Positions 1 to 64,000 of a stretch of 64,000 bases of DNA are shown here, one piece after another (within the stretch, counting starts at the first letter, position 1; every line of letters begins with the position of its first letter). The notes under the pieces were generated by a model. That model saw only the letters and a list, made by a program, of their open reading frames with translations. It was not told where the DNA came from and did not search any database. The stretch is from NCBI RefSeq assembly GCF_025398335.1, contig NZ_JAODOO010000006.1, positions 186,001 through 250,000 on the forward strand. The letters are read 5' to 3'. The translations under genes were made by a program, and so were the position numbers. The DNA comes from Clostridium sp. CX1. Lineage in GTDB: Bacteria > Bacillota > Clostridia > Clostridiales > Clostridiaceae.

Positions 1-387
1 GGAGGTATCATAATAGGTGATACTGCTGTTCGTTCTAGAATTGTAAGCCCTACTACTCTATTTATTATAGGTATTTCAGTAATATCTACCTTTTTAATTC
101 CTAAATATGATATGTCCATCGCCATAAGACTGTTAAGGTTTCCTATGCTTCTTTTAGCGAACTTTCTAGGTATATTTGGTATAGGCTTAGGGTACTTTGT
201 AATTACAGTACATTTATGCTCTCTAGATAGTTTTGGAGTACCCTACCTTGAATTTAAGAAACAAGATATGAAGGATGTATTTATTAGATCACCTCTTTGG
301 CAATTTAATAAAAGGCCAAAATCTATACCTAATAAAGATTCAGTAAGACAATCAGATTTTAGAGACAACTGGCAGAAAGATGAATAA
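1..387 (+). CDS. Spore germination receptor A subunit, C-terminal part (partial)
   Basis: The reading frame is open from the first base, so this is the end of a longer gene cut by the window edge; about 128 residues remain. It starts with a GGIIIGDTAV stretch followed by IVSP and hydrophobic segments, which matches the last membrane part of GerA/GerKA-type subunits of nutrient germinant receptors in the spore inner membrane. The tail after the last membrane segment is polar, as is usual for this subunit. Its stop overlaps the next gerB start by 8 bp, so the genes form one operon. An internal ATG at 112 is not the start because the family signature continues upstream of it. Confidence 0.85.
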   Translation, partial: GGIIIGDTAVRSRIVSPTTLFIIGISVISTFLIPKYDMSIAIRLLRFPMLLLANFLGIFGIGLGYFVITVHLCSLDSFGVPYLEFKKQDMKDVFIRSPLWQFNKRPKSIPNKDSVRQSDFRDNWQKDE

Positions 388-1486
388 AATCATGAATACT
401 AACAGAAGAAACTTATTATCGCCAAACCAGGTAACTTATTTATTGCTTGGAATTATGATTAACGAAGGCATAATCAGCTTGCCTAATGAGGTGGCTAAGA
501 TTGCAAAACAGGATGGTTGGATCTCTGTCTTGTTTGGTGCTATTTATCCCCTATATATCTTGTTTATTGCTTTCTACCTAAGCAGCAAATTCCCTAATGA
601 TAATATATTGGTTCTAAGTAAAAGATATCTTGGAAAGATGCTTGGCAGCGTATTAAATATATTGTTTTCTTTGCTTTTTGTTCTCTATCTAACTTCTGCT
701 TGCTCCGGAATAAGTAACTTCCTTAGAACTTATATATTAAGCTTTTTAACCCCTTTAAAATTTATAAGTCTATTTATACTAGTTTCAGCCTATACAGCCT
801 ATAAAGGATTAACGGTTATTGGAAGACTATGTGAATGTATTTTTTACTTTTCTGCTTCAGTAATACTTGTACCTCTGGCCAGTATAAGAACTGGCAGCAT
901 ATTAAACATACTACCGGTGACAGGTTCTGGGTGGATGAACATATTAAAAGGAGGCATAAACTCAGCATACTCTTATGGGTGTATAGAAATTATATTTTTA
1001 ATATATCCCTTTATAAGTGATAGAACTCAGTTAAAAAAGTCTTCACTGAAGGCTGTAATGCTCACTTGCATTTCCTACACCTGGATAACATTTATGACAA
1101 TATATTATCTTAGTCATAATGTTATTCTTAAAACTAGATGGTCCTCAATATACGTAACTGAAAATTTAAATATTACCTTCATAAGTAACTTTAGGTATAT
1201 TCTACTTTTTTTATGGATTCTTGTTACGTTAAAATCAACAGCAGCTAGTTACTATGCCTTTGTTACTATTTTAAGCGACTCCATAAAAAAATTTAAATCA
1301 AAGGATCTTATATATATCTGTTATCCTTTAATTGTCTTTTTATCTATTATGTACGGTAGTGAAGAAAAGAAAAAATACATAACAAGTTACTTCTTACCAA
1401 TAATAACTATATACGTTTTATTGTATTCATCTTTAATTGCATTACTAATATTTATTAAGAAGGATAAAGCCTATGAAAAAACGTAA
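380..1486 (+). CDS. Spore germination permease-like B subunit (GerAB/GerKB family), first copy
   Basis: A 368-residue polytopic membrane protein with about ten hydrophobic segments, the usual size for GerAB/GerKB proteins. These are distant relatives of amino acid permeases and form the ligand-sensing membrane subunit of germinant receptors. The N-terminal LLSPNQVTYLLLGIMI stretch is typical, and the second B copy at 2582 starts with a near-identical LLTPNQVTFML stretch. It overlaps the upstream A gene by 8 bp and the downstream C gene by 14 bp, which indicates translational coupling. The ligand cannot be inferred from sequence. The gene is very AT-rich like its neighbours, with no sign of transfer. 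Confidence 0.9.
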   Translation: MNKIMNTNRRNLLSPNQVTYLLLGIMINEGIISLPNEVAKIAKQDGWISVLFGAIYPLYILFIAFYLSSKFPNDNILVLSKRYLGKMLGSVLNILFSLLFVLYLTSACSGISNFLRTYILSFLTPLKFISLFILVSAYTAYKGLTVIGRLCECIFYFSASVILVPLASIRTGSILNILPVTGSGWMNILKGGINSAYSYGCIEIIFLIYPFISDRTQLKKSSLKAVMLTCISYTWITFMTIYYLSHNVILKTRWSSIYVTENLNITFISNFRYILLFLWILVTLKSTAASYYAFVTILSDSIKKFKSKDLIYICYPLIVFLSIMYGSEEKKKYITSYFLPIITIYVLLYSSLIALLIFIKKDKAYEKT

Positions 1487-2582
1487 GATAATAACTATAG
1501 TCTTTATTATAATACTATTTATATATTGTACTACTGGAGTCAATACCGCTCCTATAGAAAATATTGCTATCCCCTCTGTTATAGGCTATGACTTAGAAAA
1601 AAACACTAACAAGGATATAATCTACAAGATATATTTACAAACATATATTTTTGGTGAACGTAATAAGGTTTTTAATAAAACCTATAGCGGAACTGCCTCT
1701 AGTTTAATTAAATCAAGGGAAGAGAGGCAGCTGAAACTAGATAAAAAGTTCTTAGTTGGATTGGAAAAAGTAGATTTAATAAGTGAAGCCTACGCTAAAT
1801 ATGGGATATCAACTATTATAGATGCACTTTTTAAAATTCCCTTTGTCAATGATACTGCATTAGTGGCAATTTGCAAGGATAACATTTCAGACCTATTAGA
1901 TTATAAGATAGAAGGTTACCCTACTTCCGGTGACTATATAGAGGGAATGCTAAAAAACGCTAATCAATATAATTTTTTCCCAAAAGACTTAAAAATACTG
2001 GATTTATTTATCTCCCTAGGTACTGAGGGAAGAAGTGTTAAAATTCCATGTGTTGAACTAAGTGAAAAGGTCCCTAAAATTACTGGGGAATGTTTATTTA
2101 AACATGATAAAATGGTATTTAAATTAGATATGAAGGATAGCAGACTATTAAACATTTTAAGTACTAGCAATAGCACAGGTATTCTTACTCTGGAGGAGGA
2201 CTCTGGTAAATTCATAGATTACTATGCAAAGGTAAGAAGAAAGGTTTCCTGCTCTAAAGTTAACGATGTATATAATTTTACTATTACCCTGAACCTTAAG
2301 GGCGATATAATCTCCAACGAACTTTATAAAGATATAATAAAGAATCCAAAGGCAGTTGCTGCCTTTGAAAAAGATATGGCTGATAATATAAAGGCTAACT
2401 GTAATGAGTTTATAAATAAAATGAAAAATCAATATAAGCTAGACTGCTTAGACCTAGGTATAGTTGCTACTGCAAAATATGGTAAAGATACCGGTGTAGA
2501 CTGGGATAAAGTAGTACCAAACTCTAATATAAAAGTAAATGTTTATGTTAAGGTAGATACTCAAGGAAGGGGAGATTATTAA
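1473..2582 (+). CDS. Germination receptor C subunit (GerAC/GerKC family), first copy
   Basis: A 369-residue protein with an N-terminal hydrophobic helix (residues 6-18) followed by Cys19, then a soluble domain ending in a TGVDWDKVVP block that is shared with the second copy and typical of GerC proteins. GerC subunits are normally lipoproteins on the outer face of the spore inner membrane. Here the residues before the cysteine are Phe-Ile-Tyr, a poor lipobox because position -1 is normally Gly, Ala or Ser, so lipid attachment is uncertain. Its TAA stop overlaps the next ATG in a TAATG arrangement. Confidence 0.88.
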   Translation: MKKRKIITIVFIIILFIYCTTGVNTAPIENIAIPSVIGYDLEKNTNKDIIYKIYLQTYIFGERNKVFNKTYSGTASSLIKSREERQLKLDKKFLVGLEKVDLISEAYAKYGISTIIDALFKIPFVNDTALVAICKDNISDLLDYKIEGYPTSGDYIEGMLKNANQYNFFPKDLKILDLFISLGTEGRSVKIPCVELSEKVPKITGECLFKHDKMVFKLDMKDSRLLNILSTSNSTGILTLEEDSGKFIDYYAKVRRKVSCSKVNDVYNFTITLNLKGDIISNELYKDIIKNPKAVAAFEKDMADNIKANCNEFINKMKNQYKLDCLDLGIVATAKYGKDTGVDWDKVVPNSNIKVNVYVKVDTQGRGDY

Positions 2583-3667
2583 TGAGCGTTGAAAAGCATA
2601 ATCTCTTAACTCCTAACCAAGTAACATTTATGTTAACTGGCTTTACAATGGGCATAGGTATTTTAGGACTCCCAAATTCTCTTGTTAAAGACTCTTATCA
2701 GGATGCATGGATAGCAGCCTTATTAGGGGCTGGATATCCCTTATATATAGGAATTTTAGCAATTTACGTCAGCAGCAAATATCCAAAGGATACAGTGCTG
2801 ACCTTAAGTAAGAAACTTTGTGGAAAATTCATTGGAACTGTTCTAAATATTATATTTTTGACCTTCTTTATTTTTCATACAGTTGTAACTATTGCCGGTT
2901 TTAATAATATCGTAAGAGTCTATGCTGTACCATTTTTAACTTCCAGTAAGGTTTTAGCTATCTCTCTCTTAGCAATTGCCTATACCACCTATAAAGGCCT
3001 AAAAGTAGTAGGTAAAGTCAGTGAAATTGGTTCTTATTTTATGCTTCTTATAATTTTAACTTCTCTGGCAGCTTTAAGAAAAGGAAGTTTACAAAACCTC
3101 TTTCCTTTTTTTCAAGCAAGCATAGTAGATATTTTAAAGAGTACAAAACAATCGATGTTTTCCTATTCAGGTATTGAAGCCATATTTTTGATTTATCCTT
3201 TTATAAATGATAGTAAAAAATTAAAAAAATCTATCCTTAGGTTCGTAGGCATCACTACTTTAATTTACACTTACGTAACCTTTATAAGCATATATTATTT
3301 AAGCGTTGATGCCATACCTAAAGGTATATGGTCCTTTACTTTGGTAACAGAAAGTTTCGTTTTTCCCGTTATTAACAACTTTAGATTTATATTTATATTT
3401 ATATGGACTATTGTAGCATTAAGACTATCTGCTAATTATTATTATGGAGCTGTCTTTGTATTAAATAACTTATTTCAAAAACTCAGCGAAAAAAAAATAA
3501 CCCTTTTACTATATCCAGTTACAGTCTTTTTAAGTTTAATGTTAACAAATGAGACTGTACGCTCAAAATTTATTGACCTACTTATATTTAAATATACAAT
3601 TTTTAATGCACTGTATATATCTCTTATATCATTATTAGTTTATCTAAAAAGGAATGGTAAATGTTGA
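2582..3667 (+). CDS. Spore germination permease-like B subunit, second copy
   Basis: A 361-residue multi-pass membrane protein clearly related to the B subunit at 380-1486. It shares the LLTPNQVTF start, the YPLYIGILAIYVSSK region and the FSYSGIEAIFLIYPF motif. A second B gene directly after a first B-C pair suggests an internal duplication of the gerB-gerC unit within one operon. Both copies lack frameshifts, so both are probably made. Extra B subunits in germination operons are thought to widen or change germinant recognition; which ligand this copy sees is not visible. It starts 1 bp into the previous stop and overlaps the next gene by 7 bp. Confidence 0.9.
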   Translation: MSVEKHNLLTPNQVTFMLTGFTMGIGILGLPNSLVKDSYQDAWIAALLGAGYPLYIGILAIYVSSKYPKDTVLTLSKKLCGKFIGTVLNIIFLTFFIFHTVVTIAGFNNIVRVYAVPFLTSSKVLAISLLAIAYTTYKGLKVVGKVSEIGSYFMLLIILTSLAALRKGSLQNLFPFFQASIVDILKSTKQSMFSYSGIEAIFLIYPFINDSKKLKKSILRFVGITTLIYTYVTFISIYYLSVDAIPKGIWSFTLVTESFVFPVINNFRFIFIFIWTIVALRLSANYYYGAVFVLNNLFQKLSEKKITLLLYPVTVFLSLMLTNETVRSKFIDLLIFKYTIFNALYISLISLLVYLKRNGKC

Positions 3668-4791
3668 AAAAAAAAAACTTTATTATGATTATTTTATTTA
3701 TCTTCTTCTTTACATTTATAACAATAGGTTTAGAACCTAAATCTGCTGAGGACGTAGCTATAATAGCCGGCACTGGAGTGGATATAGATAAAAGTGCTGC
3801 ACAAGTTATCTATAATTTTCACAGAGACATTTATGTGTTTAAAGAAAATGACCCTACCTCACATATAGTACTTACTGGCTCAGCCTCTACCGTAGCTCAA
3901 ACTAGACAGGAAAGGCATGTAAAATCAAATAAAAAGGAGATTTTAGGACAGGAGAAGATATTTTTAATAAGTGATGAGTATGCTCAATTTGGAATTAAGG
4001 GATTACTAGACTCCTTTTACAAGAACCCAACTACAAATAATGCTTCCTATATGCTTATTTGTAAAGGAAAATCTCTCCCTTATCTTGAACATCAAATTCC
4101 TGGATACCCCAGTTCTTCTGATTTTATGGAAGGGTTAGTTGAGAACTCTAAGGAGTATAACTTTTTTTCAGAAAACTATAACCTTATGGATTTATACATA
4201 AGATCATCAGCTGAAGGAAGAACTACTGCATTGCCTTATATTGAACTGCAGGAAAGTGATGAAAATTCTAAGAAAAAAGAAATTAAAATCACTGGTACTG
4301 CTATACTAAAAAAAGATAAGCTAGTTGCTAAAATTGATATAGAAGATTCTAGAATAATGAACTTACTTAGAGAAAATAAAGTTAGAGGTATACTAAGAAT
4401 TCAAGAGGAACCACAAAAATTTATAGAATACTATGGCAGATCCAAAAGAAAAGTTAAATGCATAAAAGAAGGTGATAAGTATAAATTTATTATTAATTTA
4501 GATATAAAAGGAGACATAGTTTCAAACGAGTTATATAAGAATATAATTACCGACGTAAAACAAAAAAAAGACTTTGAAAAAAAGCTAGCTGAGAAGACTG
4601 AAAAAATGTGTAATGATTTTTTAGACAAGATGAAAAAAGAATATAAGGCGGACTGTTTAGAATTAGGAAAGGTAGCCGCAGAAACCTACGGTAGAAGAAC
4701 AGGTATTGATTGGGATAAGGTAGTAACGGATTCGATTATTGAAGTAAACGCAAAGATTAAGGTTGATACTCAAGGCAGAGGAGACTACTAA
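3661..4791 (+). CDS. Germination receptor C subunit, second copy, without lipobox
   Basis: A 376-residue GerC-family protein: N-terminal hydrophobic helix (residues 7-23), then the conserved domain with KGDIVSNELYKNI and TGIDWDKVV near the end, closely matching the first C copy. Unlike usual GerC proteins there is no cysteine in or just after the hydrophobic segment; the first Cys is beyond residue 130. It is therefore probably held by an uncleaved signal anchor or released after processing, not lipidated. It is the last gene of the visible ger operon, and a weak AT-rich hairpin follows. Confidence 0.88.
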   Translation: MLKKKNFIMIILFIFFFTFITIGLEPKSAEDVAIIAGTGVDIDKSAAQVIYNFHRDIYVFKENDPTSHIVLTGSASTVAQTRQERHVKSNKKEILGQEKIFLISDEYAQFGIKGLLDSFYKNPTTNNASYMLICKGKSLPYLEHQIPGYPSSSDFMEGLVENSKEYNFFSENYNLMDLYIRSSAEGRTTALPYIELQESDENSKKKEIKITGTAILKKDKLVAKIDIEDSRIMNLLRENKVRGILRIQEEPQKFIEYYGRSKRKVKCIKEGDKYKFIINLDIKGDIVSNELYKNIITDVKQKKDFEKKLAEKTEKMCNDFLDKMKKEYKADCLELGKVAAETYGRRTGIDWDKVVTDSIIEVNAKIKVDTQGRGDY

Positions 4792-4849
4792 GAATGAGTA
4801 GCTTAGCATTTACATTTTACAAGGAAAGATATATAATAGATGAATAGAT

Positions 4850-4876
4850 AATTATTATTTTCTAATAATTATTTTA
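4850..4876 (+). terminator. Weak AT-rich hairpin after the ger operon
   Basis: AATTATTA at 4850-4857 pairs with TAATAATT at 4863-4870 across a 5-nt loop and is followed by ATTTTAC. Because it is entirely A/T it is only a weak terminator candidate, but no better one lies between the ger operon and the next gene. Confidence 0.35.
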
Positions 4877-4911
4877 CAAAATAAATATAATTAACCTTGG
4901 AGTGATGAATA

Positions 4912-5121
4912 ATGGAGCAAAACATAAAACCAGAAATTTTAGATAAACTTACAAAAGTATGCCTTTGTAAAGGAATTTCAAGGGCTACAATAAAAAAAGC
5001 AATTATTAATGGAGCTAAGACTATAGAAGAGGTCAGAAAGGCAACGGGAGCTGGTTCCGGTTCCTGTGGCGGCAAACGATGTACTCCTAAAATAGAACAA
5101 CTATTAGAAGAATTGAAATAG
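4912..5121 (+). CDS. BFD-like [2Fe-2S]-binding protein
   Basis: A 69-residue protein with an N-terminal VCLCKGIS motif and a C-terminal GSCGGKRC motif, giving four cysteines in a C-x-C ... C-x4-C arrangement. This resembles the BFD/NifU-type [2Fe-2S] domain (bacterioferritin-associated ferredoxin), here as a free-standing clostridial version with wider spacing of the second pair than the usual C-x2-C. Such proteins carry electrons or help mobilise iron, but the partner is unknown. It is preceded by GGAGTGAT and followed by a strong terminator, so it is probably monocistronic. Confidence 0.8.
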   Translation: MEQNIKPEILDKLTKVCLCKGISRATIKKAIINGAKTIEEVRKATGAGSGSCGGKRCTPKIEQLLEELK

Positions 5122-5124
5122 TCA

Positions 5125-5172
5125 AGGAGGCAGTATTGGTATAATTTATACCTCTACTGCCTCCTATTTTGT
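5125..5172 (+). terminator. Rho-independent terminator after the BFD-like gene
   Basis: An 11-bp perfect stem (5125-5135 with 5155-5165, AGGAGGCAGTA/TACTGCCTCCT) is followed by ATTTTGTT. It starts four bases after the stop codon. Confidence 0.85.
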
Positions 5173-5351
5173 TAACTTTAATATTTTTTTAACAATCCTA
5201 TATTGAATGCTTTCAGATAAAGTAATATACTGGAATAGTAAATATAATCATTAATGGAAATGAAAAACAAAAACAATCTATTTTCTTAAAACATTTCTAT
5301 GAAAGGAGTGAAATTAAAATTTGGTGCCAGTCACCATTTTTTAAATTTAAT

Positions 5352-7988
5352 ATGAGAAACCTAGTAAAAAGTGAAAACGAATTCAATGGATGCTTAAATA
5401 TTCTTTCAAACATATCTGTTCCCTTTATCATATTAGATGAGAATTACTACATAAATAAGGTAAATGATGCAACAATAAAAATGCTTCAAAATATTTATAT
5501 GAAGGAGAATGTAAAATGTTTTAATGAAAAAGTAGAAAAAATTCTGTGGTTTATTAAAGATGAAATATTAAACTATAAAAGCAATGAAAGTTTAGACTTT
5601 TCCTTTTCTAAAGAAATACAAATTGGGCCGGTTAACTGGAGATTTTATGGACAATTTTTAAATTTAGAGAATACCTTTATTCTGTTATTGAACTACCACT
5701 TAGAAAAAAACGACTGTATGAAAAAAGCTCTTCAGTTATCCTCTATCGTAAACTCCTCGGAAGATTCTATAATAGCTACTACTTTGGAAGGAAAAATTAT
5801 AAGCTGGAATAAGGCTTCAGAAAAAATTTATGGCTATACTGAAAGAAAAATGCTTGGTAAAGAAATATCTGCACTTGATATATGGGGAAGCAAAGAAAGG
5901 CTGTCAGAATTACTTGATACAATAAGCCTAGGTAAAGAAATTAAGAGCCACGAAGTAAAAATACTAAACAAAGATAATGAAGAAATATTCCTATCTTTAA
6001 GTATAACCCCTATAAAAGACCATATTGGTAATATTATAGGTGCCTGTTCTATTGGAAGAAATATAACTGAAAATAAAAAACTTAACCAAGAGCTTTATAA
6101 CAGTGAAAAGAAATTTAGAAGTATTTACGAACAGTCTCCTATTGGTATAGAGTTGTTTGACGCCAATGGACAAGCCTTAGCTGCTAATAAATCCTTTTGT
6201 GATATGTTTAAAATAGATCATATCAGTGATTTTAAATCTGATAACTTTTTTGAAAGTCCCTTTATTTCAGAAAAAGCTAAAAGTATGGTTAGGAATAAGA
6301 AAAATTCTAGAATAACCTGCAAATATAACTTAAAGGATCGCAGCAATTCCCAGACAAATAAAAGTGGTATTTACTATTTTGATATTTTAACTACTCCTAT
6401 ATTAAATGAGCAAGGTGAATTAGCATCTATATTAAGCCAAGTTGAAGATATAACTAAAATAAAAAATGTAGAGAAAAAGGTTCGTAATTTTACCAATTTA
6501 TCTGATGACGTATTCTGTATACTAAGCTTTGATGGTGACTTTTTAGAAGTTAGTCCTGGTCTTCAAAAGGTTTTAGGATGGAGAAAAAGTGAATTTATTT
6601 ATAAAAACTTTAGAGATTTTGTACACCAAGAGGATATAGAATATTCTATAGACTGCTCGATAAATCTCCTTAAAACTGGAAGAAAGGTATTTAGAAATAG
6701 GTATATATGTAAGGACGGAAGCTATAAATGGATTGAGTGGAATTCCTTTGTAGTTAAAGAAGACATGCTAATCTACTCCATCGGAAGGGACATAACCAAA
6801 AGGATGGAGGATGAGGAGGAACTTAGAAAGGCCAAAATTGCTGCCGAGGAAGCCAATAGTTCTAAAAGTAACTTCCTTGCAAATATGAGCCATGAAATAC
6901 GAACTCCAATAAACGGAATAATGGGCATGACAGATTTAACTCTTATGACAGAGCTTAATGAGGAGCAAAGAGAATATCTAAACATGGTTAAGACATCTTC
7001 CCAGCATCTACTTGATTTAATTAATGATATACTGGATATATCAAAAATTGAGTCGGGAAAGTTTAACATAGATTTAGTCCCTTTTAACCTTCAAGAAAAA
7101 ATTAATAAAATAGGGAAAAACTTTTCATTGTTAGCCTCTAAAAAGTTTATAGAAGTACTGTATTTTATAGATCCTCGACTTACAGATATAAATATAATAG
7201 GAGACCCTATTCGGCTTAGTCAAATACTAATGAATTTATTAAATAACGCCTTAAAATTTACCGAAAAGGGCAGCATAATACTTTGTGTAAAAAAAATAGA
7301 GAGTTCTAAAGGAAAGATTAGGGTTCAATTTTCTGTTTCCGATACTGGAATTGGAATAGCAGAGGATAAAATGAATAAACTCTTTAAAACCTTCAGTCAA
7401 GTTGATGATTCATATACGAAAAAATATGGAGGAACTGGCCTCGGTCTTGCAATTTCAAAGCAATTAGCAAACATGATGAATGGAGACATGTGGGTAACAA
7501 GTAAAAAGGATGAAGGAAGCTGTTTTTACTTTACAGCGGAATTTTTAACTACCAATGACAGCACTGATTGTACATTAGATATTACAGAGTTAGGTCCAAA
7601 TATCAATGTTGACAACTATTCAAAAACTATTTTAATTGTAGAGGATAATGAAATAAATCAACAGTTTATATCAACTTTACTGTATAAGAAAGGCTATAAC
7701 TGTCTGAATGCATTTAATGGAATAGAAGCACTTAAAATTCTGGACAATCAAGTTGTTGATTTAATACTGATGGATATTCAGATGCCAGAGCTAAATGGGC
7801 TAAATACTACAAAAGCTATCAGAGATTATGAAAAGTTAACTAAAAAACATATTCCAATTATAGCTATGACTGCCTATGCTATGGTAGGTGATAAGGAGAA
7901 GTTTTTAAATTCAGGAATGGATGATTACATTTCTAAACCTATTGATTTTAAAACTCTTTACAGCCTTCTAAAAAAACACTTAGATTAA
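5352..7988 (+). CDS. Hybrid sensor histidine kinase / response regulator with four PAS-like domains
   Basis: An 878-residue soluble protein without membrane segments. PAS-like regions lie at about 15-115, 128-245, 252-370 and 376-490. A HisKA domain follows with phospho-acceptor His514 in the SHEIRTP box, then a HATPase_c domain with DTGIGIAED and GGTGLGLAIS nucleotide boxes, and a C-terminal receiver with Asp808 in LMDIQMPELNG. This is a cytoplasmic sensor with an internal phosphorelay; the output partner is not adjacent. The start is uncertain: the good ribosome site GAAAGGAG at 5301-5308 lies 43 bp before this ATG and the frame stays open up to it, though only ATT codons there could start it. 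Confidence 0.88.
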   Translation: MRNLVKSENEFNGCLNILSNISVPFIILDENYYINKVNDATIKMLQNIYMKENVKCFNEKVEKILWFIKDEILNYKSNESLDFSFSKEIQIGPVNWRFYGQFLNLENTFILLLNYHLEKNDCMKKALQLSSIVNSSEDSIIATTLEGKIISWNKASEKIYGYTERKMLGKEISALDIWGSKERLSELLDTISLGKEIKSHEVKILNKDNEEIFLSLSITPIKDHIGNIIGACSIGRNITENKKLNQELYNSEKKFRSIYEQSPIGIELFDANGQALAANKSFCDMFKIDHISDFKSDNFFESPFISEKAKSMVRNKKNSRITCKYNLKDRSNSQTNKSGIYYFDILTTPILNEQGELASILSQVEDITKIKNVEKKVRNFTNLSDDVFCILSFDGDFLEVSPGLQKVLGWRKSEFIYKNFRDFVHQEDIEYSIDCSINLLKTGRKVFRNRYICKDGSYKWIEWNSFVVKEDMLIYSIGRDITKRMEDEEELRKAKIAAEEANSSKSNFLANMSHEIRTPINGIMGMTDLTLMTELNEEQREYLNMVKTSSQHLLDLINDILDISKIESGKFNIDLVPFNLQEKINKIGKNFSLLASKKFIEVLYFIDPRLTDINIIGDPIRLSQILMNLLNNALKFTEKGSIILCVKKIESSKGKIRVQFSVSDTGIGIAEDKMNKLFKTFSQVDDSYTKKYGGTGLGLAISKQLANMMNGDMWVTSKKDEGSCFYFTAEFLTTNDSTDCTLDITELGPNINVDNYSKTILIVEDNEINQQFISTLLYKKGYNCLNAFNGIEALKILDNQVVDLILMDIQMPELNGLNTTKAIRDYEKLTKKHIPIIAMTAYAMVGDKEKFLNSGMDDYISKPIDFKTLYSLLKKHLD

Positions 7989-8079
7989 CTTTTGAATATA
8001 TCTCAATTATAAATCGAAAGTAGCCTCTATTAATACTATATATCTATCCATATACGCAGGTTAGCTTAACCTAAAAACT

Positions 8080-8130
8080 AGAGGGACAGTTTTCTGGCTT
8101 GAGGCCAAAAGAACTGTCCCTCTTAAATTT
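8080..8130 (+). terminator. Terminator hairpin after the hybrid kinase
   Basis: A 12-bp perfect stem (8080-8091 with 8112-8123, AGAGGGACAGTT/AACTGTCCCTCT) encloses a smaller TGGCTTGAGGCCA hairpin and is followed by TAAATTTTCC. It is the only strong hairpin between the kinase and the next gene. Confidence 0.65.
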
Positions 8131-8262
8131 TCCTAAATCTATGAAGCTAAAGTAAAGTTCCATACGTCTAATTTAATATAGCAACTAATTCAATATATTC
8201 CCTTTACAAATTTAGGGATAGCAGTTAAGTACAAAATGTTTATATATTAGGAGGAAATTTAT

Positions 8263-8976
8263 ATGAAATCAAAAAAAATAATATCAGCAGTAGTAACTGC
8301 CAGCCTTTTAACGTTACCAACTACAACAGCATTAGGTGCAGGAGTAGAGATAGCAGCATCTCAGAATACTGTAGTAAGTGCATCTGTAGAAGAGGTACAA
8401 CAATCTAATTTCAAAAGCTTCAAAGGAACTGTAAAAAGTATGACAGAAACTGAAAAAGGAAATAAGGTTATTGTAGTTGAGGATAGTCAAGGAGGAGAAA
8501 GCCATTTTATTATTAATGAAAAAACCTATTTTATAAATGATACTAAAATAGAAGAAGGAGTGACTATAACAGGATACTACGATGCTACAAGACCAATGAT
8601 AATGATTTATCCTCCCCAATATGTAATTGATGTAGCATTGGTTGGAGATATGAAAGAAACTGTAAAAGTAGACTTATTTGATAATAATCTAGTTAGCGTG
8701 GACAATCAGTTAAAAATAAAGGTTGATAAAGATACAGAAATCATATCTCAGGATGGCACAAAATATGGCGGACAACTTGAAAATAAAAATCTAGTAGTTA
8801 TATATGATATTGCCACTAAGAGCATACCCGCTCAAACAAAGCCAATAAAGGTAATAGTATTAGATAAGGAAGGTAATACTCCTGAGAATGATGTAAAAGA
8901 AGGCAGCAATATTAAAAGCAATGAAGTAATCAAACTTATACATCAAGTGTTAAAATCACTTACAGTAAATAAGTAA
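8263..8976 (+). CDS. Secreted protein of unknown function
   Basis: A 237-residue protein with a clear Sec signal peptide (KSKKIISAVVTASLL, likely cleaved near ALGAG, residues 24-26). Two successive beta-rich stretches follow: about 50-110 (FKGTVKSMTETEKGNKVIVVED) and about 115-200, each pairing a regulatory-looking strand set with a charged turn. There are no cysteines and no enzyme motif. Similar secreted clostridial proteins of unknown role exist; I do not recognise the family. It has a strong ribosome site (AGGAGG) and stands alone between the kinase and the structured element downstream. Confidence 0.75.
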   Translation: MKSKKIISAVVTASLLTLPTTTALGAGVEIAASQNTVVSASVEEVQQSNFKSFKGTVKSMTETEKGNKVIVVEDSQGGESHFIINEKTYFINDTKIEEGVTITGYYDATRPMIMIYPPQYVIDVALVGDMKETVKVDLFDNNLVSVDNQLKIKVDKDTEIISQDGTKYGGQLENKNLVVIYDIATKSIPAQTKPIKVIVLDKEGNTPENDVKEGSNIKSNEVIKLIHQVLKSLTVNK

Positions 8977-9028
8977 TAATATCCCTATCTGCCACACAGG
9001 CTATATTATTCTAGGCTTTCTTTTTTGT
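8972..9028 (+). terminator. Terminator-like hairpin after the secreted protein gene
   Basis: AATAATAT just after the stop pairs with ATATTATT around 9002-9010, with an inner CTGCC/GGC pairing. A T-rich run (TTTCTTTTTT) begins about ten bases later. Confidence 0.5.
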
Positions 9029-9037
9029 TTCAATATA

Positions 9038-9087
9038 AAAATCTTCTTATGTTATAGGGCGACAAGCCCTTGCTCTATAAGATTTTT
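9038..9087 (+). ncRNA. Structured segment upstream of the giant hairpin (candidate RNA element)
   Basis: An AGGGC-GACAA-GCCCT hairpin at 9056-9070 sits inside an outer imperfect stem, ATCTT/TATAG on the left with CTATAAGAT on the right, ending in GATTTTTAAT. It could be a terminator. Because a second hairpin (9166-9184) and the long inverted repeat from 9190 follow, it may be the first part of one structured RNA. No coding sequence overlaps it. Confidence 0.35.
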
Positions 9088-9165
9088 AATAGAATTGTAG
9101 GAAGACTTTTTACTAAACAAACAATTAATGTAACCTAATAATATTACTTACACTTTTGTTTATTA

Positions 9166-9188
9166 GCTATGCTGTCGCATAGCTTTTA
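9166..9188 (+). terminator. Compact hairpin followed by T residues
   Basis: A short 7-bp hairpin GCTATGC-TGTC-GCATAGC is followed by TTTTATG. It is either a small terminator or the 5' hairpin of the large inverted repeat that begins directly after it. Confidence 0.4.
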
Positions 9189-9189
9189 T

Positions 9190-9478
9190 GTGTGATGACG
9201 GATATAATAAAACTTTTAACTGCACTAAAAACAGGTGTGTAGGTAGAGGTGTACTACGTACAAAGCTTCGAATAAGGGTTAGAAGGTCTTATGCTGGCGA
9301 TTTCGAAAATGTTAACTCAAACTCAGCTTTCGCAGAAAGCATTGAGTTTGAGTTCATTTTCAAAGTTGAGCCAGCATTAGACCTTCTTCCTGAAATGAGG
9401 GCTTTCAAGCAGTATGCCTCTATCAAACATACCGGTGTTCAGTGCTCTCAGACTTTTATGTCGCATCATACTTAATGT
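9190..9478. repeat. Long imperfect inverted repeat (giant hairpin, about 290 nt)
   Basis: Two arms of about 140 nt face each other around a centre at 9332-9334. The core pairs 9326-9331 with 9335-9340 and 9314-9325 with 9343-9354 (12 bp perfect). Moving outward, 9306-9311 pairs with 9355-9360, 9281-9298 with 9370-9387 (17 of 18), and further imperfect pairing runs to about 9190/9478. Several arm differences are G/A or T/C changes that stay pairable as G-U in a plus-strand RNA. An open frame across it (9188-9475) follows from the repeat and shows no protein-like features. It could be a structured RNA, a very long bidirectional terminator, or two inverted copies of an unknown repeat. Confidence 0.75.
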
Positions 9479-9487
9479 GTATTATAA

Positions 9488-10012
9488 TTATCTTTTCCAT
9501 AGCTTATACAAGTCTGGTCTTTCTTCCCTTAAGATTTGATAAAACTTTTTAGATACCTTTAACTTTCTAAGTTGTTTAAGCATAAGTCTAGGATATTTTT
9601 CTTGCCATGTTTTGTGAGATGCAGGGTCAATAACTTTTACAGATTCATCTTTCTGTACATATATATGTGCTCCCCTTATATCTAACCTTTTAAAACCTAA
9701 TCTCCTAAACTCTTCAATAAGATTAATTAGATTTATAGCTAAAGTTTTGCTTAATCCGTTTTTTCTTATATAGCTTGGGAGTATTTCTCCATCTACATAA
9801 TCTCTTATCATAGCCTTTCCATTTCTACTATAAACTTTAGGAAAATATGGACTACCTTTTGCAGCTTTTAATACCTCATACTCAGCTATGCATACTTTTT
9901 CTAACTTACAAATCTTTATAACTCTTCCATCAGGCATTAAATATACCTTGCCATTTTTTCCATGGCCTAAGTATTTATATTTGTCTAATTGGTAAACTTC
10001 CTTATAATTCAT
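9488..10012 (-). CDS. Small protein kinase-like protein
   Basis: A 174-residue protein with reduced kinase-fold motifs: a glycine-rich loop GHGKNGKVYL (residues 16-25), VIKI with the presumed ATP-binding lysine near 33, a catalytic-loop counterpart RLDIRGAHIYV (about 108-118) and VIDP in place of the usual DFG. It is compact like RIO/Bud32-type atypical kinases. The catalytic-loop Asn is replaced by His, so activity is uncertain. It has a good AGGAGG ribosome site and ends just before the giant inverted repeat. The substrate is unknown. Confidence 0.7.
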   Translation of the reverse strand: MNYKEVYQLDKYKYLGHGKNGKVYLMPDGRVIKICKLEKVCIAEYEVLKAAKGSPYFPKVYSRNGKAMIRDYVDGEILPSYIRKNGLSKTLAINLINLIEEFRRLGFKRLDIRGAHIYVQKDESVKVIDPASHKTWQEKYPRLMLKQLRKLKVSKKFYQILREERPDLYKLWKR

Positions 10013-10187
10013 GATAACCTCCTCCTGTCTTTATATGTATACTCTTTATCTACAGGAGTACTAAGTACGGATGTCTGTCCCTTACTTATTACTATACTAA
10101 ATTCAATAAAAAAAGGTACCAATTATTTTACATATTGATTATTAAAATCCTCCACTGAGGAAAATATTTAAAAAAGCTTATAATAAA

Positions 10188-10235
10188 AGAGAGAAGAATA
10201 TATTCTTAATAAAATAAGATATATCTCTTCTCTCT
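10188..10235 (-). terminator. Terminator of the purine permease gene
   Basis: A roughly 20-bp near-perfect stem (10188-10207 with 10215-10235) built on AGAGAGAAGA/TCTTCTCTCT. Read on the minus strand it is followed by TTTTATTATAAG. It lies 15 bp after the permease stop codon. Confidence 0.8.
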
Positions 10236-10250
10236 AAAAATAGAAACTAA

Positions 10251-11540
10251 TTAGATAAAGAATTTAAGTATAAACAAAACTCCTATTATATAGGTAGTAA
10301 CTGATATTTCCTTTGCTTTTCCTGTTAATACCTTTAAAAACACATAAGACACTATTCCAAATACAATTCCATCAGAAATACTATATGTTAAAGGCATCAT
10401 TATTATAGTAAAGAAAGCTGGTATAGCTTCTGTAAAATCTACTAATTCTATTTCTTTTATAGGTGAAAGCATAAATAATCCTACTAAAATAAGTGACGGT
10501 GCTGTAGCTGCAGATGGTATCATTAAAAATAATGGTGATAGGAATAAAGCTACAGTAAACATTCCAGCTGTTGATAACGCTGTAAGTCCAGTTCTTCCTC
10601 CTGCTGCAACCCCTGAAGCACTTTCTACATAGGTACAAACTGTACTTGTTCCAAAACAAGCCGCTAGTGTTGTTCCAACTGCATCTGAGAATAATGCTTC
10701 CTTAGCTCTAGGAACATTGCCCTTTTCATCTAACATTCCAGCTTTAGTCGCAACACCTACTAGGGTTCCAACAGTATCAAACATATCCATAAATAATAAT
10801 GTAAATAATGCTACTAACATATCTATGCTAAATATATGATTCCATTCAAATTGTAAGAATCCTGAACTAATACTTGGCGGCATACTTACAACTGCTCCAG
10901 GTAATTGTGTTATTCCCATTGGAATACCTATAAGAGTAGTAACCACGATACCTATTAATAATGCTCCATTTACGTTTCTAGCTAATAGTACTCCAGTTAT
11001 TATAACTCCTATAATTGCAAGAAGTGCTGTTCCACTAGTTACATCTCCTAATGCCAAAATAGTACCAGTCTTTGGGTGTAGTACTATATGAGCGTTTTCT
11101 AAGCCTATAAATGCTATAAAAAGTCCTATTCCAACAGAAATTGCTTTTTTAATATTTGTAGGTATAGAGTTTATTATTGCTTCTCTTACATTAAATGCTG
11201 TAAGCAGAATAAATATAATTCCTTCTAAAAATGCAGCTGTTAACGCAAATTGCCATGTGTGTCCCATTCCAAGTACTATAGTATATGCAAAGAATGCATT
11301 AAGTCCCATTCCCGGTGCCTGTGCAAAAGGCAACTTTGCATATAATCCCATAAGAGCAGTAGAAACTATAGCAGCTAAAGCTGTAGCTGTGAATACTGCG
11401 CCATAGTTCATTCCAGCTTGTGATAATATGTTAGGATTTACCACTAATATATAAGCCATTGTCATAAAGGTTGTAATTCCAGCTAGTATTTCAGTCTTTA
11501 TATTCGTATTGTTTTCTTTTAATTTAAAAAAACTTTCCAT
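10251..11540 (-). CDS. NCS2-family purine permease (hypoxanthine/guanine/adenine type)
   Basis: A 429-residue membrane protein with about 12-14 hydrophobic segments, the normal size for the AzgA/PbuG branch of the NCS2 family. Recognisable blocks are the N-terminal KLKENNTNIKTEILAGITTFMTMAYIL, PGMGLNAFFAYT in the substrate region and FMDMFDTVGTLVGVATKAGM. It imports purine bases by proton symport. The ribosome site AAGGAG is well placed. The minus-strand promoter at 11611-11639 puts the transcript start near 11604, leaving only a short leader, so no purine riboswitch is expected and none was seen. Confidence 0.9.
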   Translation of the reverse strand: MESFFKLKENNTNIKTEILAGITTFMTMAYILVVNPNILSQAGMNYGAVFTATALAAIVSTALMGLYAKLPFAQAPGMGLNAFFAYTIVLGMGHTWQFALTAAFLEGIIFILLTAFNVREAIINSIPTNIKKAISVGIGLFIAFIGLENAHIVLHPKTGTILALGDVTSGTALLAIIGVIITGVLLARNVNGALLIGIVVTTLIGIPMGITQLPGAVVSMPPSISSGFLQFEWNHIFSIDMLVALFTLLFMDMFDTVGTLVGVATKAGMLDEKGNVPRAKEALFSDAVGTTLAACFGTSTVCTYVESASGVAAGGRTGLTALSTAGMFTVALFLSPLFLMIPSAATAPSLILVGLFMLSPIKEIELVDFTEAIPAFFTIIMMPLTYSISDGIVFGIVSYVFLKVLTGKAKEISVTTYIIGVLFILKFFI

Positions 11541-11610
11541 ATGCTTCTCCTTGTAATCGTAATTTTAATTTACTTTTTTTGATGTTTTTTTCTCTTTTTC
11601 GCACTTGTCT

Positions 11611-11639
11611 ATAGTAACAAATCTCAATACTAAAGTCAA
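11611..11639 (-). promoter_or_regulatory. Sigma-A-type promoter of the purine permease
   Basis: On the minus strand TTGACT (11639-11634) and TACTAT (11616-11611) are separated by 17 bp. It is about 70 bp before the permease start codon. Confidence 0.7.
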
Positions 11640-11647
11640 TGGTTTTT

Positions 11648-11736
11648 ACGAACGTTATATAGTAATTTTTATTTATGTTTTGCTATCATTCTATTAAACA
11701 AAGGATTTACTAACTTTGTTTAATGATAATGTTCGT
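11648..11736. promoter_or_regulatory. Pair of inverted PurBox-like sites
   Basis: ACGAACGTTAT at 11648-11658 and its inverted near-copy at 11726-11736 (minus strand ACGAACATTAT) match in 10 of 11 positions. They resemble the CGAAC-centred PurBox bound by PurR in Bacillus. They lie just upstream of the purine permease promoter. Their spacing of about 78 bp is much wider than the usual Bacillus pair, so the assignment is tentative. Confidence 0.4.
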
Positions 11737-11948
11737 GTTTATTCTTGTATATATATATCATTTTGTGACGACAGGATTTTAATTTTTTATCAATTAAACA
11801 TTCGACAAAAAAATCTGTATTTCCACTTCCTGTCCGACAAAACCTATGTATATATATGTTTATATTTAAATGATATAGATACTGCATTCAAAGGAGCTAC
11901 AATAACGTAAATCAAATTATATTTTATTTTAAATTTTTACATTTTTAG

Positions 11949-11970
11949 TATTAACAAAAATTTGTTAATA
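11949..11970. promoter_or_regulatory. Perfect palindrome upstream of the chemoreceptor gene
   Basis: Arms TATTAACAAA and TTTGTTAATA (10 bp each) flank two central A residues. It sits about 100 bp before the chemoreceptor start and looks like a dimeric repressor operator. It is not a match to Fur, CcpA or CodY consensus, and its half-sites run opposite to the usual Rex box order. The rest of 11541-12072 is AT-rich without a credible gene. Confidence 0.4.
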
Positions 11971-12072
11971 TAGTATCATGTAGATATAGAAGGTTTGCAC
12001 TAATCTAATTTTAAACAATATTCGCTAAAATCACCTAATAAATATGTATATTCTTATAATGGAGGAAATCGT

Positions 12073-14148
12073 ATGAAAAAAATCAGTAGCAAGATTATAA
12101 CAGCAATTATTATCTGTTGTACAATCTTATCATCTATAATTGGTGGACTAGCTGTATTCAAAAGTAGTTCTTTAATACAAAGTGAGGTAAATGACAAAAT
12201 GCTTTCAATGGCTCAGGCAAAGTCCAGTGAGCTTGATAAAACTATTGTTAATGTTGAAAGTGCTGCTAAAGACTTGAGCTCGGTAGTGGCAACTGTAACA
12301 GATATAGAAAAACTAAAAACCAGTCCAGCAGATTATGAAACTCTCATGAAGCCTTTAGTTAAGAATTTAGTTTCTTCCCAGCAAGGGGAAGTGATGGGCT
12401 TATATGTAATATTAAATCCTGAAATAACAGAAAATGTGTATGGTGCTTGGTTTGTTGATACGTCAAACAGTCATCAGTTTATAGAACATAAGCTCACCGA
12501 TAAAAGTGAGTTTAGAGCTGACAATGCCAATCTTGCATGGTACTATGAACCTATAAAGCAAAAGAAAGGTATATGGAGCAACCCTTATACCAATGTTGAG
12601 TTGCAAATGGAAATGATATCCTATACAACTCCTATTTTTAAAGACAATACTTTGATTGGTGTAGCTGGTATTGATATAAACTTTCAAAAATACAGAGAAG
12701 GCATAAATAATATAAAAATATATGATACTGGTTATGCTAGCTTCCTCAACGATAAACACGATTATATAGTTCATAAGACCCTAAAATCTAGTGATAACTT
12801 AGCTAAAATAGATAATGGTAGCTATAAATCAATAAGCGATAAAATTAAAAGTACTCCATCCGGTGTAACTGAACTAAAAACCTCTAAAGGTACTAATGTT
12901 TTTAGTTATTCTAAACTTTCCAATGGATGGATACTACTAATGTCAGTGCCTGAAAGTGAAGTTTTTAAACAGCTTAATTCATTAGTTGTTCTTATAATTG
13001 CAATAATTATAATAGGTGTTATTCTTTCATCTATATTTGCATTATATATAGGAAAGAAACTCTCTGCACCAATCATTCACTCTACAGAGTTAATTAATAG
13101 AGTAGCAGGGCTAGATTTGTCTTATGATGATACTAGTATATCTGATAAATTATTAAATAATAATGATGAAACTGGTGTTATGAGCAGAGCTGTTCTAAAC
13201 CTGAGAAAAGAGCTAGTAGAAATTATACAAACCTTACAAGAAAATTCTAAGGAAGTTACCCAATATTCCGAAAGCCTATCTAGGTCTACTGAGGAAACTA
13301 ATGCCTCCGTTGATAGTGTTTCAAGAACCTTAGAGGAATTAGCAAAGGGTGCTCAGGAACAGGCTAGATCATCACAGCTTGGTACCGAAAAGTTAGAGGA
13401 TTTAGCTGATGAAATAAGAATTTCTGTCTCTAGCTCCAATAAGGTTAAGGAATTCTCAAATGAAGTTAAAAATGCAAACAATCTAGGTACTACTTCAATG
13501 GAAAAGCTTATAGAAAAATTTGCTATAAACAATGAAGTTACTGAAAAACTGTCTACTAATATAGATAGTTTATCCAATAAGTCCGAATATATAGGGAAAA
13601 TTGTAAATACTATTCAAGCAATAGCAGAACAAACAAACCTATTAGCCTTAAATGCTGCAATTGAGGCAGCTCGTGCTGGTGAAACAGGAAGAGGTTTTGC
13701 TGTGGTTGCAGAAGAAATAAGAAAACTCTCGGAACAAACCTCAAACTCTACTAAAGAAATATATAGTATAGTAAGTCAGATTCAACTTGAAATCAATACA
13801 GCAAAAAACAATATGGATGATGGTGAATCTGCAATAAAGGAAGCTAATTTAGCTGTAAGCGAATCAAATAAAGCCTTTAAGCTAATAGAATCCGCTATCC
13901 AAAATACATTAGATCAAATAGATATCTTAGTTGAAAACATTGAGAAGGTTGATAGGGATAAAATTGAAGTTATCAGCTCAATTCAGGAGGTATCTGCAAT
14001 ATCTGAAGAATCTGCAGCAGCTACCGAAGAAATATCTGCTTCAATGGATGAACAATCTAGGGCAATAGGTAATATTTCTGGTACAGCGGAACAACTTAAT
14101 AACATTGCCGATAAATTAGAGCAAGTAATTAACAAGTTTAAAATTTAA
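12073..14148 (+). CDS. Methyl-accepting chemotaxis protein with double-Cache-type sensor
   Basis: A 691-residue receptor. It has a first membrane helix at about 7-29 and an extracytoplasmic sensor at about 35-295 with Cache-type features ([36 protein letters not shown]). A second helix (about 300-325), a HAMP linker and a long cytoplasmic helical domain follow. The signalling tip contains [20 protein letters not shown] and [14 protein letters not shown]. dCache receptors often bind amino acids or organic acids, but the ligand is not visible. No che genes are adjacent, so it is an orphan receptor. GGAGG precedes the ATG. Confidence 0.93.
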
Positions 14149-14160
14149 TAAAAAACCTAT

Positions 14161-14216
14161 TAGTGCCATTAACTTAGACTATTCTTATAATATCTAAGTT
14201 AATGGCACTATTACAT
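14161..14216. terminator. Bidirectional terminator between chemoreceptor and rubrerythrin
   Basis: An 18-bp perfect stem (14161-14178 with 14193-14210) lies between the two convergent gene ends and probably serves both. Downstream it runs into TTACATATT on the plus strand, and on the minus strand into the A/T-rich end of the receptor gene. Confidence 0.8.
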
Positions 14217-14229
14217 ATTGATATAATTT

Positions 14230-14787
14230 TTAAAAATCTTTAAATACCTCTTTTTTAGCTCCACATACTGGACATTTTTCTGGTAAATCATCTTCCACTA
14301 CAGTATAACCACATACTGGACATACATAAAATTTATCATCTCCAATATCATTTCCAGCTTTAGCAGATTCCTGAGCCTTTTTGAAAAGTTCTGCATGCTG
14401 CTTTTCTGCTTCTACAGCAAAATGGAAGGATCTTTCTGCATCTTTCTCTTCCTGATACCTAGCTGCATTTAAGTATACTGGATACATTTGGTCTACTTCA
14501 TGAAGTTCACCATCTATTGCTCCCTGAAGGTTTTCAACTGTATTTGTAAGACCGAATACAGCACCAGCTGTAACTGAGCTATCCCCAACCTGATCTTTAA
14601 GTACTGTAAAATGATTTTTAGCATGAGCCCACTCAGCATATGCCACAGCTCTAAAGAGTCTTCCTATATTAGGAAACTTCTCTCTATCTGCTGCATCTGC
14701 CCAAACTAAATATCTCATATGAGCCATACTTTCTCCACCGTAGGCAGAACGTAAAAAATCTGCTGTCATTGCATTTTTAACTGACAT
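14230..14787 (-). CDS. rbr: Rubrerythrin
   Basis: A 185-residue non-haem iron peroxidase. It has an N-terminal ferritin-like four-helix domain with ExxH-type di-iron ligands (GGESMAHMRY, AEWAHAKNH, AEKQHAELF) and a C-terminal rubredoxin-like site with two CPxCG knuckles (YVCPVCGYTV, EKCPVCGAKK). It reduces hydrogen peroxide in anaerobes using electrons from rubredoxin or an NADH-dependent reductase. The ATG at 14787-14785 is chosen because GAGGTG at 14799-14794 is correctly spaced for it; two upstream in-frame candidates overlap or abut that site. The next gene upstream is an NADH oxidase-like flavoprotein, consistent with oxygen defence. Confidence 0.93.
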   Translation of the reverse strand: MSVKNAMTADFLRSAYGGESMAHMRYLVWADAADREKFPNIGRLFRAVAYAEWAHAKNHFTVLKDQVGDSSVTAGAVFGLTNTVENLQGAIDGELHEVDQMYPVYLNAARYQEEKDAERSFHFAVEAEKQHAELFKKAQESAKAGNDIGDDKFYVCPVCGYTVVEDDLPEKCPVCGAKKEVFKDF

Positions 14788-14875
14788 TATCATCACCTCA
14801 TAAATATTTTATTACTTTAATATTCTCAATATTCCACACTTAAGATAAAACTATACACTAATAGAAAAAAATTTA

Positions 14876-14901
14876 ACTCCCTAGCTTTAAAACTAGGGAG
14901 T
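14876..14901 (-). terminator. Terminator of the NADH oxidase-like gene
   Basis: A 9-bp stem ACTCCCTAG/CTAGGGAGT (14876-14884 with 14893-14901). On the minus strand it is followed by TAAATTTTTTTC. This separates the NADH oxidase and rubrerythrin transcripts. Confidence 0.85.
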
Positions 14902-14914
14902 CAGCTGCTAACTA

Positions 14915-16243
14915 TTATTCTGCATTTAATCCTGCTAAATTCAAGAAATTCCATGGTTTATTAAAATGTGGCTGGAAGAAAAAGTCGACAAAGGCTAATT
15001 CATCTACAGTCATTTTATTTTGAATGCATACAGATAATGTATTTATAGATTGAGTTAAATCCGTCTTCGAACAAATTTGTGCTCCTAAAATCACCTTGGA
15101 TTCTTTTTCATAAACTACTTTTACTGTTACAGCATCATAAGTAGGCATAAATTCTGGTCTATAGTTATCTGTGATTGTGACAGTGTTAACTTCTAACCCT
15201 TCTCTTTTAGCAGACTCTTCAGTAAGACCTGTGGAAGCTATATTATACTCATAAATTTTAATTCCAGAAGTTCCTTGAGTACCAATGTATTTAGTAGTAT
15301 TTTTAACTAAATTTCTAGCTACTAAAGTTCCCATACGAACTGCATTTGTTGCTAGCGGCATGTATTGACGCTTTCCTGTTGGATTATATATTACTGAAGC
15401 ACTGTCTCCTGCTGCAAATACCCCTTCTTTGCTTGTGTGCATATATTCATCTACAATAATAGCTCCGTTAGACAGCATATCCAGCTGGCCTTTAAACAAT
15501 TCTGTATTCGGTCTAAATCCAATGCAAAGTATCACTAATTCAGCTTCATAGGAACCTTTATCAGTAACTACCTTTGAGACCTTTCCATTTTCTCCTTCAA
15601 ACTTAACAACCTTTTCACCTAAAGCTAACTTTACACCATGGTCTGAAAATTCCTTTTCAGCTATGTCTGTAAATTCTTTATCTAAGTATTTATTCATGAT
15701 ACGTTCTTCTGCATCTATTAAAGTTACCTTTTTACCATTCATTTCGAAGGCCTCTACCAACTCTACACCTATATAACCTGCTCCAACAACTACGATATTT
15801 TTAACATTCTTAGCTTTTTCGACTATAGAGTTTGAATGGTAGAAGTTTTTAGATAAAAGTATGTTTTCTAGGTTTATTCCTTCTATTGGTGGAACTATTG
15901 GCCATGAACCAGTAGTGATTATTAACTTATCAAAGCTATCTTCAAATTCTTCCTTTGTATCTAAGTTTTTAACTCTTAGTTTCTTTTTATCTGTATCAAC
16001 TTCTAGCACATCGTGCTTCATTTTAGTAGTTACCCCTAATTTCCCTAGTTCTTCTGGGGAAGAGTAAAATAGCCCCTGAACATCCTTAACTATTCCTCCT
16101 ACATATAATGCAATACCACAGGATAGGAATGATATATTATCATTTCTTTCATACACAGTTATCTCCGCATCAGGATATAACTTTGCTGTATTTATTATTG
16201 CCGCTGTTCCAGCATGAGTACAACCTATAACCGCTACCTTCAT
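14915..16243 (-). CDS. NADH oxidase / CoA-disulfide reductase-family flavoprotein
   Basis: A 442-residue FAD protein of the pyridine nucleotide-disulfide oxidoreductase class. The N-terminal FAD motif VIGCTHAGTAAI, the single redox cysteine in SFLSCGIALYVGG (about residue 42), the NAD-binding VVVGAGYIGVELVEAF (about 150-165) and the second FAD motif GVFAAGDSA (about 275) are all in the expected order. The single active-site Cys fits water-forming NADH oxidase (Nox) or CoA-disulfide reductase; sequence alone does not separate them. Placement next to rubrerythrin favours a role in oxygen or peroxide removal. It has its own ribosome site (AAAGGGG) and terminator. Confidence 0.88.
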   Translation of the reverse strand: MKVAVIGCTHAGTAAIINTAKLYPDAEITVYERNDNISFLSCGIALYVGGIVKDVQGLFYSSPEELGKLGVTTKMKHDVLEVDTDKKKLRVKNLDTKEEFEDSFDKLIITTGSWPIVPPIEGINLENILLSKNFYHSNSIVEKAKNVKNIVVVGAGYIGVELVEAFEMNGKKVTLIDAEERIMNKYLDKEFTDIAEKEFSDHGVKLALGEKVVKFEGENGKVSKVVTDKGSYEAELVILCIGFRPNTELFKGQLDMLSNGAIIVDEYMHTSKEGVFAAGDSASVIYNPTGKRQYMPLATNAVRMGTLVARNLVKNTTKYIGTQGTSGIKIYEYNIASTGLTEESAKREGLEVNTVTITDNYRPEFMPTYDAVTVKVVYEKESKVILGAQICSKTDLTQSINTLSVCIQNKMTVDELAFVDFFFQPHFNKPWNFLNLAGLNAE

Positions 16244-16446
16244 TTATATTTCCCCTTTCACTTGTTAATCATTTAACTTTACTAATATTATATATTAAAC
16301 AATAATTATTTTCAAGTAATAAAATGAATTTTTCATAATTTAGGTAGAAACTTTACAATATAAATTAACACCCTTATTATTTAATATCCTCTAGCTAATT
16401 ATTCTATCTTTATAACTTTAGCAAAGGCTTTTATTAAATAAAAAAA

Positions 16447-16494
16447 GACCCTATAGATGAAACACTTTTTTTATAGTGTTTCACGTATAGGGTC
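16447..16494 (-). terminator. Terminator after the MoaD-like gene
   Basis: A GACCCTATA / TATAGGGTC stem with an inner GAAACACT/AGTGTTTC stem. Read on the minus strand it is followed by TTTTTTATTT. It closes the AOR-moaD transcription unit. Confidence 0.85.
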
Positions 16495-16560
16495 CATTTT
16501 AAACTAATGGTCCTTTTTTATTAAAATCTTATTTTTATAATATAACTGTAGACTGCAATT

Positions 16561-16806
16561 TTAGCCTCCACCTACTGGAGGAAATAATGCAATTACGTCA
16601 TTATCTTTTAAAGGATTGTCTAATTTTCCATCTGCTTCATTAAGAAGTATATCTCTTCCGTTAAGCAAAAATATTGACACTTCATCTAAGTCTATTTTAA
16701 TTGCATCTAAAACTTCCCTAGGAGTTGTCCCTTCTGCTAAATCTAAAATAGACTTTTTTTCTCGGCCATCTCTGAAATAAGCAAACAATCTTACCTCAAC
16801 CTTCAT
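16561..16806 (-). CDS. MoaD/ThiS-family sulfur carrier
   Basis: An 81-residue beta-grasp protein ending in PPVGGG. The C-terminal Gly-Gly is the point of adenylation and thiocarboxylation in molybdopterin synthase small subunit (MoaD). It lies 82 bp after a tungsten aldehyde oxidoreductase gene on the same strand and near moaA and two moeA-like genes, so a role in making the tungstopterin dithiolene is the natural inference. No MoaE partner is in the window. The ribosome site is AGGAGGTGAT. A 10-bp hairpin (16853-16880) between AOR and this gene might reduce read-through. Confidence 0.88.
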   Translation of the reverse strand: MKVEVRLFAYFRDGREKKSILDLAEGTTPREVLDAIKIDLDEVSIFLLNGRDILLNEADGKLDNPLKDNDVIALFPPVGGG

Positions 16807-16852
16807 TTAATCACCTCCTAGTAAATTGTGGTTTTTATTTTTACTAATTACA

Positions 16853-16880
16853 AAGAAAGAGCCTCTAAAAGCTCTTTCTT
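16853..16880 (-). terminator. Intercistronic hairpin between AOR and the MoaD-like gene
   Basis: AAGAAAGAGC at 16853-16862 pairs with GCTCTTTCTT at 16871-16880. On the minus strand it is followed by TGTAATTAG, so the T run is short. It may be a partial terminator that lets less transcript reach moaD, or a stabiliser of the aor 3' end. Confidence 0.5.
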
Positions 16881-16888
16881 ATTATATA

Positions 16889-18694
16889 TTATTTAAGTGC
16901 TAATTTTTTCAATGTATCTTCAGTTGGTACACCATTTTCATCCCAGCCTCTTACTGAATAATATTCAGGAAGAAGAACATCTAATCTGTGAACGTGACCT
17001 TTTGATGGTCCTTCTGGAATTTCATCTTCTAGTAATCTCTTTGGAAGTGTATCTTGCTTGCTATCTATACCAGCTGCAAGATTAAACATCTTTTCAAGAG
17101 TCCATATTCTGTCTCCAGCTTCCATTAATGAGTTAACATCGTGAAGTTCTCCTCCAACTACTGCATTGTATAAATCTACATAGTCCTGTGCACCAAATCC
17201 AAAGGTTGTAAATACACATAATCCAAGGGAGTCTATAACTGCTGTTAAGTCATGGAATACTTTAGCATAAGCTGCTTTTCCTTCTAGTGAGAATCTGTCA
17301 AGTTTTTCTGGATAACCAAGTATTTCAGGGTTTATCATATAACCTTTAATATGACAGCCACCTCTGTTATTAGCTGCGTAAGTTAAACCATGTCCTTGAA
17401 CTCCTCTTGGGTCATAAGCTGGAAGTTCTTGTTTCTTAACTGTCATTGAGAACTCAGGTGCTCCGTAAGCTTCGCATAATCTGTAAGATCCATCTGCTAG
17501 CTTATCACCAAAGCCTTCTCTAAGTCCCATCTTCTTAGTCCATTCAACTACTGCATTAGCATCTCCCCAGTTAAGTGATACACCATCTGCTGCTATATCT
17601 GCATCCTTAACGAATCCTTTTTCATAAAGCTCCATAGCTGCTGCTATAGTTGCTCCTGCTGAAATTGTATCTAGTCCATACTCATTACATAACATGTTAG
17701 CTCTATTTATAGCATTTAAGTCATAAACATCACAGTCTGAACCGAAGGACCATAAAGTTTCATATTCAGGACCTCCACATTCAGTTCCGTCATCTAGTTT
17801 TACCCATCTTCCGCAAGCTATTGGACATCTATAACATGGATTCTTTCTAACTAAAACATCCTTAGTCATAGTTTCTCCGCTGATCATATCTGCTTTTTCA
17901 GTATAGGACTTTTGGAAGTTTCTTACTGGGTGAACACCATTTTCATTTATGATATTAACTAATACCGCTGTTCCGTAAGTAGGTAATCCACCACCTGCTA
18001 CTGGATCTTTTCTTAATATGTCTAGCTTTTCAGCTGCAACCTTTTTAACTAGATCTTCATCAAATAACTTAACTTTTCCGCTTCCTTTTACAACTATAGC
18101 CTTTAAGTTCTTTGAACCCATAACAGCTCCAACACCACCACGGCCTGCTGCTCTGTCTATATCATTCATAACTGCTGCCATAAGTGATAACTTTTCACCA
18201 GCTGGTCCTATACATAAAACCTTAGCTTTTGGATCTGTATCCTTTTGAAGAAGTTCTGTTGTCTCTGATACTACTTTGCCCCAAACATGAGTAGCATCTT
18301 TGATCTCTACTTTATCGTCTACTATGTTCACATAAACTGGTGTGTCTGATTTGCCCTCTACAACTATCATGTCGTAGCCAGCCATCTTCATTTCTGCTCC
18401 CCATTTTCCACCGGAGTTAGCAATACCTACAGTTCCTGTAAGTGGCGCTTTTGTTACTACCATAAATCTTCCACTTGTTGGAACAGGTGCTCCTGTAAGC
18501 GGTCCTGCAGCTATTATGAATTTGTTATCTTTTGATAGTGGATCTACCTTTGGATCTACCTCATCGATTAGTGTCTTTACGCCTAGACCTCTAGCTCCTA
18601 TAAACTTTTTTGCCTTATCAATATCTAAGGCTTCAACTTTACAGGTTCTGTCACTTAAGTTAACTCTTAAAACCTTTCCATTATAACCACTCAT
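16889..18694 (-). CDS. aor: Tungsten-containing aldehyde ferredoxin oxidoreductase
   Basis: A 601-residue enzyme, the standard length for AOR. The N-terminal domain starts GYNGKVLRVNLSDRTCKVE and carries GARGLGVKTLIDE and AGPLTGAPVPTSGRF pterin-binding regions. The [4Fe-4S] ligands are C-x2-C-x3-C in NPCYRCPIACGRW plus the later Cys in DSLGLCVF. It oxidises aldehydes to acids with ferredoxin, or in acid-rich clostridia runs in reverse to reduce acids. Neighbouring tungstate uptake and pterin cofactor genes support tungsten. A sigma-54 promoter lies upstream at 18744-18759, and the divergent-side neighbourhood holds an iron alcohol dehydrogenase that could complete acid-to-alcohol conversion. 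Confidence 0.95.
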   Translation of the reverse strand: MSGYNGKVLRVNLSDRTCKVEALDIDKAKKFIGARGLGVKTLIDEVDPKVDPLSKDNKFIIAAGPLTGAPVPTSGRFMVVTKAPLTGTVGIANSGGKWGAEMKMAGYDMIVVEGKSDTPVYVNIVDDKVEIKDATHVWGKVVSETTELLQKDTDPKAKVLCIGPAGEKLSLMAAVMNDIDRAAGRGGVGAVMGSKNLKAIVVKGSGKVKLFDEDLVKKVAAEKLDILRKDPVAGGGLPTYGTAVLVNIINENGVHPVRNFQKSYTEKADMISGETMTKDVLVRKNPCYRCPIACGRWVKLDDGTECGGPEYETLWSFGSDCDVYDLNAINRANMLCNEYGLDTISAGATIAAAMELYEKGFVKDADIAADGVSLNWGDANAVVEWTKKMGLREGFGDKLADGSYRLCEAYGAPEFSMTVKKQELPAYDPRGVQGHGLTYAANNRGGCHIKGYMINPEILGYPEKLDRFSLEGKAAYAKVFHDLTAVIDSLGLCVFTTFGFGAQDYVDLYNAVVGGELHDVNSLMEAGDRIWTLEKMFNLAAGIDSKQDTLPKRLLEDEIPEGPSKGHVHRLDVLLPEYYSVRGWDENGVPTEDTLKKLALK

Positions 18695-18743
18695 AAATAA
18701 TCCCCCTTATTTTAAGAAATAAATTTCTCTACTCTTATATATA

Positions 18744-18759
18744 AGCAAATTACATGCCA
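18744..18759 (-). promoter_or_regulatory. Sigma-54 (-24/-12) promoter of aor
   Basis: On the minus strand TGGCAT-N5-TTGCT, with exactly 10 bases between the invariant GG and GC, as required for RpoN. The transcript would start near 18733, about 40 bp before the aor start codon. The preceding gene on this strand encodes a sigma-54-dependent activator, which supports the assignment. Confidence 0.88.
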
Positions 18760-18926
18760 ATTTCTGAAAATAAAAACCATTTTCATTTTTTATTAAATAA
18801 TATAGAAAAAATAGGCAACCAACAGTGTATAAACTGAAAATTACCTATTAATATTAATAATAAATTTTAAATTTTTACCTTACTAGTAGTATAATACCCC
18901 TTTTTAAACTACAATTTCCTGAAGTT

Positions 18927-18994
18927 TGTTCCAAAACAGAACAAATTTGTAATTATGACTGTTCCATTTTAGAACTTTGTTCCAAAATGGAACA
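18927..18994. promoter_or_regulatory. Three enhancer-like palindromes (UAS) for the sigma-54 activator
   Basis: Three 17-bp TGTTCC-N5-GGAACA-type sites: 18927-18943 (TGTTCCAAAACAGAACA), 18960-18976 (TGTTCCATTTTAGAACT) and 18978-18994 (TGTTCCAAAATGGAACA, perfect palindrome). They lie about 170-235 bp upstream of the aor -24/-12 element, a normal enhancer distance. The second and third lie inside the last codons of the activator gene, which therefore encodes the odd ILEQSSKMEQS tail. Confidence 0.75.
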
Positions 18995-20257
18995 ATCTAT
19001 AGAATAGTTATCAATCTTCCTATATAAGGTGTTTCTTCCTATTCCCAATGCCTTAGCAGCTGCTGTAATACTTCCATTAAACTTGTATAAAACCTTTATT
19101 ATATGCTCTCTCTGAGCATAATCCAGCTTTAACTGCTCTGGGTACTCCTCTTGTAAATCTAAATCAATATCTTTACTACTTTTTAGCAGTTCTATCGGTA
19201 CTGATTCAGTATTTATCATAAGCTCTACCAGATTCTCCAGTTCTCTGATATTCCCTGGCCAATTATAATGGAGAAAATATTTCATCTGACTATCTCCTAT
19301 TTTTATAATTCGCTTATTTAGATGCTTTGATATTTTCTTCATAAAAAACTCCATTAATAAAGGAATGTCATCTTTTCTCTCCCTCAGTGGAGGTAAATGA
19401 ACTGGTAATACATTTAACCTATAATATAGATCTTTCCTAAAGTTACCTTCTTCAGCCTCACTTTTTAAATCTTTATTAGTGGCGGCTATAATTCTAATAT
19501 TTACAGGTATTTGTTTTGAGGTTCCAATCCTATTTATGACTCCCTCCTCTATAACTCTTAGAAGTTTAGTCTGCATATCAAGAGGCATTTCTCCAATTTC
19601 ATCTAAAAATAAAGTCCCTTTATCAGCCATTTCGAACTTACCAGCATATCCACCTTTTTTGGCCCCAGTAAAGGCCCCTTCTTCATACCCAAAAAGTTCT
19701 GATTCTATTAAATTTTGTGGTATAGCTCCACAGTTTACTGCAACAAAAGCCTCGTCCTTTCTATCACTGTGATTATGGATAGATTGTGCAAAAATCTCTT
19801 TTCCTGTGCCGCTTTCACCGGTAATAAGTATGGTAGATTTACTGTCTGAAATCTTTTTACAGTACTTAATAATTTCAATAAGTCTTTTATTCTTTCCAAT
19901 AACCTTATCGAAAGTATAGATAGCCTTTCCACTAACTATCTTATGAGCTTGTCTTCTTTCCTTTTTAGTTTCTAAAAATACGTATACCAGCTTACTAATT
20001 GCCTCTTCCTCAATGAATATAGGGTGGATGCTTAGGTTAAACTGAAGCTTATTCCTCTTAGAGTTCACAAAGACGTCCTTACTATCAAAACCTTTTTTGC
20101 TCCTAGTAATACTATCTAAATTTAAGTGATCCTGAATTAAATCAGCTATATTCATATTTTTCAGTTCATCTTCTTCATATCCGAACAGCTTAGGAGCATA
20201 CTTGTTAACAGTTTTTATATTTCCTTTTAAGTCAGAAGTTAGAATACCTATGAGCAA
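18953..20257 (-). CDS. Sigma-54-dependent transcriptional activator (PAS-AAA+-Fis HTH)
   Basis: A 434-residue enhancer-binding protein. An N-terminal PAS-like sensor (about 1-95) precedes the AAA+ domain with Walker A GESGTGKE (about 149-156), the sigma-54 contact loop GAFTGAKKGG and Walker B GTLFLDEIGEM. A C-terminal Fis-type helix-turn-helix (GSITAAAKALGIGRNTLYRKI) follows. The start is a TTG at 20257 with GGAGG ten bases upstream; an in-frame TAG lies just before, so no longer form exists. It is last in a run with moaA and the moeA genes and precedes aor, so it most likely activates aor in response to a signal sensed by the PAS domain. Confidence 0.92.
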   Translation of the reverse strand: MLIGILTSDLKGNIKTVNKYAPKLFGYEEDELKNMNIADLIQDHLNLDSITRSKKGFDSKDVFVNSKRNKLQFNLSIHPIFIEEEAISKLVYVFLETKKERRQAHKIVSGKAIYTFDKVIGKNKRLIEIIKYCKKISDSKSTILITGESGTGKEIFAQSIHNHSDRKDEAFVAVNCGAIPQNLIESELFGYEEGAFTGAKKGGYAGKFEMADKGTLFLDEIGEMPLDMQTKLLRVIEEGVINRIGTSKQIPVNIRIIAATNKDLKSEAEEGNFRKDLYYRLNVLPVHLPPLRERKDDIPLLMEFFMKKISKHLNKRIIKIGDSQMKYFLHYNWPGNIRELENLVELMINTESVPIELLKSSKDIDLDLQEEYPEQLKLDYAQREHIIKVLYKFNGSITAAAKALGIGRNTLYRKIDNYSIDCSILEQSSKMEQS

Positions 20258-20320
20258 AATTATCTAACCTCCTTTTTTATATAGTTCAGAATAAACCTTA
20301 GTTTTCATGCTTATCTACTA

Positions 20321-21280
20321 TTATCCACCTATCTGGTACATAGCTCTTTCACTTCCACTTTTCTTATCACATTCTAAGTTATGTTGTGAAGGCTTTGAAT
20401 ATATGGACTCTTTTAGAACTGAAGTTAATAAAACTTCGTTGTCTAAGAAACTCTTTAAACTTAATTCCTTAGCTGAGTGAAGACATGGTTTAATGGTAGC
20501 TGCAGAAGTTAACCTTATTCTATTGCACTGACTGCAAAACTTACAGCTAAGTGGACTTATAAATCCTACCTTTCCCTTTGCTTCCTTCAGCTTATAAAGT
20601 GACGCCGTACTTACCTTATTGCTTTCTAAAGGTATAAGTTCAGGAAACTTAGCTAAAACCTCTCCAGAAGACATAAAGCCGTCCTCATAAAGCTTCTCTC
20701 CCTGACCTATAGGCATAAGTTCAATAAATCTAACCTCCACTGGCAGCTCCCTTGTAAGATTAATAAAATCTGATATTTCATCATCATTTGTTCCTTTTAT
20801 AAGAACTGTATTAATTTTTACTGGTGTTAAGCCTATAGATATGCATTTTTGTATAGCTCTTAACACCTTGTTTATATCTCCACCTCTAGTTATTGCTGTA
20901 TATTTATCTTCTTTTAGGGTGTCCAAACTTATGTTAACCCTGGTAAGCCCTGCTTCCTTTAAATCTTCCGCTATATCCTCTAAGAGTATTCCATTAGTAG
21001 TTATAGCTATGTCCTCAATTCCAGGTATCTTTGAAGTCTCTTTAATTAACCAACCTATATTTCTTAGTATTAGAGGTTCTCCTCCTGTGTATCTTATCTT
21101 TTTTATGCCAAGAATGGAGGCTGCCTTTACAATTTTTAATATTTCTTCAAATCTTAGTATATCCTCGTGAGCTTTTTTATCTATTCCCTCCTCAGGCATA
21201 CAATATACACATCTTAAATTGCATCTATCTGTAAGGGAAATTCTAAGATAATCTATACTTCTTCCATAACCGTCAATCAT
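20321..21280 (-). CDS. moaA: GTP 3',8-cyclase MoaA (radical SAM)
   Basis: A 319-residue radical SAM enzyme for the first step of molybdopterin synthesis, conversion of GTP to 3',8-cyclo-dihydro-GTP. The N-terminal cluster motif is CNLRCVYC (C-x3-C-x2-C), TGGEPL follows, and a second [4Fe-4S] site near the C-terminus is formed by CKFCSQC and a later Cys in IKPCLHS. The C-terminal Gly-Gly tail (YQIGG) needed for catalysis is present. It lies 17 bp after the MoeA-fusion gene, in the tungsten cofactor operon. No moaC is visible in the window, so the pathway is completed elsewhere. Confidence 0.95.
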
Positions 21281-21297
21281 TTATTAGCCTCCTTTAA

Positions 21298-23196
21298 TTA
21301 TATTACAGTTCCTATATCAGAATAATCATACCCTCCAAGTTTATCTATTTCCTTTAAGAACTCTTCACTTTTAATAACCTGTAGAAGTTCTTTTATAATA
21401 TCTAACTCCAAATACTCCTCAGGAATAGCCAAATCATATTCTTCATTACAAATAGGAATAAAATCTAAATTCATCAATTTAGCTGCTGAATAAACTCCAA
21501 GACCACAATCTGCATCTCCACTAGCTACAGCTGCAGCTACTGAAAGGTGGGTAAATTCTTCTCTCTCATAACCCTGTATTTCCTCTTCTTTGATATTCAA
21601 CTTTTTTAGATTGTAATCAAAGAGCAACCTTGTACCTGCACCTCTTTGTCTATTGACAAATTTCAATTTTTTCTTAACTATATCCTCCATAGAACTTATA
21701 CCTAGAGGATTACCTTTTTGCACCATAAGCCCCTGTATTCTCTTTACACATTTTATAAGTTTAATGTTTTTGTTAGACAGGTATTTTTTAATATAAGAGA
21801 TATTATATTCCCCTGTTTCCATATCTAATAGATGGATAGGTGCCAAGTGGGTCTCTCCCTTTATTAATGACATTATTCCTCCCATGCTTCCTACATGAGC
21901 TGAAGATAAGAAATAACCTTTTTCTCTAACATGAATTAAATCTGCTAGTACATCTATTATTGGGTCATGACTTCCTATGCACACTATTGTATTCTTTATG
22001 TCATCCTTATCTTTTAGCAGCTTTACATCTATTTTCTCTCCCGCCTCAATACCTTCTATGCTTTGGTCAACCTCTAGTATACCATCAGCTCTTACTAATG
22101 ACATAGTAGCCCCTGCACCTCTACTTAAAGGTGTTGCTATAAGCTTATCTCCTACATAACCTAGTTTCATTCTTACAAATTCATGGTATTTTAAAGATGA
22201 CATAACTCTTCTTGATAAAATTGCCTTTTCCACTTTTAATGGTTTTTGTCCTAAGGCAATATACTTCTCAACAAGATTTTTTACTATATTCTCCATAACA
22301 AAGTAGGCAGAAACAGGATATCCTGGTATGCCAATTACAGGTTTTTGTTGTACTTGTCCCATTATTACTGGCTTTCCCGGCTTTATAGCCACTCCATGAA
22401 TAAACACTTGTCCAACCTCATTGATAACCTCAGAAGTAAAGTCTTCTCTTCCAGCAGATGAACCTGCGTTTATCAGTACTATATCACATTCTTCTACTGC
22501 TGTTAATACAGTATTTTTTATCAAATTATAATCGTCTTTAACTATCGGATACCTTTTAGCCTTTCCTCCAAAGTCCTCAACCTGTGCAGCAAACACTCTT
22601 GAGTTAAAATCTATTATATCTCCAATCTTCAATTCACTTCCTGGATCTACCAGTTCCGTCCCTGTTGGAATAATTCCTACCACCGGCTTTTTGTATACTT
22701 TAACTTTATTTACTCCTCCAGCAAGCATTGCCCCTATATCTACAGGACGAATCTTATGATTGGATGGAATTATCAAGCTATTTTGTACTATATCCTCTCC
22801 TAAAGGCCTTATATTTTGCCATGAAACTGCACTTTTATATATCTTAACACTTTTATCACCGGTTCTAATCAAGTCTTCTACCATGATTACACAATCATAT
22901 TCTTTAGGTATAGGATCTCCTGTATCCACCACAATATAGTCTTTATCCTCTTTAAGTTCAATATGATGCTTTTCAGAAGCACCTATAGTACTTTCTGCTT
23001 TTAGTGCTATACCATCCATAGCAGAACAATTGTAAAAAGGCGAAGATATTAAGGAATATATCGGTTCGCAAGTAACCCTTCCATTACAGTCTTCTGTGTT
23101 TAGTTCTTCAAATTCCTTTTTTATATTTAATTTTTCAAAATAAGTACTTATTGCATCCTTAAGCTCATAATTTGAAAGATAAATATTTTGCCCCAT
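21298..23196 (-). CDS. MoeA-type molybdopterin metal transferase fused to a periplasmic-binding-like domain
   Basis: A 632-residue two-part protein. Residues 1 to about 400 are MoeA-like (CSAMDGIA, TGDPIPKEYDCVIMVED, INAGSSAGREDFT, GIPGYPVSAYFVME), the domain that inserts metal into adenylylated molybdopterin. From about 405 a substrate-binding-like domain follows (VNRQRGAGTRLLFDYNL, VAAAVASGDADCGLGVYSAAK), as in the PBP-like extension of some archaeal and clostridial MoeA proteins. This domain may sense or hold the oxyanion. The ATG at 23196 is used because AGGGGG is correctly spaced for it. A second, stand-alone moeA lies directly upstream, so two paralogues are co-expressed. Confidence 0.92.
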   Translation of the reverse strand: MGQNIYLSNYELKDAISTYFEKLNIKKEFEELNTEDCNGRVTCEPIYSLISSPFYNCSAMDGIALKAESTIGASEKHHIELKEDKDYIVVDTGDPIPKEYDCVIMVEDLIRTGDKSVKIYKSAVSWQNIRPLGEDIVQNSLIIPSNHKIRPVDIGAMLAGGVNKVKVYKKPVVGIIPTGTELVDPGSELKIGDIIDFNSRVFAAQVEDFGGKAKRYPIVKDDYNLIKNTVLTAVEECDIVLINAGSSAGREDFTSEVINEVGQVFIHGVAIKPGKPVIMGQVQQKPVIGIPGYPVSAYFVMENIVKNLVEKYIALGQKPLKVEKAILSRRVMSSLKYHEFVRMKLGYVGDKLIATPLSRGAGATMSLVRADGILEVDQSIEGIEAGEKIDVKLLKDKDDIKNTIVCIGSHDPIIDVLADLIHVREKGYFLSSAHVGSMGGIMSLIKGETHLAPIHLLDMETGEYNISYIKKYLSNKNIKLIKCVKRIQGLMVQKGNPLGISSMEDIVKKKLKFVNRQRGAGTRLLFDYNLKKLNIKEEEIQGYEREEFTHLSVAAAVASGDADCGLGVYSAAKLMNLDFIPICNEEYDLAIPEEYLELDIIKELLQVIKSEEFLKEIDKLGGYDYSDIGTVI

Positions 23197-23270
23197 GTCC
23201 ATTCCCCCTAGAGTTCAATATAATATAAATATAATAATTAAATTTTTTATAAGTTCTTCAATTGAAATTT

Positions 23271-24500
23271 TTAAAAGAATTTATAAACTGCGACCTGCTC
23301 TCCCTCTCTTAAGCCTTCTAAATTTTTCTCTATCTTTATATATCCATAGGCTTTAGAAAAACCTGTTATAAGCCCTGACTTTGAAAAGATTGGTTCTGCT
23401 AAAAGACCACCCTCTTCTTCCCTTACAATAACTGGAAGATATTCTTCTCTGCCCTTGGATTTATGGTAGTTTACTCCAAAGCTACAGTTAACAGGATATT
23501 GTTTCTCATCGCTATTAATAATTTTATCTATAAGAGCTTTAACGATAATCTCATAAACTATAGAACAGGATAAAGGATGACCTGGAAGGCCAAAGACAGC
23601 TTTCCCATTTACCTTACCTAGAATGGTAGGCTTTCCTGGTTTTATAGAAATGCCATGAACTAAAATTTCAGCATCATTAAAGGACTGTATAACTTTCATT
23701 GTTTGATCTTTAGTCCCTACAGAGCTTCCCCCAGATACTAATACTATGTCGCACTCTTCTATTGCTGCTGTCATAGTATTTTGTAATTGATGATAATTAT
23801 CTCTAACTACACCGTAATTTATAGGCTTACAGCCATCTCTAAGTATAGATGAATATAAAATATAGGTATTTATATCCCTAACTTGTCCTTTCTTTGGAAT
23901 TTCTTCTACTCCTACGATTTCATCACCAGTAGAAATAACTCCAATCTTAGGCTTTTTAAAAACAGAGACTTTACTAAAACCTAAACTTGATAATACACCT
24001 AGTTCATAGGCTCTTAATCTTGATCCTTTGTTAATTACAACTTCCCCAGCAGCTATATCTTCTCCAACTTGCACCACCTTTTCTCCATTTGCAGAAGGTT
24101 TATTTATAAGTATAGTATCTTCATCAAGCTTCTCGGTGTATTCAATCATAACTACTGAATCGGAACCCTCTGGTATCATTCCTCCCGTTGGCACATAGAT
24201 GCATTGCTCTTGTGAATCAAGCTGAACCTTAGGTTCTTGTCCCATTAAAACTTCCCCTTTTAGAGTAAGTATAGAGGGCATAGATTCACTAGCTCCAGCA
24301 ACTGCCTTGGAATTTACTGCATATCCGTCTACAGTAGACCTTCTAAAGTTAGGGACATCTGTTTTTGAAATAATACTTTCCCCTACTATTCTTCCATATG
24401 CTTCTTCTAAACTTACTTCTTCCATACCAAGACTGTAATTAAAACTTTTTTCTAAAATTTCTTTCACTTGCTCAACAGACATAACTTTAAATAGTTCCAT
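23271..24500 (-). CDS. moeA: Molybdopterin molybdenum/tungsten transferase MoeA
   Basis: A 409-residue MoeA family protein with RRSTVDGYAV, VPTGGMIPEGSDSVVMIEYTE, VSGGSSVGTKDQT and FGLPGHPLSC blocks. It catalyses insertion of the metal oxyanion into the pterin dithiolene. Given aor and tupA next to it, tungstate is the likely metal. The ATG at 24500 is preferred over a TTG eight codons upstream because GGTGGTG is well spaced before it. An 11-bp hairpin (24523-24554) separates it from tupA. Having a MoeA and a MoeA fusion side by side suggests metal-specific division of labour, which is an inference. Confidence 0.93.
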   Translation of the reverse strand: MELFKVMSVEQVKEILEKSFNYSLGMEEVSLEEAYGRIVGESIISKTDVPNFRRSTVDGYAVNSKAVAGASESMPSILTLKGEVLMGQEPKVQLDSQEQCIYVPTGGMIPEGSDSVVMIEYTEKLDEDTILINKPSANGEKVVQVGEDIAAGEVVINKGSRLRAYELGVLSSLGFSKVSVFKKPKIGVISTGDEIVGVEEIPKKGQVRDINTYILYSSILRDGCKPINYGVVRDNYHQLQNTMTAAIEECDIVLVSGGSSVGTKDQTMKVIQSFNDAEILVHGISIKPGKPTILGKVNGKAVFGLPGHPLSCSIVYEIIVKALIDKIINSDEKQYPVNCSFGVNYHKSKGREEYLPVIVREEEGGLLAEPIFSKSGLITGFSKAYGYIKIEKNLEGLREGEQVAVYKFF

Positions 24501-24522
24501 ACTAGCACCACCTATTTTTGAC

Positions 24523-24559
24523 AATTGGGAATGAACTATTGTCCATTCCCAATTTTTAT
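24523..24559. terminator. Hairpin between tupA and moeA
   Basis: An 11-bp perfect stem AATTGGGAATG/CATTCCCAATT. The T run (TTTTTATTTT) follows it on the plus strand, where no gene reads into it. On the minus strand, in the operon direction, there is no T run, so it may instead stabilise the tupA message end or limit read-through. Confidence 0.45.
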
Positions 24560-24568
24560 TTTAGAATA

Positions 24569-25420
24569 TTATTTTTTTGCATTAGGTATAAATAATGATT
24601 GACCATATTTATCTTTACCAAACTCTGCTATAATCTTTTGAGTACTATCTGAAATAATCCAGTTAATGAACTCATCAGCCTCTTTTTCCTTTATTTTATG
24701 CTTTTCTGGATTTAACTTTATAACTCCATACTGATTGTAAAGCTTATCATTTTTTTCAGTTACTATTACCAAATCTAACTTATCCTTCATAGATAGATAT
24801 GTAGCTCTATCTGTAAGAGTATATGCATTCATTTCCTTGGCCATTTGAAGCACAGCACCCATGCCTTTACCAGCAGAAACATAGAAGTCTCCCTTTGGAG
24901 TTATTCCAGCAGCCTTCCATAAATCTTTTTCTTTTGTATGGGTACCTGATTCATCTCCTCTGGATATAAACTTTGCTCCACTTTCACTTATAAGCTTTAA
25001 TGCTTTAACAGCATCTGCTGAAGCATTATCTTTGATCTTCGCTGGATCATCCTTAGGTCCTACTATTATAAAATCGTTATACATAACATCATATCTTTTT
25101 ACACCAAAGCCATCCTTTATGAATTGTTCTTCCTTTGCCTTTGCATGAACAAGTAAGCAATCTGCATCTCCTTTTTCTCCAAGCTTCATAGCTTCACCTG
25201 TACCCTTGGCAACAACCTTAACTTTTATCCCCTTCTCTTTTTCAAATATAGGCAGTAAATAATCCAACAAACCTGAATCCTGCGTACTAGTAGTAGTAGC
25301 TAAAATAATAGACTTGTCTTCTTTTTTTTCTGTGTCCGTTGTTGTTGCTGCTTGTTTAGAGCATGCTGTAGTAGAAAATAAAAGCAATGCACTTAAAGCA
25401 GTCAATAAAATCTTTTTCAT
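24569..25420 (-). CDS. tupA: Tungstate-binding lipoprotein of an ABC transporter
   Basis: A 283-residue substrate-binding protein. A signal peptide ends in a lipobox with Cys20 (STTACSK). The mature part has ATTTSTQDSGLLDYLLPIFEKEKGIKVKVVAKGTGEAM, GDADCLLVHAKAKEEQF and SRGDESGTHTKEKDLWKAAG, matching TupA/WtpA-type tungstate binding proteins. It captures tungstate outside the membrane for cofactor synthesis. The permease TupB and ATPase TupC are not adjacent: upstream is a divergent alcohol dehydrogenase and downstream is moeA. They must be encoded elsewhere if this transporter works. The ribosome site is GAGGGGGAG. Confidence 0.92.
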   Translation of the reverse strand: MKKILLTALSALLLFSTTACSKQAATTTDTEKKEDKSIILATTTSTQDSGLLDYLLPIFEKEKGIKVKVVAKGTGEAMKLGEKGDADCLLVHAKAKEEQFIKDGFGVKRYDVMYNDFIIVGPKDDPAKIKDNASADAVKALKLISESGAKFISRGDESGTHTKEKDLWKAAGITPKGDFYVSAGKGMGAVLQMAKEMNAYTLTDRATYLSMKDKLDLVIVTEKNDKLYNQYGVIKLNPEKHKIKEKEADEFINWIISDSTQKIIAEFGKDKYGQSLFIPNAKK

Positions 25421-25733
25421 TAGATTTCTCCCCCTCTTACTAATATAATTCTATAATATTCCAAATTCCTCTGTAATTCAATATAAATTTTGTTACTTTT
25501 TTACCAAGTTTGAATTTACATGCAATTTAGAATACCAATGTTTCTTTAAATTAGATCAGCCAAATCTGCACTATTTTTGCACTGACCAGTCAGAATAATG
25601 AGAATATTTTAACAATTTGTAAACTTTTTCAATATATATTCATTAATTCCAAAAACTGCTATATAATATAGCTGTGTGTGACATTAAATTTTAAATGACA
25701 TAACACAATTTATAAATAAGGGGGAATATCGAA
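25421..25733. promoter_or_regulatory. Divergent intergenic region between tupA and the alcohol dehydrogenase gene
   Basis: It holds the promoters of both genes. For the dehydrogenase, TATAAT at 25661-25666 is a good -10 with a poor -35 (TTCATT, 17 bp upstream). A short palindrome CTGAC-CA-GTCAG lies at 25584-25595. Two sequences resembling -24/-12 elements were checked; one has TG in place of the invariant GG and the other has wrong spacing. No copy of the TGTTCC-type enhancer sites was found here. Confidence 0.4.
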
Positions 25734-26900
25734 ATGTCAAGATTTACATTACCAAGAGATATTTATTTTGGTGAAAATGCTTTAGAGGAACTTAAAAACC
25801 TTAAAGGTAAGAAAGCCGTAGTAGTTGTTGGTGGGGGATCAATGAAAAAATTCGGCTTTCTTGAAAAAGTAGAAAGTTATTTAAAAGAAGCAGGAATGGA
25901 AGTTAAGTTATTAGAAGGTGTTGAACCAGATCCATCTGTTGAAACAGTTATGAAAGGTGCTCAATTGATGAGAGACTTCGAACCAGATTGGATAGTTGCT
26001 ATGGGCGGAGGCTCACCAATAGACGCTGCTAAAGCTATGTGGATATTCTATGAATACCCAGACTTTACTTTTGAACAAGCTGTAGTTCCTTTTGGATTAC
26101 CAGAATTAAGACAAAAAGCTAAATTCGTAGCTATATCATCTACAAGTGGAACTGGTACTGAAGTTACTGCTTTCTCAGTAATTACTGATTATAAAGCTAA
26201 AATAAAATATCCTTTAGCTGATTTTAATATAACTCCTGACGTAGCTATAGTAGATCCAGCATTAGCTCAAACAATGCCACCTAAATTAGTTTCTTATACA
26301 GGAATGGATGCTATAACTCATGCTATTGAGGCTTATGTAGCAACTGCAAGATCAAGTTACTCTGATCCACTTGCAATAAAAGCAGTAGTTATGATAAAAG
26401 ATTACTTAGTAAGATCTTATAATGGAGATGTAGAAGCAAGAGCTGAAATGCATGATGCTCAATGCCTAGCTGGAATGGCATTCTCAAATGCTTTACTTGG
26501 AATAGTTCATAGTATGGCACATAAAACTGGTGCTGTATTCCATATTCCACACGGATGTGCTAATGCTATATACCTTCCATATGTAATTCAATTTAACAGA
26601 AAGACTTCTGAAGCTAGATTTGCTGATATAGCTAGAGCTGTAGGATTACCTGGAAGCACTAATGCTATGTTAACAGATTCATTAATAGAAATGATTAGAG
26701 ATTTAAATAAAGCTATGAATATTCCTCTAACATTAAAAGACTATGGCATTACTGAAGAAGACTTTAATGCAAACTTAGACTCTATCTCTAAAAATGCTCT
26801 TACAGATGCATGTACTGGATCAAATCCAAGACCAGTAGATTTTGAGCAAATGAAGAAAGTATTCCAATGCACATTTACAGGTAAGGACGTTAACTTCTAA
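25734..26900 (+). CDS. Iron-containing alcohol dehydrogenase
   Basis: A 388-residue Fe-ADH family enzyme. It has the NAD(P) region VVVGGGSMKKFG and MGGGSPIDAAKAMW, the family signature STSGTGTEVTAFSVITD, and metal-ligand histidines in MDAITHAIEAY, IVHSMAHKTGAVFHIPHG. It interconverts aldehydes and alcohols; clostridial relatives act on butanol or ethanol. Codon use is more uniform and strong than in the neighbours (many preferred codons, few rare ones), suggesting high expression. Being divergent from the tungsten locus with AOR, it may reduce the aldehyde that AOR makes from acids, or supply aldehyde to it. The ribosome site is AAGGGGG. Confidence 0.93.
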   Translation: MSRFTLPRDIYFGENALEELKNLKGKKAVVVVGGGSMKKFGFLEKVESYLKEAGMEVKLLEGVEPDPSVETVMKGAQLMRDFEPDWIVAMGGGSPIDAAKAMWIFYEYPDFTFEQAVVPFGLPELRQKAKFVAISSTSGTGTEVTAFSVITDYKAKIKYPLADFNITPDVAIVDPALAQTMPPKLVSYTGMDAITHAIEAYVATARSSYSDPLAIKAVVMIKDYLVRSYNGDVEARAEMHDAQCLAGMAFSNALLGIVHSMAHKTGAVFHIPHGCANAIYLPYVIQFNRKTSEARFADIARAVGLPGSTNAMLTDSLIEMIRDLNKAMNIPLTLKDYGITEEDFNANLDSISKNALTDACTGSNPRPVDFEQMKKVFQCTFTGKDVNF

Positions 26901-26933
26901 GAGATAGCTCTATAAAAATAAAGTGAATAAACG

Positions 26934-26985
26934 GGCATATGAAACTTATAATTCTTTAATTATAAATTCCATATGCCTTTTATTT
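26934..26985 (+). terminator. Terminator of the alcohol dehydrogenase gene
   Basis: A 19-bp nearly perfect stem, with GGCATATG (26934-26941) pairing CATATGCC (26970-26977). It is followed by TTTTATTTT. Confidence 0.85.
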
Positions 26986-27100
26986 TAGCAGCATAGTTAT
27001 ATATCATGCTACAGCAATCTTATTAGATTTCTTCTACTGTAATTCGCTTAATTATACAACTATTCTTAGTTGCAATTTAAAAAGCATTTATCCCTTAACT

Positions 27101-27448
27101 TTAAATAGCCTCTGAAATATCCTTAATAAACTTACCTGTAAAATTAGTCTGTTTTGCTATCTTTTTAAGCTGCATATCGGAGGTAACTGATTTTGGACTA
27201 ATCATATAAATCTTCTTAAAACCATCCTTCATATAAAACTTAAAGCATCCCTGAAGTATTGGAAGCATCTCTTGCCTGCTAGTTACTAAGTCTGTAGGAT
27301 CTACAATTAAAATATACTCCTTAGGTTTAATCAGTAAAATCTCTCTATTATATGCTGTCATAAAGTCTTTTGCAACTTTTTCATTATAAAATCCCCATAC
27401 AGTAATAATAAACTTTTTGTTTATTAAATCTTTTTTAAACCTAAACAT
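27101..27448 (-). CDS. Small protein of unknown function paired with a KAS III-like enzyme
   Basis: A 115-residue protein with alternating beta strands and amphipathic helices (FIITVWGFYNEKVAKDFMTAYN, EYILIVDPTDLVTSRQEMLPILQ, KIYMISPKSV). The layout recalls STAS/SpoIIAA-like folds, but I cannot confirm the family. It has no cysteine apart from one in QGCFKFY, no signal peptide and no membrane segment. It starts 28 bp after the stop of the KAS III-like gene on the same strand and is very probably co-transcribed with it. A carrier, scaffold or regulator for that enzyme is possible; function is unknown. Confidence 0.7.
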   Translation of the reverse strand: MFRFKKDLINKKFIITVWGFYNEKVAKDFMTAYNREILLIKPKEYILIVDPTDLVTSRQEMLPILQGCFKFYMKDGFKKIYMISPKSVTSDMQLKKIAKQTNFTGKFIKDISEAI

Positions 27449-27476
27449 AGTTACACCTGCCTTATAGATATAATAG

Positions 27477-28478
27477 CTAGAATTGATATAAAACGGTACA
27501 CATAGTAAAGCCTATACCAACAGAACAAAATATTACCTTCATACCTTTTTTTACTACATTTGTTTTTAATGCCTCATCTAATGCAAAAATTGGACTTGTT
27601 GCTCCAGTATATCCATATTTGTATCCTACAAAGGTATACTTGTCCAAATTTACCTTTAACTTTACTAAGGTCTCTTCAATCTCAGATTTGTTAAATTGAG
27701 AAAAAATATAATGATCTATTTCATTTATATCTAACTTATTTCTATCTAATAATGACTTAATAATATACTTCCAGATATCTGAGAAATAGCTTACATCATG
27801 AGATAGAAACTTTAATTTTTTATCCTCATCAGAAATTTTATTATCAAAAATATGAGAAAAACCTACAGCTGGATAGTTAACTGTATAATATAAGGATGAA
27901 TCGGTATAATAATTTGCATCAATAAACCCTATTCTATCTTCAGACTTCTCATTTTTTAAAATAATAGCTGCTCCGCCGTCTGAAAAGTTTGGATAGGTTA
28001 TAGGATCATCTTTTCTTACTATATTACTTACCATTACCCCACTTGTTATTAAAGCATATTTAATAGACGGATTTGCTTGTAGATATCTGCTTACATTATC
28101 TAATGCAGAAAGCATACCTATACAATTGCTATTCATATCAAACACCACATGTGCATTTTTAGCTCCTAGCTGATTTTGAATTATTAAAGCATTACTTGGA
28201 TAGGTATATTCAGGAGTATCTGATACGAAAACTAACATATCTATATTCTTAGCATCCAAACAGCTCTTCCTCAATACTTCCTTAGCTGCCTCTGTTGCCA
28301 TCGTAATAGAACTTTCAGTACCTTCCTTAGCTAAATACCTTACTTCTCTTCCGAGGGTATTCATGAGTTTGTCTACCTTTATATTCATTTTATTAAAATG
28401 CTCTATAAAGAAGCTATTATGAATGGCACAACTTGGATGATAGATACCAGTATTAATAATATTTACATTATGAAACAA
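27477..28478 (-). CDS. Divergent 3-oxoacyl-ACP synthase III (thiolase fold) homologue
   Basis: A 333-residue thiolase-fold protein with FabH architecture: SSITMATEAAKEVL, VFVSDTPEYTYPSNALIIQ, the catalytic Cys in DMNSNCIGMLSAL, FSDGGAAIIL and YKYGYTGATSPIFALDEAL near the end. The Cys is kept, but the catalytic His (family PHQAN) is Ser in FSQFN and the catalytic Asn (family GNTSAA) is Tyr in GYTGAT. It is therefore unlikely to carry out normal decarboxylating condensation. It may be an acyltransferase or bind acyl chains. The start is a TTG at 28478. It is transcribed with the 115-residue partner. Confidence 0.8.
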   Translation of the reverse strand: MFHNVNIINTGIYHPSCAIHNSFFIEHFNKMNIKVDKLMNTLGREVRYLAKEGTESSITMATEAAKEVLRKSCLDAKNIDMLVFVSDTPEYTYPSNALIIQNQLGAKNAHVVFDMNSNCIGMLSALDNVSRYLQANPSIKYALITSGVMVSNIVRKDDPITYPNFSDGGAAIILKNEKSEDRIGFIDANYYTDSSLYYTVNYPAVGFSHIFDNKISDEDKKLKFLSHDVSYFSDIWKYIIKSLLDRNKLDINEIDHYIFSQFNKSEIEETLVKLKVNLDKYTFVGYKYGYTGATSPIFALDEALKTNVVKKGMKVIFCSVGIGFTMCTVLYQF

Positions 28479-28768
28479 TGCTTTCAGCCCCTTATCAGTT
28501 GTGTATTTTATTTCTATTTAATTTATTGATAAAGTATTTTACTATACGGCTTGTTCACCATCAGTATATTAACTGTTTGTTATTTTGTGCTATAAGAAAT
28601 TTAAAGTTTCTTTTAGTATAAGAAACCTAAATCATTATAAGTCCACAAAATCAATTTATAGTAGATTTCACCTTACTTTTTATAAAAATTTTAGTAACAC
28701 ATATTCCCCCTTCTTCATAAACTAAAGTTAAAATATTAATCTACAAAAATAAATTGGAGGCGACTTCT

Positions 28769-30610
28769 ATGTGTGGAATTACAGGTTGGGTTAACTTTAA
28801 AGCAGATATTTCTAAATCACCTACTATTATTGAAAAAATGACAAAGACTTTAAATAAACGAGGACCAGACGATGAAAACTATTATGTTTCTAAAAATGTA
28901 CTATTTGGTCATAGAAGATTGGTAGTTGTAGACCCTACTGGTGGTGCTCAGCCAATGACTAAAACAATAGGAAAGGATAAATACGTTATTGTATACAATG
29001 GCGAATTATATAATACAGAAGATTTAAGAAAAATACTTTTAGCAAAGGGATATACGTTCCAATCTTATTCAGATACAGAGGTTCTGTTAACTTCATATAT
29101 CCACTGGGGTATAGACTGTGTAAAATATATAAATGGAATATATGCCTTTGCTGTATGGAGCGAAAGTGATAAGAAAGTATTTATGGCAAGGGATCCACTA
29201 GGAGTCAAGCCTTTATTTTATACTATAAAGGGCAATTCCCTTATCTTTGGTTCTGAACTAAAAACTATACTTGCACATCCTTTTGTAAGACCTGTTGTTG
29301 ATCGAGATGGACTGACTGAGATTTTTGCACTAGGTCCAGCTAGGGCTTTAGGCAGCGGAATCTTTAAAGGTGTTAAGGAACTTCCGCCCGCTCATTACCT
29401 AATCTACAGCAGTGATGACCTAAAACTACAAGAGTACTGGAAGATTAAAGCTGAAGCCCATAACGAAGATATAGAAGCCACAGCAGAACATGTAAAAAGT
29501 CTACTTATAGATGCTGTAAAAAGACAGCTTGTAGCAGATGTTCCTGTTTGCACATTTCTCTCTGGTGGTCTAGATTCTAGTGTTATTTCTGCTGTTGCAG
29601 CTAAGGAGTTTAAAAATGAAGGAAGGATACTAGATACCTATGCTATCGACTATGAAGATAATGACTTGTACTTCAAATCTAATTCCTTTGAACCTACCTC
29701 TGATAAGTTTTGGGCATTAAAAATGTCTGAGTATATTGGAAGTAATCATCATAACATTGTGAACAGCAGTGAGGATTTGGCTAAAGCCCTAGTTGATTCT
29801 GTAAAGGCCAGTGATTTGCCAGGTATGGCTGATATTGATTCTTCTTTATTCCTTTTCTGTAAGGAAATAAGAAAGAATGCTACTGTAGCACTATCAGGTG
29901 AGTGTGCAGATGAAATTTTCGGTGGCTATCCTTGGTACACTAGACCAGAAGATATAAATGCCAATACTTTCCCTTGGTCTAAATCTGTTGCCACAAGAAA
30001 ACAATTACTATCAAAAGAACTGAAATCCCTAGACTTAGAAGAATATTTAAGTGATCAGTATAATCAAACCTTAAAACAGGTTCCTTATCTAGATGGAGAA
30101 TCTAAATTTGAAAAGCGTATGCGTGAATTATTCTATCTAAACATTAAATGGTTCATGATTACGCTATTAAACAGAAAAGACCGTATGAGCATGTCTAACA
30201 GTCTTGAGGTAAGAGTTCCTTTTGCAGATTATAGACTTGTTGAATACGCCTTTAATATTCCATCTAATATTAAATTGTGTGATAACAGAGAAAAAGGGAT
30301 TTTAAGAAAGGCTTTAAGAGGCATTCTTCCTGATGATATTATTGATAGAAAAAAGAGCCCTTACCCAAAAACTCACAACCCTAAATACACTAAGATTGTT
30401 CAGCAGTGGATGACTGATATATTAGAAGATAGGACATCACCTATTTTAAATTTGGTTGATAAAGAAGCTGTAAGACTACTAATACAAACTGGTGGCTCTT
30501 CCTTTAAAGAACCTTGGTATGGACAGCTTATGAGGGGACCTCAACTGCTGGCTTATTTGATTCAGGTTAATGAGTGGTTAAAAGAATATAAAGTTAGTAT
30601 AGAATTATAG
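28769..30610 (+). CDS. asnB: Asparagine synthetase (glutamine-hydrolysing)
   Basis: A 613-residue enzyme starting MCGITGWVN. Cys2 becomes the N-terminal nucleophile of the glutaminase domain, which fixes the start at 28769 with GGAGG nine bases upstream. The N-terminal amidotransferase domain (about 2-210: RRGPDD-type, NGELYN, SDTEVLL) is followed by the synthetase domain with the PP-loop CTFLSGGLDSSVISA (about 255) and SGECADEIFGGYPWY. It makes asparagine from aspartate, ATP and glutamine. The leader (28479-28768) shows an RNA hairpin GTTTCTT/AAGAAAC near 28610-28627, but no T-box signature. Confidence 0.93.
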   Translation: MCGITGWVNFKADISKSPTIIEKMTKTLNKRGPDDENYYVSKNVLFGHRRLVVVDPTGGAQPMTKTIGKDKYVIVYNGELYNTEDLRKILLAKGYTFQSYSDTEVLLTSYIHWGIDCVKYINGIYAFAVWSESDKKVFMARDPLGVKPLFYTIKGNSLIFGSELKTILAHPFVRPVVDRDGLTEIFALGPARALGSGIFKGVKELPPAHYLIYSSDDLKLQEYWKIKAEAHNEDIEATAEHVKSLLIDAVKRQLVADVPVCTFLSGGLDSSVISAVAAKEFKNEGRILDTYAIDYEDNDLYFKSNSFEPTSDKFWALKMSEYIGSNHHNIVNSSEDLAKALVDSVKASDLPGMADIDSSLFLFCKEIRKNATVALSGECADEIFGGYPWYTRPEDINANTFPWSKSVATRKQLLSKELKSLDLEEYLSDQYNQTLKQVPYLDGESKFEKRMRELFYLNIKWFMITLLNRKDRMSMSNSLEVRVPFADYRLVEYAFNIPSNIKLCDNREKGILRKALRGILPDDIIDRKKSPYPKTHNPKYTKIVQQWMTDILEDRTSPILNLVDKEAVRLLIQTGGSSFKEPWYGQLMRGPQLLAYLIQVNEWLKEYKVSIEL

Positions 30611-30670
30611 TAACTTTATACCATATGTTAACTATAACGGACAAATGAAGTGTTCTTAGACTGATTACAG

Positions 30671-30697
30671 CCCTATATGTTTTTCAAACATATAGGG
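30671..30697 (+). terminator. Hairpin after asnB
   Basis: A 12-bp perfect stem CCCTATATGTTT/AAACATATAGGG (30671-30682 with 30686-30697) with a 3-nt loop. It lacks a T run afterwards, so it may be a weak terminator or an mRNA end stabiliser. The rest of 30698-30841 shows nothing recognisable. Confidence 0.5.
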
Positions 30698-30841
30698 TTA
30701 TGAAGCAGAAGATTTTCAATGTTCCTAAAAAGTATTTAGAATGGACTTTATTAGTGCTTAACTTACCATAATCAAGCAAGTTCACCTCGGTTTTATACGT
30801 CTTTGTATTTAATCCTTCATTAATTAAAAACTACTGTATAC

Positions 30842-31285
30842 CTAATGGCTAGTAACATTTTTTTCAACTGTTTCTTTTAATCCTTTGAGAATGATCTCCC
30901 AATTTTCATAAATTCGATTAAACATTTCATCGGTTTTGATGTTATCTTGAGTGACTGCAAGTAAAGTATCTCCACCTTTCTCAATTAGTTCATAAGTTAT
31001 ATTGGCATAGTTTTCTGGTTTATCTTCCAAACCAGAAAATGGAGACCAGAAAGCATATTGGAAAATCTTATTTGTTATTAATTTCAAAATTAAACCTTTA
31101 TCCTCATAGATCTTCCCTTCCCACTTTCCTCCAAAAATTATAGAACTTCCCATGTTCCAATCAGAAACTGCTTCAGTACCAAATAAATACTGTTTTATCA
31201 ATTTAGGATTTATCAACGCATTCCAAACCTTAGATACATCAGCATTAATTTGAACTTCCTTATTTACAACTAGTTCTTTAGACAT
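30842..31285 (-). CDS. SRPBCC (AHSA1/START-like) domain protein
   Basis: A 147-residue helix-grip protein. The start VVNKEVQINADVSKVWNALINPKLIKQYLFGTEAVSDWNMGSSIIFGGKWEG and the end NWEIILKGLKETVEK match AHSA1-type SRPBCC proteins, which bind small hydrophobic ligands. It is about the family's usual length and lacks catalytic motifs. It sits 71 bp downstream of an alpha/beta hydrolase gene on the same strand, which itself follows a WYL-domain regulator. The three form a probable stress- or xenobiotic-responsive unit, but no substrate can be named. The ribosome site is AAAGGAG. Confidence 0.85.
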   Translation of the reverse strand: MSKELVVNKEVQINADVSKVWNALINPKLIKQYLFGTEAVSDWNMGSSIIFGGKWEGKIYEDKGLILKLITNKIFQYAFWSPFSGLEDKPENYANITYELIEKGGDTLLAVTQDNIKTDEMFNRIYENWEIILKGLKETVEKNVTSH

Positions 31286-31356
31286 ATATATTCGCTCCTT
31301 TCAATATTTTATTCAAATCTGATGATATAGCATTTTCAAAGAACTAAACCAGATAC

Positions 31357-32250
31357 TTAAATGTCATTTCCTATATTACTTATAAATTCACTAATGGCTG
31401 ATGCAACCTTTTCAGGCTGTTCTTCTGATGAAAAATGTCCGCAGTTTTCGATTACTTTTAGGACCACATTTTGCAGGCCATTTTCAGCAAACCCCTTCAT
31501 GTATACTTCAACATTTATATGTTCATCTTCTCCTCGCAAATAGAGAATCGGCATCGTAACAATATCATCTTTTGATGTCATATTATCTTTTTCATCTAGA
31601 GCAAGACATCTATAACAATCAAATCCTGCTTTTAAGGCACTTGGACGACTATATGCTTCAGCATATAATTTCCTTTGAGTGTCACTCATTTTTTTACCCT
31701 TTCCAGCAAGAGCATCATAGAAATAAGAAAAGTACTCCAGTTCATTGCCTCTAACAAGCAATTCAGGTAACTGGGGTATGGAATGAAAAGCAAAATGCCA
31801 AATATATGGATTGCTTTTTACCGCCTCCCATGGCTCAACTCCAGGAATGGCAACATTCATAATGACAGCACGTGAAATTCTATCTGGAAAGTTCTTCAAG
31901 AAAGCATAAGTTACCTGTCCTCCAACATCGCACCCGACTAAAGTAACATCGGATAAATTCAAGGTGTTCATAACATTGTGAACATACTCTGCTATATTTC
32001 GCTTTCTGTATGACCATAATGGGATTTCCGAATCACCTATGCCGGGTAAGTCAATGGCAACTACATGATAACTATTAGAAAGAAGTGTCATCACAGTTTT
32101 AAATTCCAGCCAACATGTAGGCCATCCATGAATAAAAAACACAGCTGGCTTTGATGTTGGACCAGCCTCTACAACATGGATAGGTATCTCTTTGACAATA
32201 ACTTTACTATGGACGAATACTTCTTTTATACCATTCTCTTTATCTATCAT
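31357..32250 (-). CDS. Alpha/beta hydrolase, epoxide hydrolase/haloalkane dehalogenase-like
   Basis: A 297-residue hydrolase. HGWPTCW forms the oxyanion region, and the nucleophile elbow is VGCDVGGQ, so the nucleophile is Asp, not Ser, as in epoxide hydrolases and haloalkane dehalogenases. The acid is probably in GEDEHI and the catalytic His is in ENCGHFSSEEQPE. The cap region (about 140-215) is helical. It is probably cytosolic, without a signal peptide. It lies between a WYL-family regulator and an SRPBCC protein gene, all on the minus strand. The substrate is unknown. Confidence 0.85.
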   Translation of the reverse strand: MIDKENGIKEVFVHSKVIVKEIPIHVVEAGPTSKPAVFFIHGWPTCWLEFKTVMTLLSNSYHVVAIDLPGIGDSEIPLWSYRKRNIAEYVHNVMNTLNLSDVTLVGCDVGGQVTYAFLKNFPDRISRAVIMNVAIPGVEPWEAVKSNPYIWHFAFHSIPQLPELLVRGNELEYFSYFYDALAGKGKKMSDTQRKLYAEAYSRPSALKAGFDCYRCLALDEKDNMTSKDDIVTMPILYLRGEDEHINVEVYMKGFAENGLQNVVLKVIENCGHFSSEEQPEKVASAISEFISNIGNDI

Positions 32251-32319
32251 TTTAGCTCACTCCTATAAAATTTCTCAATTACTTCATTATCATAATACTC
32301 ATAACATGACAACAGCACG

Positions 32320-33237
32320 TCATGTTATACTTTGGATATGAAATCTTTTTATTTCATCAATCTTAAGAAGTAGATTTCTTTTTATATATAGAGGCTCTAA
32401 AATTTGAATGGAAGTACCAAAGGACAGAAGAAATCCATATAACCAATCATCCTCTGGCAGCCTTATGGATACGAGAAGTGAACCATCTTCATTTTTTACT
32501 ATGTATTTTTGATTGAACTCATCATAAACCCTGTATGCTACTTGAGGAGCAAAACGCATCTTCATATTAATAAGGTCATGTGAATTAGTACGAGGTATTT
32601 CAATTGACGGAATATGAAACTCTTTATCAGCAAAGCTTATTGGTAAAATTTCAACATCTTGAATTCTGCTAATTTTAAAAGTTCTGTAGTCCTGTTTTAA
32701 AAGACAATATCCTTGTAAATACCAAGATTTCGCTTTGAATGCAAGCTTTAGCGGATAAGCTGTTCTGTGAGTAATATCTCCATAGGAATTTAGATAGGTA
32801 AAAGATACTGCTTGCTTCCCGATAATAGTTTCTTTCAATGCTTCAAATTTTTCTTTGTCTGTTTCACAATTGGTCCAGGGCGAAAAATCAACTTCAATCC
32901 AACTATCACTTGTTTTATCAAAGAGGACAGTCAACCTTGAAAGTATATTGCTAACATCAAAATGGTTTGTGGACGACAGGCTTTGCAGAGCTAATAAAAT
33001 TTGATTTTGTTCTTCCTCTGAAATTGCAGTCTTATTCAAAACAAAATTATCAAGGATAGATATACCTCCACCCTTACCCTGCTGAGAATATATAGGAATC
33101 CCTGCTGCTGACAACGTCTCTATATCACGCAATATTGTTCTCACTGAAACCTCAAAATGTTCTGCTAACTCTTTAGCTGTTGTTCTTTTCTTATAAAGCA
33201 ATAGATATACGATTTCAAAAAGTCTATTTATCTGCAT
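32320..33237 (-). CDS. DeoR/YafY-type regulator with WYL domain
   Basis: A 305-residue transcriptional regulator: N-terminal helix-turn-helix (RLFEIVYLLLYKKRTTAKELAEHFEVSVRTILRDIETLSAAG), then a WYL domain (about 135-210: AVSFTYLNSYGDITHRTAYPLKLAFKAKSWYLQGYC, where WYL is literal) and the C-terminal WCX extension. WYL domains sense ligands, often nucleic-acid-like or metabolite signals. The ATG at 33237 is preferred over an upstream TTG because GAGGTGAG is correctly spaced. It probably controls the hydrolase and SRPBCC genes downstream, and possibly itself. Confidence 0.88.
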   Translation of the reverse strand: MQINRLFEIVYLLLYKKRTTAKELAEHFEVSVRTILRDIETLSAAGIPIYSQQGKGGGISILDNFVLNKTAISEEEQNQILLALQSLSSTNHFDVSNILSRLTVLFDKTSDSWIEVDFSPWTNCETDKEKFEALKETIIGKQAVSFTYLNSYGDITHRTAYPLKLAFKAKSWYLQGYCLLKQDYRTFKISRIQDVEILPISFADKEFHIPSIEIPRTNSHDLINMKMRFAPQVAYRVYDEFNQKYIVKNEDGSLLVSIRLPEDDWLYGFLLSFGTSIQILEPLYIKRNLLLKIDEIKRFHIQSIT

Positions 33238-33429
33238 ATACTCACCTCTGCAATATTTTAACATAACATTATGACATATATACGTAATGCTATAAACAAT
33301 GAATTCCAGATATTAGAGCTGACCAGTTATTTATGTAATTCCATTAATTTTAAAGCATAATCTTTTTATACACCGATTAAAAATTAAGATTAAATTGATT
33401 GGTCTTGATTTAGAAGTTAAAAACAAAGA

Positions 33430-33466
33430 AAAAAGTGCTCCATCTAACAAAGATTAGCACTTTTTT
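33430..33466. terminator. Bidirectional terminator after the VOC gene
   Basis: A 10-bp stem AAAAAGTGCT/AGCACTTTTT (33430-33439 with 33456-33465) with A/T runs on both sides. On the minus strand it terminates the VOC protein gene. Confidence 0.75.
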
Positions 33467-33554
33467 CAATTAGCCTTTATCTGAAATAATCACACAATGC
33501 TTTAAAATAAAAAACAATCTGCTTTTTAAAATTTTCCAATTACAATTTATTTTA

Positions 33555-33953
33555 TTACCTTAGAAGATTTAGTTGCCACGAAACTCCAAAGCGGTCATTT
33601 ACCCAACCAAACTTTTTACTAAAACCATAATTATCTAAAGGCATAAGTACCTGTCCGCCTTCACTTAGGCTCTGATAAAAGTCTCGAATCTCATCTTCCG
33701 TATCGCAAATAATATAAATTGAGAAAGATGGTGTAAAGGAAAACTCATGTTTCATATTACTATCAATACACATAAATTCTTGTCCTTTTAAGGTAAAAGT
33801 AGCCTGCATAATAGACCCTTCAACTCCACTTTCATTAGCACCATAGCGAACTATGTTTATAATTTCTGAATCCTCAACCAGGGAGGTATAAAAATTCATT
33901 GCTTCTTCCGCATTGCCATCTTGAAACATTAAGAATGGTATTACCTTTTCCAT
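33555..33953 (-). CDS. VOC-family protein (PhnB-like glyoxalase fold)
   Basis: A 132-residue vicinal-oxygen-chelate fold protein of the PhnB type. It has KVIPFLMFQDGNAEEAMNFYTSLV at the start, ATFTLKGQEFMCIDS in the middle and FGWVNDRFGVSWQLNLL at the end, where the final FGVxWQ is a family hallmark. Members are often annotated as demethylmenaquinone methyltransferase-like, but most have no proven activity. It is monocistronic, with ribosome site AAAGGAG and its own terminator. It belongs to a run of small stand-alone accessory genes (33.5-38.2 kb). Confidence 0.85.
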   Translation of the reverse strand: MEKVIPFLMFQDGNAEEAMNFYTSLVEDSEIINIVRYGANESGVEGSIMQATFTLKGQEFMCIDSNMKHEFSFTPSFSIYIICDTEDEIRDFYQSLSEGGQVLMPLDNYGFSKKFGWVNDRFGVSWQLNLLR

Positions 33954-34071
33954 TTTGAATACTCCTTTCCATATCTATACTCTTATGTATAACTTGATTT
34001 TATTATAATATCCCTTGCCAGCTATATCTAAGGTTTATTTAACCTAATAGCTAGTTTGATATGAGATTGAA

Positions 34072-34461
34072 TTATTTTTTCTTCTTTAATTTTTCTTCTG
34101 CATTTTTTATATTTTCAGCAACTCTAAATGCAACTATTTTACTTACTAATTCATAAGGTAATGGCCTTTTTATAGGAAATTGTACTGATCCTTTTGCTCC
34201 TTTATATTCTAATAATTCATCTTTAAATGCATCAATTCCACTAGGAGCTGGATAAAATCCTATATGATTTTTATAAGCTGCAAAATGTACCAAATTCCCA
34301 TGTAGTATAAAAGTAGGCATTTGCCAACTTATCTTCTCTTCTGCCTTAGGTGCAGCTTCTTTTATAACTTTTCTTAATGTTTTAAGTATCTCTTGAACTT
34401 CAGGAGAGAATTGTAAAATATATTCATCAATTGTTTTGCAAGTGGTTTTATTCTCTTCCAT
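34072..34461 (-). CDS. DUF1801-family protein (YdhG-like)
   Basis: A 129-residue protein with TIDEYILQFSPEVQEILKTLRKVIKEAAPKAEEKISWQMPTF, HFAAYKNHIGFYPAPSGI and SVQFPIKRPLPYELVSKIVAFR, matching the DUF1801 fold. Bacillus relatives have been linked to intracellular iron handling, but this is not established for clostridia. The ATG at 34461 is used because AAGGAG is well spaced before it; a GTG five codons upstream overlaps that site. The lysine-rich C-terminus (EKLKKKK) is normal for the family. Confidence 0.82.
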   Translation of the reverse strand: MEENKTTCKTIDEYILQFSPEVQEILKTLRKVIKEAAPKAEEKISWQMPTFILHGNLVHFAAYKNHIGFYPAPSGIDAFKDELLEYKGAKGSVQFPIKRPLPYELVSKIVAFRVAENIKNAEEKLKKKK

Positions 34462-34549
34462 GATTTCTCCTTTCACAAATCCTTAAAGTGGACTAATATG
34501 CTATCTTAAAAAGATAACAAGCTCATTCGGTGTAAATATGAGTCAATAA

Positions 34550-34891
34550 CTATCTCCCAGAAATACTACCATTTAATCTTTCATTAAGACAACTGCATTG
34601 ATCCTCATCTAACTCTAGTTCATTGTTCTTGCAAAGAATATCAATTACTTCTCTCCAATGGTTGAATGAACTTATAAGGATTGCCTTTTGTACTGTATAT
34701 CGAAGCCGTTCTTCATTCTTATAAAATCGGGGTTGTTCCCTATCATTATAAAATCTAACTGCATATTCCCCTGGAGCAACTGCTCTACCGATTTCCAAAA
34801 GAACATTATTTGTACTGGAATTAACAGTATCTATGATAGTTTGTAATGGTATAATATCTTGGAGTTTGTACTTACTCCCTCTTTTAGCCAT
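34550..34891 (-). CDS. Small soluble protein of unknown function
   Basis: A 113-residue protein starting MAKRGSKYKLQDIIPLQTIIDTVN. The ATG at 34891 is chosen because GGGAGGC lies seven bases upstream; a longer frame upstream lacks a ribosome site. It has no membrane segment, and two cysteines near the end are close together (DQCSC). Mixed helix-strand character, with a YAVRFYNDREQPRFYKNEERLRYTVQKAI region, suggests a folded domain. I do not recognise the family. Confidence 0.6.
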   Translation of the reverse strand: MAKRGSKYKLQDIIPLQTIIDTVNSSTNNVLLEIGRAVAPGEYAVRFYNDREQPRFYKNEERLRYTVQKAILISSFNHWREVIDILCKNNELELDEDQCSCLNERLNGSISGR

Positions 34892-35425
34892 GGTAAAAGC
34901 CTCCCTAATTAATAACTGGATTATTAATATATGCTTTATTCCCATACTCCCTATACTTTAATTAAAATTTATTTGCACTTATGTCGTATAACAATAAGTT
35001 ATTGATATCAACGCCGGGTTTTTATTCTATTGCATACCTACAATCAGCATTAGTATTGATAAAATATTCCTTTATGCCAATTCTAAAGTTTTCTTTTTTA
35101 AATTTCCAAACTTCCAATTATAGACACAATGTGTGAAAAATAATCCATATAATACAAGTTCAACAACCTAGTCTAAATTCCTCTATATATAACTAAATTC
35201 ATAGTTATCCGAACAAAAAAGTTTATCAAGGCAATTTGCCTAAGGTTTCAGTTATCAAAGAGCTTTACACATGAATCGTCTAACATATTAGTCTGCATAA
35301 AGGACTAATAAAAATTTTATCTACACACCTGTTATATTTAGCAAGAGATTATAGAAATATTAATAATGAATAGAGATTATCCCAAAATGAACCCCTTCTT
35401 TATTAAGTTTTAGAAATAAGTATGA
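34892..35425. other. Intergenic stretch without recognisable features
   Basis: About 530 bp, AT-rich with stops in all frames at short intervals. I found no tRNA, no convincing hairpin with a T run and no riboswitch signature. It is bounded by the start of the 113-residue protein gene and the end of the LUD protein gene. Confidence 0.5.
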
Positions 35426-36166
35426 TTAAAATCCTAGTTCCTCACCTATTATGATTACATGAAAATCCGAATCTACAGGCTTTTTATGCATAATATTTGT
35501 TATATTACAGTTTCTCTGTTTAGAACTACAGTCCATACATGTGCCACTAAGATTGCATGCCAAATTATTGCAGTACTTTACATTATTCATCTGTGCTGCA
35601 ACAAAACGAATCCTCTCTAATCCTGCATTTAGGTCTTTAACAACTTTGTTAGCACCTGCTATAACTATTATTCTGTCTGAACCGTAAAGACTTCCTGCAA
35701 TCCTGTTGCCTGTTCCATCAGTGTTGACAATTTGACCATCCATTGTTATTGCATTTGCTCCCAACATAAATACATTAGCAACAAGATATTGCATAAGTAT
35801 ATCTCGCATTTCTTCCTTAGTTCCTACAACATTAAACCCTGGGCTATTATGCTCCATAGCATAGTTATTTACTGCACAAGTATGAGGAATTGCAACACAA
35901 TTTTTCTTTTCCAGCTCCTCATCCAGTTCAAGAGCAAATATTGTATGTGAATCCCCACACCCTATGATGCCATTATTAGGAATCAAACTTAAAACAAGTA
36001 TTCTTGCTTCCTCAATTGAATCACAATAATAGGCTTCAAAATTGTTCTTTTTGAGATTCTTTACTGCAACTGTGCCTTTTTGTCTTAAGTAGTCCTTTTT
36101 TATACTGTCTCTGTTATATGCCCCTTCTTTTAATTTTGGCATCTTAAAATTATGGAGATTTAGCAT
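35426..36166 (-). CDS. LUD-domain protein (DUF162, lactate-utilisation LutB/LutC-like)
   Basis: A 246-residue protein with KDYLRQKGTVAVKNLKKNNFEAYYCDSIEEARILVLSLI and GCGDSHTIFALELDEELEK, plus NAITMDGQIVNTDGTGNRIAGSLYGSDRIIVIAGANKVV, the LUD core. Cysteines cluster near the C-terminus (CNNLACNLSGTCMDCSSKQRNC), possibly a metal or Fe-S site. LutABC proteins oxidise lactate, but clostridial stand-alone LUD proteins have no defined reaction. The ATG at 36166 is chosen because GGGGGA precedes it. It is divergent from an HxlR-family regulator, which probably controls it. Confidence 0.82.
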   Translation of the reverse strand: MLNLHNFKMPKLKEGAYNRDSIKKDYLRQKGTVAVKNLKKNNFEAYYCDSIEEARILVLSLIPNNGIIGCGDSHTIFALELDEELEKKNCVAIPHTCAVNNYAMEHNSPGFNVVGTKEEMRDILMQYLVANVFMLGANAITMDGQIVNTDGTGNRIAGSLYGSDRIIVIAGANKVVKDLNAGLERIRFVAAQMNNVKYCNNLACNLSGTCMDCSSKQRNCNITNIMHKKPVDSDFHVIIIGEELGF

Positions 36167-36364
36167 GATTTTTCCCCCTTTTATTATATTATACTTAATT
36201 TTGTTGCACATACTCGATAGTTCAAAGTGGATTGCGTAAACAGATAGCAATCACAAATAATAAAATTAATATTGCAAACTAACTTTTTCTGTTACAATTA
36301 GTATAAATGCCCAGAAACAAGTATACAAGTACGCACATTTTTGTGCCCTAAAAAGGAGAATTTT

Positions 36365-36733
36365 ATGTCACAAAATAAAGAACAAGGAGTTATTAACGAG
36401 AAAAACTGCGTGATGATATATTCTATGGAAATTATCGGTGGAAAATGGAGAGTACCAATACTATGGAAATTATATCAAAATAAAACTATGCGTTACAATG
36501 ATCTTAAAAGAAATCTAGTAGGTATTACGAATATTATGCTTACAAGATCACTGAAAAGTTTGGAGGAAAATGGGCTTGTGAGCAGAAAGGAATTTAATCA
36601 GATTCCGCCTCGAGTGGAGTATTCATTAACAGATAACGGCTTACAGCTTGTGCCTGCATTAGAAGCTATTTTTAATTGGGGAAAAGAGAGGATGACAAAA
36701 GAGGATATGACTTTAAAGACTGCTCGCTGCTAG
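36365..36733 (+). CDS. HxlR-family transcriptional regulator, first copy
   Basis: A 122-residue winged-helix regulator with the HxlR core: MEIIGGKWRVPILWKL, MRYNDLKRNLVGITNIMLTRSLKSLEENGLVSRKEF and PPRVEYSLTDNGLQLVPALEAIFNWG. HxlR proteins often sense electrophiles or redox state through a conserved N-terminal cysteine, and here the Cys in KNCVMIYSM is in that position. The start at 36365 follows AAAGGAG. It faces the LUD-domain gene head to head, the typical arrangement for regulator and target. The intergenic region holds AAGTATACAAGTACGC, related to the operator-like sequence near the other HxlR gene. Confidence 0.9.
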   Translation: MSQNKEQGVINEKNCVMIYSMEIIGGKWRVPILWKLYQNKTMRYNDLKRNLVGITNIMLTRSLKSLEENGLVSRKEFNQIPPRVEYSLTDNGLQLVPALEAIFNWGKERMTKEDMTLKTARC

Positions 36734-36875
36734 CCAAATAAATGAGTAAATACTTGCAATGATAGGAAACAGAAATGCTCTATTTTTCAATTATTAACTT
36801 TTTCTAAATAGCAAATTGAAAAAATTACAGGAACATTTCTGCCCTTGATGTTGCATAATATTTTGCTGTTAAAAC

Positions 36876-37532
36876 CTAACAATTCCTCGTTTGCATTAAT
36901 TCATATTGCTTAATTAAGAAATATGAAACCATAATTCCCGCTTCATTAATAGCTTCTGTATCTAGATACTGATTAGCACTTATATCAAATAGGATATTAG
37001 CAGAACCTTTGAATTCCTCATCACCTAACCACAGTTTAATTGTTAACGGAAACTTAGGAAAAAGGTGTATTTTAGCACAGACGTCGCCCCCTTCTTCAAT
37101 GGAAGCACCCAGTTTAAGACATGCCGCTTTTATTTGCTCTACTGGTTCTTGTGAAAACTTTTTTACTAGGGGATTAATGATTTTACTCAAAATAGCTGGA
37201 TAATTAACAGATCCATTTTCTAGCTCACGATATGAGATTAATTTATTTGTAATGGGAGTGTTATCTGCTCGGGAAAGATAATGAAGAATAAGCCATCTCC
37301 AATTCCATGGAGGCATATGTTTTGAATTGCTGAAAACTATCTCACCCTCTGGATATTTTACATCAAGCATTTGTCCAAGACTTTTTATCCGCATAGTAGA
37401 TTGTTTTGAATCAAAAGTTGCTCCACTTTTTTCCGACATCTTAAGCGGAGCTTTTTCTGCAAAGCATTTAACAGCATATTCTAGTGCTGGTTTATAACCA
37501 TCTTTATCCTCGCCTATCATATAAGGAAACAT
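36876..37532 (-). CDS. DUF3786-family protein
   Basis: A 218-residue soluble protein. The pattern EYAVKCFAEKAPLKMSEKSGATFDSKQSTMRIKSLGQMLDVKYPEGEIVF, then WRWLILHYLSRADNTPITNKLISYREL, and a late GAS(..)GGDVCAKIHLFPKFPLTIKLWLGDEEFKGSANILFD block, match my recollection of DUF3786, which is common in anaerobes and sometimes linked to Fe-S or corrinoid chemistry. No function is established. The ATG at 37532 is used since AGGAGG abuts the upstream ATG and is better spaced for this one. It is monocistronic. Confidence 0.75.
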   Translation of the reverse strand: MFPYMIGEDKDGYKPALEYAVKCFAEKAPLKMSEKSGATFDSKQSTMRIKSLGQMLDVKYPEGEIVFSNSKHMPPWNWRWLILHYLSRADNTPITNKLISYRELENGSVNYPAILSKIINPLVKKFSQEPVEQIKAACLKLGASIEEGGDVCAKIHLFPKFPLTIKLWLGDEEFKGSANILFDISANQYLDTEAINEAGIMVSYFLIKQYELMQTRNC

Positions 37533-37724
37533 TATTTTCATCCTCCTAACAAGTGAAATTAATTAATAAAGTTTACTAATGAATATTCCTTTTGTCATAG
37601 TACTAGCACTTCGGTACCTGCATCCCAAAAAAAGTCGAGCTGATGACAAGAGTTGGGGTCAAAAGGTTAGTTTATCAATTTGTTACTTAAGTAGTAACCA
37701 AATATCCTAATATATCTTTATCAT

Positions 37725-37948
37725 GTTTGAACATTTACTTACTTTGATTTAAGTATATTGTACAACTGGAATATATTCTCAAACAAGTATGCACTTTTTT
37801 GACGCATACTATCTAGGAAGATAGTGTAAATATGAAGGAATACAAAGGCTCTGTTGCTGACAACCAAGACACTTGTTTTTGCTATGCACTTTCTATTATC
37901 AACGGAAAGAGAAGAATAATATTGTTTTTATTATTCTCCTTCCTGTAG
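37725..37948 (+). pseudogene. Truncated duplicate of the HxlR gene at 46136 with its upstream region
   Basis: Bases 37725-37909 align without gaps in length to 46029-46213, the promoter region and first codons of the intact HxlR gene. Over the last 125 bp the match is about 90 percent. From the ATG at 37832 the frame reads MKEYKGSVADNQDTCFCYAL, then diverges right after the GGAAAG that encodes GK, and stops at 37946-37948 after 38 codons. The wing-helix domain is missing, and the ribosome site is weakened (AGGAAG instead of AGGAGG). The operator-like inverted repeat AGTATGC/GCATAC is preserved. It is a remnant, not a functional gene. Confidence 0.88.
37909..37945 (-). terminator. Terminator-like hairpin downstream of the coiled-coil protein gene
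   Basis: AGAATAAT pairs with ATTATTCT around 37913-37937, extended by GGAAAGAG/TTCC. It lies immediately downstream of the minus-strand gene ending at 37965. The T-rich flank is modest. Confidence 0.45.
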
Positions 37949-37964
37949 CTTACTATCATTTAGG

Positions 37965-38186
37965 TTAATTAGTCCGTTTTTTTCGTAATAACTCTTCTAA
38001 CTCATTGATAGATTCCTTTAGATCATTTATTTCAATTTGATATTTTTCTGCTACAGAACTAGAGAGATGAATCCCCCTTTGGCCTAGTACAAATCCTCTT
38101 TCCTCTTCTATATCTTCAAGATATTCCTTAAGTCTTATAAGCCTTTTTTCCAATTCCTCTATACTCATTTTTTCAAAAGCACTCAT
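37965..38186 (-). CDS. Small coiled-coil protein of unknown function
   Basis: A 73-residue, highly charged helical protein, MSAFEKMSIEELEKRLIRLKEYL onward, with heptad-like leucines to the end (LKESINELEELLRK). A short polar linker (QRGIHLSSSVAEKYQ) breaks it into a helical hairpin. The ATG at 38186 is preferred with GGGGAG about eleven bases upstream. There is no cysteine, signal or membrane segment. Such proteins are often assembly factors or small regulators, but nothing here tells which. It lies just outside the HxlR remnant. Confidence 0.6.
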   Translation of the reverse strand: MSAFEKMSIEELEKRLIRLKEYLEDIEEERGFVLGQRGIHLSSSVAEKYQIEINDLKESINELEELLRKKRTN

Positions 38187-38829
38187 TATTATCCACACTC
38201 CCCTTAATTTAATATTAATAAATACTCTTTACTCTTTTTAACAATATACCAGAAGCTTTTGCCTCAAAATATAAGTTCAAGTCACTTTTGTTTAGTTTTT
38301 AACTACCTTGTCCATATTCCTCCGTGACAAATAGTATCTTAATTTTTCTTGAAAATATGGACAATAACCCATATGTTTATAGGTTTAGTATATGTACAAC
38401 AAACCCGCTGGTCAATGAGCTCGGCAGGTTTTCTTCTATTTGGATTATAAATCCTTCTAAATGGAGTGAGTATATAAAATCTTCCCCTTCATTTTTGATT
38501 CACACTGAAAATTATAATTGATATTACCTTAAAATCTTATATACCTTTGTCCTAAAAAACCATCGATAGCTTATTCTGTTCGCTCCATTTTGGAGTATTT
38601 TTGCTCCAAATGGTATGAACTTTGTCAACTCCATTGACCCTTAAACTTATCATTTATATACTGAACCTGTGAATGGTTAAATAATGTAATCAAACTTCAG
38701 ATTTCATCGTAAGCTGGGGATGGAACTTCAGCAGAAATTGGTAGTAACAGAAATATAGCTTCACTATATGATTACATTGAAACTATGATTGAAGAAATAA
38801 AAAAATTAAAGAAAGAATGGGGAGATAAG
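38187..38829. other. Gene-poor stretch upstream of cooC with a possible coding remnant
   Basis: Bases 38585-38613 form a hairpin CCATTTTGGAG/CTCCAAATGG inside a GTTC/GAAC pair, with T residues in the loop only. From the stop at 38710 the frame of cooC is open for 39 codons before its start codon and reads protein-like (AGDGTSAEIGSNRNIASLYD at first). This may be the tail of a lost gene. A 65-codon frame at 38324-38521 has no ribosome site or family resemblance and was not called. Confidence 0.5.
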
Positions 38830-39600
38830 ATGGCACACGTAATTGCAGTTGCAGGAAAAGGTGGTGTTGGTAAAACAACGCTGACAGGTTTATTGATTGA
38901 ATATTTAGTGCAAACCGGGAAAAAACCAATCTTAGCGGTAGACGCAGATGCAAACTCCAATCTAAATGAAGTATTAGGTGTTGAAACGAGCATGACACTT
39001 GGACAGGTTAGGGAAGAATTAGAACGAGCAGGAATGGATTTACAAAGTAAGATCCCTGCCGGTATGACTAAGGCAGATTATCTAGAAATGCGCATGAATA
39101 ATGCAATAACGGAAGAGGATGATTTTGATTTGATGATTATGGGACGTTCCCAGGGGCAGGGTTGTTACTGCTTTGTAAATGGTCTTCTAGAGAGGCAGAT
39201 TCAGAAACTTCAGGGGAATTATCCATACATTGTAGTAGATAATGAAGCTGGAATGGAGCATATTAGCAGAGGAATTCTTCCTAATGTTGATACTATGATT
39301 CTAGTCAGTGATTGTTCCAGAAGAGGAGTTCAGGCAGCAGGAAGAATTGCAGAGTTGATAAGTGAGTCTAATATGCACCCAAAGTATATGGGTTTAATTG
39401 TAAATAGAGCACCAGAAGGCAAATTAAATCCTGGAACGCTAGAAGAGATAGAAAAACAAGGTCTTAAACTTCTCGGTATTGTTCCTCAGGATGATATGGT
39501 TTATCAATATGATTGTGCTGGAAAGCCAATGGTGAAATTACCTGAAAGCTCTCCTGTAAAAAATGCTCTTAAGGATATCATCGAAAAATTAGCTATATAG
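38830..39600 (+). CDS. CooC-like P-loop ATPase (nickel/CO dehydrogenase maturation family)
   Basis: A 256-residue MinD/Mrp-type ATPase: deviant Walker A AGKGGVGKTTLTG (about 8-20), switch VDADANSNLNEVLG, and the CooC-typical CxC motif in QGQGCYCFVNGLLE (about 111-124), which in CooC binds nickel at a dimer interface. Walker B-like VVDNEAGMEHIS follows. CooC inserts nickel into CO dehydrogenase using ATP. No CO dehydrogenase gene lies in the window, so the client is elsewhere or different. The ATG at 38830 is chosen by alignment of the Walker motif and GGGGAG; an in-frame ATG at 38785 would add a charged extension. A terminator follows at 39623-39660. Confidence 0.88.
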   Translation: MAHVIAVAGKGGVGKTTLTGLLIEYLVQTGKKPILAVDADANSNLNEVLGVETSMTLGQVREELERAGMDLQSKIPAGMTKADYLEMRMNNAITEEDDFDLMIMGRSQGQGCYCFVNGLLERQIQKLQGNYPYIVVDNEAGMEHISRGILPNVDTMILVSDCSRRGVQAAGRIAELISESNMHPKYMGLIVNRAPEGKLNPGTLEEIEKQGLKLLGIVPQDDMVYQYDCAGKPMVKLPESSPVKNALKDIIEKLAI

Positions 39601-39622
39601 AGACGAGTTATATAAAAAAATA

Positions 39623-39660
39623 AACCCAGTAACAGAGCAAGATAGCTTTTTTACTGGGTT
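39623..39660. terminator. Bidirectional terminator between cooC and the AraC regulator
   Basis: AACCCAGTAA (39623-39632) pairs with TTACTGGGTT (39651-39660) around an 18-nt loop ending in six T residues. It lies between convergent genes. Confidence 0.75.
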
Positions 39661-40651
39661 ATAAGCAATTAATAACATCGTAGGACTCTATTTGATGTTG
39701 CAATCGATATTCCGTTGGAGAAACCTTCATAATTTTCTTGAAAGCCGTTGCAAATTTACCCTGATTTTCGTAGCCTACCTGCTTAGCGATGTCAGCTATC
39801 ATATCATTGCCTCGGCGTAGCAAATTAGCAGCCTGGTGAATGCGATATTCTTTCATGTAGGTGGCAATTGGCTGTCCATAAACACCTTTGAAAGTTGACT
39901 TTAAGGTTGCTGTATTAATTAAGTATTCTTTAGATAATTCTTCAATTGTTGGTCTTTCTCGAAGATTGGATATAAGTTGTTTGTGAACTCTTTTAATAAT
40001 TTCAACCTGTGGAGATAGATATTGCTCTCGCTGCTTTTCTTTATTCACATCAATCATCCATAGGAATAGCAGCAGTTCCTGCACCTTCAGTTTGAAATAG
40101 GGACGCTGCACACAATTTGGTAATGAATAAAGTTTAGAAAAAATATGTTCAATTTCATCGCGGGCAGGCATAACTAAGTAATGGTCATCTTCGCAGAACT
40201 TCCTTTTAAATTCATTGATATTAATGGCTGTATTGCACAAAATTTCAGGTGGATAATCGGCTACTTTATCTAAATCAACAACAACTCCAATGCCGCGATA
40301 AAGCTTTACTGGAAAACTCATAGTAGAAGAAACACAGTTGTCCATCATATGAATAGAAAGATCTCCTTCCCCAAGATACATACAAGCACCACTCTCTAGT
40401 TGCCAACCAACGCGTCCTTCCTGGCAATAATTAATTTGCATTGTATTACCATAGGGCTTATGTTGAAAGGTACAGCTGGTGGAATCAAAATTAGCTAAAA
40501 AGAGTTCAATACCGGGAAAAACCTGATAAACTGTCATATCTCCTTGACCATCCAGGCAGTCCAGCTTATATAATGTGTGAAAACCATCTTTACTTTGTTG
40601 AACAACCTTGGATACCTGGTTCAAAAACTGAAATTTTCCGGTGGTATTCAT
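39659..40651 (-). CDS. AraC-family transcriptional regulator
   Basis: A 330-residue protein with a non-catalytic N-terminal ligand-type domain (about 1-220) and a C-terminal pair of AraC helix-turn-helix motifs (ISNLRERPTIEELSKEYLINTATLKSTFKGVYGQPIATYMKEYRI, then IADIAKQVGYENQGKFATAFKKIMKVSPTEYR). The ATG at 40651 is used since AAAGGA precedes it. It lies downstream of and on the same strand as nadE, separated by about 185 bp, and may be transcribed alone. Its base composition is richer in G+C than the genes to its left, like the NAD genes. The target and ligand are unknown. Confidence 0.9.
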   Translation of the reverse strand: MNTTGKFQFLNQVSKVVQQSKDGFHTLYKLDCLDGQGDMTVYQVFPGIELFLANFDSTSCTFQHKPYGNTMQINYCQEGRVGWQLESGACMYLGEGDLSIHMMDNCVSSTMSFPVKLYRGIGVVVDLDKVADYPPEILCNTAININEFKRKFCEDDHYLVMPARDEIEHIFSKLYSLPNCVQRPYFKLKVQELLLFLWMIDVNKEKQREQYLSPQVEIIKRVHKQLISNLRERPTIEELSKEYLINTATLKSTFKGVYGQPIATYMKEYRIHQAANLLRRGNDMIADIAKQVGYENQGKFATAFKKIMKVSPTEYRLQHQIESYDVINCL

Positions 40652-40835
40652 TGCGTTATCCTTTCGTTGCATTCGTTTAATATTGGATTGAAGCCTAAAA
40701 AATTCTCTATTTTTCTTAAACTTACACCCTTATCTTAATATATAAATCCATGAATAATTACTCATATATTCATATTATATTCCTTACTATAGTCTTTGTA
40801 AATAAAGCCTATACTATTTTCCTTCAAACAAATGC

Positions 40836-41654
40836 TTACTTCCACCAAGTATCAAATGGAGTTACAAGCAATTCTCGTTTATGCTTTGTTACTTCAAATC
40901 GATTTTCAATACTCGTCTTAACACTAGGTGCAACTTCTTTACCCAATAAATATTGGTCAAGAACATTGTATTCAATGCCTAGTTCCGTCTCATCTGCTTG
41001 CTGAGGTTTGTTATCGAGCAAGTCTGCCGTTGGAGTCTTAAGATAAAGTTGTTCGGGAGCATTAAGCTCCTTCAAAAGTTCACGGCCCTGTCCTTTTGTA
41101 AGGCCGGCTAAAGGAAGGATATCGGCTCCCCCGTCGCCGAATTTCGTGAAGAATCCTGTTACAGATTCTGCTGCATGATCCGTACCGATAACCAGACACT
41201 GCTGCTCCCCAGCAATAGCGTATTGGGCAACCATACGCATTCTGGCTTTAACATTACCCTTGTGATAATCAGCAAGGTTCTCACCTGTGGCATTAGTATA
41301 TACCCTGATAAAAGCTGTGACGGGATCCTTAATGTTAAGGACAAAGGTCTGGTCGGGCTTGATAAATGCAAGAGCCCTTTGAGCATCTTCTTCATCTTTT
41401 TGCATTCCATAAGGGAGGCGAAGGGCATAAAATTTGGCTTTATAACCTTCTGTCCTCAGTTCTTCAACCGCCAATTGTGACAGCCGCCCGGCAAGGGTGG
41501 AGTCTTGACCGCCACTGATACCCAAAACAAAACCTTTTGCTCCTGCTTTCATACAATATGCTTTGAGAAAATCAATCCTGCTCTGAATCTCCTTCTTGGC
41601 GTTGATCTCTGGTTTCACATTCAACGCTTGGATGATTTCCATTTGTTTGCTCAA
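40836..41654 (-). CDS. nadE: Ammonia-dependent NAD synthetase
   Basis: A 272-residue enzyme with the ATP-pyrophosphatase loop [44 protein letters not shown] and the GTDHAAE and [19 protein letters not shown] blocks typical of NH3-dependent NadE. It amidates nicotinate adenine dinucleotide to NAD. There is no glutaminase domain. A TTG at 41654 is chosen because GGGGG lies seven bases upstream and the length then fits the family; the ATG eight codons further up overlaps the pncB stop and lacks a ribosome site. It is the last gene of the sirtuin-NAD transcription unit. Confidence 0.93.
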
Positions 41655-41670
41655 TTGGAATTCCCCCTTA

Positions 41671-43125
41671 TTATTCATTCTGTGTTTCGTGCAGAAGGCT
41701 CATCTTTAATTCATAATAATAGGGACTCATATCCAAATAATGCTTATGTGGATTTTCAAATCGCTGCTCTTCTTTCCAAATTTCCTTTTTTAACTGCTGC
41801 TCCACAAAGTTACGAATCTCATCTAGGCTAGGTGCCTGATACACCCGTTTTCCATCTTTCATCACAAGCTGCTGCAATTCTTTCACGGTGCAGTTTGTGA
41901 AGTAGCGGTTTTTCCAAGGTTTTTCTGGATCAACATATCGATATGGTTTGTCCATATCCACCAGTTCGTCCAACCTAGTAATCAGGTCTGCTATGGCGTT
42001 TCCTTCCTCACAGTAGACGCGATATATCTTTTTAAGGCCGGGATTTGTGATTTTCTCAACGGTTTCTGATACCTTTATCCTTGGTACAAATGTTTCATTT
42101 TCTTCTACAGCAGCAATTTTATAAACTGCACCAAATACAGGATCGCTTTTCGCCGTAATCAGACGTTCCCCAACACCAAAGCCATCTATTTTGCTGTCTT
42201 GACCTAGGAGCGAAGTAATGGTATATTCGTCCAGACTGTTCGATACAAAAATCTTACAGTCATTAAGTCCAGCGTCATCCAGCATCCTGCGTACCTTTTT
42301 TGAAAGGTATGCAAGGTCTCCAGAATCTAGACGTATACCCTTTAGTCGTTTCCCCATTGGCTCCAAAACTTCCTTTGCCACACGAATAGCATTTGGAATG
42401 CCAGAATGTATAACATCATAGGTGTCCATGAGAAGCACTGCTGCATCTGGGTAGTTTTTTGCGTAATGTTTAAAGGCCTCATATTCATCTTTGTAGAACA
42501 TTACCCAACTATGTGCCATGGTTCCGCTGACAGGTATTCCAAATTGTTTTCCTGCCATTACGTTAGATGTACTACTGGCTCCACCGATATAAGCAGCTCT
42601 TGCCCCGTAAACAGCCGCATCTATATTATGAGCGCGCCTTGCACCGAAATCGGATACAGCTCGCCCCTCTGCAGCGCACAGGATGCGCCTTGTTTTCGTG
42701 GCAATCAAAGACTGATGGTTGATTTGTGTCAGAATGGCCGTTTCTACTAACTGTGCATCTATGAGGGGGGCTATTACGGTAATAATCGGTTCATTAGGGT
42801 ACATGATAGTTCCTTCCTGGAAGGCGTAAATATCTCCTTTGAATCGGAAATTACTCAGATAGTCCAAGAAGTTTTCGCTAAAGAGATTCAGTGAGCGGAA
42901 ATATTCTATGTCATCTGGATCAAAGTGCAGATTTTCTACATACTCTATTATCTGCTCTAGTCCTGCAAAGATTGCAAAACCTCCATTATCCGGATTTTTA
43001 CGGTAGAATACATCAAATGCCACTTTCTTCATCTCATTTTGCCCAGCAAAATATCCATTTGCCATAGTCATTTCATATAAATCCATCATCATACTGATAT
43101 TGCGCTTATCAAACTGTGTCATCAT
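41671..43125 (-). CDS. pncB: Nicotinate phosphoribosyltransferase
   Basis: A 484-residue enzyme of normal length. Markers are [12 protein letters not shown] near the start, [24 protein letters not shown], the phosphoribosyl region SDFGARRAH and [12 protein letters not shown], and [22 protein letters not shown]. It converts nicotinate and PRPP to nicotinate mononucleotide, the entry step of NAD salvage. It begins inside the 3' end of the truncated nicotinamidase gene and shares its GGAGGGG ribosome site with that gene's final codons. nadE follows directly. Visible G+C is higher than in most of the window, suggesting acquisition. Confidence 0.94.
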
Positions 43126-43456
43126 CTTCCCCTCCGATCACTGCAATCAATTCAGCAAGCTCTATTGAACCGAAAGACGGCTTTTCAATCACCTGACATC
43201 CGCTCACATACACCCTTTGGAAAATTCCCCAGCCAGGCGTCCCTTTTATGCAATGCGGAACAGGAAGCTTCTTCCCTTCTTGTGTCTGAAGGTAAGTCTT
43301 AGTATGGGTATCTTGTGTATAAATGACTGTGTCACCTGTTACTAGATAACTGTCAATCTTAGCCTTCGCAGAATCAACAATTTCTACAGCTTCCTTAGTA
43401 CCAAGTGATCCATTAATAAAATCATTCTGCATATCAATTACCACTAAAACTTTCAT
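43109..43456 (-). CDS. Truncated nicotinamidase (PncA-like), probably inactive
   Basis: A 115-residue isochorismatase-fold protein with the catalytic Asp in VVIDMQNDFINGSLG, the metal and Lys region DTHTKTYLQTQEGKKLPVPHCIKGTPGW, and KPSFGSIELAELI. Full nicotinamidases run about 180 residues, and the part after this motif carries the nucleophile Cys (GLCTDIC-type block). Here the frame ends after [11 protein letters not shown], so the nucleophile and last third are missing. The final codons overlap the pncB start by 17 bp, as if a deletion fused the two. It would have made nicotinate from nicotinamide. It has a strong ribosome site (AGGAGGG) and may be translated but inactive. Confidence 0.8.
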   Translation of the reverse strand: MKVLVVIDMQNDFINGSLGTKEAVEIVDSAKAKIDSYLVTGDTVIYTQDTHTKTYLQTQEGKKLPVPHCIKGTPGWGIFQRVYVSGCQVIEKPSFGSIELAELIAVIGGEDDDTV

Positions 43457-43553
43457 TCCTTAATCCCTCCTTACTGCTATATGTGTCAGAATGGCCTCTA
43501 TAAGAGGATTTAATTTACTTTAAGCTATGCTTGCATGTTTCTTTAATAGTTAT

Positions 43554-44123
43554 CTACTTATTACCTTTCTGCAAAAAATATTTTGCAAAGTCAACAAGTT
43601 TATGTGCTTCTTCTGTGCGAAGCATATTTACATCCAAACCACCTGGACCTAGGCGAAAGCGATCCAATCCATCAGCATCCTTGAAAATCTTATATAACAG
43701 CATGCATCTTTCGCTTACAATAGGCGCTTTTGCAATCTCTGACAATCCAATGGTATCATCTTGGTCATGGTAATACATGATGTAATAAGTTTGATAATCA
43801 AAAGGCATATCATGCTCACAGCAATAATCTGCATAATATTCTGCTGCTCGTTTGCCATGTCCCTTATCCAGCCAATCATCGAGGCGCCGGGAATCATGAA
43901 AAATAGCCGCCATGCTAAGTGCATCCATTTCTTCATAACTTAGTCCAATTTGATGTGCTATGACAAGTGACAACAGCAGCACCCGGGCACAATGCTCTTT
44001 GGTGTGCTTTACACTATCCTTTAACCAAAACTGGATATTTTGCTCCATAAATTCATACCATTTTTTATAGCGCCTTTCCACTGGCTGGCATATAGGATCT
44101 TTCATAACCTGTTTTAAAAGCAT
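43554..44123 (-). CDS. HD-domain phosphohydrolase-like protein
   Basis: A 189-residue protein with the HD metal-site pattern in order: His in KHTKEHCARVL (about 40), the His-Asp pair in AAIFHDSRRLDDWL (about 75), and a late Asp in KDADGLDRFRLG (about 150). HD proteins hydrolyse phosphate esters, often of nucleotides. The substrate is not predictable, but its place between the sirtuin genes and NAD salvage genes, with all stops and starts within about 40-100 bp, suggests a nucleotide or pyridine-nucleotide product. The GLGPGGLDVNMLRT-type end is not familiar to me. The ribosome site is AAAGGAG. Confidence 0.8.
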   Translation of the reverse strand: MLLKQVMKDPICQPVERRYKKWYEFMEQNIQFWLKDSVKHTKEHCARVLLLSLVIAHQIGLSYEEMDALSMAAIFHDSRRLDDWLDKGHGKRAAEYYADYCCEHDMPFDYQTYYIMYYHDQDDTIGLSEIAKAPIVSERCMLLYKIFKDADGLDRFRLGPGGLDVNMLRTEEAHKLVDFAKYFLQKGNK

Positions 44124-44159
44124 TTTTTTCTCCTTTATTCTAACACTTGCATATTTTAC

Positions 44160-45005
44160 TTATCTCATCTGTACCAATTGCTGTAACACTTCTGCAATAT
44201 CACCGTCAATACCTATGGATTTAGCCGCAATTGCCTCTGGAATATAAAGATCGCCACCTTTATTAAGGGTAATGTAAGTAGCATTTTTCTCCATATTAGT
44301 TAACTTCATAAATGGTGCTTTAATCATCTGATTTCTAGCACCTACACCTAATTCCAGAAAAACTATTTTTTTGCCATGAGCTTTCTTAATAAAATCCTGA
44401 TAAGCATCACAGCTAGTTTGCCAAGACTTGTCCCTTAGAAAATTCCCATCTAGTTCAATATGAACTTGCATCCTGCCGCCACACTCAGGACATTTAGGAA
44501 TAAGATTTGATGAAACTTTTCCATTCTCTTGGCTTTGTGCCATTTTGATTAGTATTTCATCTCCTAAATAAGTTTTATTATGACAACCATGAGAACATTG
44601 CAGATACCTGCAATTACCTTCTATTTCGAAGAGACGCTCCTTTGGAAAACCTGCCAGTGTAAAATGATTATCTATATTGGAGGTAACAACAAAATAGTTT
44701 TTATCTTTCACCAGTTCATAAAGGTTCTTCATAACTGGACTTGCTTCCTTTTTGTATAAAAAGTATTCGAACATACGGCTGAAAAATGCCCACTTCTCTT
44801 CCTGAGAAGGAAATGGATAAAAACATCCCTGTATAATGCTGTGAAAACCGTGAATTTCACGAAAGTCTCCAAAATTCTTTAGAAAAGCTAAGTTTTCTGC
44901 AAAAATATGATAACCTTCCGAAATTGAAAGACCGTTACTTGCGCCGATAACAATGCTATCCGCTTCTTTGATTTTTTTTAAAACTTCATTATATTTCTCT
45001 TCCAT
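44160..45005 (-). CDS. Class M-like sirtuin (SirTM family), first of two
   Basis: A 281-residue Sir2-fold protein. NAD-binding features are IVIGASNGLSISEGY (about 18-32) and TSNIDNHFTLAGFPKERLFEIEGN (about 110-133). Zinc ligands are two Cys in LQCSHGC and two in PKCPECGG. FLELGVGARN is the second nucleotide motif. The sequence pattern follows SirTM (class M) sirtuins, known as protein ADP-ribosyltransferases in staphylococci and streptococci. The residue at the position of the canonical catalytic His (HG) is Glu here (IEGN). No macrodomain or lipoyl-carrier gene, the usual SirTM partners, is present; instead NAD salvage genes follow. Confidence 0.82.
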   Translation of the reverse strand: MEEKYNEVLKKIKEADSIVIGASNGLSISEGYHIFAENLAFLKNFGDFREIHGFHSIIQGCFYPFPSQEEKWAFFSRMFEYFLYKKEASPVMKNLYELVKDKNYFVVTSNIDNHFTLAGFPKERLFEIEGNCRYLQCSHGCHNKTYLGDEILIKMAQSQENGKVSSNLIPKCPECGGRMQVHIELDGNFLRDKSWQTSCDAYQDFIKKAHGKKIVFLELGVGARNQMIKAPFMKLTNMEKNATYITLNKGGDLYIPEAIAAKSIGIDGDIAEVLQQLVQMR

Positions 45006-45058
45006 CTGTAACTCCTCATTTTTATTAAATTTGTGTTGTGGAATGCTCTATACATTTT

Positions 45059-45916
45059 CTACATATGTGAAGCTAAATCACTCAGTACTTGTGCAATATC
45101 AGCATCCATTGTTATTGTTTTATTTATTAAATAATCAGGAGTGGTATCTTCACCTTTATTAATACGAACTAAAAAAGCATTTGGCCAGTTATAAGCCATT
45201 TGAGTAAATGGGTATTTAATTATATTTGGTGTCATAGGTCCAACACCTAGTTCTATGAATACAACTTTTTTATTAGAATTCTCAGCTAAAAATGTCCTAT
45301 ATTTATTAAGTCCATCTTCCCAGAATTCCCCCTCTAAAAAGACAAAGGAACGTATCCAAGGCTCCATTTCCCCGCCACACATTGGGCATCTTGGAATCAG
45401 CTCTGTAGGAACTCTCGTATCCTTAGCACTAGTAGCCATGTTTCTAACAATATCCTCAGCGGGATAAACCTTATCGTGACAGGGTTTTGCACATTGTAAC
45501 CAGTGAGCATCCCCTTGAGGTAGACAAATTTTTTCTTCCGAAAAGAGCTTAGAAAACTGCATATCTTGGTTTGTGGTAATAATAAAATAATTCTTGTCTT
45601 TTATCAGCTTGTGTAAATCCATATAAGTCTGTCCAGGTGGAGTATCAAACATAAGTGTACAGTGTTTAGATAAATAAGCCCATCTTTCTTCGCTTGTTTT
45701 ATATTTATAGTAAAGGGCTTCAAAGTTACCGCGAATCCCATAATTCTTTTCAAATTCACTGAAATTATCAATCCAATACTTGCTATGATTATAAAAATCA
45801 TGACCATTAGCAGTAGACATACCTGATGCACCGCCAACTATAATGGCGTCTGCTTCTTTGATTTTTTGTATTATTGTGTTTATGTTATCTTGATATTGTT
45901 GTTGTATCTGTGACAT
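45059..45916 (-). CDS. Class M-like sirtuin (SirTM family), second of two
   Basis: A 285-residue paralogue of the next gene (same length, same block order): IIVGGASGMSTANGHDFYNHS, TTNQDMQFSKLFSEEKICLPQGDAHWLQC, zinc cysteines in CAKPC and RCPMCGGEM, and FIELGVGPMTPNIIKYPF. Here Gln replaces the catalytic His (LPQGD), as in described SirTM proteins, and the usual NID motif is NQD. It is the first gene of the transcription unit that continues through the second sirtuin, HD protein, truncated nicotinamidase, pncB and nadE. It is divergent from the HxlR regulator. Ribosome site AGGAGG. Confidence 0.84.
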   Translation of the reverse strand: MSQIQQQYQDNINTIIQKIKEADAIIVGGASGMSTANGHDFYNHSKYWIDNFSEFEKNYGIRGNFEALYYKYKTSEERWAYLSKHCTLMFDTPPGQTYMDLHKLIKDKNYFIITTNQDMQFSKLFSEEKICLPQGDAHWLQCAKPCHDKVYPAEDIVRNMATSAKDTRVPTELIPRCPMCGGEMEPWIRSFVFLEGEFWEDGLNKYRTFLAENSNKKVVFIELGVGPMTPNIIKYPFTQMAYNWPNAFLVRINKGEDTTPDYLINKTITMDADIAQVLSDLASHM

Positions 45917-46085
45917 ATTTAATTTTCCTCCTAACGTTATTCATTAATTGGTTAGAGACATTCACTTATATAGCAGCTCATCAAAAACAAATATTAAGAT
46001 ACAGAGCTGTAATGCATTTTTTATTAATGCTTGAACACTGATTTACTTTGTTTCAAATGTATTATATAATCAGTATAGATTTTCA

Positions 46086-46112
46086 AACAAGTATGCACTT
46101 TTTCGACGCATA
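46086..46112. promoter_or_regulatory. Operator-like inverted repeat between sirtuin and HxlR genes
   Basis: AAGTATGC and GCATACT face each other with an 11-nt spacer upstream of the HxlR gene. The same pair is kept in the truncated copy near 37790-37812, and a related AAGTATACAAGTACGC lies before the first HxlR gene. It is a good candidate HxlR binding site controlling the divergent promoters. Confidence 0.5.
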
Positions 46113-46135
46113 CTATCTAGGAGGATAGTGTAAAT

Positions 46136-46471
46136 ATGAAGGAATACAAAGGAGTTGTTGCTGACAGTCAAGACACCTGTTTTGGCTATACACTTTCTAT
46201 TATTAACGGAAAGTGGAAATTGCTAATTATATTTTATTTATCAAAGCACGGGACTGTGCGTTACAACGAATTGCAGCGTATGATAGGTAAAATAACCTAC
46301 AAAACCCTCAGTAGCACATTAAAGGAAATGGAGAGTGATGGCTTAATTCATCGTAAGGAATATCCACAGATTCCTCCAAAGGTCGAATATAGCCTTACTG
46401 AAAAAGGACAAAGTCTTTGGCCCATTATACAGGGAATGTGTCAGTGGGGGGAGCATAATAAAGAAAAATAA
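46136..46471 (+). CDS. HxlR-family transcriptional regulator, second copy
   Basis: A 111-residue winged-helix protein: DTCFGYTLSIINGKWKLLIIFYLSKHG, VRYNELQRMIGKITYKTLSSTLKEMESDGLIHRKEYPQIPPKVEYSLTEKGQSLWPIIQGMCQWG. The conserved Cys in DTCFGY is placed as in redox- or electrophile-sensing HxlR members. It faces the sirtuin-NAD transcription unit and is its likely regulator. Its first 78 bp of code and about 107 bp upstream are duplicated at 37725-37909. The ribosome site AGGAGG lies eleven bases before the ATG. Confidence 0.92.
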   Translation: MKEYKGVVADSQDTCFGYTLSIINGKWKLLIIFYLSKHGTVRYNELQRMIGKITYKTLSSTLKEMESDGLIHRKEYPQIPPKVEYSLTEKGQSLWPIIQGMCQWGEHNKEK

Positions 46472-46517
46472 AAAACATAAGCAATTCTATCCTCTTCAAC
46501 AGCCTAGTCTACCAAAT

Positions 46518-47852
46518 TTACAAAGAGGATACTTTTGCTTTTTTAGGCTTTGATATATTTCCTGCAAAATCTATTGCCTTTACTTCATAACTAAGACCTT
46601 TAAATCTATCTTTCAAGGGTACCTTATCTATATAACTCATTACAAGGTCTTCCTTTTTTCCTTTCTTTCCCTTAAATATTCTATCTACATTAGTAGTAAA
46701 AATTAATTTTTTATCCCTATACACTTCATAACCATATATCCCAATGTTATCACTGGCAGGATACCAAGAAATTAAAAATTTATTTTCTCCCATTTCTATA
46801 ATTTCAACTTTCTTTGGAGCTGTTGGTTTACGGTTTTCTAACTGACCACTTTTAACATATTTTAAATAAGTCTCATGGAAACCTTTATCAATATTATTAG
46901 GACTATAATAATGACAATATGCAAAAGTTATAATGTTATCTACATATGGTTTTTCAATTTCCATCTGTTTTATAAATCGATTGAGCGGAGCACTAGACCA
47001 GTTTAAGTGATTAAAGGTTTCTGTATTAGCCCAAAATAATAACCCTGCTTTGGTGTCTACAGCCTTTCTCAATTCTGCAAACCAGTGATCTACTTCATCT
47101 ATTTTTAACCCTCCGCCGCCAACGGAATCCTGTGGGCAAAATATATCCCCTTTTCCTAAGTCCGTATGCTGAAATAAGTAGGCCCAGTTTTTTGCATATT
47201 CTTCAGCACTTCCATAAACAGAATTCATGAAAGGTGATAACATAAGTGGTAATCGATGGCCTTTTTCTTTTAAATGTTTTAAATTAATATCAATTGCTTT
47301 AGCTAATACAGAAAAATCATCCTTTGTTTTAAAGTTTAGGTTATCTACCTCATATACCCAATACCACCCATAAAAAGCATTAGGATATTTGGAATAGTAT
47401 TTAGTATATAATTCATCGGCTATCTCATTTCCTCTTTCCATTTGAGCATAAAGCCATTTAGGGTTTCTAGGTCCTTTCTTCCACCAATCACTATTAAAAT
47501 TAATGCCTAAAAAAATCTTCATTCCTATTTTCTCTGCATTTCTGAGACACATATCAACAATATCTACACCTGGATATTCCATTTTTCCCCCAGGAATTTT
47601 GGTTGGATAAATAGTTTTGGTTAAATCACCTTCAGTAATAGAAGTGCCTATAATAACGTAATGCATATTACATTCTTTTAAATAATTAAATTCACTTTGC
47701 CATTTTGAATCATTCCACTTTTCCACCATATCATCTTGAATAAATGATCCATCTGCTATAGGATATTTTTTATTAGAATTCTTAATCTTACGTAGCTTTG
47801 ATATTGTCAAGCTATTAGCCATTCTACTAAAGACATCTTTCAAAATTCTCAT
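46518..47852 (-). CDS. DUF4434-like TIM-barrel protein with C-terminal fibronectin-III-like domain
   Basis: A 444-residue protein. Residues about 30-335 read as a glycoside-hydrolase-like barrel (GSFIQDDMVEKWNDSKWQSEFNYLKECNMHYVIIGT, FLGINFNSDWW, GWYWVYEVDN, PFMNSVYGSAEEYAKNWAYLF, PQDSVGGGGLKIDE, FWANTETFNHL), most like DUF4434. From about 345 a beta-sandwich follows (APKKVEIIEMGENKFLISWYPASDNIGIYGYEVYRDKKLI), typical of Fn3. No signal peptide is seen. The ATG at 47852 is taken because AAAGGAT precedes it, though an upstream TTG is possible. The substrate is unknown. Confidence 0.75.
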   Translation of the reverse strand: MRILKDVFSRMANSLTISKLRKIKNSNKKYPIADGSFIQDDMVEKWNDSKWQSEFNYLKECNMHYVIIGTSITEGDLTKTIYPTKIPGGKMEYPGVDIVDMCLRNAEKIGMKIFLGINFNSDWWKKGPRNPKWLYAQMERGNEIADELYTKYYSKYPNAFYGWYWVYEVDNLNFKTKDDFSVLAKAIDINLKHLKEKGHRLPLMLSPFMNSVYGSAEEYAKNWAYLFQHTDLGKGDIFCPQDSVGGGGLKIDEVDHWFAELRKAVDTKAGLLFWANTETFNHLNWSSAPLNRFIKQMEIEKPYVDNIITFAYCHYYSPNNIDKGFHETYLKYVKSGQLENRKPTAPKKVEIIEMGENKFLISWYPASDNIGIYGYEVYRDKKLIFTTNVDRIFKGKKGKKEDLVMSYIDKVPLKDRFKGLSYEVKAIDFAGNISKPKKAKVSSL

Positions 47853-48012
47853 AATATCTTTTAATCCTTTCAAAATTGATGATAACTCACATTTTATAAT
47901 AGTAATTTCATTAAAATACCTAATATGACCTAAATATGCGTGTCAGATTTTAACTACTAATATTATATTTATGTATTAACGTAAAAAACACCAAATAAAA
48001 AGAACTAAAATA

Positions 48013-48047
48013 AAATCCAGTAGTGAAGCTGCTTCACTACTGGATTT
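48013..48047 (-). terminator. Terminator of the P-type ATPase operon
   Basis: A 17-base palindromic pair (AAATCCAGTAGTGAAGC with its complement) around one central base. On the minus strand it is followed by TATTTTAG. It lies just after the 78-residue protein gene. Confidence 0.85.
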
Positions 48048-48073
48048 AGTTTATTAAAGATATTTTTAAAAAT

Positions 48074-48310
48074 CTATCTAAACTTTATTAACTTTCTCAA
48101 AGAAATGCCTTTAATTATATCTTCTCCTGTTTCCTTTTCTTTACCCTTAATATATTCAAAAAAGTGGAACAAAAAATTTTCCCAGTGCTTTAATATTACT
48201 TTTTTTGTTTCTGGTTCCCTGTGAATTAGTTCAAAACTTAAATCAACACACTCTTTTCCTTGAGCAATTAGAGCTCTCATCTTATTTTCTAAATCCTTTA
48301 GTTCTGCCAA
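48074..48310 (-). CDS. Small protein co-encoded with the P-type ATPase
   Basis: A 78-residue helical protein (AELKDLENKMRALIAQGKECVDLSFELIHREPETKKVILKHWENFLFHFFEYI onward) with one Cys and a basic end. It begins with a TTG at 48310 preceded by the very strong GGAGGAGG, and its first 29 bp lie within the end of the ATPase gene, so the two are translationally linked. I do not recognise a family. It is the last gene before the terminator, and an accessory role for the ATPase is inferred from position only. Confidence 0.68.
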   Translation of the reverse strand: MAELKDLENKMRALIAQGKECVDLSFELIHREPETKKVILKHWENFLFHFFEYIKGKEKETGEDIIKGISLRKLIKFR

Positions 48311-50537
48311 TTGTCCTCCTCCTTCTCTTTTTATCTATAGAATAATTCATTAACCTCGAAGAATTGACAACAACACCAAAGGTGCTAAGGTTATGCAAGA
48401 TTGCAGCTGACAATGGAGATATAATTTTTCCCGCACCAAGGATTAACCCAATGGCATTAATTCCAACAGCGAAAATAAAATTCTGTTTTACAACCTCCAT
48501 GGTGTGATTGCTTAATTTGACTAAGGTAACAATCTTCTCAGGATTGTCATCAGCTAGAACAATATCTGCAGACTCAATAGCTACATCAGTACCGCCAGTT
48601 CCCATGGCGATGCCAATATCGGCTTTGGCTAAGGCAGGTGAGTCATTAATTCCCTCTCCTACCATGGTCACAATCTTACCCTCACCCTGGTATTTTTCCA
48701 CTATATTTAATTTTTGCTCAGGTAAAGTATTAGCCCACATCTGATCAAGTCCTAGTTCTTCCTTTATCATTTCCCCAGTTTCAGCACAGTCCCCTGTTAC
48801 CAGTCCAATATTGCATATTCCTTCTTCTCTTAATCCCTTAATGGCTCTATTGCTCTCGTACCTTACTTTATCTTTTACGCCAATCATTCCAATTAACTCA
48901 TTCTCACGGGCTATAAAAAGTACAGTTTGACCAAGCAACTTCATTCGATCAGCTTTTACCCTGTCTTTATTAATATTTATTCCATTATTTTTCATAAAAA
49001 GTTCATTTCCGACCATAACAACACTTTTATTTACAATTCCTTTAACACCCTGACCAATAATAACTACCTGGGTGTCTGTAGGCAATATACTAGCATTGAT
49101 TTCATTTGCTTTTTCTAATATAGCCTTAGCTAGCGGGTGGTTTGTATGATTTTCTACTGAAGCCGCTAATTGTAGTACTAAATCAGCGGAATAATCTTCA
49201 TGCACAGCCTCAATTATTGTTACTACAGATGGGTTACCCTCCGTTAATGTTCCAGTTTTATCAAATAAAACTACATCTGTTTTTCCTACCTTCTCTAAAT
49301 AGTTTCCTCCCCTGATGAGAATACCTCTTTTTGCTGCATTTCCCATGGATGCACTAATTGCCGTAGGAGTAGCTAAACCAGCTGCACATGGACATGCTAC
49401 AATGAGCATAGTCATACTTCTTTTAAAGTCTCTAGTTACCAAATAATTTAGTAATGAAAGTCCTAAGGATAGAGGAACTATTTTCTCAGAATAACGATCT
49501 GCCATATTTTCAATAGGTGCTTTTACCTTGCTGGCTTCGTCAACTAATTGAACAATTCTGGCTATAGAGGTTTCCTTTCCTACTTTTTCTGCCAAAATCT
49601 TTATTGTTCCTTGTTCAACAATAGATCCAGCAAAAACCTTATCACCTTGCTTCTTAGCAACTGGAATTGCCTCACCTGTTATAATTGCCTGGCTGACAGC
49701 AGCCTCACCATCAGTTACTTCACCATCAATTGGTATTTTCTCACCTATATGAACAATAACAATATTACCCTTTTCTATAGATTCTATAGGAACAGATATT
49801 TCTGTTCCGTCTACTAGCAACCATGCCATTTCGTCCTTACCTTGCAGCATTTGCTTTATTGCCTTACGTGATTTATCTAGGGTCATAGTTTGAAACAAAG
49901 TACTTAAATTAACAAGCCACACTACAACCAACCCTGTAATACTTTCCTTTAATAGGAGTGATACTACAGTAGCTGCACTGATTAAAAAGTCGTTGTTCAG
50001 CTTTCTTCTTTTTACAAGGCTCTCTAGTCCGCTTCTGAAAATTGGATATCCTGTAGCTATTGTAGTTAAAGCAGCTAGGTTATTTATTCCAGAAGACCGT
50101 GCCATAGAAGATTTTCCGAAGAAGATTCTCTTTACCGTTAGGGCTAATAATAATCCTCCACTTAAGGTTACCTTTGATATTTGTGATTCAATAGGCAAAT
50201 CCTCAGGCTCAAAAACTTTTGTTTCTTTTGTTTTTCTGTTCAAAGCTTTTTCATGCAGCTTATCAGCTCTTGAAGAAACTACTTTTGAAATCATAGTTTC
50301 TAGGGAACTTCCTATCTCCTGGTAAAGCTTATTGACAGAAATCTGTCTCGAATCAAAGAGAATTAGGGCCTTTCCAGTTTGTGGATTGGCCGTGACAACA
50401 AAAATTTTTTCATTTCTTTTCAATGTGCTTTCTATAGCTTCAGCGAAGTACCTATTGCCTTTAAGTCCTTTAATTCTCACCCGCAGTCTTCCAGGTAAAG
50501 ACTTTACAACCTCCATCCTACAAAAACTCATCCTCAT
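48282..50537 (-). CDS. P1B-type heavy-metal-translocating ATPase
   Basis: A 751-residue P-type ATPase. It has an N-terminal HMA-like region without CxxC (about 1-80), the TGEAIPV phosphatase motif, CPC in IVACPCAAGLATPTA as the transmembrane metal site, DKTGTLTEG with the phosphorylated Asp, NHPLAKAI (HP motif) and the last membrane part with AAILHNLSTFGVVVNSSRL. The hinge motif is GEGINDSPAL, with Glu instead of the usual Asp of GDGxND. It exports or imports a transition metal; the metal is not decided by sequence. The ATG at 50537 is used because AAAGGAG precedes it. It follows the Asn/Tyr-rich protein gene. Confidence 0.92.
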   Translation of the reverse strand: MRMSFCRMEVVKSLPGRLRVRIKGLKGNRYFAEAIESTLKRNEKIFVVTANPQTGKALILFDSRQISVNKLYQEIGSSLETMISKVVSSRADKLHEKALNRKTKETKVFEPEDLPIESQISKVTLSGGLLLALTVKRIFFGKSSMARSSGINNLAALTTIATGYPIFRSGLESLVKRRKLNNDFLISAATVVSLLLKESITGLVVVWLVNLSTLFQTMTLDKSRKAIKQMLQGKDEMAWLLVDGTEISVPIESIEKGNIVIVHIGEKIPIDGEVTDGEAAVSQAIITGEAIPVAKKQGDKVFAGSIVEQGTIKILAEKVGKETSIARIVQLVDEASKVKAPIENMADRYSEKIVPLSLGLSLLNYLVTRDFKRSMTMLIVACPCAAGLATPTAISASMGNAAKRGILIRGGNYLEKVGKTDVVLFDKTGTLTEGNPSVVTIIEAVHEDYSADLVLQLAASVENHTNHPLAKAILEKANEINASILPTDTQVVIIGQGVKGIVNKSVVMVGNELFMKNNGININKDRVKADRMKLLGQTVLFIARENELIGMIGVKDKVRYESNRAIKGLREEGICNIGLVTGDCAETGEMIKEELGLDQMWANTLPEQKLNIVEKYQGEGKIVTMVGEGINDSPALAKADIGIAMGTGGTDVAIESADIVLADDNPEKIVTLVKLSNHTMEVVKQNFIFAVGINAIGLILGAGKIISPLSAAILHNLSTFGVVVNSSRLMNYSIDKKRRRRTIGRTKGFRK

Positions 50538-50641
50538 GATTCTCCTTTGTCTTGGATCTTGTTTAAAATAATGCTTTAAAACATTCATATTTTATTATGT
50601 TTGTTATGTACTTCAGTTATTCAAAAACTATTAGTTGCCCT

Positions 50642-51619
50642 TTAACATTCTTTATTATGGTTTTCGTTTTCACCAAAGCCATACCTCTCGTTGTTGCTTC
50701 CTTCCCATTTAGACTCTGCAAAAATATCCTCGATATCCTCTTTAGCATCAGCAAATATGTTTCTAAACTCATCAGAGGTATTCATTACTCCTTGAACAGC
50801 TTTAACTACAATGGGTCTTAAGGTCCTAGCAACTGATGGAGCTAATATTAATCCAACTGTAGCAATTCCAACGCCTCTAAAGAAATTGTTAACCTTCGGT
50901 CTATTAATAAAGTCTGTTATCATACGCTGATTCCACCAAGAGTTTGGCATCATTCCATAGTTATAGTAAGGGTCATAGCCTCTCATATTGGCGCACCATG
51001 CTCCTACTCTTGGTCTTCCATAAGGTCTAGGCCCTCCATAATAAGGTCTTCTTGGTTCACAACAATCATCGTAGTCATAATCATCATAATAGTTAGGACA
51101 TGGATATCCGTCGCCATAATCATTGCCTGCCCTGTAGTTGCTCGGATAATTATTAGGATAATTGTTTGAGTAATTCATTGAATAATTATTTACATAACCA
51201 TCTCGATAATTGTTTTGATAACCGTTTGGATAATTGTTCATGTAATTTGCTGGATAACTGTTTGGGTAATTCATTGAATAATTGTTTGCATAACCGTTTC
51301 GATAATTCATTCTATCATCACCTCTATAATAATTTCTTGGATTTTGATTGTAATTAGCCTGGTAGGTTGGATCATTGAAACCAGGCCTATTATTTGGATT
51401 GTACTGGTTGTTTTCCCTTGGCCTGTAATTTCTTGAGTTAACCTCTGGTATTCTGTTTTCTGGTTGAATATTTCTCATTTGTCCTTCGTTATAATACGTA
51501 TTCGGGCCTGGATTTACAGATGTATTATTAGGAATAAATTGACTTTCTTGACGATTTACATCTTCATAACCTGCTTTGTTATCTTTGATCTCTCCATTTG
51601 AATTGTTGTTCTCAGACAT
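50642..51619 (-). CDS. Asn/Tyr-rich low-complexity protein with membrane-associated C-terminal domain
   Basis: A 325-residue protein in two parts. Residues 1 to about 195 are low-complexity, rich in Asn, Tyr, Pro and Arg, with repeated NNYPNxY/NNYSMNY units (about 105-165) and then YDDYDYDDCCEPRRPYYGG. Residues about 225-300 form a conserved-looking domain: FINRPKVNNFFRGVG, a hydrophobic segment ATVGLILAPSV, then a long amphipathic acidic helix. It starts with AGGAGG and lies about 105 bp upstream of the metal ATPase start, same strand, so a shared operon is likely. The N-terminal part resembles spore-coat or prion-like sequences; the C-terminal part could anchor it near the ATPase. Confidence 0.75.
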   Translation of the reverse strand: MSENNNSNGEIKDNKAGYEDVNRQESQFIPNNTSVNPGPNTYYNEGQMRNIQPENRIPEVNSRNYRPRENNQYNPNNRPGFNDPTYQANYNQNPRNYYRGDDRMNYRNGYANNYSMNYPNSYPANYMNNYPNGYQNNYRDGYVNNYSMNYSNNYPNNYPSNYRAGNDYGDGYPCPNYYDDYDYDDCCEPRRPYYGGPRPYGRPRVGAWCANMRGYDPYYNYGMMPNSWWNQRMITDFINRPKVNNFFRGVGIATVGLILAPSVARTLRPIVVKAVQGVMNTSDEFRNIFADAKEDIEDIFAESKWEGSNNERYGFGENENHNKEC

Positions 51620-51765
51620 TTTACTACCTCCTTTTTACTGGTATTATTCTCCTCCATCTCATGTAATATTCCTATAATTCATACTTTTTACATAAAGAAA
51701 AATATAATCGAATAACGATACACTTATCAGCTGCCCTCAATATATTAATGTTTTAAATACAAAAA

Positions 51766-51830
51766 TAGTGTGGTGTTTTAACTGCAATTTGATAGGTATA
51801 CAATCAAATTGCAGTTAAAACACCACACTA
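51766..51830 (-). terminator. 28-bp perfect hairpin, terminator of the next minus-strand gene
   Basis: Bases 51766-51793 pair perfectly with 51803-51830 around a 9-nt loop. On the minus strand it is followed by TTTTTGTATTT. It is unusually long for a terminator but is well placed after the 233-residue gene. Confidence 0.8.
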
Positions 51831-51858
51831 GAAACTTCAATATTATATTATAGATTCA

Positions 51859-52560
51859 CTAAGCAGTTTTTATTATCTCTCTCTTTAAAGATATAGTATG
51901 ATTTATACTTTCCGAATTAGCCACTTGTGTAATAACTTCATTTTTTAGAAATTTAATTATTTCGTGTTTCTTGTTCATTAAAATTCCCTGTGCACTTTTT
52001 GATACTTTTTTACTTATGCTGCACTTTATTTCTCCAGTAGTTAACCCTATTGTTGATAAAAAATAATCTCCTGCCTTAAATTTATTAGTGAGCTTTCCTA
52101 ATCCCTTAGGCATAAAACTACTAATGTTTTTTTTCCATAGCTTATCAATAGTTTTTGAAGTTACGCAGCTAATCCCATAAGTTCTAGCCGCTTCATATAT
52201 AAATAAAAAACTATCTTCAATGTTTAATAAATCCGTTACTTTGTTATTATGCAACTTGAAATCAGACTTAATTGGTAACCTCATTAGCTCTTTCTGAATC
52301 TTTTTTTCAATTCTTGAAATGAAGCATTCAAGTTCCTTTTTAGAATATAGTACTTTAACAAATCTTTCTTGAAAACACTTTGGGCTCAATTTTGAAAAAT
52401 CTACTCCCTCGGCAAAGATATCTATCCGATACTCCTTACTCTGAAAAAAATATTCTGTTTCCTCCAAGATGATTTCGAAACATTCTTTAATTGCAAAGTT
52501 ACGTATTGATTCTAATTCTATTTCAGTAATATACTCTAAGGAATAATTTTCTGTTACCAT
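51859..52560 (-). CDS. Protein of unknown function behind a Fur-box-like site
   Basis: A 233-residue soluble, lysine- and glutamate-rich protein. It is mostly helical (SIRNFAIKECFEIILEETEYFFQSKEYRI, KELECFISRIEKKIQKELMRLPI), with a central KAGDYFLSTIGLTTGEIKCSISKKVSKSAQGI stretch. I do not recognise the family; cysteines are scattered (about five) without a metal motif. The ATG at 52560 is preferred over a TTG three codons upstream; the GGAG site is close to it. A Fur-like palindrome sits 65 bp upstream, so iron or zinc control is likely, and the neighbouring metal ATPase operon may be functionally linked. Confidence 0.65.
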   Translation of the reverse strand: MVTENYSLEYITEIELESIRNFAIKECFEIILEETEYFFQSKEYRIDIFAEGVDFSKLSPKCFQERFVKVLYSKKELECFISRIEKKIQKELMRLPIKSDFKLHNNKVTDLLNIEDSFLFIYEAARTYGISCVTSKTIDKLWKKNISSFMPKGLGKLTNKFKAGDYFLSTIGLTTGEIKCSISKKVSKSAQGILMNKKHEIIKFLKNEVITQVANSESINHTISLKREIIKTA

Positions 52561-52624
52561 ATTCTCCAATTCCCTTCAGAAGATTTTAAATTTTATCTTA
52601 AATAGTTTAACATTTTACTTGGAA

Positions 52625-52639
52625 TGATAATCGTTCTCA
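52625..52639. promoter_or_regulatory. Fur/Zur-like operator
   Basis: TGATAATCGTTCTCA is a 7-1-7 palindrome in which five of seven half-site positions match, close to the consensus TGATAATNATTATCA. It lies 65 bp before the 233-residue gene start and beside a possible -10 (TATAAA region). Confidence 0.55.
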
Positions 52640-52803
52640 TTTATATGATAAACTATTGTCTTCTTTATGTCAACAGAAACCTATAAGCCTGTCCCTTAAT
52701 TATTTTTTAGTTATATCAGCTTTTATTAACCTTATTACTTATACATGTATCGCATAAACCTTGGTATGATATTCTTATTTTTACTCAACTTTTTAATGGT
52801 AGT

Positions 52804-53709
52804 TTACTTATAACTAACTACATCAATCCCTTGGCTTTCGATTATGCCATATAACTCTTCCATGTATTCTTTAGATGGAGTTTTAAACTGTCTTAACGGC
52901 TTTTCCAAACCTAAAGCTTCGTATTTACTATCACCAAAGGAGTGATAAGGTAATAATTCAATTTTAGGCATATCCATACTGTCTTTTACAAATTTAGCTG
53001 CTTTTCTTATGTTTTCTTTGTCTGAGTTAACTCCATCAATTAATGGTATTCGAACTACTACAGGTACTTTTAACTCATTAAGTCTGGCTATATTTTTCAA
53101 TATATTTTCATTACTAACTCCTGTATAAAACCTATGCTTACTGTCATCCATATGTTTTATATCTACAAATATTAAATTCATCTTTTCCAAGATGTCCTTA
53201 ATCTCTTCGAAGTTAAAGTAACCAGAAGTTTCAATAGCTAAATCTATGGCTGAATCATAAAGTTTATATACAAGTTCTCTAAGCATTTCTACCTGCATAG
53301 TTGCCTCTCCTCCAGAAAAGGTAACCCCGCCACCTGAATACCTATAAAATATTTTTTGTTTTTCAATGATTTTCATTATTTCTTCACTACTATAATGATA
53401 AATTAAATTCTTCCTACTGTTTGTCGGACATGCTTTTATGCAAATTCCACAAGCTTTACATTTTTTCTGTTCACATTGAGTATTTAAATTTATACCCACT
53501 CCCTGAGGGCATAATTGTGCACACCTTCCACAGTTTATACATGTTTTTTCATAATGGGCAACCTTCATAAGGTTTGTATGACTTTCTGGATTAGAACACC
53601 ACCTACATCTAAGAGGACAGCCAGCTAAAAAAATTATTGTTCTAATTCCATTTCCGTCATTTATGGAAAAATTTTGTGGTTCCATAAAATATCCAGTTAC
53701 TTTGTTCAT
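52804..53709 (-). CDS. Glycyl-radical enzyme activating protein (radical SAM)
   Basis: A 301-residue activase. The radical SAM motif is AGCPLRCRWCSNPES (C-x3-C-x2-C). Two ferredoxin-type clusters follow (CINCGRCAQLCPQG and CKACGICIKACPT), the form typical of activases for non-PFL glycyl radical enzymes. FSGGEATMQ is the GGE motif. It generates the glycyl radical on the enzyme encoded directly upstream by hydrogen abstraction with S-adenosylmethionine. The ribosome site is AGGAGG. A hairpin between the two genes (53744-53773) probably lowers activase expression relative to the enzyme. Confidence 0.94.
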   Translation of the reverse strand: MNKVTGYFMEPQNFSINDGNGIRTIIFLAGCPLRCRWCSNPESHTNLMKVAHYEKTCINCGRCAQLCPQGVGINLNTQCEQKKCKACGICIKACPTNSRKNLIYHYSSEEIMKIIEKQKIFYRYSGGGVTFSGGEATMQVEMLRELVYKLYDSAIDLAIETSGYFNFEEIKDILEKMNLIFVDIKHMDDSKHRFYTGVSNENILKNIARLNELKVPVVVRIPLIDGVNSDKENIRKAAKFVKDSMDMPKIELLPYHSFGDSKYEALGLEKPLRQFKTPSKEYMEELYGIIESQGIDVVSYK

Positions 53710-53743
53710 ATAAATCCTCCTGTTTTAAAATCCTATATTTAGA

Positions 53744-53773
53744 AAAGGCACAGTTAAATTAAACAGTGCCTTT
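53744..53773 (-). terminator. Intercistronic hairpin between glycyl radical enzyme and activase
   Basis: AAAGGCAC (53744-53751) pairs with GTGCCTTT (53766-53773), with additional AGTT/AAAC pairing. On the minus strand it is followed by TCTAAATAT, so it is a leaky terminator or processing site rather than a full stop. Confidence 0.6.
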
Positions 53774-53781
53774 CTTTAATT

Positions 53782-56151
53782 CTAATAGTTTTCGTGAGCT
53801 GTTCTCGCAATTATTGCATCCTGCATCGACCTTGATAAGTTAACGAATTGAGTGCTGTATCCTGCAACTCTAACTAATAAATCCTTATAATCTTCAGGTT
53901 TTTCCTGTGCTTTACGTAACGTTTCTGTGGATATTGTATTAAACTGAACATGGAATGCACCTAGTGCAAAGAAGGATTGAATCATAGAACCTAAGTTGCT
54001 CTGACCTCTTTTTGTATTTACTAAATCTTCATTTAATCTTAAATTTAATAATGTTCCACCAGAATGCACATCTTGGTTAAGCTTTGCTGCTGAACGCATA
54101 GCTGCAAGTGGTGTAGAAGTATCAGTACCGGCAAAAGGTGACACCCCTTCTGATAAAGGCTCCTTAGCTTTTCTGCCACAAGGGGTAGCTCCAACAACTT
54201 TTCCTGTTGGAAGGTAGTTAGAAATCCCCATAAAAGCAGTGTTAAAGTTGTTACCGTTTATATCCTTATACTTATGTCCTTCCTTGTAATAATGATTTGC
54301 CATTTTAATAGCAATATCATCTACATAGTCAATGTCATTTCCATACTTTGGTGCAGATTCAGCTAGTTTTCTTAATTCCTCGTATCCTTCCCAATTTGCA
54401 TCAAGAGCCTTCACCAAGGTTTCCATTGTTGTAACCTTATCTTCAAAAATAAGCTTCTTAATTACAGCTAATGAGTTTGATGTAACGGCAAGACCAATTC
54501 CAGTAAGCACCGGTCCTAAATTATATTTAGCACCAGTATCAACTAAGTCTTTGCCTTTTACCATACACTCTTCTATGCAGGATGATAAAAATGGTCTTGG
54601 AACCATCTCCTTATGGAGCTTTTGTGCTACTAAGGTAGCTGTAATTGAATGTTTAATTAAGTTATTAAACTGTTTATAGAAGGCTTCCTCAACTTCTTCA
54701 TAAGATGTAAAACTAGCTGGGTCTTTTTCATCTAAACCTATTTTTTCACCAGTAATCCTGCTTTTGCCTCCATTTAATGCAAATTCTAAGGCTGCAGTAA
54801 AGTTAATATTTACCGCTGAAGTCCATTCTCCAGTTTTACGAAAATGAGGTACTACACAGCCGCAATTGTTCCAATCTCTAGCATCCTCTGGTTCATAGCC
54901 TGCATTTATAAGCATTTGATAACCTGCGTTATCACTATGAATTGCCGGAAATCCAGTACCTTTACTTACTAGGTGAGTAATTTCCTCTAAAAAGCTGCTT
55001 GGACAATCTTGGCTAACTCTAACGCTTAATCCTGGCTGATGAGTTTTTACTCTCTCTGTAGCTTTCAAGCACATATATGAAAGATCATTTGTGCCATCCC
55101 TTCCTTCTCTTGTTTTCCCACCAAGGGTAAGGTTTTGAAACTGATTGTATCCTGCAAAGAACTCAGCAGTATTTGCTGATATTGTCCAAACCCATTCAGA
55201 TAATTTAATCCAAAGTGCCTCAATAAGTTCTTGAATTTGATCCTTTGTGGTTATTTCTTTGTCCATATCAGCTTTATAATATGGATACATAAACTGGTCA
55301 AATCTTCCTACATTAAGTGCCAAAGGATTCTCAGATATTATTCCTCCAATTTGAGTAAACCAAAGGAATTGGATAGCTTCATGAAAGGTTGTAGGAGGAT
55401 TTTCTGGTACCTTACTGCATATTTCAGCTATTTTTAAAAGTTCATCTTTTCTCACAGCATTATTTTCTGTTGCAGCCATTTCTCTAGCTTTTTCAGAATA
55501 TCTATTTGCAAGAGTAATAATTCCTTCTGAGGTGATTATAATAGAATTATAAAAATCTTTCTTTTTCATATCTTCTGCAGAAGTAATCGAAAGCTTTGAT
55601 ATATGCTCCTTTGCTTCTTTGATAATTCCACCAAAGCCTTTTTTAAATAATACATCTTGGTAATCTGGTGTTATTTCACCAACAGCCTGTCTCCATTTGG
55701 AATCGTTGTCAACTATGCCAGTATCAACGGCAATTTTTGCAGTATCCTTAGGCAATTGTGCTAAAAAGGCTTCTTCTAAAGATTTTCCTTTCCAATAGGG
55801 GAATATGTTTTTTCTCACAAAATCTCTTTGTTCATCTGTCATAACATATGGGTCTTGAACTCTTTTATCGAAGTTATCCATTTCTCTATCTACCCATGTC
55901 CATGAAAACTCAGGGGTTAAAATACCACATTTTCTGAACTCGCCAATAACCCCAACAATCAGTTCCCCTTCAAATATAGTGACATCTATCTGCTCACAGG
56001 TATCTCTAAATGCCTTAGCTCTTCTTATTGGAACTGCTTCCCCCTCTGTTTTCTTGTGTGACTCTGTCCAAATTCTTGCTCTTTCATAGGAAATTGCTGG
56101 CTTTGCATTGATATAATTTTGTCTTGCAGATTCAGTTCTTTCTATAACCAT
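53782..56151 (-). CDS. Glycyl radical enzyme of unassigned substrate
   Basis: A 789-residue protein. The PFL-like N-terminal domain begins RTESARQNYINAKPAISYERARI, and the C-terminal glycyl radical site is RVAGYSTQFVNLS with the radical Gly in GYS. The active-site Cys is in DARDWNNCGCVVPHFRK. In choline lyase, glycerol and hydroxyproline dehydratases, as I recall them, the loop is GCVE with a catalytic Glu two residues after the Cys. Here that position is Val, and the loop continues VPHF. It is therefore not an ordinary dehydratase; an aryl-acetate-type decarboxylase or other lyase is possible. It is encoded before its activase and faces a cupin regulator with shared operator-like sites. Confidence 0.9.
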   Translation of the reverse strand: MVIERTESARQNYINAKPAISYERARIWTESHKKTEGEAVPIRRAKAFRDTCEQIDVTIFEGELIVGVIGEFRKCGILTPEFSWTWVDREMDNFDKRVQDPYVMTDEQRDFVRKNIFPYWKGKSLEEAFLAQLPKDTAKIAVDTGIVDNDSKWRQAVGEITPDYQDVLFKKGFGGIIKEAKEHISKLSITSAEDMKKKDFYNSIIITSEGIITLANRYSEKAREMAATENNAVRKDELLKIAEICSKVPENPPTTFHEAIQFLWFTQIGGIISENPLALNVGRFDQFMYPYYKADMDKEITTKDQIQELIEALWIKLSEWVWTISANTAEFFAGYNQFQNLTLGGKTREGRDGTNDLSYMCLKATERVKTHQPGLSVRVSQDCPSSFLEEITHLVSKGTGFPAIHSDNAGYQMLINAGYEPEDARDWNNCGCVVPHFRKTGEWTSAVNINFTAALEFALNGGKSRITGEKIGLDEKDPASFTSYEEVEEAFYKQFNNLIKHSITATLVAQKLHKEMVPRPFLSSCIEECMVKGKDLVDTGAKYNLGPVLTGIGLAVTSNSLAVIKKLIFEDKVTTMETLVKALDANWEGYEELRKLAESAPKYGNDIDYVDDIAIKMANHYYKEGHKYKDINGNNFNTAFMGISNYLPTGKVVGATPCGRKAKEPLSEGVSPFAGTDTSTPLAAMRSAAKLNQDVHSGGTLLNLRLNEDLVNTKRGQSNLGSMIQSFFALGAFHVQFNTISTETLRKAQEKPEDYKDLLVRVAGYSTQFVNLSRSMQDAIIARTAHENY

Positions 56152-56191
56152 AATTTTCTCCTTTCTTTTTATATTATATTATATTTTGTGC

Positions 56192-56362
56192 GTTATAACA
56201 TATAAAGTTGTTAAAATTTTTTAGAGTGCATAATTGTAGAAAGCTAAAGTATAACTTAACCTATTCTTAATATAAATTTCCTTTAAGTTCTATTTACCTA
56301 TATTCACTCTAAAGTAAAACTCTAATATTTTATTTTATTATAACATAAATTATATGTTATAA
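56192..56362. promoter_or_regulatory. TTATAACATA operators upstream of the glycyl radical enzyme
   Basis: GTTATAACATAT lies at 56192-56203. A perfect inverted pair TTATAACATA (56338-56347) / TATGTTATAA (56353-56362) with a 5-nt spacer lies further upstream. The same ATAACAT core recurs as a tandem repeat before the cupin regulator, which is therefore the likely binder. The remaining sequence to 56536 is AT-rich without another feature. Confidence 0.55.
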
Positions 56363-56443
56363 CATCCTGAATTTTAAAAATTTATATCCATACCTCTTTA
56401 AATTACTATTTTATCCTATACATAATTGTCATATGTGTAAAAG

Positions 56444-56477
56444 TTAGGTATAGAAATACTTTCATATCTATACCTAA
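56444..56477 (-). terminator. Terminator of the cupin regulator gene
   Basis: An 11-bp stem TTAGGTATAGA/TCTATACCTAA (56444-56454 with 56467-56477). On the minus strand it is followed by CTTTTACAC. Confidence 0.65.
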
Positions 56478-56536
56478 TTTATTAGACTACAGCAAACTTA
56501 TTATATTTGAAAACCTATATCACTCTAGACTAAATT

Positions 56537-57085
56537 CTAATACTTAATTACATTTTGAAATACGACTTCACTATCATATGGATTACTATAAGTGTGACTG
56601 CCACTAGGCTTAAATCTTAGTGCTGATGGAGCCACAAGTTCAAAAGTTTGGTCCTCCAAAGTAAGCTTTAAGGTTCCTTTTGTTACCACAATATACTCTT
56701 CTACTGAACTTTGATGTGGTGTAGAAACATGCTCCGCACCTGGAAGTAACTTAATATAAAAATATTCAAATCCCGTCATTGGATCAAAAGGGAATACATC
56801 ATATAGAATCATTTTTCCATCTGATTCATATACCGGTTCTATGTCCTCTATTGATATTGCTTCGTAATTATTATTTTCACTTCCTAATAACTCTGAAAAA
56901 GAAATACGCAAACCTGTGGAAATTTTCCACAATATGGATATTGTAGGATTTGACTCTCCTCTTTCGATTTGGCCTAGCATTGCCTTACTTACCCCAGTTA
57001 GATTAGATGCCTCCTCTAAAGTCAACTCCCTTTCAAATCGCACTCTTTTTAAAACAGAGCCAATATTATATGTTGGATCCTTCAA
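56537..57085 (-). CDS. XRE-family regulator with C-terminal cupin domain
   Basis: A 182-residue regulator. An N-terminal helix-turn-helix (about 8-62: LKRVRFERELTLEEASNLTGVSKAMLGQIERGESNPTISILWKISTGL) is followed by a cupin barrel (about 105-180: MTGFEYFYIKLLPGAEHVSTPHQSSVEEYIVVTKGTLKLTLEDQTFELVAPSALRFKPSGSHTY). The cupin senses a small ligand. The start is a TTG at 57085 with AAAGG upstream. It is divergent in function but on the same strand as the glycyl radical enzyme gene; shared operator sequences suggest it controls that operon and itself. Confidence 0.9.
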   Translation of the reverse strand: MKDPTYNIGSVLKRVRFERELTLEEASNLTGVSKAMLGQIERGESNPTISILWKISTGLRISFSELLGSENNNYEAISIEDIEPVYESDGKMILYDVFPFDPMTGFEYFYIKLLPGAEHVSTPHQSSVEEYIVVTKGTLKLTLEDQTFELVAPSALRFKPSGSHTYSNPYDSEVVFQNVIKY

Positions 57086-57122
57086 TTTATATCAACCTTT
57101 CCCTATGTATTGTCATTTTTTC

Positions 57123-57160
57123 ATTATATACATAATAACATATTATATACATAATAACAT
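57123..57160. repeat. Tandem 19-bp direct repeat before the cupin regulator
   Basis: ATTATATACATAATAACAT occurs twice in a row (57123-57141 and 57142-57160). The ATAACAT core matches the operator-like sites upstream of the glycyl radical enzyme. It lies 40-75 bp before the regulator start and probably mediates autoregulation. Confidence 0.7.
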
Positions 57161-57180
57161 ATACTTTTCATAGAGAATAA

Positions 57181-57211
57181 ATCCCACTCCATAAAGACTA
57201 TGGAGTGGGAT
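57181..57211 (-). terminator. Terminator of the histidine degradation operon
   Basis: A 13-bp stem ATCCCACTCCATA/TATGGAGTGGGAT (57181-57193 with 57199-57211). On the minus strand it is followed by TTATTCTC. It lies just after hutH. Confidence 0.85.
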
Positions 57212-57215
57212 CTTG

Positions 57216-58739
57216 CTAAATTTCTATTTTAACTTTTCCTTCTACTGCTTTTAAAAGCTCATCATTCATTAGAAGCTCCTCACACTTATCTAGCTCTTTA
57301 TACATAACCTTATCTTCTTTAATAAAGCTTACCTTTGATCTTATTATTCTATAAGCTTCACTAGTTCCCTTACCTAACATAAGTCCATCTCTAAAATCTA
57401 TGGCCTGACATGCAGCCATAAGTTCCGTTGCCACTACTCTTGTCGCATTATTTACTATATCAAGGCTCTTTCTAGCAGCGATTGTCCCCATACTTACATG
57501 ATCCTCTTGGTTAGCTGAGGATGGAATAGAATCTACAGATGCTGGATGAGCAAGGACCTTATTTTCTGATACTAATGAAGCTGCTGCGTATTGGGTTATC
57601 ATAAAGCCAGAATTAAGACCGCCATTTTTCACTAGGAAAGGAGGTAAATCGTTTAGCTGATAATTTATTAATCGCTCTAGTCTTCTCTCTGAAATGTTTG
57701 CAATTTCAGCTACCGCAATTCCTAAGAAATCAAAGCTTAGTGCTACAGGCTGTCCATGGAAGTTCCCTCCAGAGATTACATCTCCATTTTCAAAAACAAT
57801 AGGGTTATCGGTAACAGAATTCATCTCTATTTCTAACTTTTCTCTAACATAATTTACAGCATCTTTACTAGCTCCATGAACTTGAGGCACACATCTTAAA
57901 GTATAGGCATCCTGTGTTCTTATCTCTCCTTGATTAGTTACAAAAGTGCTGCCTTCTACTAAGTTAAGCATATTTTGGGCTGTATCTACTTGTCCCTTAT
58001 GAGGCCTTACCTGATGAACTCTTGGATCAAAGGCAGTTCTTATTCCTCTTAAAGCTTCTAAGGTCATTGCAGCAGCAATATCACTAAGTTTTAAAAGATT
58101 CATACTTTTATATAAAGATATTGCTCCTACTGCAGTCATTACTTGAGTGCCATTTATTAAGGCCAGACCTTCTTTAGCTACAAGCTCTACTAAGGATATT
58201 CCTGCCTTTTCCATAGCCTCTCTTCCCGACATCATAACCCCTTCAAACTCTGCTTCTCCTTCACCAATCATAGGTAAAACCATATGTGAAAGAGGTGCCA
58301 AATCACCAGAAGCCCCTAAAGATCCTTTTTCAGGTATGGCAGGATGAACTCCTTTATTAATCATATCTATAAGTGTTTCCAAGGTACTTAACCTTATTCC
58401 TGAATATCCCTTAGATAAGTTGTTAGCCCTTAGAAGCATTATGGCTCTAGTTATTTCCTTTGGAAAACTCCTGCCTGTGCCGCAGGAATGTGACATTATT
58501 AGATTCCTCTGAAGAGTTTTGCACTGCTCACCGGATATAGTTACATCTGAAAATTTTCCAAAGCCTGTAGTTATACCGTATACTATTTTACTGTTATCCA
58601 CTATGTTATCTACTATCTCTCTTGCCTTTGTAACTCTTTCCTTAGCTTCCTCAGTAAGACATACTCTATATCCATTAGCGGCAACATTAATTAAATCCTC
58701 TATAGTAAGACTATTCCCCGTTAAGTTAACAACATTCAT
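57216..58739 (-). CDS. hutH: Histidine ammonia-lyase
   Basis: A 507-residue enzyme. The Ala-Ser-Gly triad that cyclises to the MIO cofactor is in GSLGASGDLAPLSHM (about residues 140-154). YGITTGFGKFSD near the start and the NPIVFENGDVISGGNFHGQP and QYAAASLVSENK blocks confirm the family. It removes ammonia from histidine to give urocanate. It is the last gene of the operon ftcD-hutU-fchA-hutH and is followed by a strong terminator. The ribosome site is GGGGGGGAG. Length and motifs are normal. Confidence 0.96.
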   Translation of the reverse strand: MNVVNLTGNSLTIEDLINVAANGYRVCLTEEAKERVTKAREIVDNIVDNSKIVYGITTGFGKFSDVTISGEQCKTLQRNLIMSHSCGTGRSFPKEITRAIMLLRANNLSKGYSGIRLSTLETLIDMINKGVHPAIPEKGSLGASGDLAPLSHMVLPMIGEGEAEFEGVMMSGREAMEKAGISLVELVAKEGLALINGTQVMTAVGAISLYKSMNLLKLSDIAAAMTLEALRGIRTAFDPRVHQVRPHKGQVDTAQNMLNLVEGSTFVTNQGEIRTQDAYTLRCVPQVHGASKDAVNYVREKLEIEMNSVTDNPIVFENGDVISGGNFHGQPVALSFDFLGIAVAEIANISERRLERLINYQLNDLPPFLVKNGGLNSGFMITQYAAASLVSENKVLAHPASVDSIPSSANQEDHVSMGTIAARKSLDIVNNATRVVATELMAACQAIDFRDGLMLGKGTSEAYRIIRSKVSFIKEDKVMYKELDKCEELLMNDELLKAVEGKVKIEI

Positions 58740-58768
58740 AGTTTCTCTCCCCCCAGTTATATGAAATG

Positions 58769-59407
58769 CTATGCTAATTTATCTTCTATAATCCCCATAA
58801 TATCTTCTTTGATTTTTTTACTTTCTTTCAGTAAATTATTGCATCTATCCTTTAATTCTTTTTTACGTTCTTCATCCTTTAATCCTGTAATATTTATTTT
58901 TACATTTAATATAGCTCCCTCTACTGCTGTTTGCACTAAAGAAGCAGCAACTCCAGCGTCAGAAACTGCATTTTTATTTCCGTATTTTACTGCAGTATAA
59001 ATGTAATCATAAAGTTTATAGGCTTTTTCTGCTACTTCTAAGGGAATCTCTAAAGATTCCTTGTTTCCTTGATTTATCTTTTCCTTTCTTGCCTTAGCCT
59101 CTTCCTCTGTATTTTTAGGCATTCTAAAGGCCTCCATTAAGGATAAGAAAGCATCCGTATCTCTCTCCATAAGATTTAAGAATTCCTCCTTATGGAACTG
59201 TACTTTCTCTAAGGATTCATCAATATTTTTTCTAAGTTTGTCTTCATATTCCATATATTCTTTCTTTCCTATTGTTAAGTTAAAAACCATAGCAGCCAGT
59301 GCACTAGCTAGCGAAGCAGAAAGGGCAGCAATACTCCCTCCACCTGGTGCTGGAGATGTAGAACCTAATTCATCAACAAAGTCTTTTAAAGTTAACTGTT
59401 GCAGCAT
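58769..59407 (-). CDS. fchA: Formimidoyltetrahydrofolate cyclodeaminase
   Basis: A 212-residue helical protein with QLTLKDFVDELGSTSPAPGGGSIAALSASLASALAAMVFNLTIGKKEY at the start, the signature of the cyclodeaminase family (serine cycle and FTCD C-terminal domain). It converts 5-formiminotetrahydrofolate to methenyltetrahydrofolate and ammonia, feeding histidine carbon into one-carbon metabolism. It stands as a separate gene, while animals fuse it with formiminotransferase. It lies between hutU and hutH with short gaps. The ribosome site is GGGGGG. Confidence 0.93.
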   Translation of the reverse strand: MLQQLTLKDFVDELGSTSPAPGGGSIAALSASLASALAAMVFNLTIGKKEYMEYEDKLRKNIDESLEKVQFHKEEFLNLMERDTDAFLSLMEAFRMPKNTEEEAKARKEKINQGNKESLEIPLEVAEKAYKLYDYIYTAVKYGNKNAVSDAGVAASLVQTAVEGAILNVKINITGLKDEERKKELKDRCNNLLKESKKIKEDIMGIIEDKLA

Positions 59408-59426
59408 TATTATATCCCCCCGTTTT

Positions 59427-61451
59427 TTATTTAAAATACTTAGAAACTGACTTTTTAACTAGTTCCTCATCTGCTAAATAAGGTATTGTTACATGATCTG
59501 TGCCTTTATTCGTCTTATTAAATTCTATTACTGTTTCTATTGAGTGTTCATTTCTTGCCCAAGAACGTCTTGAAACTCCACCCATTACATCCCAAGTCAT
59601 TGCAGATTTAATTATTTCATCTATTCTATAGCTTCCATCTAAAACTAGTCCAAAGCCTCCGTTTATAGACTTGCCTATACCAACACCGCCGCCATTATGA
59701 AGGGCTACTAAACTCATCCCTCTAGCTGCGTTTCCTGCATAGCATTGAACAGCCATATCCGCCATTACATTACTTCCATCCTTAATATTAGATGTCTCTC
59801 TAAATGGAGAATCTGTTCCACTAACATCATGGTGGTCACGTCCTAGCATTATAGGACCAACCTCTCCCTTTCTAACCATCTCATTAAACTTAAGTGCTAT
59901 AGTAACTCTTCCTATAGCATCTTGATATAATATTCTAGCCTGAGTTCCTACTACCATGTTATTTTTTTCTGCATCCCTTATCCAATTGTAATTATCTCTA
60001 TCTTGATATCTTCTATTAGGATCTATACAATCCATAGCAGCTCTATCAGTTTTAATTAAGTCTTCTCTTTTTCCACTTAAACATACCCATCTAAATGGTC
60101 CATAACCGTAGTCAAATAGCTGAGGGCCCATTATATCTTCTACATATGAAGGAAAAATGAACCCATCCTTTTCATCAATTCCATTTTTAGATATTTCTTT
60201 AACGCCAGCATCATATATGGCTTTCATAAAGGAGTTTCCGTAGTCGAAGAAATAAGTCCCTCTCTCAACTAAAGTCTTTATCATTTCAAAGTGACGTTTA
60301 AGTGTCTTATCTACTAGTTTTCTAAAGGTTTCTCTATCCTCTGCTAGAAGCCTTGTTCTTTCTTCAAAGGTAATTCCACTTGGGCAGTATCCACCTTCAT
60401 ATGCATTGTGACAGGAAGTTTGATCTGATAATAAATCTATTTTTATATTGTTATTAACTGCATACTCAAGAAGGTCCACTATATTTCCATGATACCCTAT
60501 GGATATTGGTTCTTTTCTACCTACATATTCTTTAGCAATCTTAAATATTTCCTCTAAATCAGAGGAAGCTTTACTAACCCAACCTTGCTCAAGTCTTGTT
60601 TTTATCCTTGATTCGTCTACTTCTGCAATTATCCCTACACCTCTAGCTATTTCCATAGCTTTTGGCTGAGCACCACTCATTCCTCCAAGACCAGAGCTTA
60701 CAAAAATGTGTCCGCTTAAATCACCATCGTTAGGAATACCAAGCTTCATTCTTCCAGCATTCAGCAGCGTATTGAAAGTACCATGAACTATCCCCTGAGG
60801 TCCTATATACATCCATCCTCCTGCTGTCATCTGTCCGTAATTTGCTACTCCCATCTCTTCTGCTATTTCCCAATCCTTTAGATTGTCAAACATTCCAATC
60901 ATTAATGCATTAGTTATTATTACTCTAGGTGCATTAGGATTAGATTTAAATAGTCCAAGAGGATGTCCTGATTCAATTACCAATGTCTGATCTTGAGTTA
61001 TAACTTCTAAATATTTTTTTATTAGCCTATACTGCATCCAGTTTTGACATACACTTCCTGTTTCACCGTAGGTAACTAACTCATAGGGATATAGTGCTAC
61101 ATCAAAGTCTAGATTGTTTTCTATCATAACCTGGAAAGCCTTACCTTCTACGCATTTACCTTTATATTCATCTATAGATCTTCCATATATTCTTCCTTCT
61201 GGTCGGAATCTATACCCATATATTCTCCCTCTTGTTGTAAGTTCCTCTAAAAATTCTGGAATTATTTCTTCATGATACTTATCTGGAATATACCTTAATG
61301 CATTTTTTAACGCAATTTCTGTTTGTGCTTTAGTTAAATTAAAGCCTCTATTTGGAGCTCTTCTTATTCCCTCTACAAAGGGTGGCATGTCAGGTAGTAC
61401 TTCATCTAATTTTATTGTCATAGCCTCTCTGATATCTATATTATTAACCAT
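59427..61451 (-). CDS. hutU: Urocanate hydratase (long form)
   Basis: A 674-residue enzyme that converts urocanate to imidazolonepropionate using bound NAD. Blocks include GYRFRPEGRIYGRSIDEYKGKCVEG, TYGETGSVCQNWMQYRL, GGWMYIGPQGIVHGTFNTLLNAG, FVSSGLGGMSGAQPKA and MALHNGGGVGIGKSINGGFGLVLDG-type end motifs. Many bacterial HutU proteins are about 550-560 residues; this is the longer kind that also occurs in animals and some anaerobes. The ATG at 61451 is chosen because GGGGGAG precedes it; an upstream in-frame ATG overlaps the ftcD stop. No hutI for the next step is in this operon. Confidence 0.94.
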   Translation of the reverse strand: MVNNIDIREAMTIKLDEVLPDMPPFVEGIRRAPNRGFNLTKAQTEIALKNALRYIPDKYHEEIIPEFLEELTTRGRIYGYRFRPEGRIYGRSIDEYKGKCVEGKAFQVMIENNLDFDVALYPYELVTYGETGSVCQNWMQYRLIKKYLEVITQDQTLVIESGHPLGLFKSNPNAPRVIITNALMIGMFDNLKDWEIAEEMGVANYGQMTAGGWMYIGPQGIVHGTFNTLLNAGRMKLGIPNDGDLSGHIFVSSGLGGMSGAQPKAMEIARGVGIIAEVDESRIKTRLEQGWVSKASSDLEEIFKIAKEYVGRKEPISIGYHGNIVDLLEYAVNNNIKIDLLSDQTSCHNAYEGGYCPSGITFEERTRLLAEDRETFRKLVDKTLKRHFEMIKTLVERGTYFFDYGNSFMKAIYDAGVKEISKNGIDEKDGFIFPSYVEDIMGPQLFDYGYGPFRWVCLSGKREDLIKTDRAAMDCIDPNRRYQDRDNYNWIRDAEKNNMVVGTQARILYQDAIGRVTIALKFNEMVRKGEVGPIMLGRDHHDVSGTDSPFRETSNIKDGSNVMADMAVQCYAGNAARGMSLVALHNGGGVGIGKSINGGFGLVLDGSYRIDEIIKSAMTWDVMGGVSRRSWARNEHSIETVIEFNKTNKGTDHVTIPYLADEELVKKSVSKYFK

Positions 61452-61482
61452 CTTAACTCCCCCTAATTTAGATGTATTAAAT

Positions 61483-62379
61483 TTATTCACTTAGCCTTGC
61501 TTCTAAAACTTGGTTCATATCAAAGTTTTCAATTTGCAGATAATACTCTGCACAGTCTATTAAAGCCTTCATTGGTACTAATCCAATAACCTCTGCACCT
61601 ACCACTGGAACGCCATACCTTTTAGCTTCCGTTTTCACCATCTCCTGCGCAGTATAGATAGCTGTTTTCTCATAGTTCACAAGATTTATAGAAACTTGAG
61701 CTATGTTTCTTTCAGTTAGCATTACACCTACTGCTTTAGCGTATCTTAATCCTCCACCAATATGTCTTATTCTCTTAGCGATAGCATTTGCTATTTCTAA
61801 ATTATCTGTGCCCAAATTTACATTGTAAGCAATTAGTGGAAATCTTGCTCCTATAACAGTTGCTCCGCTTTTCCTATTCATCTCACATGGTCCAAAATCC
61901 GGTTTCCATTCCGGCTCTTTTATCTTTTCAAAAAATCCCTCATATTGTCCTTTTCTTATATTGGCTAAATTTTGTCTTTCTGGTGATGAAGCAGCATCTT
62001 CATACAAATAGATAGGTATACTTAGCTCTTCTCCAACTTTTTTTCCTAAGTCCCTTGCCATTTGAACACATTCTTCAGTAGTTATGTCCTTAATAGGGAT
62101 AAATGGAACTACGTCTGTAGCACCCATTCTTGGATGAGCCCCTTGATGCTTGCTCATATCTATAAGCTCTGATGCTCTTTTAATAAGCTTATAGGCAGCT
62201 TCTTTTGTTTCCTCTGGTGAGCCAACAAAGGTTACAACTGTTCTGTTATGATCTTTATCTGATGAATAGTCGAGAAGCTTTACTCCTTCAGTTCTCCTAA
62301 CCTCATCTATAATAGTTTCTATTATTTCTTTGTTCCTTCCTTCACTAAAGTTTGGAACGCATTCTACTAATTTTGCCAT
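61483..62379 (-). CDS. ftcD: Glutamate formimidoyltransferase
   Basis: A 298-residue protein with VECVPNFSEGRNKEIIETIIDEV, MSKHQGAHPRMGATDVVPFIPI, KDHNRTVVTFVG and GARFPLIAYNVNLGT blocks, matching the N-terminal formiminotransferase domain of FTCD. It moves the formimino group from formiminoglutamate to tetrahydrofolate, releasing glutamate. It is the first gene of the operon and lies 32 bp before the chosen hutU start. The ribosome site is GAGGAGG, and a promoter lies 27-55 bp upstream of the start. Confidence 0.94.
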   Translation of the reverse strand: MAKLVECVPNFSEGRNKEIIETIIDEVRRTEGVKLLDYSSDKDHNRTVVTFVGSPEETKEAAYKLIKRASELIDMSKHQGAHPRMGATDVVPFIPIKDITTEECVQMARDLGKKVGEELSIPIYLYEDAASSPERQNLANIRKGQYEGFFEKIKEPEWKPDFGPCEMNRKSGATVIGARFPLIAYNVNLGTDNLEIANAIAKRIRHIGGGLRYAKAVGVMLTERNIAQVSINLVNYEKTAIYTAQEMVKTEAKRYGVPVVGAEVIGLVPMKALIDCAEYYLQIENFDMNQVLEARLSE

Positions 62380-62405
62380 TTCAATTCCTCCTCAGTAAGT
62401 CTTTT

Positions 62406-62434
62406 TCTATATTGTATCTCTTATACATCTCCAA
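62406..62434 (-). promoter_or_regulatory. Promoter of the histidine degradation operon
   Basis: On the minus strand TTGGAG (62434-62429) and TATAGA (62411-62406) are separated by 17 bp. It is placed just after the upstream gene's terminator and just before ftcD. Confidence 0.6.
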
Positions 62435-62436
62435 AA

Positions 62437-62484
62437 CGTCTACAGGAGTTTTAAAATCTTAAAATTTCAAAACTCCTGTAGACG
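62437..62484 (-). terminator. Terminator of the TPR protein gene
   Basis: A 16-bp perfect stem CGTCTACAGGAGTTTT/AAAACTCCTGTAGACG (62437-62452 with 62469-62484). On the minus strand it is followed by TTTTGGAG, which overlaps the hut promoter -35. Confidence 0.8.
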
Positions 62485-62501
62485 AGAGGATGGTATTTAA
62501 T

Positions 62502-64000
62502 TCATAGTCTTTCTATAATATCAATCTGGTGTTCTTCTCCTGCTTCTTTTAAGTATTTTATTCCCCTTCTGAGGTACACATCAATGTTATCATCTAATTC
62601 TCTTTCAAATACCCTTTTTAAGTTCATATCATTTTCCATACTAAGCTTTATCTCTGCCTTTACTCGATAGACAGTACCTATTTCCTTTGGATTTTTTAGT
62701 GTCATCGAATTTATATCTGCATTTTTTAAATGCTTCAAACCCTCTGTAAAATTTCCTTCCTTAATTAAAATTAATGCCATAAAAGCCTCTGCTATAGATC
62801 TACCCCAAGTAAAATCAAACTGCTTATAATTATTAAGAGCATTTTCAAAATAATTTTTTGCCATTTTGTAATTATTAATATAAAATGCTGTTTCCCCTGC
62901 ATTTGCATAAAATAAAGCAAGACTAGTCCACACATTTTTCTCTTCACATATTTTAATTGCCTTATTATAAAAATTTAATGCCTCTGAGAATCTTTTCGTT
63001 TTCTTTCTTATATCTCCGATGTAATTGTAACAAGCAGCTATGCTTAAAGCATATTGGTGAGAAGTGTTTCTTGTACTGCTTAATGTATCAATAGAGTTTT
63101 CAAATAATATTTCTGCTTCCTCGTTTTCTCCCAGCATTTTTTTATACAAGCCCTTAAATCTTAACAAAATTCCTATTTCCCTTTTATAGTTATATTCTTC
63201 TGATGTTTGTAACCCTCTATTTATATACATTATCATTTCATCTGTTTTATTTGTTTGAATGCAATAAAAAATCATTTGTTTATATCCTTCAATAATATAT
63301 TCACTACAATTAATTTCGCTGGCTTTAATAATCATGTCTTCAATATTCTTTATACCTTCTTCATAATCACCTTTTCTTATTAAATATCTCCCCTTTATAT
63401 GAAGTAGGCATATTTCAAACCTTAATATCTGGATACTGTCTCCTTCTTCCTTCCTTACCTTGTCTAGAAGGCTTTCAATTTCTGCTATGCTTTCTATAGT
63501 TTTACTCTCGCTAAAATATAATTTGTCACAGTACTTATTCTCAAAATAAATTACCGGAAATAATTCATGGCTAAAATTAAGATAGGTGCTCAGAACTTTA
63601 ATTTTGTATTTAAGAACAGAAGTATAATTATTTGCATTTTCAAAGTGATATATTAATTTATAACAAGTGTTAATGTCTCCTATATTATTTTTAAGTGTTC
63701 TTTCGAGAATTTGTCCTACCCTGTTATGAAGTATCTTTTTCTTAGCCTGGGACAGACTCATGTACTGAAACTCTCTCAACTTTTGATGAGTAAACTTAAA
63801 ACATATATTATTATTTGTAACTGTCTCCTTTAGAATAAATTTTCCTTCAAGTCCCTCTATTATCTCCATGATTTGAAGTTCATCCTTCTGGAGTAATTCT
63901 TTGATAATAAACATAGGTACCTCATCATGAAATAATGACGCTATTTCCACTATCTTTTTTTCACTATCAGATACATCCATGAATCTGCTTTTTAAAACAT
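62502..64000 (-). CDS. TPR-repeat protein, probably C-terminal part of an AAA/SARP-type regulator (partial)
   Basis: At least 498 residues; the frame stays open to the window edge (VLKSRF precedes the ATG at 63980), so the N-terminus lies outside. The visible part starts with a helical segment DSEKKIVEIASLFHDEVPMFIIKELLQKDE and FTHQKLREFQYMSLSQAKKKILHNRVGQILE, typical of the region between a nucleotide-binding domain and TPRs in large signal-transduction ATPases. About seven TPR-like repeats (residues 180-470, for example SIAACYNYIGDIRKKTKRFSEALNFYNKAIKI) follow. It sits before the hut operon on the same strand and might regulate it. Its own terminator separates the transcripts. Confidence 0.78.
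   Translation of the reverse strand, partial: VLKSRFMDVSDSEKKIVEIASLFHDEVPMFIIKELLQKDELQIMEIIEGLEGKFILKETVTNNNICFKFTHQKLREFQYMSLSQAKKKILHNRVGQILERTLKNNIGDINTCYKLIYHFENANNYTSVLKYKIKVLSTYLNFSHELFPVIYFENKYCDKLYFSESKTIESIAEIESLLDKVRKEEGDSIQILRFEICLLHIKGRYLIRKGDYEEGIKNIEDMIIKASEINCSEYIIEGYKQMIFYCIQTNKTDEMIMYINRGLQTSEEYNYKREIGILLRFKGLYKKMLGENEEAEILFENSIDTLSSTRNTSHQYALSIAACYNYIGDIRKKTKRFSEALNFYNKAIKICEEKNVWTSLALFYANAGETAFYINNYKMAKNYFENALNNYKQFDFTWGRSIAEAFMALILIKEGNFTEGLKHLKNADINSMTLKNPKEIGTVYRVKAEIKLSMENDMNLKRVFERELDDNIDVYLRRGIKYLKEAGEEHQIDIIERL

Follow-up and report, generated by a model that had tools for sequence, protein, structure and literature searches.

What is the long, imperfect hairpin that lies between two convergent genes in a 64,000-nucleotide stretch of the Clostridium sp. 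CX1 genome (the whole stretch is hereafter called the window)? The earlier note, made from the letters of the DNA alone, had described a structured element without explanation and had offered three guesses: a large structured non-coding RNA, two inverted copies of a mobile repeat, or an exceptional bidirectional terminator. Each guess proved to be right in part. The feature is probably one copy, with parts deleted, of a modular palindromic repeat of the MITE or BOX type that is non-autonomous and has spread through the order. Because paired mutations preserve its fold, it can probably be regarded as a mobile, non-autonomous element in which the long hairpin is important, and not as a gene.

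The hairpin in the window

The imperfect hairpin of ∼290 nt was confirmed, with its centre at ∼9334 (9333 had been claimed), and a mechanical inverted-repeat search recovered both of its described stems, the outer one of 18 nt (94%) and the inner one of 12 nt (100%). The arm-to-arm local score was 47, compared with 10.4 ± 1.8 (maximum 20) in 500 dinucleotide shuffles. RNA folding of positions 9020-9490 gave values far below those of the shuffled sequences on the + strand (-159.9 vs. -100.2 ± 5.6 kcal/mol, z about -10.8) and on the - strand (-151.7 vs. -88.4 ± 6.2 kcal/mol, z about -10.2), and none of the shuffles folded as well on either strand. An inverted duplication that arose by chance or has decayed, belonging to no family and being under no constraint, would account for imperfect arms and nothing more. 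It is contradicted by these shuffle tests and by the homologues described below, is already refuted, and retains practically no probability.

The previously given span of 9030-9480 was correctly located and slightly short, as similarity to sister copies begins near 8990 and the right end motif runs to about 9474. Both hairpins reported upstream of the long one exist, and both are terminator-like on the + strand. The stem of the first (module C) reads GGACTGGTAAGTCC or near it in the copies L065, L066 and L070, with the pairing retained. At the base of the long hairpin (B), GTGTGATG (9190-9197) pairs with CATCATAC (9464-9471). The features of this copy are collected in Table 1. The downstream gene had a kinase-like Pfam match only, which was sub-threshold (E 0.1).

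Table 1. Elements of the window copy and its two neighboring genes.
Feature	Position	Strand	Basis or remark
Upstream neighbor gene, 237 aa, hypothetical	8263..8976	+	stop 14 nt before the element; no Pfam family
Remnant of the hairpin A 3' arm (ctgccacacaggctata...), left boundary of the window copy	8990..9017	+	alignment with full-length L061, L065, L068, L069, L071
Upstream hairpin, module C (loop stem GGGCGACAAGCCC), terminator-like at 9052-9080	9038..9087	+	fold, copy alignment, terminator scan
Hairpin module D, AGCTATGC-TGTC-GCATAGCT followed by TTTAT, terminator-like	9165..9184	+	fold, copy alignment, terminator scan
Long hairpin B, conserved unit	9190..9475	+	fold, 12 own-genome copies, covariation
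Fold core kept across genera (CUUAU ... AUUAGA, flanked by variable stems)	9275..9394	+	models R1 and R2, genome searches
18-bp stem, 5' arm	9281..9298	+	inverted-repeat search
12-bp stem, 5' arm	9314..9325	+	inverted-repeat search
12-bp stem, 3' arm	9343..9354	+	inverted-repeat search
18-bp stem, 3' arm	9370..9387	+	inverted-repeat search
Right end motif, reverse complement of TAAGTATnATGCGACAyAAAAGT	9452..9474	+	copy alignments, motif scans
Downstream convergent gene, 174 aa, hypothetical	9488..10012	-	stop 13 nt after the element

The earlier view that no gene here is convincing was right. A 95-aa ORF (9188-9475) is open but carries no coding signature among the copies: variable columns numbered 45, 32 and 41 at codon positions 1, 2 and 3, with no excess at the third position, and a protein-coding reading was rejected. 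Hairpin copies of Clostridium magnum, read from their sequences, contain stops in this frame. Pfam returned a DAD match to the ORF (E 0.015) that was below the cut-off, and no ORF family was found inside the element. The same frame is open over much of several other copies, and it would likely be annotated as a spurious small protein. A covariance search against Rfam gave no match above the gathering score, only weak matches to miRNA hairpins far below the cut-offs, which ruled out a known RNA family. A plasmid or phage origin was also rejected; positions 9020-9490 had no match in two collections, the viral contigs having been scanned with one short pattern only.

A modular repeat family and its relatives

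The Clostridium sp. CX1 genome contains 12 full hairpins of type B, which share 85-99% identity, and five of type A, which are diverged inverted sisters of B (65% mean identity). More than 20 partial matches are dispersed in the same genome, and many copies are deleted or reduced to solo ends. The elements range in size from ∼60 to 900 bp, are modular, and have the end motif TAAGTATnATGnGACAC in common. Alignment of 12 extended copies gave the module order left end motif, A, C, linker, D, B, right end motif. In full and mini copies the end motif is oppositely oriented at the two ends, forming imperfect terminal inverted repeats. The combination of lost modules differs between copies; the one in the window consists of the last part of the A 3' arm together with C, D and B, the rest of A having been lost. 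Its right end motif is common to the left ends of full copies and to solo mini-palindromes. The smallest members are palindromes of ∼80-90 bp made of two back-to-back end motifs, and shrunken hairpins also occur. In genome G004, four palindromes of ∼37 bp, TAAGnATAATGCGAAGC...GCTTCGCATTATGCTTA (G004:C1:3037057-3037093, 154157-154193, 3425264-3425300 and 3429080-3429116), likewise correspond to two end motifs back to back and resemble terminators or REP-like units.

A separate repeat of 134 bp (CGATGACTACC..., with CCAGGGACGTAGCC on its other strand) was seen at L070:1666-1799 and just upstream of L082 1465. It had about 20 matches in the same genome as the window, and C. magnum gave dozens of end matches. 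In two cases it lay inside or abutting a giant-hairpin element, namely inside L070 and beside one C. magnum copy; it is absent from the window.

The homologue search that the earlier note had called for was productive, with relatives found in C. magnum and other genomes of the order. A pattern scan of named genomes located three bare 212-bp hairpins in C. magnum, which end in AACCTG...CAGGTT or near it, have unrelated flanks and are without the end motif. A first covariance model, built on the copies of the window's own genome and of C. magnum, detected relatives in nine genomes out of 206 in the taxonomic family. With a second model (22 sequences from nine genomes), the fold was detected in 46 of 225 genomes of the order, covering two families and 16 of 56 genera, several with at least 15 copies. 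BLAST gave about 45 copies in genome G002, whereas two genomes of the same genus as the window had none at the sensitivity of the second model. As a negative control, a sample of 391 genomes of the class gave no matches outside the family and order. Homologues therefore exist, and they do not align as a coding gene; the earlier note had named the opposite outcomes as refutations.

A branched-tip subfamily (L170-L195, L169, L183, L172, L179) has a tip made of two small hairpins, whose loops are mostly AGGA (CAGGACG, ACAGGAGGT). This branched tip is absent from the simple-tip subfamily to which the window copy belongs. A role as a CsrA sponge through the AGGA loops was considered and rejected, since the simple-tip copies lack these loops and the idea cannot explain the family.

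At one orthologous site the genomes G001 and G004 have flanks that are 94-96% alike and different module sets: G001 carries a short hairpin copy, and G004 a stretch of about 620 bp that belongs to this family and whose end motifs are the same but differently arranged. The comparison of these two sequences shows apparent turnover of the family. In G002 the corresponding site (L265:2250-2400) is occupied by unrelated sequence, and a clean empty state was not seen at this one site. The G002 sequence is an inverted-repeat element of another kind, AAGTTTTTTATAAGGGGCT...AAGCCCCTTATAAAACTT, to which G229 (L207) and G055 (L049) have weaker matches, and it adjoins a small ferredoxin-like ORF resembling the window ORF at 4912-5121.

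The guess of two inverted copies of a mobile repeat was thus sound with respect to the mobile type, to which dispersal, amplification in particular lineages, the loss of modules and one site with different contents in different species all point; the 290-nt hairpin itself, however, is one unit, and the inverted arrangement is that between hairpins A and B in the fuller copies. In G004 the end motif was counted 116 times, compared with 11 times for a reversed-pattern control. Against the MITE/BOX reading, no consistent target-site duplication was recognized by eye at the ends of 16 elements, whose boundaries are uncertain by a few bases, and the one orthologous site offered no clean empty state. 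In the window's own genome and G004, no end-motif pair at a spacing of 1-3 kb that would indicate an autonomous element, and no transposase flanked by end motifs, were found among the matches listed. A MITE does not require an autonomous copy in its own genome.

Covariation and strand preference

The compensatory-change test revealed strong covariation of pairs. When hairpins A, B and those of C. magnum were aligned, double compensatory changes were seen in 35 of the 71 pairs, and the covariation score was 0.373, compared with 0.176 ± 0.009 for shuffled alignments and at most 0.10 for slid partners. In the nine-genome set, double changes affected 23 of 32 pairs (score 0.541 vs. 0.200 ± 0.015), amounting to 126 double-change cells vs. 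41.6 ± 5.0 after shuffling. Unpaired features were also kept: a U.U mismatch within CUUAU/AUUAG and, in hairpins of the A, B and C. magnum types, a bulge of 2 nt next to the tip. Template switching between the arms of a palindrome can yield paired changes without selection, which weighs against reading the covariation as constraint on a MITE/BOX-like repeat. The kept mismatches and loops speak against template switching alone, because a mismatch or bulge of this kind would be lost if one arm were repaired from the other, and such repair is therefore not the whole cause of the paired changes. Among 12 near-identical copies in G001 (L239-L250), the most variable positions form a helix of 2-3 bp adjoining the branched tip, which is mostly paired (TTC/GAA, GGC/GCC, GGC/GTC, TCC/GGA) and in one variant not fully so (ACC/GGG). 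This short helix resembles a small barcode.

The claim that the differences between the arms are wobble-compatible on the plus strand held, with 77 G.U cells vs. 23 A.C cells in the union of pairs of 20 related hairpins. RNA in the sense of the window + strand was the more stable in 20/20 of the first hairpins, by about 8-29 kcal/mol, and alifold gave these 20 a value of -77.4 in that sense vs. -44.3 for the other strand. In a wider set the same sense won in 60 of 65 copies and, by mean, in 12 of 12 groups, and isolated mismatches favored G.U over A.C by 71 to 32; as the orientation of this set came from the model's own motif, its strand result is supportive and not independent. Together, the compensatory changes and the strand preference favor RNA or one DNA strand, and suggest that the folded + strand, either as RNA or as a single DNA strand during mobilization, is what selection sees.

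The guess of a large structured non-coding RNA is borne out to the extent of these compensatory changes and the consistent strand preference, and falls short in that no conserved promoter was seen: the region contained two promoter-like sites vs. 2.0 expected, so that a stand-alone non-coding RNA has no support from promoters. A dispersed family of structured RNAs that serve the cell by binding protein or by regulation, and that are transcribed as the + strand, would fit the conserved internal-loop and bulge sequences across genera, the covariation, the strand preference and the presence of hairpins C and D beside B. The erratic copy number and presence, including the two congeneric genomes with no copies, the free loss of modules and the lack of an Rfam family make this explanation unlikely.

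A more specific version of the MITE/BOX reading, which does not exclude it, is mobilization by a single-strand DNA transposase or a reverse transcriptase with the long one-strand hairpin as substrate, in the manner of REP, IS200 or retrons. The strand asymmetry of the fold, the excess of G.U over A.C mismatches and the lack of a recognizable target-site duplication agree with such a route. It is nevertheless doubtful: none of the copies was found to be linked to such an enzyme (the Pfam check, which gave no reverse transcriptase, covered the two genes flanking the window copy), the ends are inverted repeats, unlike those of IS200/IS605, and the hairpins are about ten times as long as those of REP or IS200. 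It is quite unlikely that the strand-specific giant-hairpin nucleic acid is itself mobile as a bacterial SINE-like entity that is copied through its fold, as RNA or as one DNA strand, and inserts beside stop codons, the freely varying yet paired helix distinguishing its copies. The MITE/BOX-like repeat remains our preferred reading, even though a strand-specific, covarying structure exceeds the needs of most MITEs.

Gene context and comparison with known repeats

Among the 62 copies for which both neighbors could be scored, 31 lay between convergent, 28 between tandem and 3 between divergent genes; the neighbors were mechanical ORFs, and the comparison is with a naive expectation of one quarter convergent and not with a genome-wide baseline. 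The tandem pairs split 18 to 10 by orientation, which is not decisive. The downstream neighbor was antisense in 51 of 65 copies, commonly with its stop codon directly at the base of the hairpin and in some cases within the end motif. Integron attC sites, considered because the hairpins adjoin stop codons, were set aside because the copies are singly dispersed.

The + strand of the window copy had three terminator-like sites vs. 0.3 expected, and the - strand had none. A GC-containing stem followed by a T tract, as in an intrinsic terminator, was found in C and D on the + strand and not in the long hairpin as a whole. The position between convergent genes and the terminator-like hairpins on the + strand make a putative terminator role for the upstream gene plausible. 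The guess of a bidirectional terminator fits the convergent setting, shared with about half of the relatives, and the terminator-like hairpins of the + strand, and has no such site on the - strand to draw on. As an explanation of the whole element, a bidirectional terminator or insulator between convergent genes, whether domesticated from the repeat or independent of it, could draw on the stop codons at the element edges as well as on these counts. It is very unlikely, as the size of the hairpin and its conserved loops far exceed what termination needs, nearly as many copies are between tandem genes, and enrichment between convergent genes is also usual for parasitic repeats such as BOX, RUP, SPRITE and IS (PMC3049150). 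The conserved giant-hairpin repeat, on our model, probably also serves as a 3'-end spacer or terminator.

Under the MITE/BOX reading, copies may have spread in trans by means of a host enzyme or the enzyme of a now-lost element, which would recognize the folded single strand or its ends. Most surviving copies would be those at the 3' ends of genes, between convergent pairs, where, we propose, promoters are spared. Once settled, the hairpins could act as a spacer or terminator and could give read-through transcripts a strong structure at the 3' end.

A covariation-supported element family in about a fifth of the order genomes searched would account for many repeats between genes and for some of the spurious small ORFs annotated in clostridia. 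It provides an unusually long hairpin, tested by evolution, for studying how mobile repeats are constrained at the level of RNA or of single strands, and loci that are orthologous yet differ in their module sets are ready sites at which to ask whether such repeats terminate transcription. The family is apparently undescribed so far, as no earlier description of such a clostridial repeat was found in the literature searched, outside subscription papers and supplements.

REP and REPIN elements with their RAYT also have inverted hairpins, a strand-specific fold and a location at gene 3' ends, but REP hairpins measure 20-40 nt. Correia, ERIC, YPAL, RPE and bcr1 are, like the element described here, non-autonomous palindromic repeats, and are able to act at the RNA level (PMC2229807, PMC2267715). 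The clostridial stem-loop families Clop-1 and Clot-1 to -3 are 31-93 nt long (PMC2229807, PMC2267715), and the giant hairpin is set apart from them by its far greater length. In S. pneumoniae, RUP (about 107 bp) and SPRITE (an 18-bp stem plus T tract, terminator-like; PMC3049150) are similarly MITE-like, structured and near gene 3' ends, whereas the covarying hairpin of the clostridial element is far longer. BOX elements of S. pneumoniae are modular, dispersed stem-loop repeats of variable size with terminal inverted repeats; they are over-represented between convergent genes, sometimes contain accidental ORFs, are lineage-restricted and are probably parasitic (PMC3049150). The clostridial family shares the modularity, variable size, dispersal, stem-loops, terminal inverted repeats, convergent-gene excess, accidental ORF and lineage restriction. 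It differs from BOX in its distribution, it apparently lacks boxA, boxB and boxC modules, it has a single hairpin of 210-300 nt with conserved loops, it occurs in 16 genera as opposed to a few streptococci, it combines diverged inverted A and B hairpins within one element, and no target duplication was recognized. The logic is that of BOX-like repeats; what appears to be new is an exceptionally long, covarying and strand-biased hairpin over much of the order.

Follow-up and report, generated by a model that had tools for sequence, protein, structure and literature searches.

In a 64,000-nt stretch of Clostridium sp. CX1 contig NZ_JAODOO010000006.1 (hereafter the window, to which all positions refer), six minus-strand genes lie close together, divergent from an HxlR-family regulator (Table 1). 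Each was found where the initial annotation had placed it. From sirA to nadE, as read from the sequence, gaps of 53, 36 and 97 bp are followed by overlaps of 17 and 8 bp, a spacing consistent with a single transcription unit, which we call the sir operon.

Table 1. Genes and putative regulatory elements of the sir operon region
Feature	Position	Strand	Description
sirA (SirA)	45059..45916	-	class M-type sirtuin, 285 aa
sirB (SirB)	44160..45005	-	SirTM-fold paralogue, 281 aa, separate clade
HD-domain protein	43554..44123	-	189 aa
pncA-like (nicotinamidase-like) gene	43109..43456	-	115 aa; Isochorismatase (partial), Pfam/NCBIfam
pncB, nicotinate phosphoribosyltransferase	41671..43125	-	NAPRTase, Pfam/NCBIfam
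nadE, NAD synthase	40836..41678	-	Pfam/NCBIfam
HxlR-family (RrpA-like) regulator	46136..46471	+	divergent from sirA; HxlR, Pfam/NCBIfam
AGTATGC-N11-GCATACT palindrome, predicted HxlR operator	46090..46114	.	conserved at relatives
Predicted sirA promoter	46061..46090	-	TTGTTT + TATAAT
Second palindrome copy	37786..37810	.	adjoins truncated hxlR 5' end

Both sirtuins had been assigned to the class M-like (SirTM) group, and this is borne out in sequence and in fold. The Streptococcus pyogenes SirTM structure 5a3a is the best match of each (SirA, E 1.6e-41; SirB, E 5e-41), far above any deacylase, and the predicted model of SirB aligns to it with a TM of 0.92. Sir2 deacylase models match both proteins weakly, and neither falls into the ordinary deacylase sirtuin classes. 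In a phylogenetic tree, SirB proteins form one clade (SH-aLRT 100) and SirA proteins another (SH-aLRT 89), both apart from ordinary SirTMs.

The two paralogues differ in their active sites. SirA of the window retains Asn118, Asp120, Gln137, Arg192, the four zinc cysteines and, in the GVGx[NT]TP loop, the TP; among the SirA proteins compared, Asn118, Gln137 and the loop TP are present in 34 of 34 and Arg192 in 33 of 34, and the [NT] position is filled by Met or Leu. In SirB, the Gln137 position is occupied by Glu in all 27 readable sequences (Glu129 in the window protein), so that the Glu/Gln difference noted initially at the catalytic position is real and conserved across relatives. Arg192 is absent from 28 of 28 SirBs, the pyrophosphate loop reads GVGxRN(Q) instead of GVGx[NT]TP in the same 28, and Ala34 is replaced by Asn throughout. 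SirA thus carries the motifs that mark SirTM membership (Gln137 of the QG motif, Arg192 and the loop TP), and SirB lacks them. The altered positions are among those that Rack et al. found important in SirTM (PMC4518038). Judged by its sequence, SirB is a protein that retains the SirTM fold and not the SirTM active site, and would most likely either partner SirA or modulate it. We know of no assay of any SirB-like mutant.

CD38, TIR and ART enzymes place a catalytic glutamate close to the ribose of nicotinamide. Glu129 might occupy an equivalent position in an active SirB of a new type, either an NAD glycohydrolase or a transferase of other specificity. The invariance of this residue is consistent with such an enzyme, as are the retained Asn118, zinc site and intact fold; a pseudoenzyme would not have to keep one fixed residue there. 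However, every SirB departs from SirTMs in three further NAD-contact regions (Ala34, Arg192 and the pyrophosphate loop). This speaks against NAD being bound in the canonical way, and we consider an active SirB unlikely.

Loci with a SirA-SirB pair turn up in Bacilli, Clostridia, Sporomusa and Myroides, and Mesobacillus and Paenibacillus carry a matching gene order on annotated megaplasmids. Among 27 pair loci, 19 contain an HD gene, 17 pncB and 12 pncA, and none has a Zn-macrodomain in the stretch read; the corresponding counts at 66 ordinary SirTM loci are 0, 1, 0 and 56. The initial annotation had tied the sirtuins to NAD salvage and HD genes and had asked whether the genes keep company elsewhere; they do, at other loci and in distant lineages. 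The coupling is not strict, given that HD, pncB and pncA are all absent at several loci (L052, L060, L067, L070, L073 and L074, some of them short) and that decayed genes are frequent at pair loci (L051, L063, L058 and G083). Loci without HD or pncB would be expected if the sirtuins and salvage genes were passive neighbors with no functional link. This explanation is hard to reconcile with the recurrence in distant lineages, the two pncB subfamilies that fill one slot, the extra pncB copies, a fusion of HD to PncA, and the near-zero frequency of these genes at ordinary SirTM loci, and we regard it as very improbable. In the loci read from a sample of 398 genomes of the same phylum, no further E-type SirB adjoined an HD gene, suggesting that the system is rare there; most of the matches proved to be an ordinary SirTM, a more distant sirtuin or an HD protein with no sirtuin next to it. 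No description of a paired sirtuin-NAD salvage operon was found in the literature searched.

The pncA and pncB genes of the operon belong to the standard families of Preiss-Handler NAD salvage (PncA, PncB, NadD and NadE). What sets them apart from that pathway is their location among sirtuin genes, the status of pncB as an additional copy and the lack of nadD. The window pncB is 54% identical to the other genomic copy, on contig C2. Most genomes tested that have an operon pncB carry another elsewhere, and Bacilli without one in the operon (L052, L057 and L060) have a single copy. Two subfamilies occupy the operon slot, 70-91% and 43-46% identical to the window protein. The association of pncA and pncB with the sirtuins stands as part of the NAD-salvage module proposed initially. 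The inclusion of nadE does not, since this gene is a local addition to the window unit, outside the conserved core and missing in most relatives. Compared with a 178-aa Sporomusa orthologue, the window pncA-like gene has lost 63 internal codons in frame, including the catalytic-cysteine region, and its product is probably inactive; relatives carry full-length pncA. Recycling of nicotinamide in this strain would then require another nicotinamidase, for which a candidate is encoded on contig C12.

For the HD protein we predict a metal-dependent phosphohydrolase activity. It shares the HD motif and the fold with HD-domain phosphohydrolases and has no close characterized relative. Its HD motif and metal-ligand-like residues are invariant in 16 relatives, all of which match the Pfam HD family; the window protein itself scores below the cut-off. 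The Cellulosilyticum HD-PncA fusion protein scores above it. The predicted model is an all-helical HD fold (pLDDT 90), for which the top PDB hits score weakly (E about 0.04, TM about 0.5). Only general HD/PDE relatives were matched, and we rejected any more specific identity based on structure.

The SirTM/Zn-Macro systems (Rack 2015, PMC4518038; Ariza 2024, PMC11490716) comprise class M sirtuins, whose sequence and fold are shared by SirA and SirB and whose Asn118, Gln137, Arg192 and GVGxxTP loop are shared by SirA. The sir operon differs from them in having two sirtuins, one of which breaks the class motifs, and in having HD and NAD-salvage genes where a Zn-macrodomain or GcvH-L would stand, neither of which was found. 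Genetic linkage to a macrodomain, a hallmark of SirTMs, is seen at 0 of 27 pair loci. The absence of a macrodomain eraser, noted initially for the operon, extends to the whole genome, and full-length Zn-Macro proteins occur in 3 of 21 pair genomes. GcvH-L, a component of the extended SirTM operon (GcvH-L, LplA2 and OYE/LLM), is likewise missing from the sir operon. No flank read contains a GcvH-like gene, and a lipoyl-carrier target inside the operon was rejected; the genome encodes two ordinary GcvH proteins elsewhere. An operon that encodes neither protein target nor eraser might instead serve NAD salvage or pyridine metabolism, with sirtuins acting on a small molecule rather than a protein. 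PncA, PncB, isochorismatase-type hydrolases and HD proteins are all small-molecule enzyme families. Nevertheless, known SirTMs modify protein (PMC4518038) and the motifs behind this activity are retained in SirA, making this reading improbable.

A defense role, also raised initially, was rejected: PADLOC returned no match for the six operon proteins, and phage records contained only weak or fragmentary relatives, with no convincing phage copy. A related scenario casts the sirtuin pair as an NAD-depleting stress or anti-phage effector, with the salvage genes allowing recovery. In its favor, the operon is an accessory one of patchy distribution, located in part on megaplasmids, and the sirtuin paralogues FAM118A and FAM118B can activate one another to consume NAD (PMC12700824). 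Together with bacterial antiphage sirtuins, the FAM118s provide a precedent for mutual dependence of paired sirtuin paralogues; however, the FAM118s are ThsA-like, use a catalytic His and form filaments (PMC12700824), whereas SirA and SirB are of the SirTM type and share their operon with salvage genes. Salvage genes in the same operon would counteract depletion, and known SirTM chemistry is specific protein modification. In light of these points and the PADLOC and phage results, we view NAD depletion as quite improbable.

The reading we favor, with a probability of roughly 0.5, is that the operon encodes a macrodomain-free variant of SirTM ADP-ribosylation in which NAD is spent and nicotinamide is recycled. 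SirA would transfer ADP-ribose from NAD+ to a target, releasing nicotinamide, and SirB would act as its partner or modulator. Nicotinamide would be converted back to NAD+ by PncA, PncB and housekeeping NadD, joined by NadE in this genome, allowing the system to run without draining the pool. We infer this salvage coupling, as we do the enzymatic activities; the HD protein would act on a product of the pathway. The conserved block of two sirtuins, HD and salvage genes suggests a form of ADP-ribosylation that refuels itself and is distinct from the systems described to date. Counting against this reading, the operon encodes no target protein and the window pncA is disrupted. A bolder form of it, which we hold to be rather unlikely, makes SirB a new sirtuin class with a catalytic Glu and an obligate heteromer with SirA, the HD protein replacing the macrodomain by removing or processing the ADP-ribose product and a dedicated NAD salvage refueling the reaction.

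In the usual picture, SirTMs and macrodomains are the two halves of a writer/eraser pair, and wherever the SirTM target is known it is a lipoyl carrier. A widespread subgroup that has two sirtuins, lacks such a macrodomain and brings an HD protein together with a dedicated NAD supply would show this chemistry to have been rewired. The SirA/SirB pair offers a ready comparison for the function of Gln137, the HD protein is a candidate for a macrodomain-free reversal step, and the operon provides a direct way to ask if NAD for ADP-ribosylation is budgeted locally in bacteria.

The sir operon is an accessory operon, probably repressed by HxlR, and regulators of this family occur near both SirTM/Zn-Macro systems and SirA-SirB loci. 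The regulator at Bacilli loci shares 78-91% identity with the window HxlR; Clostridial relatives of the operon have an Rrf2 protein in its place. This substitution weakens the earlier proposal of a redox-sensing repressor, as does the N-terminal Cys of the window protein, which is Phe in all 14 close Bacilli orthologues compared. HypR/YodB-type sensing through that residue was rejected on this basis and, although one further Cys is conserved, redox sensing by HxlR appears doubtful. Repression would operate through the 25-bp palindrome at the hxlR-sirA promoter, its predicted operator, which is conserved at relatives. The TTGTTT element of the predicted sirA promoter overlaps the palindrome edge, with TATAAT 18 nt downstream, an arrangement conserved between species. 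The palindrome has only two copies in the 4.2-Mb genome; the second lies beside a truncated hxlR 5' end (ATG at 37832), upstream of a DUF3786 gene (36876-37541, minus strand).

The six genes of the window operon are closely packed, with gaps of 53, 36 and 97 bp followed by overlaps of 17 and 8 bp, and domain searches bore out the identities of the salvage genes and the regulator. Sir2 models match SirA and SirB weakly; both proteins instead match the Streptococcus pyogenes SirTM structure 5a3a at about 1e-41, with a fungal macrodomain-fused SirTM as the next match. One ordinary sirtuin is encoded elsewhere in the genome. Relative to its Sporomusa counterpart, the window pncA lacks 63 codons, in frame. 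The genome holds three further isochorismatase-family genes, and motifs judged by eye make the gene on contig C12 a candidate nicotinamidase.

Coordinates of the sirtuin operon and associated features (window positions unless a locus is named)
Feature	Position	Strand	Remark
sirA, sirB, HD gene, pncA-like gene, pncB, nadE	40836-45916	-	
hxlR	46136-46471		divergent from sir operon
Second palindrome copy	37786-37810		beside truncated hxlR beginning, in front of DUF3786 gene
DUF3786 gene	36876-37541	-	
HD-nicotinamidase fusion, 373 aa	L066:6967-8088		between sirB and pncB

We scored 129 SirTM-type sequences from relatives at the residues described by Rack et al. (Asn118, Gln137, Arg192, Ala34 and the GVGx[NT]TP loop; PMC4518038). 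Ordinary SirTMs keep Asn118, Gln137, Arg192 and the loop in 67/67 sequences. SirA-type proteins retain Asn118, Asp120, Gln137 and the TP of the loop in 34/34 and Arg192 in 33/34, with Met or Leu at the [NT] position. In the SirB-type set (n = 28, fragments omitted column by column), Asn118 and four zinc cysteines are retained, Gln137 is Glu in 27/27, Arg192 is Glu, Ala or Gly in 28/28, Ala34 is Asn in 25/25, and the pyrophosphate loop reads GVGxRN(Q) in 28/28. The Glu/Gln difference that the initial annotation noted between the two window sirtuins separates the two classes in all readable sequences. A maximum-likelihood tree (quick search, root unsure) places SirB in a single clade (SH-aLRT 100) and SirA in another (SH-aLRT 89), both separate from macrodomain-linked SirTMs. 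The SirB model (pLDDT 90) superposes on 5a3a with a TM of 0.92, so SirB is not a decaying gene: its fold is intact and its active site has been rebuilt.

Using aligned SirB relatives to scan GTDB genomes, and taking the best 80 of 164 loci, we found 27 E-type SirB loci among those examined, including the window and genome G083. Their hosts are Bacilli (Bacillus, Fredinandcohnia, Lederbergia, Ureibacillus, Cytobacillus, Sporosarcina, Psychrobacillus and Paenibacillus), Sporomusa, Cellulosilyticum, Lachnospira, other Clostridia and Myroides. SirA, often in two copies, precedes SirB at every locus except the decayed L082. The pair recurs with HD (19/27), pncB (17/27) and pncA (12/27) genes and with no SirTM-type macrodomain (0/27), whereas the 66 ordinary SirTM loci have these in 0, 1, 0 and 56 cases; Fisher p values from 4e-8 to 2e-15 are descriptive only, because loci are related and flank lengths unequal. 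The window genome likewise contains no macrodomain anywhere. A Zn-macrodomain search recovered full-length relatives in 3/21 pair genomes, versus near-full-length matches (at least 50% identity) in 8/10 ordinary SirTM genomes; one more of these ten gave a match at 60% that was partial.

The link between sirtuins and salvage looks functional, given the pncB subfamilies, the extra copies and an HD-PncA fusion. In Sporomusa and Clostridia the pncB slot holds a subfamily 70-91% identical to window pncB; in Bacilli it holds a different one (about 45%). The operon pncB is an additional copy in the window genome and nearly all genomes tested, Sporomusa being the exception (its sole copy), and three Bacilli without pncB at the sir locus have a single copy each. 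Cellulosilyticum joins HD and PncA in one protein, both domains exceeding Pfam cut-offs; pncB comes next, and then a nadE that shares only 30% identity with the window gene. Outside these two cases, nadE is not part of the conserved block.

Sixteen HD orthologues share invariant His40, His44, His76-Asp77, His89, His119-Asp120, Asp149 and Asp151, and the confident model (pLDDT 90) finds general HD/PDE folds only as its closest solved structures; the protein is therefore a predicted phosphohydrolase. The family extends beyond the operon, since relatives without sirtuin neighbours occur (L176:8797-9450, L178, L179, L180), some of about 450 aa.

The palindrome AGTATGC-N11-GCATACT, which we infer HxlR binds, overlaps the conserved sirA promoter. 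If one position of the arm may be either C or T, the motif is present in the window, at 11 Bacilli loci (L052-L062), at the two megaplasmid loci and, in a single orientation, in Sporomusa. With at most one mismatch it appears exactly twice in the 4.24-Mb window genome, and a reversed control pattern zero times. The second copy has nearly identical surroundings, and in that region (37786-37981) an hxlR start ATG at 37832 leads to a stop after about 40 codons; it is a duplicated remnant of the hxlR-sirA control region. The suggestion of a redox-sensing repressor is not supported: the N-terminal Cys of the window HxlR is unconserved, and Clostridial loci carry Rrf2 regulators instead.

The operon is accessory: five of six sampled genus mates gave no match, and the sixth keeps a remnant. 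Standard annotation gives the same gene order on two megaplasmids, one from Mesobacillus foraminis and one from Paenibacillus sp. 37. Window SirB clusters with Bacilli and Sporomusa, not Clostridia, which suggests horizontal transfer. The G083 locus (L023:3612-11266) is undergoing duplication and decay; it contains four genes or gene remnants of the SirTM type, including broken copies, along with pieces of pncA. Most Bacilli loci L052-L065 have an Lrp-type regulator and a further isochorismatase-family hydrolase just past the sir genes (e.g., L056:5328-6445); a comparable hydrolase follows sirB in Myroides (L070). DUF3786, CooC-like ATPase and AraC regulator genes near the window pair (36876-40672) recur near pairs in Oscillospiraceae and Lachnospiraceae (L068, L069, L073), the latter also with apparent metal-transport genes.

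The best-supported reading is a SirTM system in which SirA would be the writer and SirB a partner or modulator, with nicotinamide recycled locally and no macrodomain eraser. FAM118A/B offer a precedent for two sirtuin paralogues that need each other (PMC12700824). We found no prior description of the paired-sirtuin/HD/NAD-salvage arrangement in the open-access papers searched, and the defence role raised initially is not supported. OR849908.1, a 5.5-kb record that lacks annotation, bears the name of a Staphylococcus phage and may be bacterial DNA, encodes a SirTM-like protein (33% identical) at 3733-4545.
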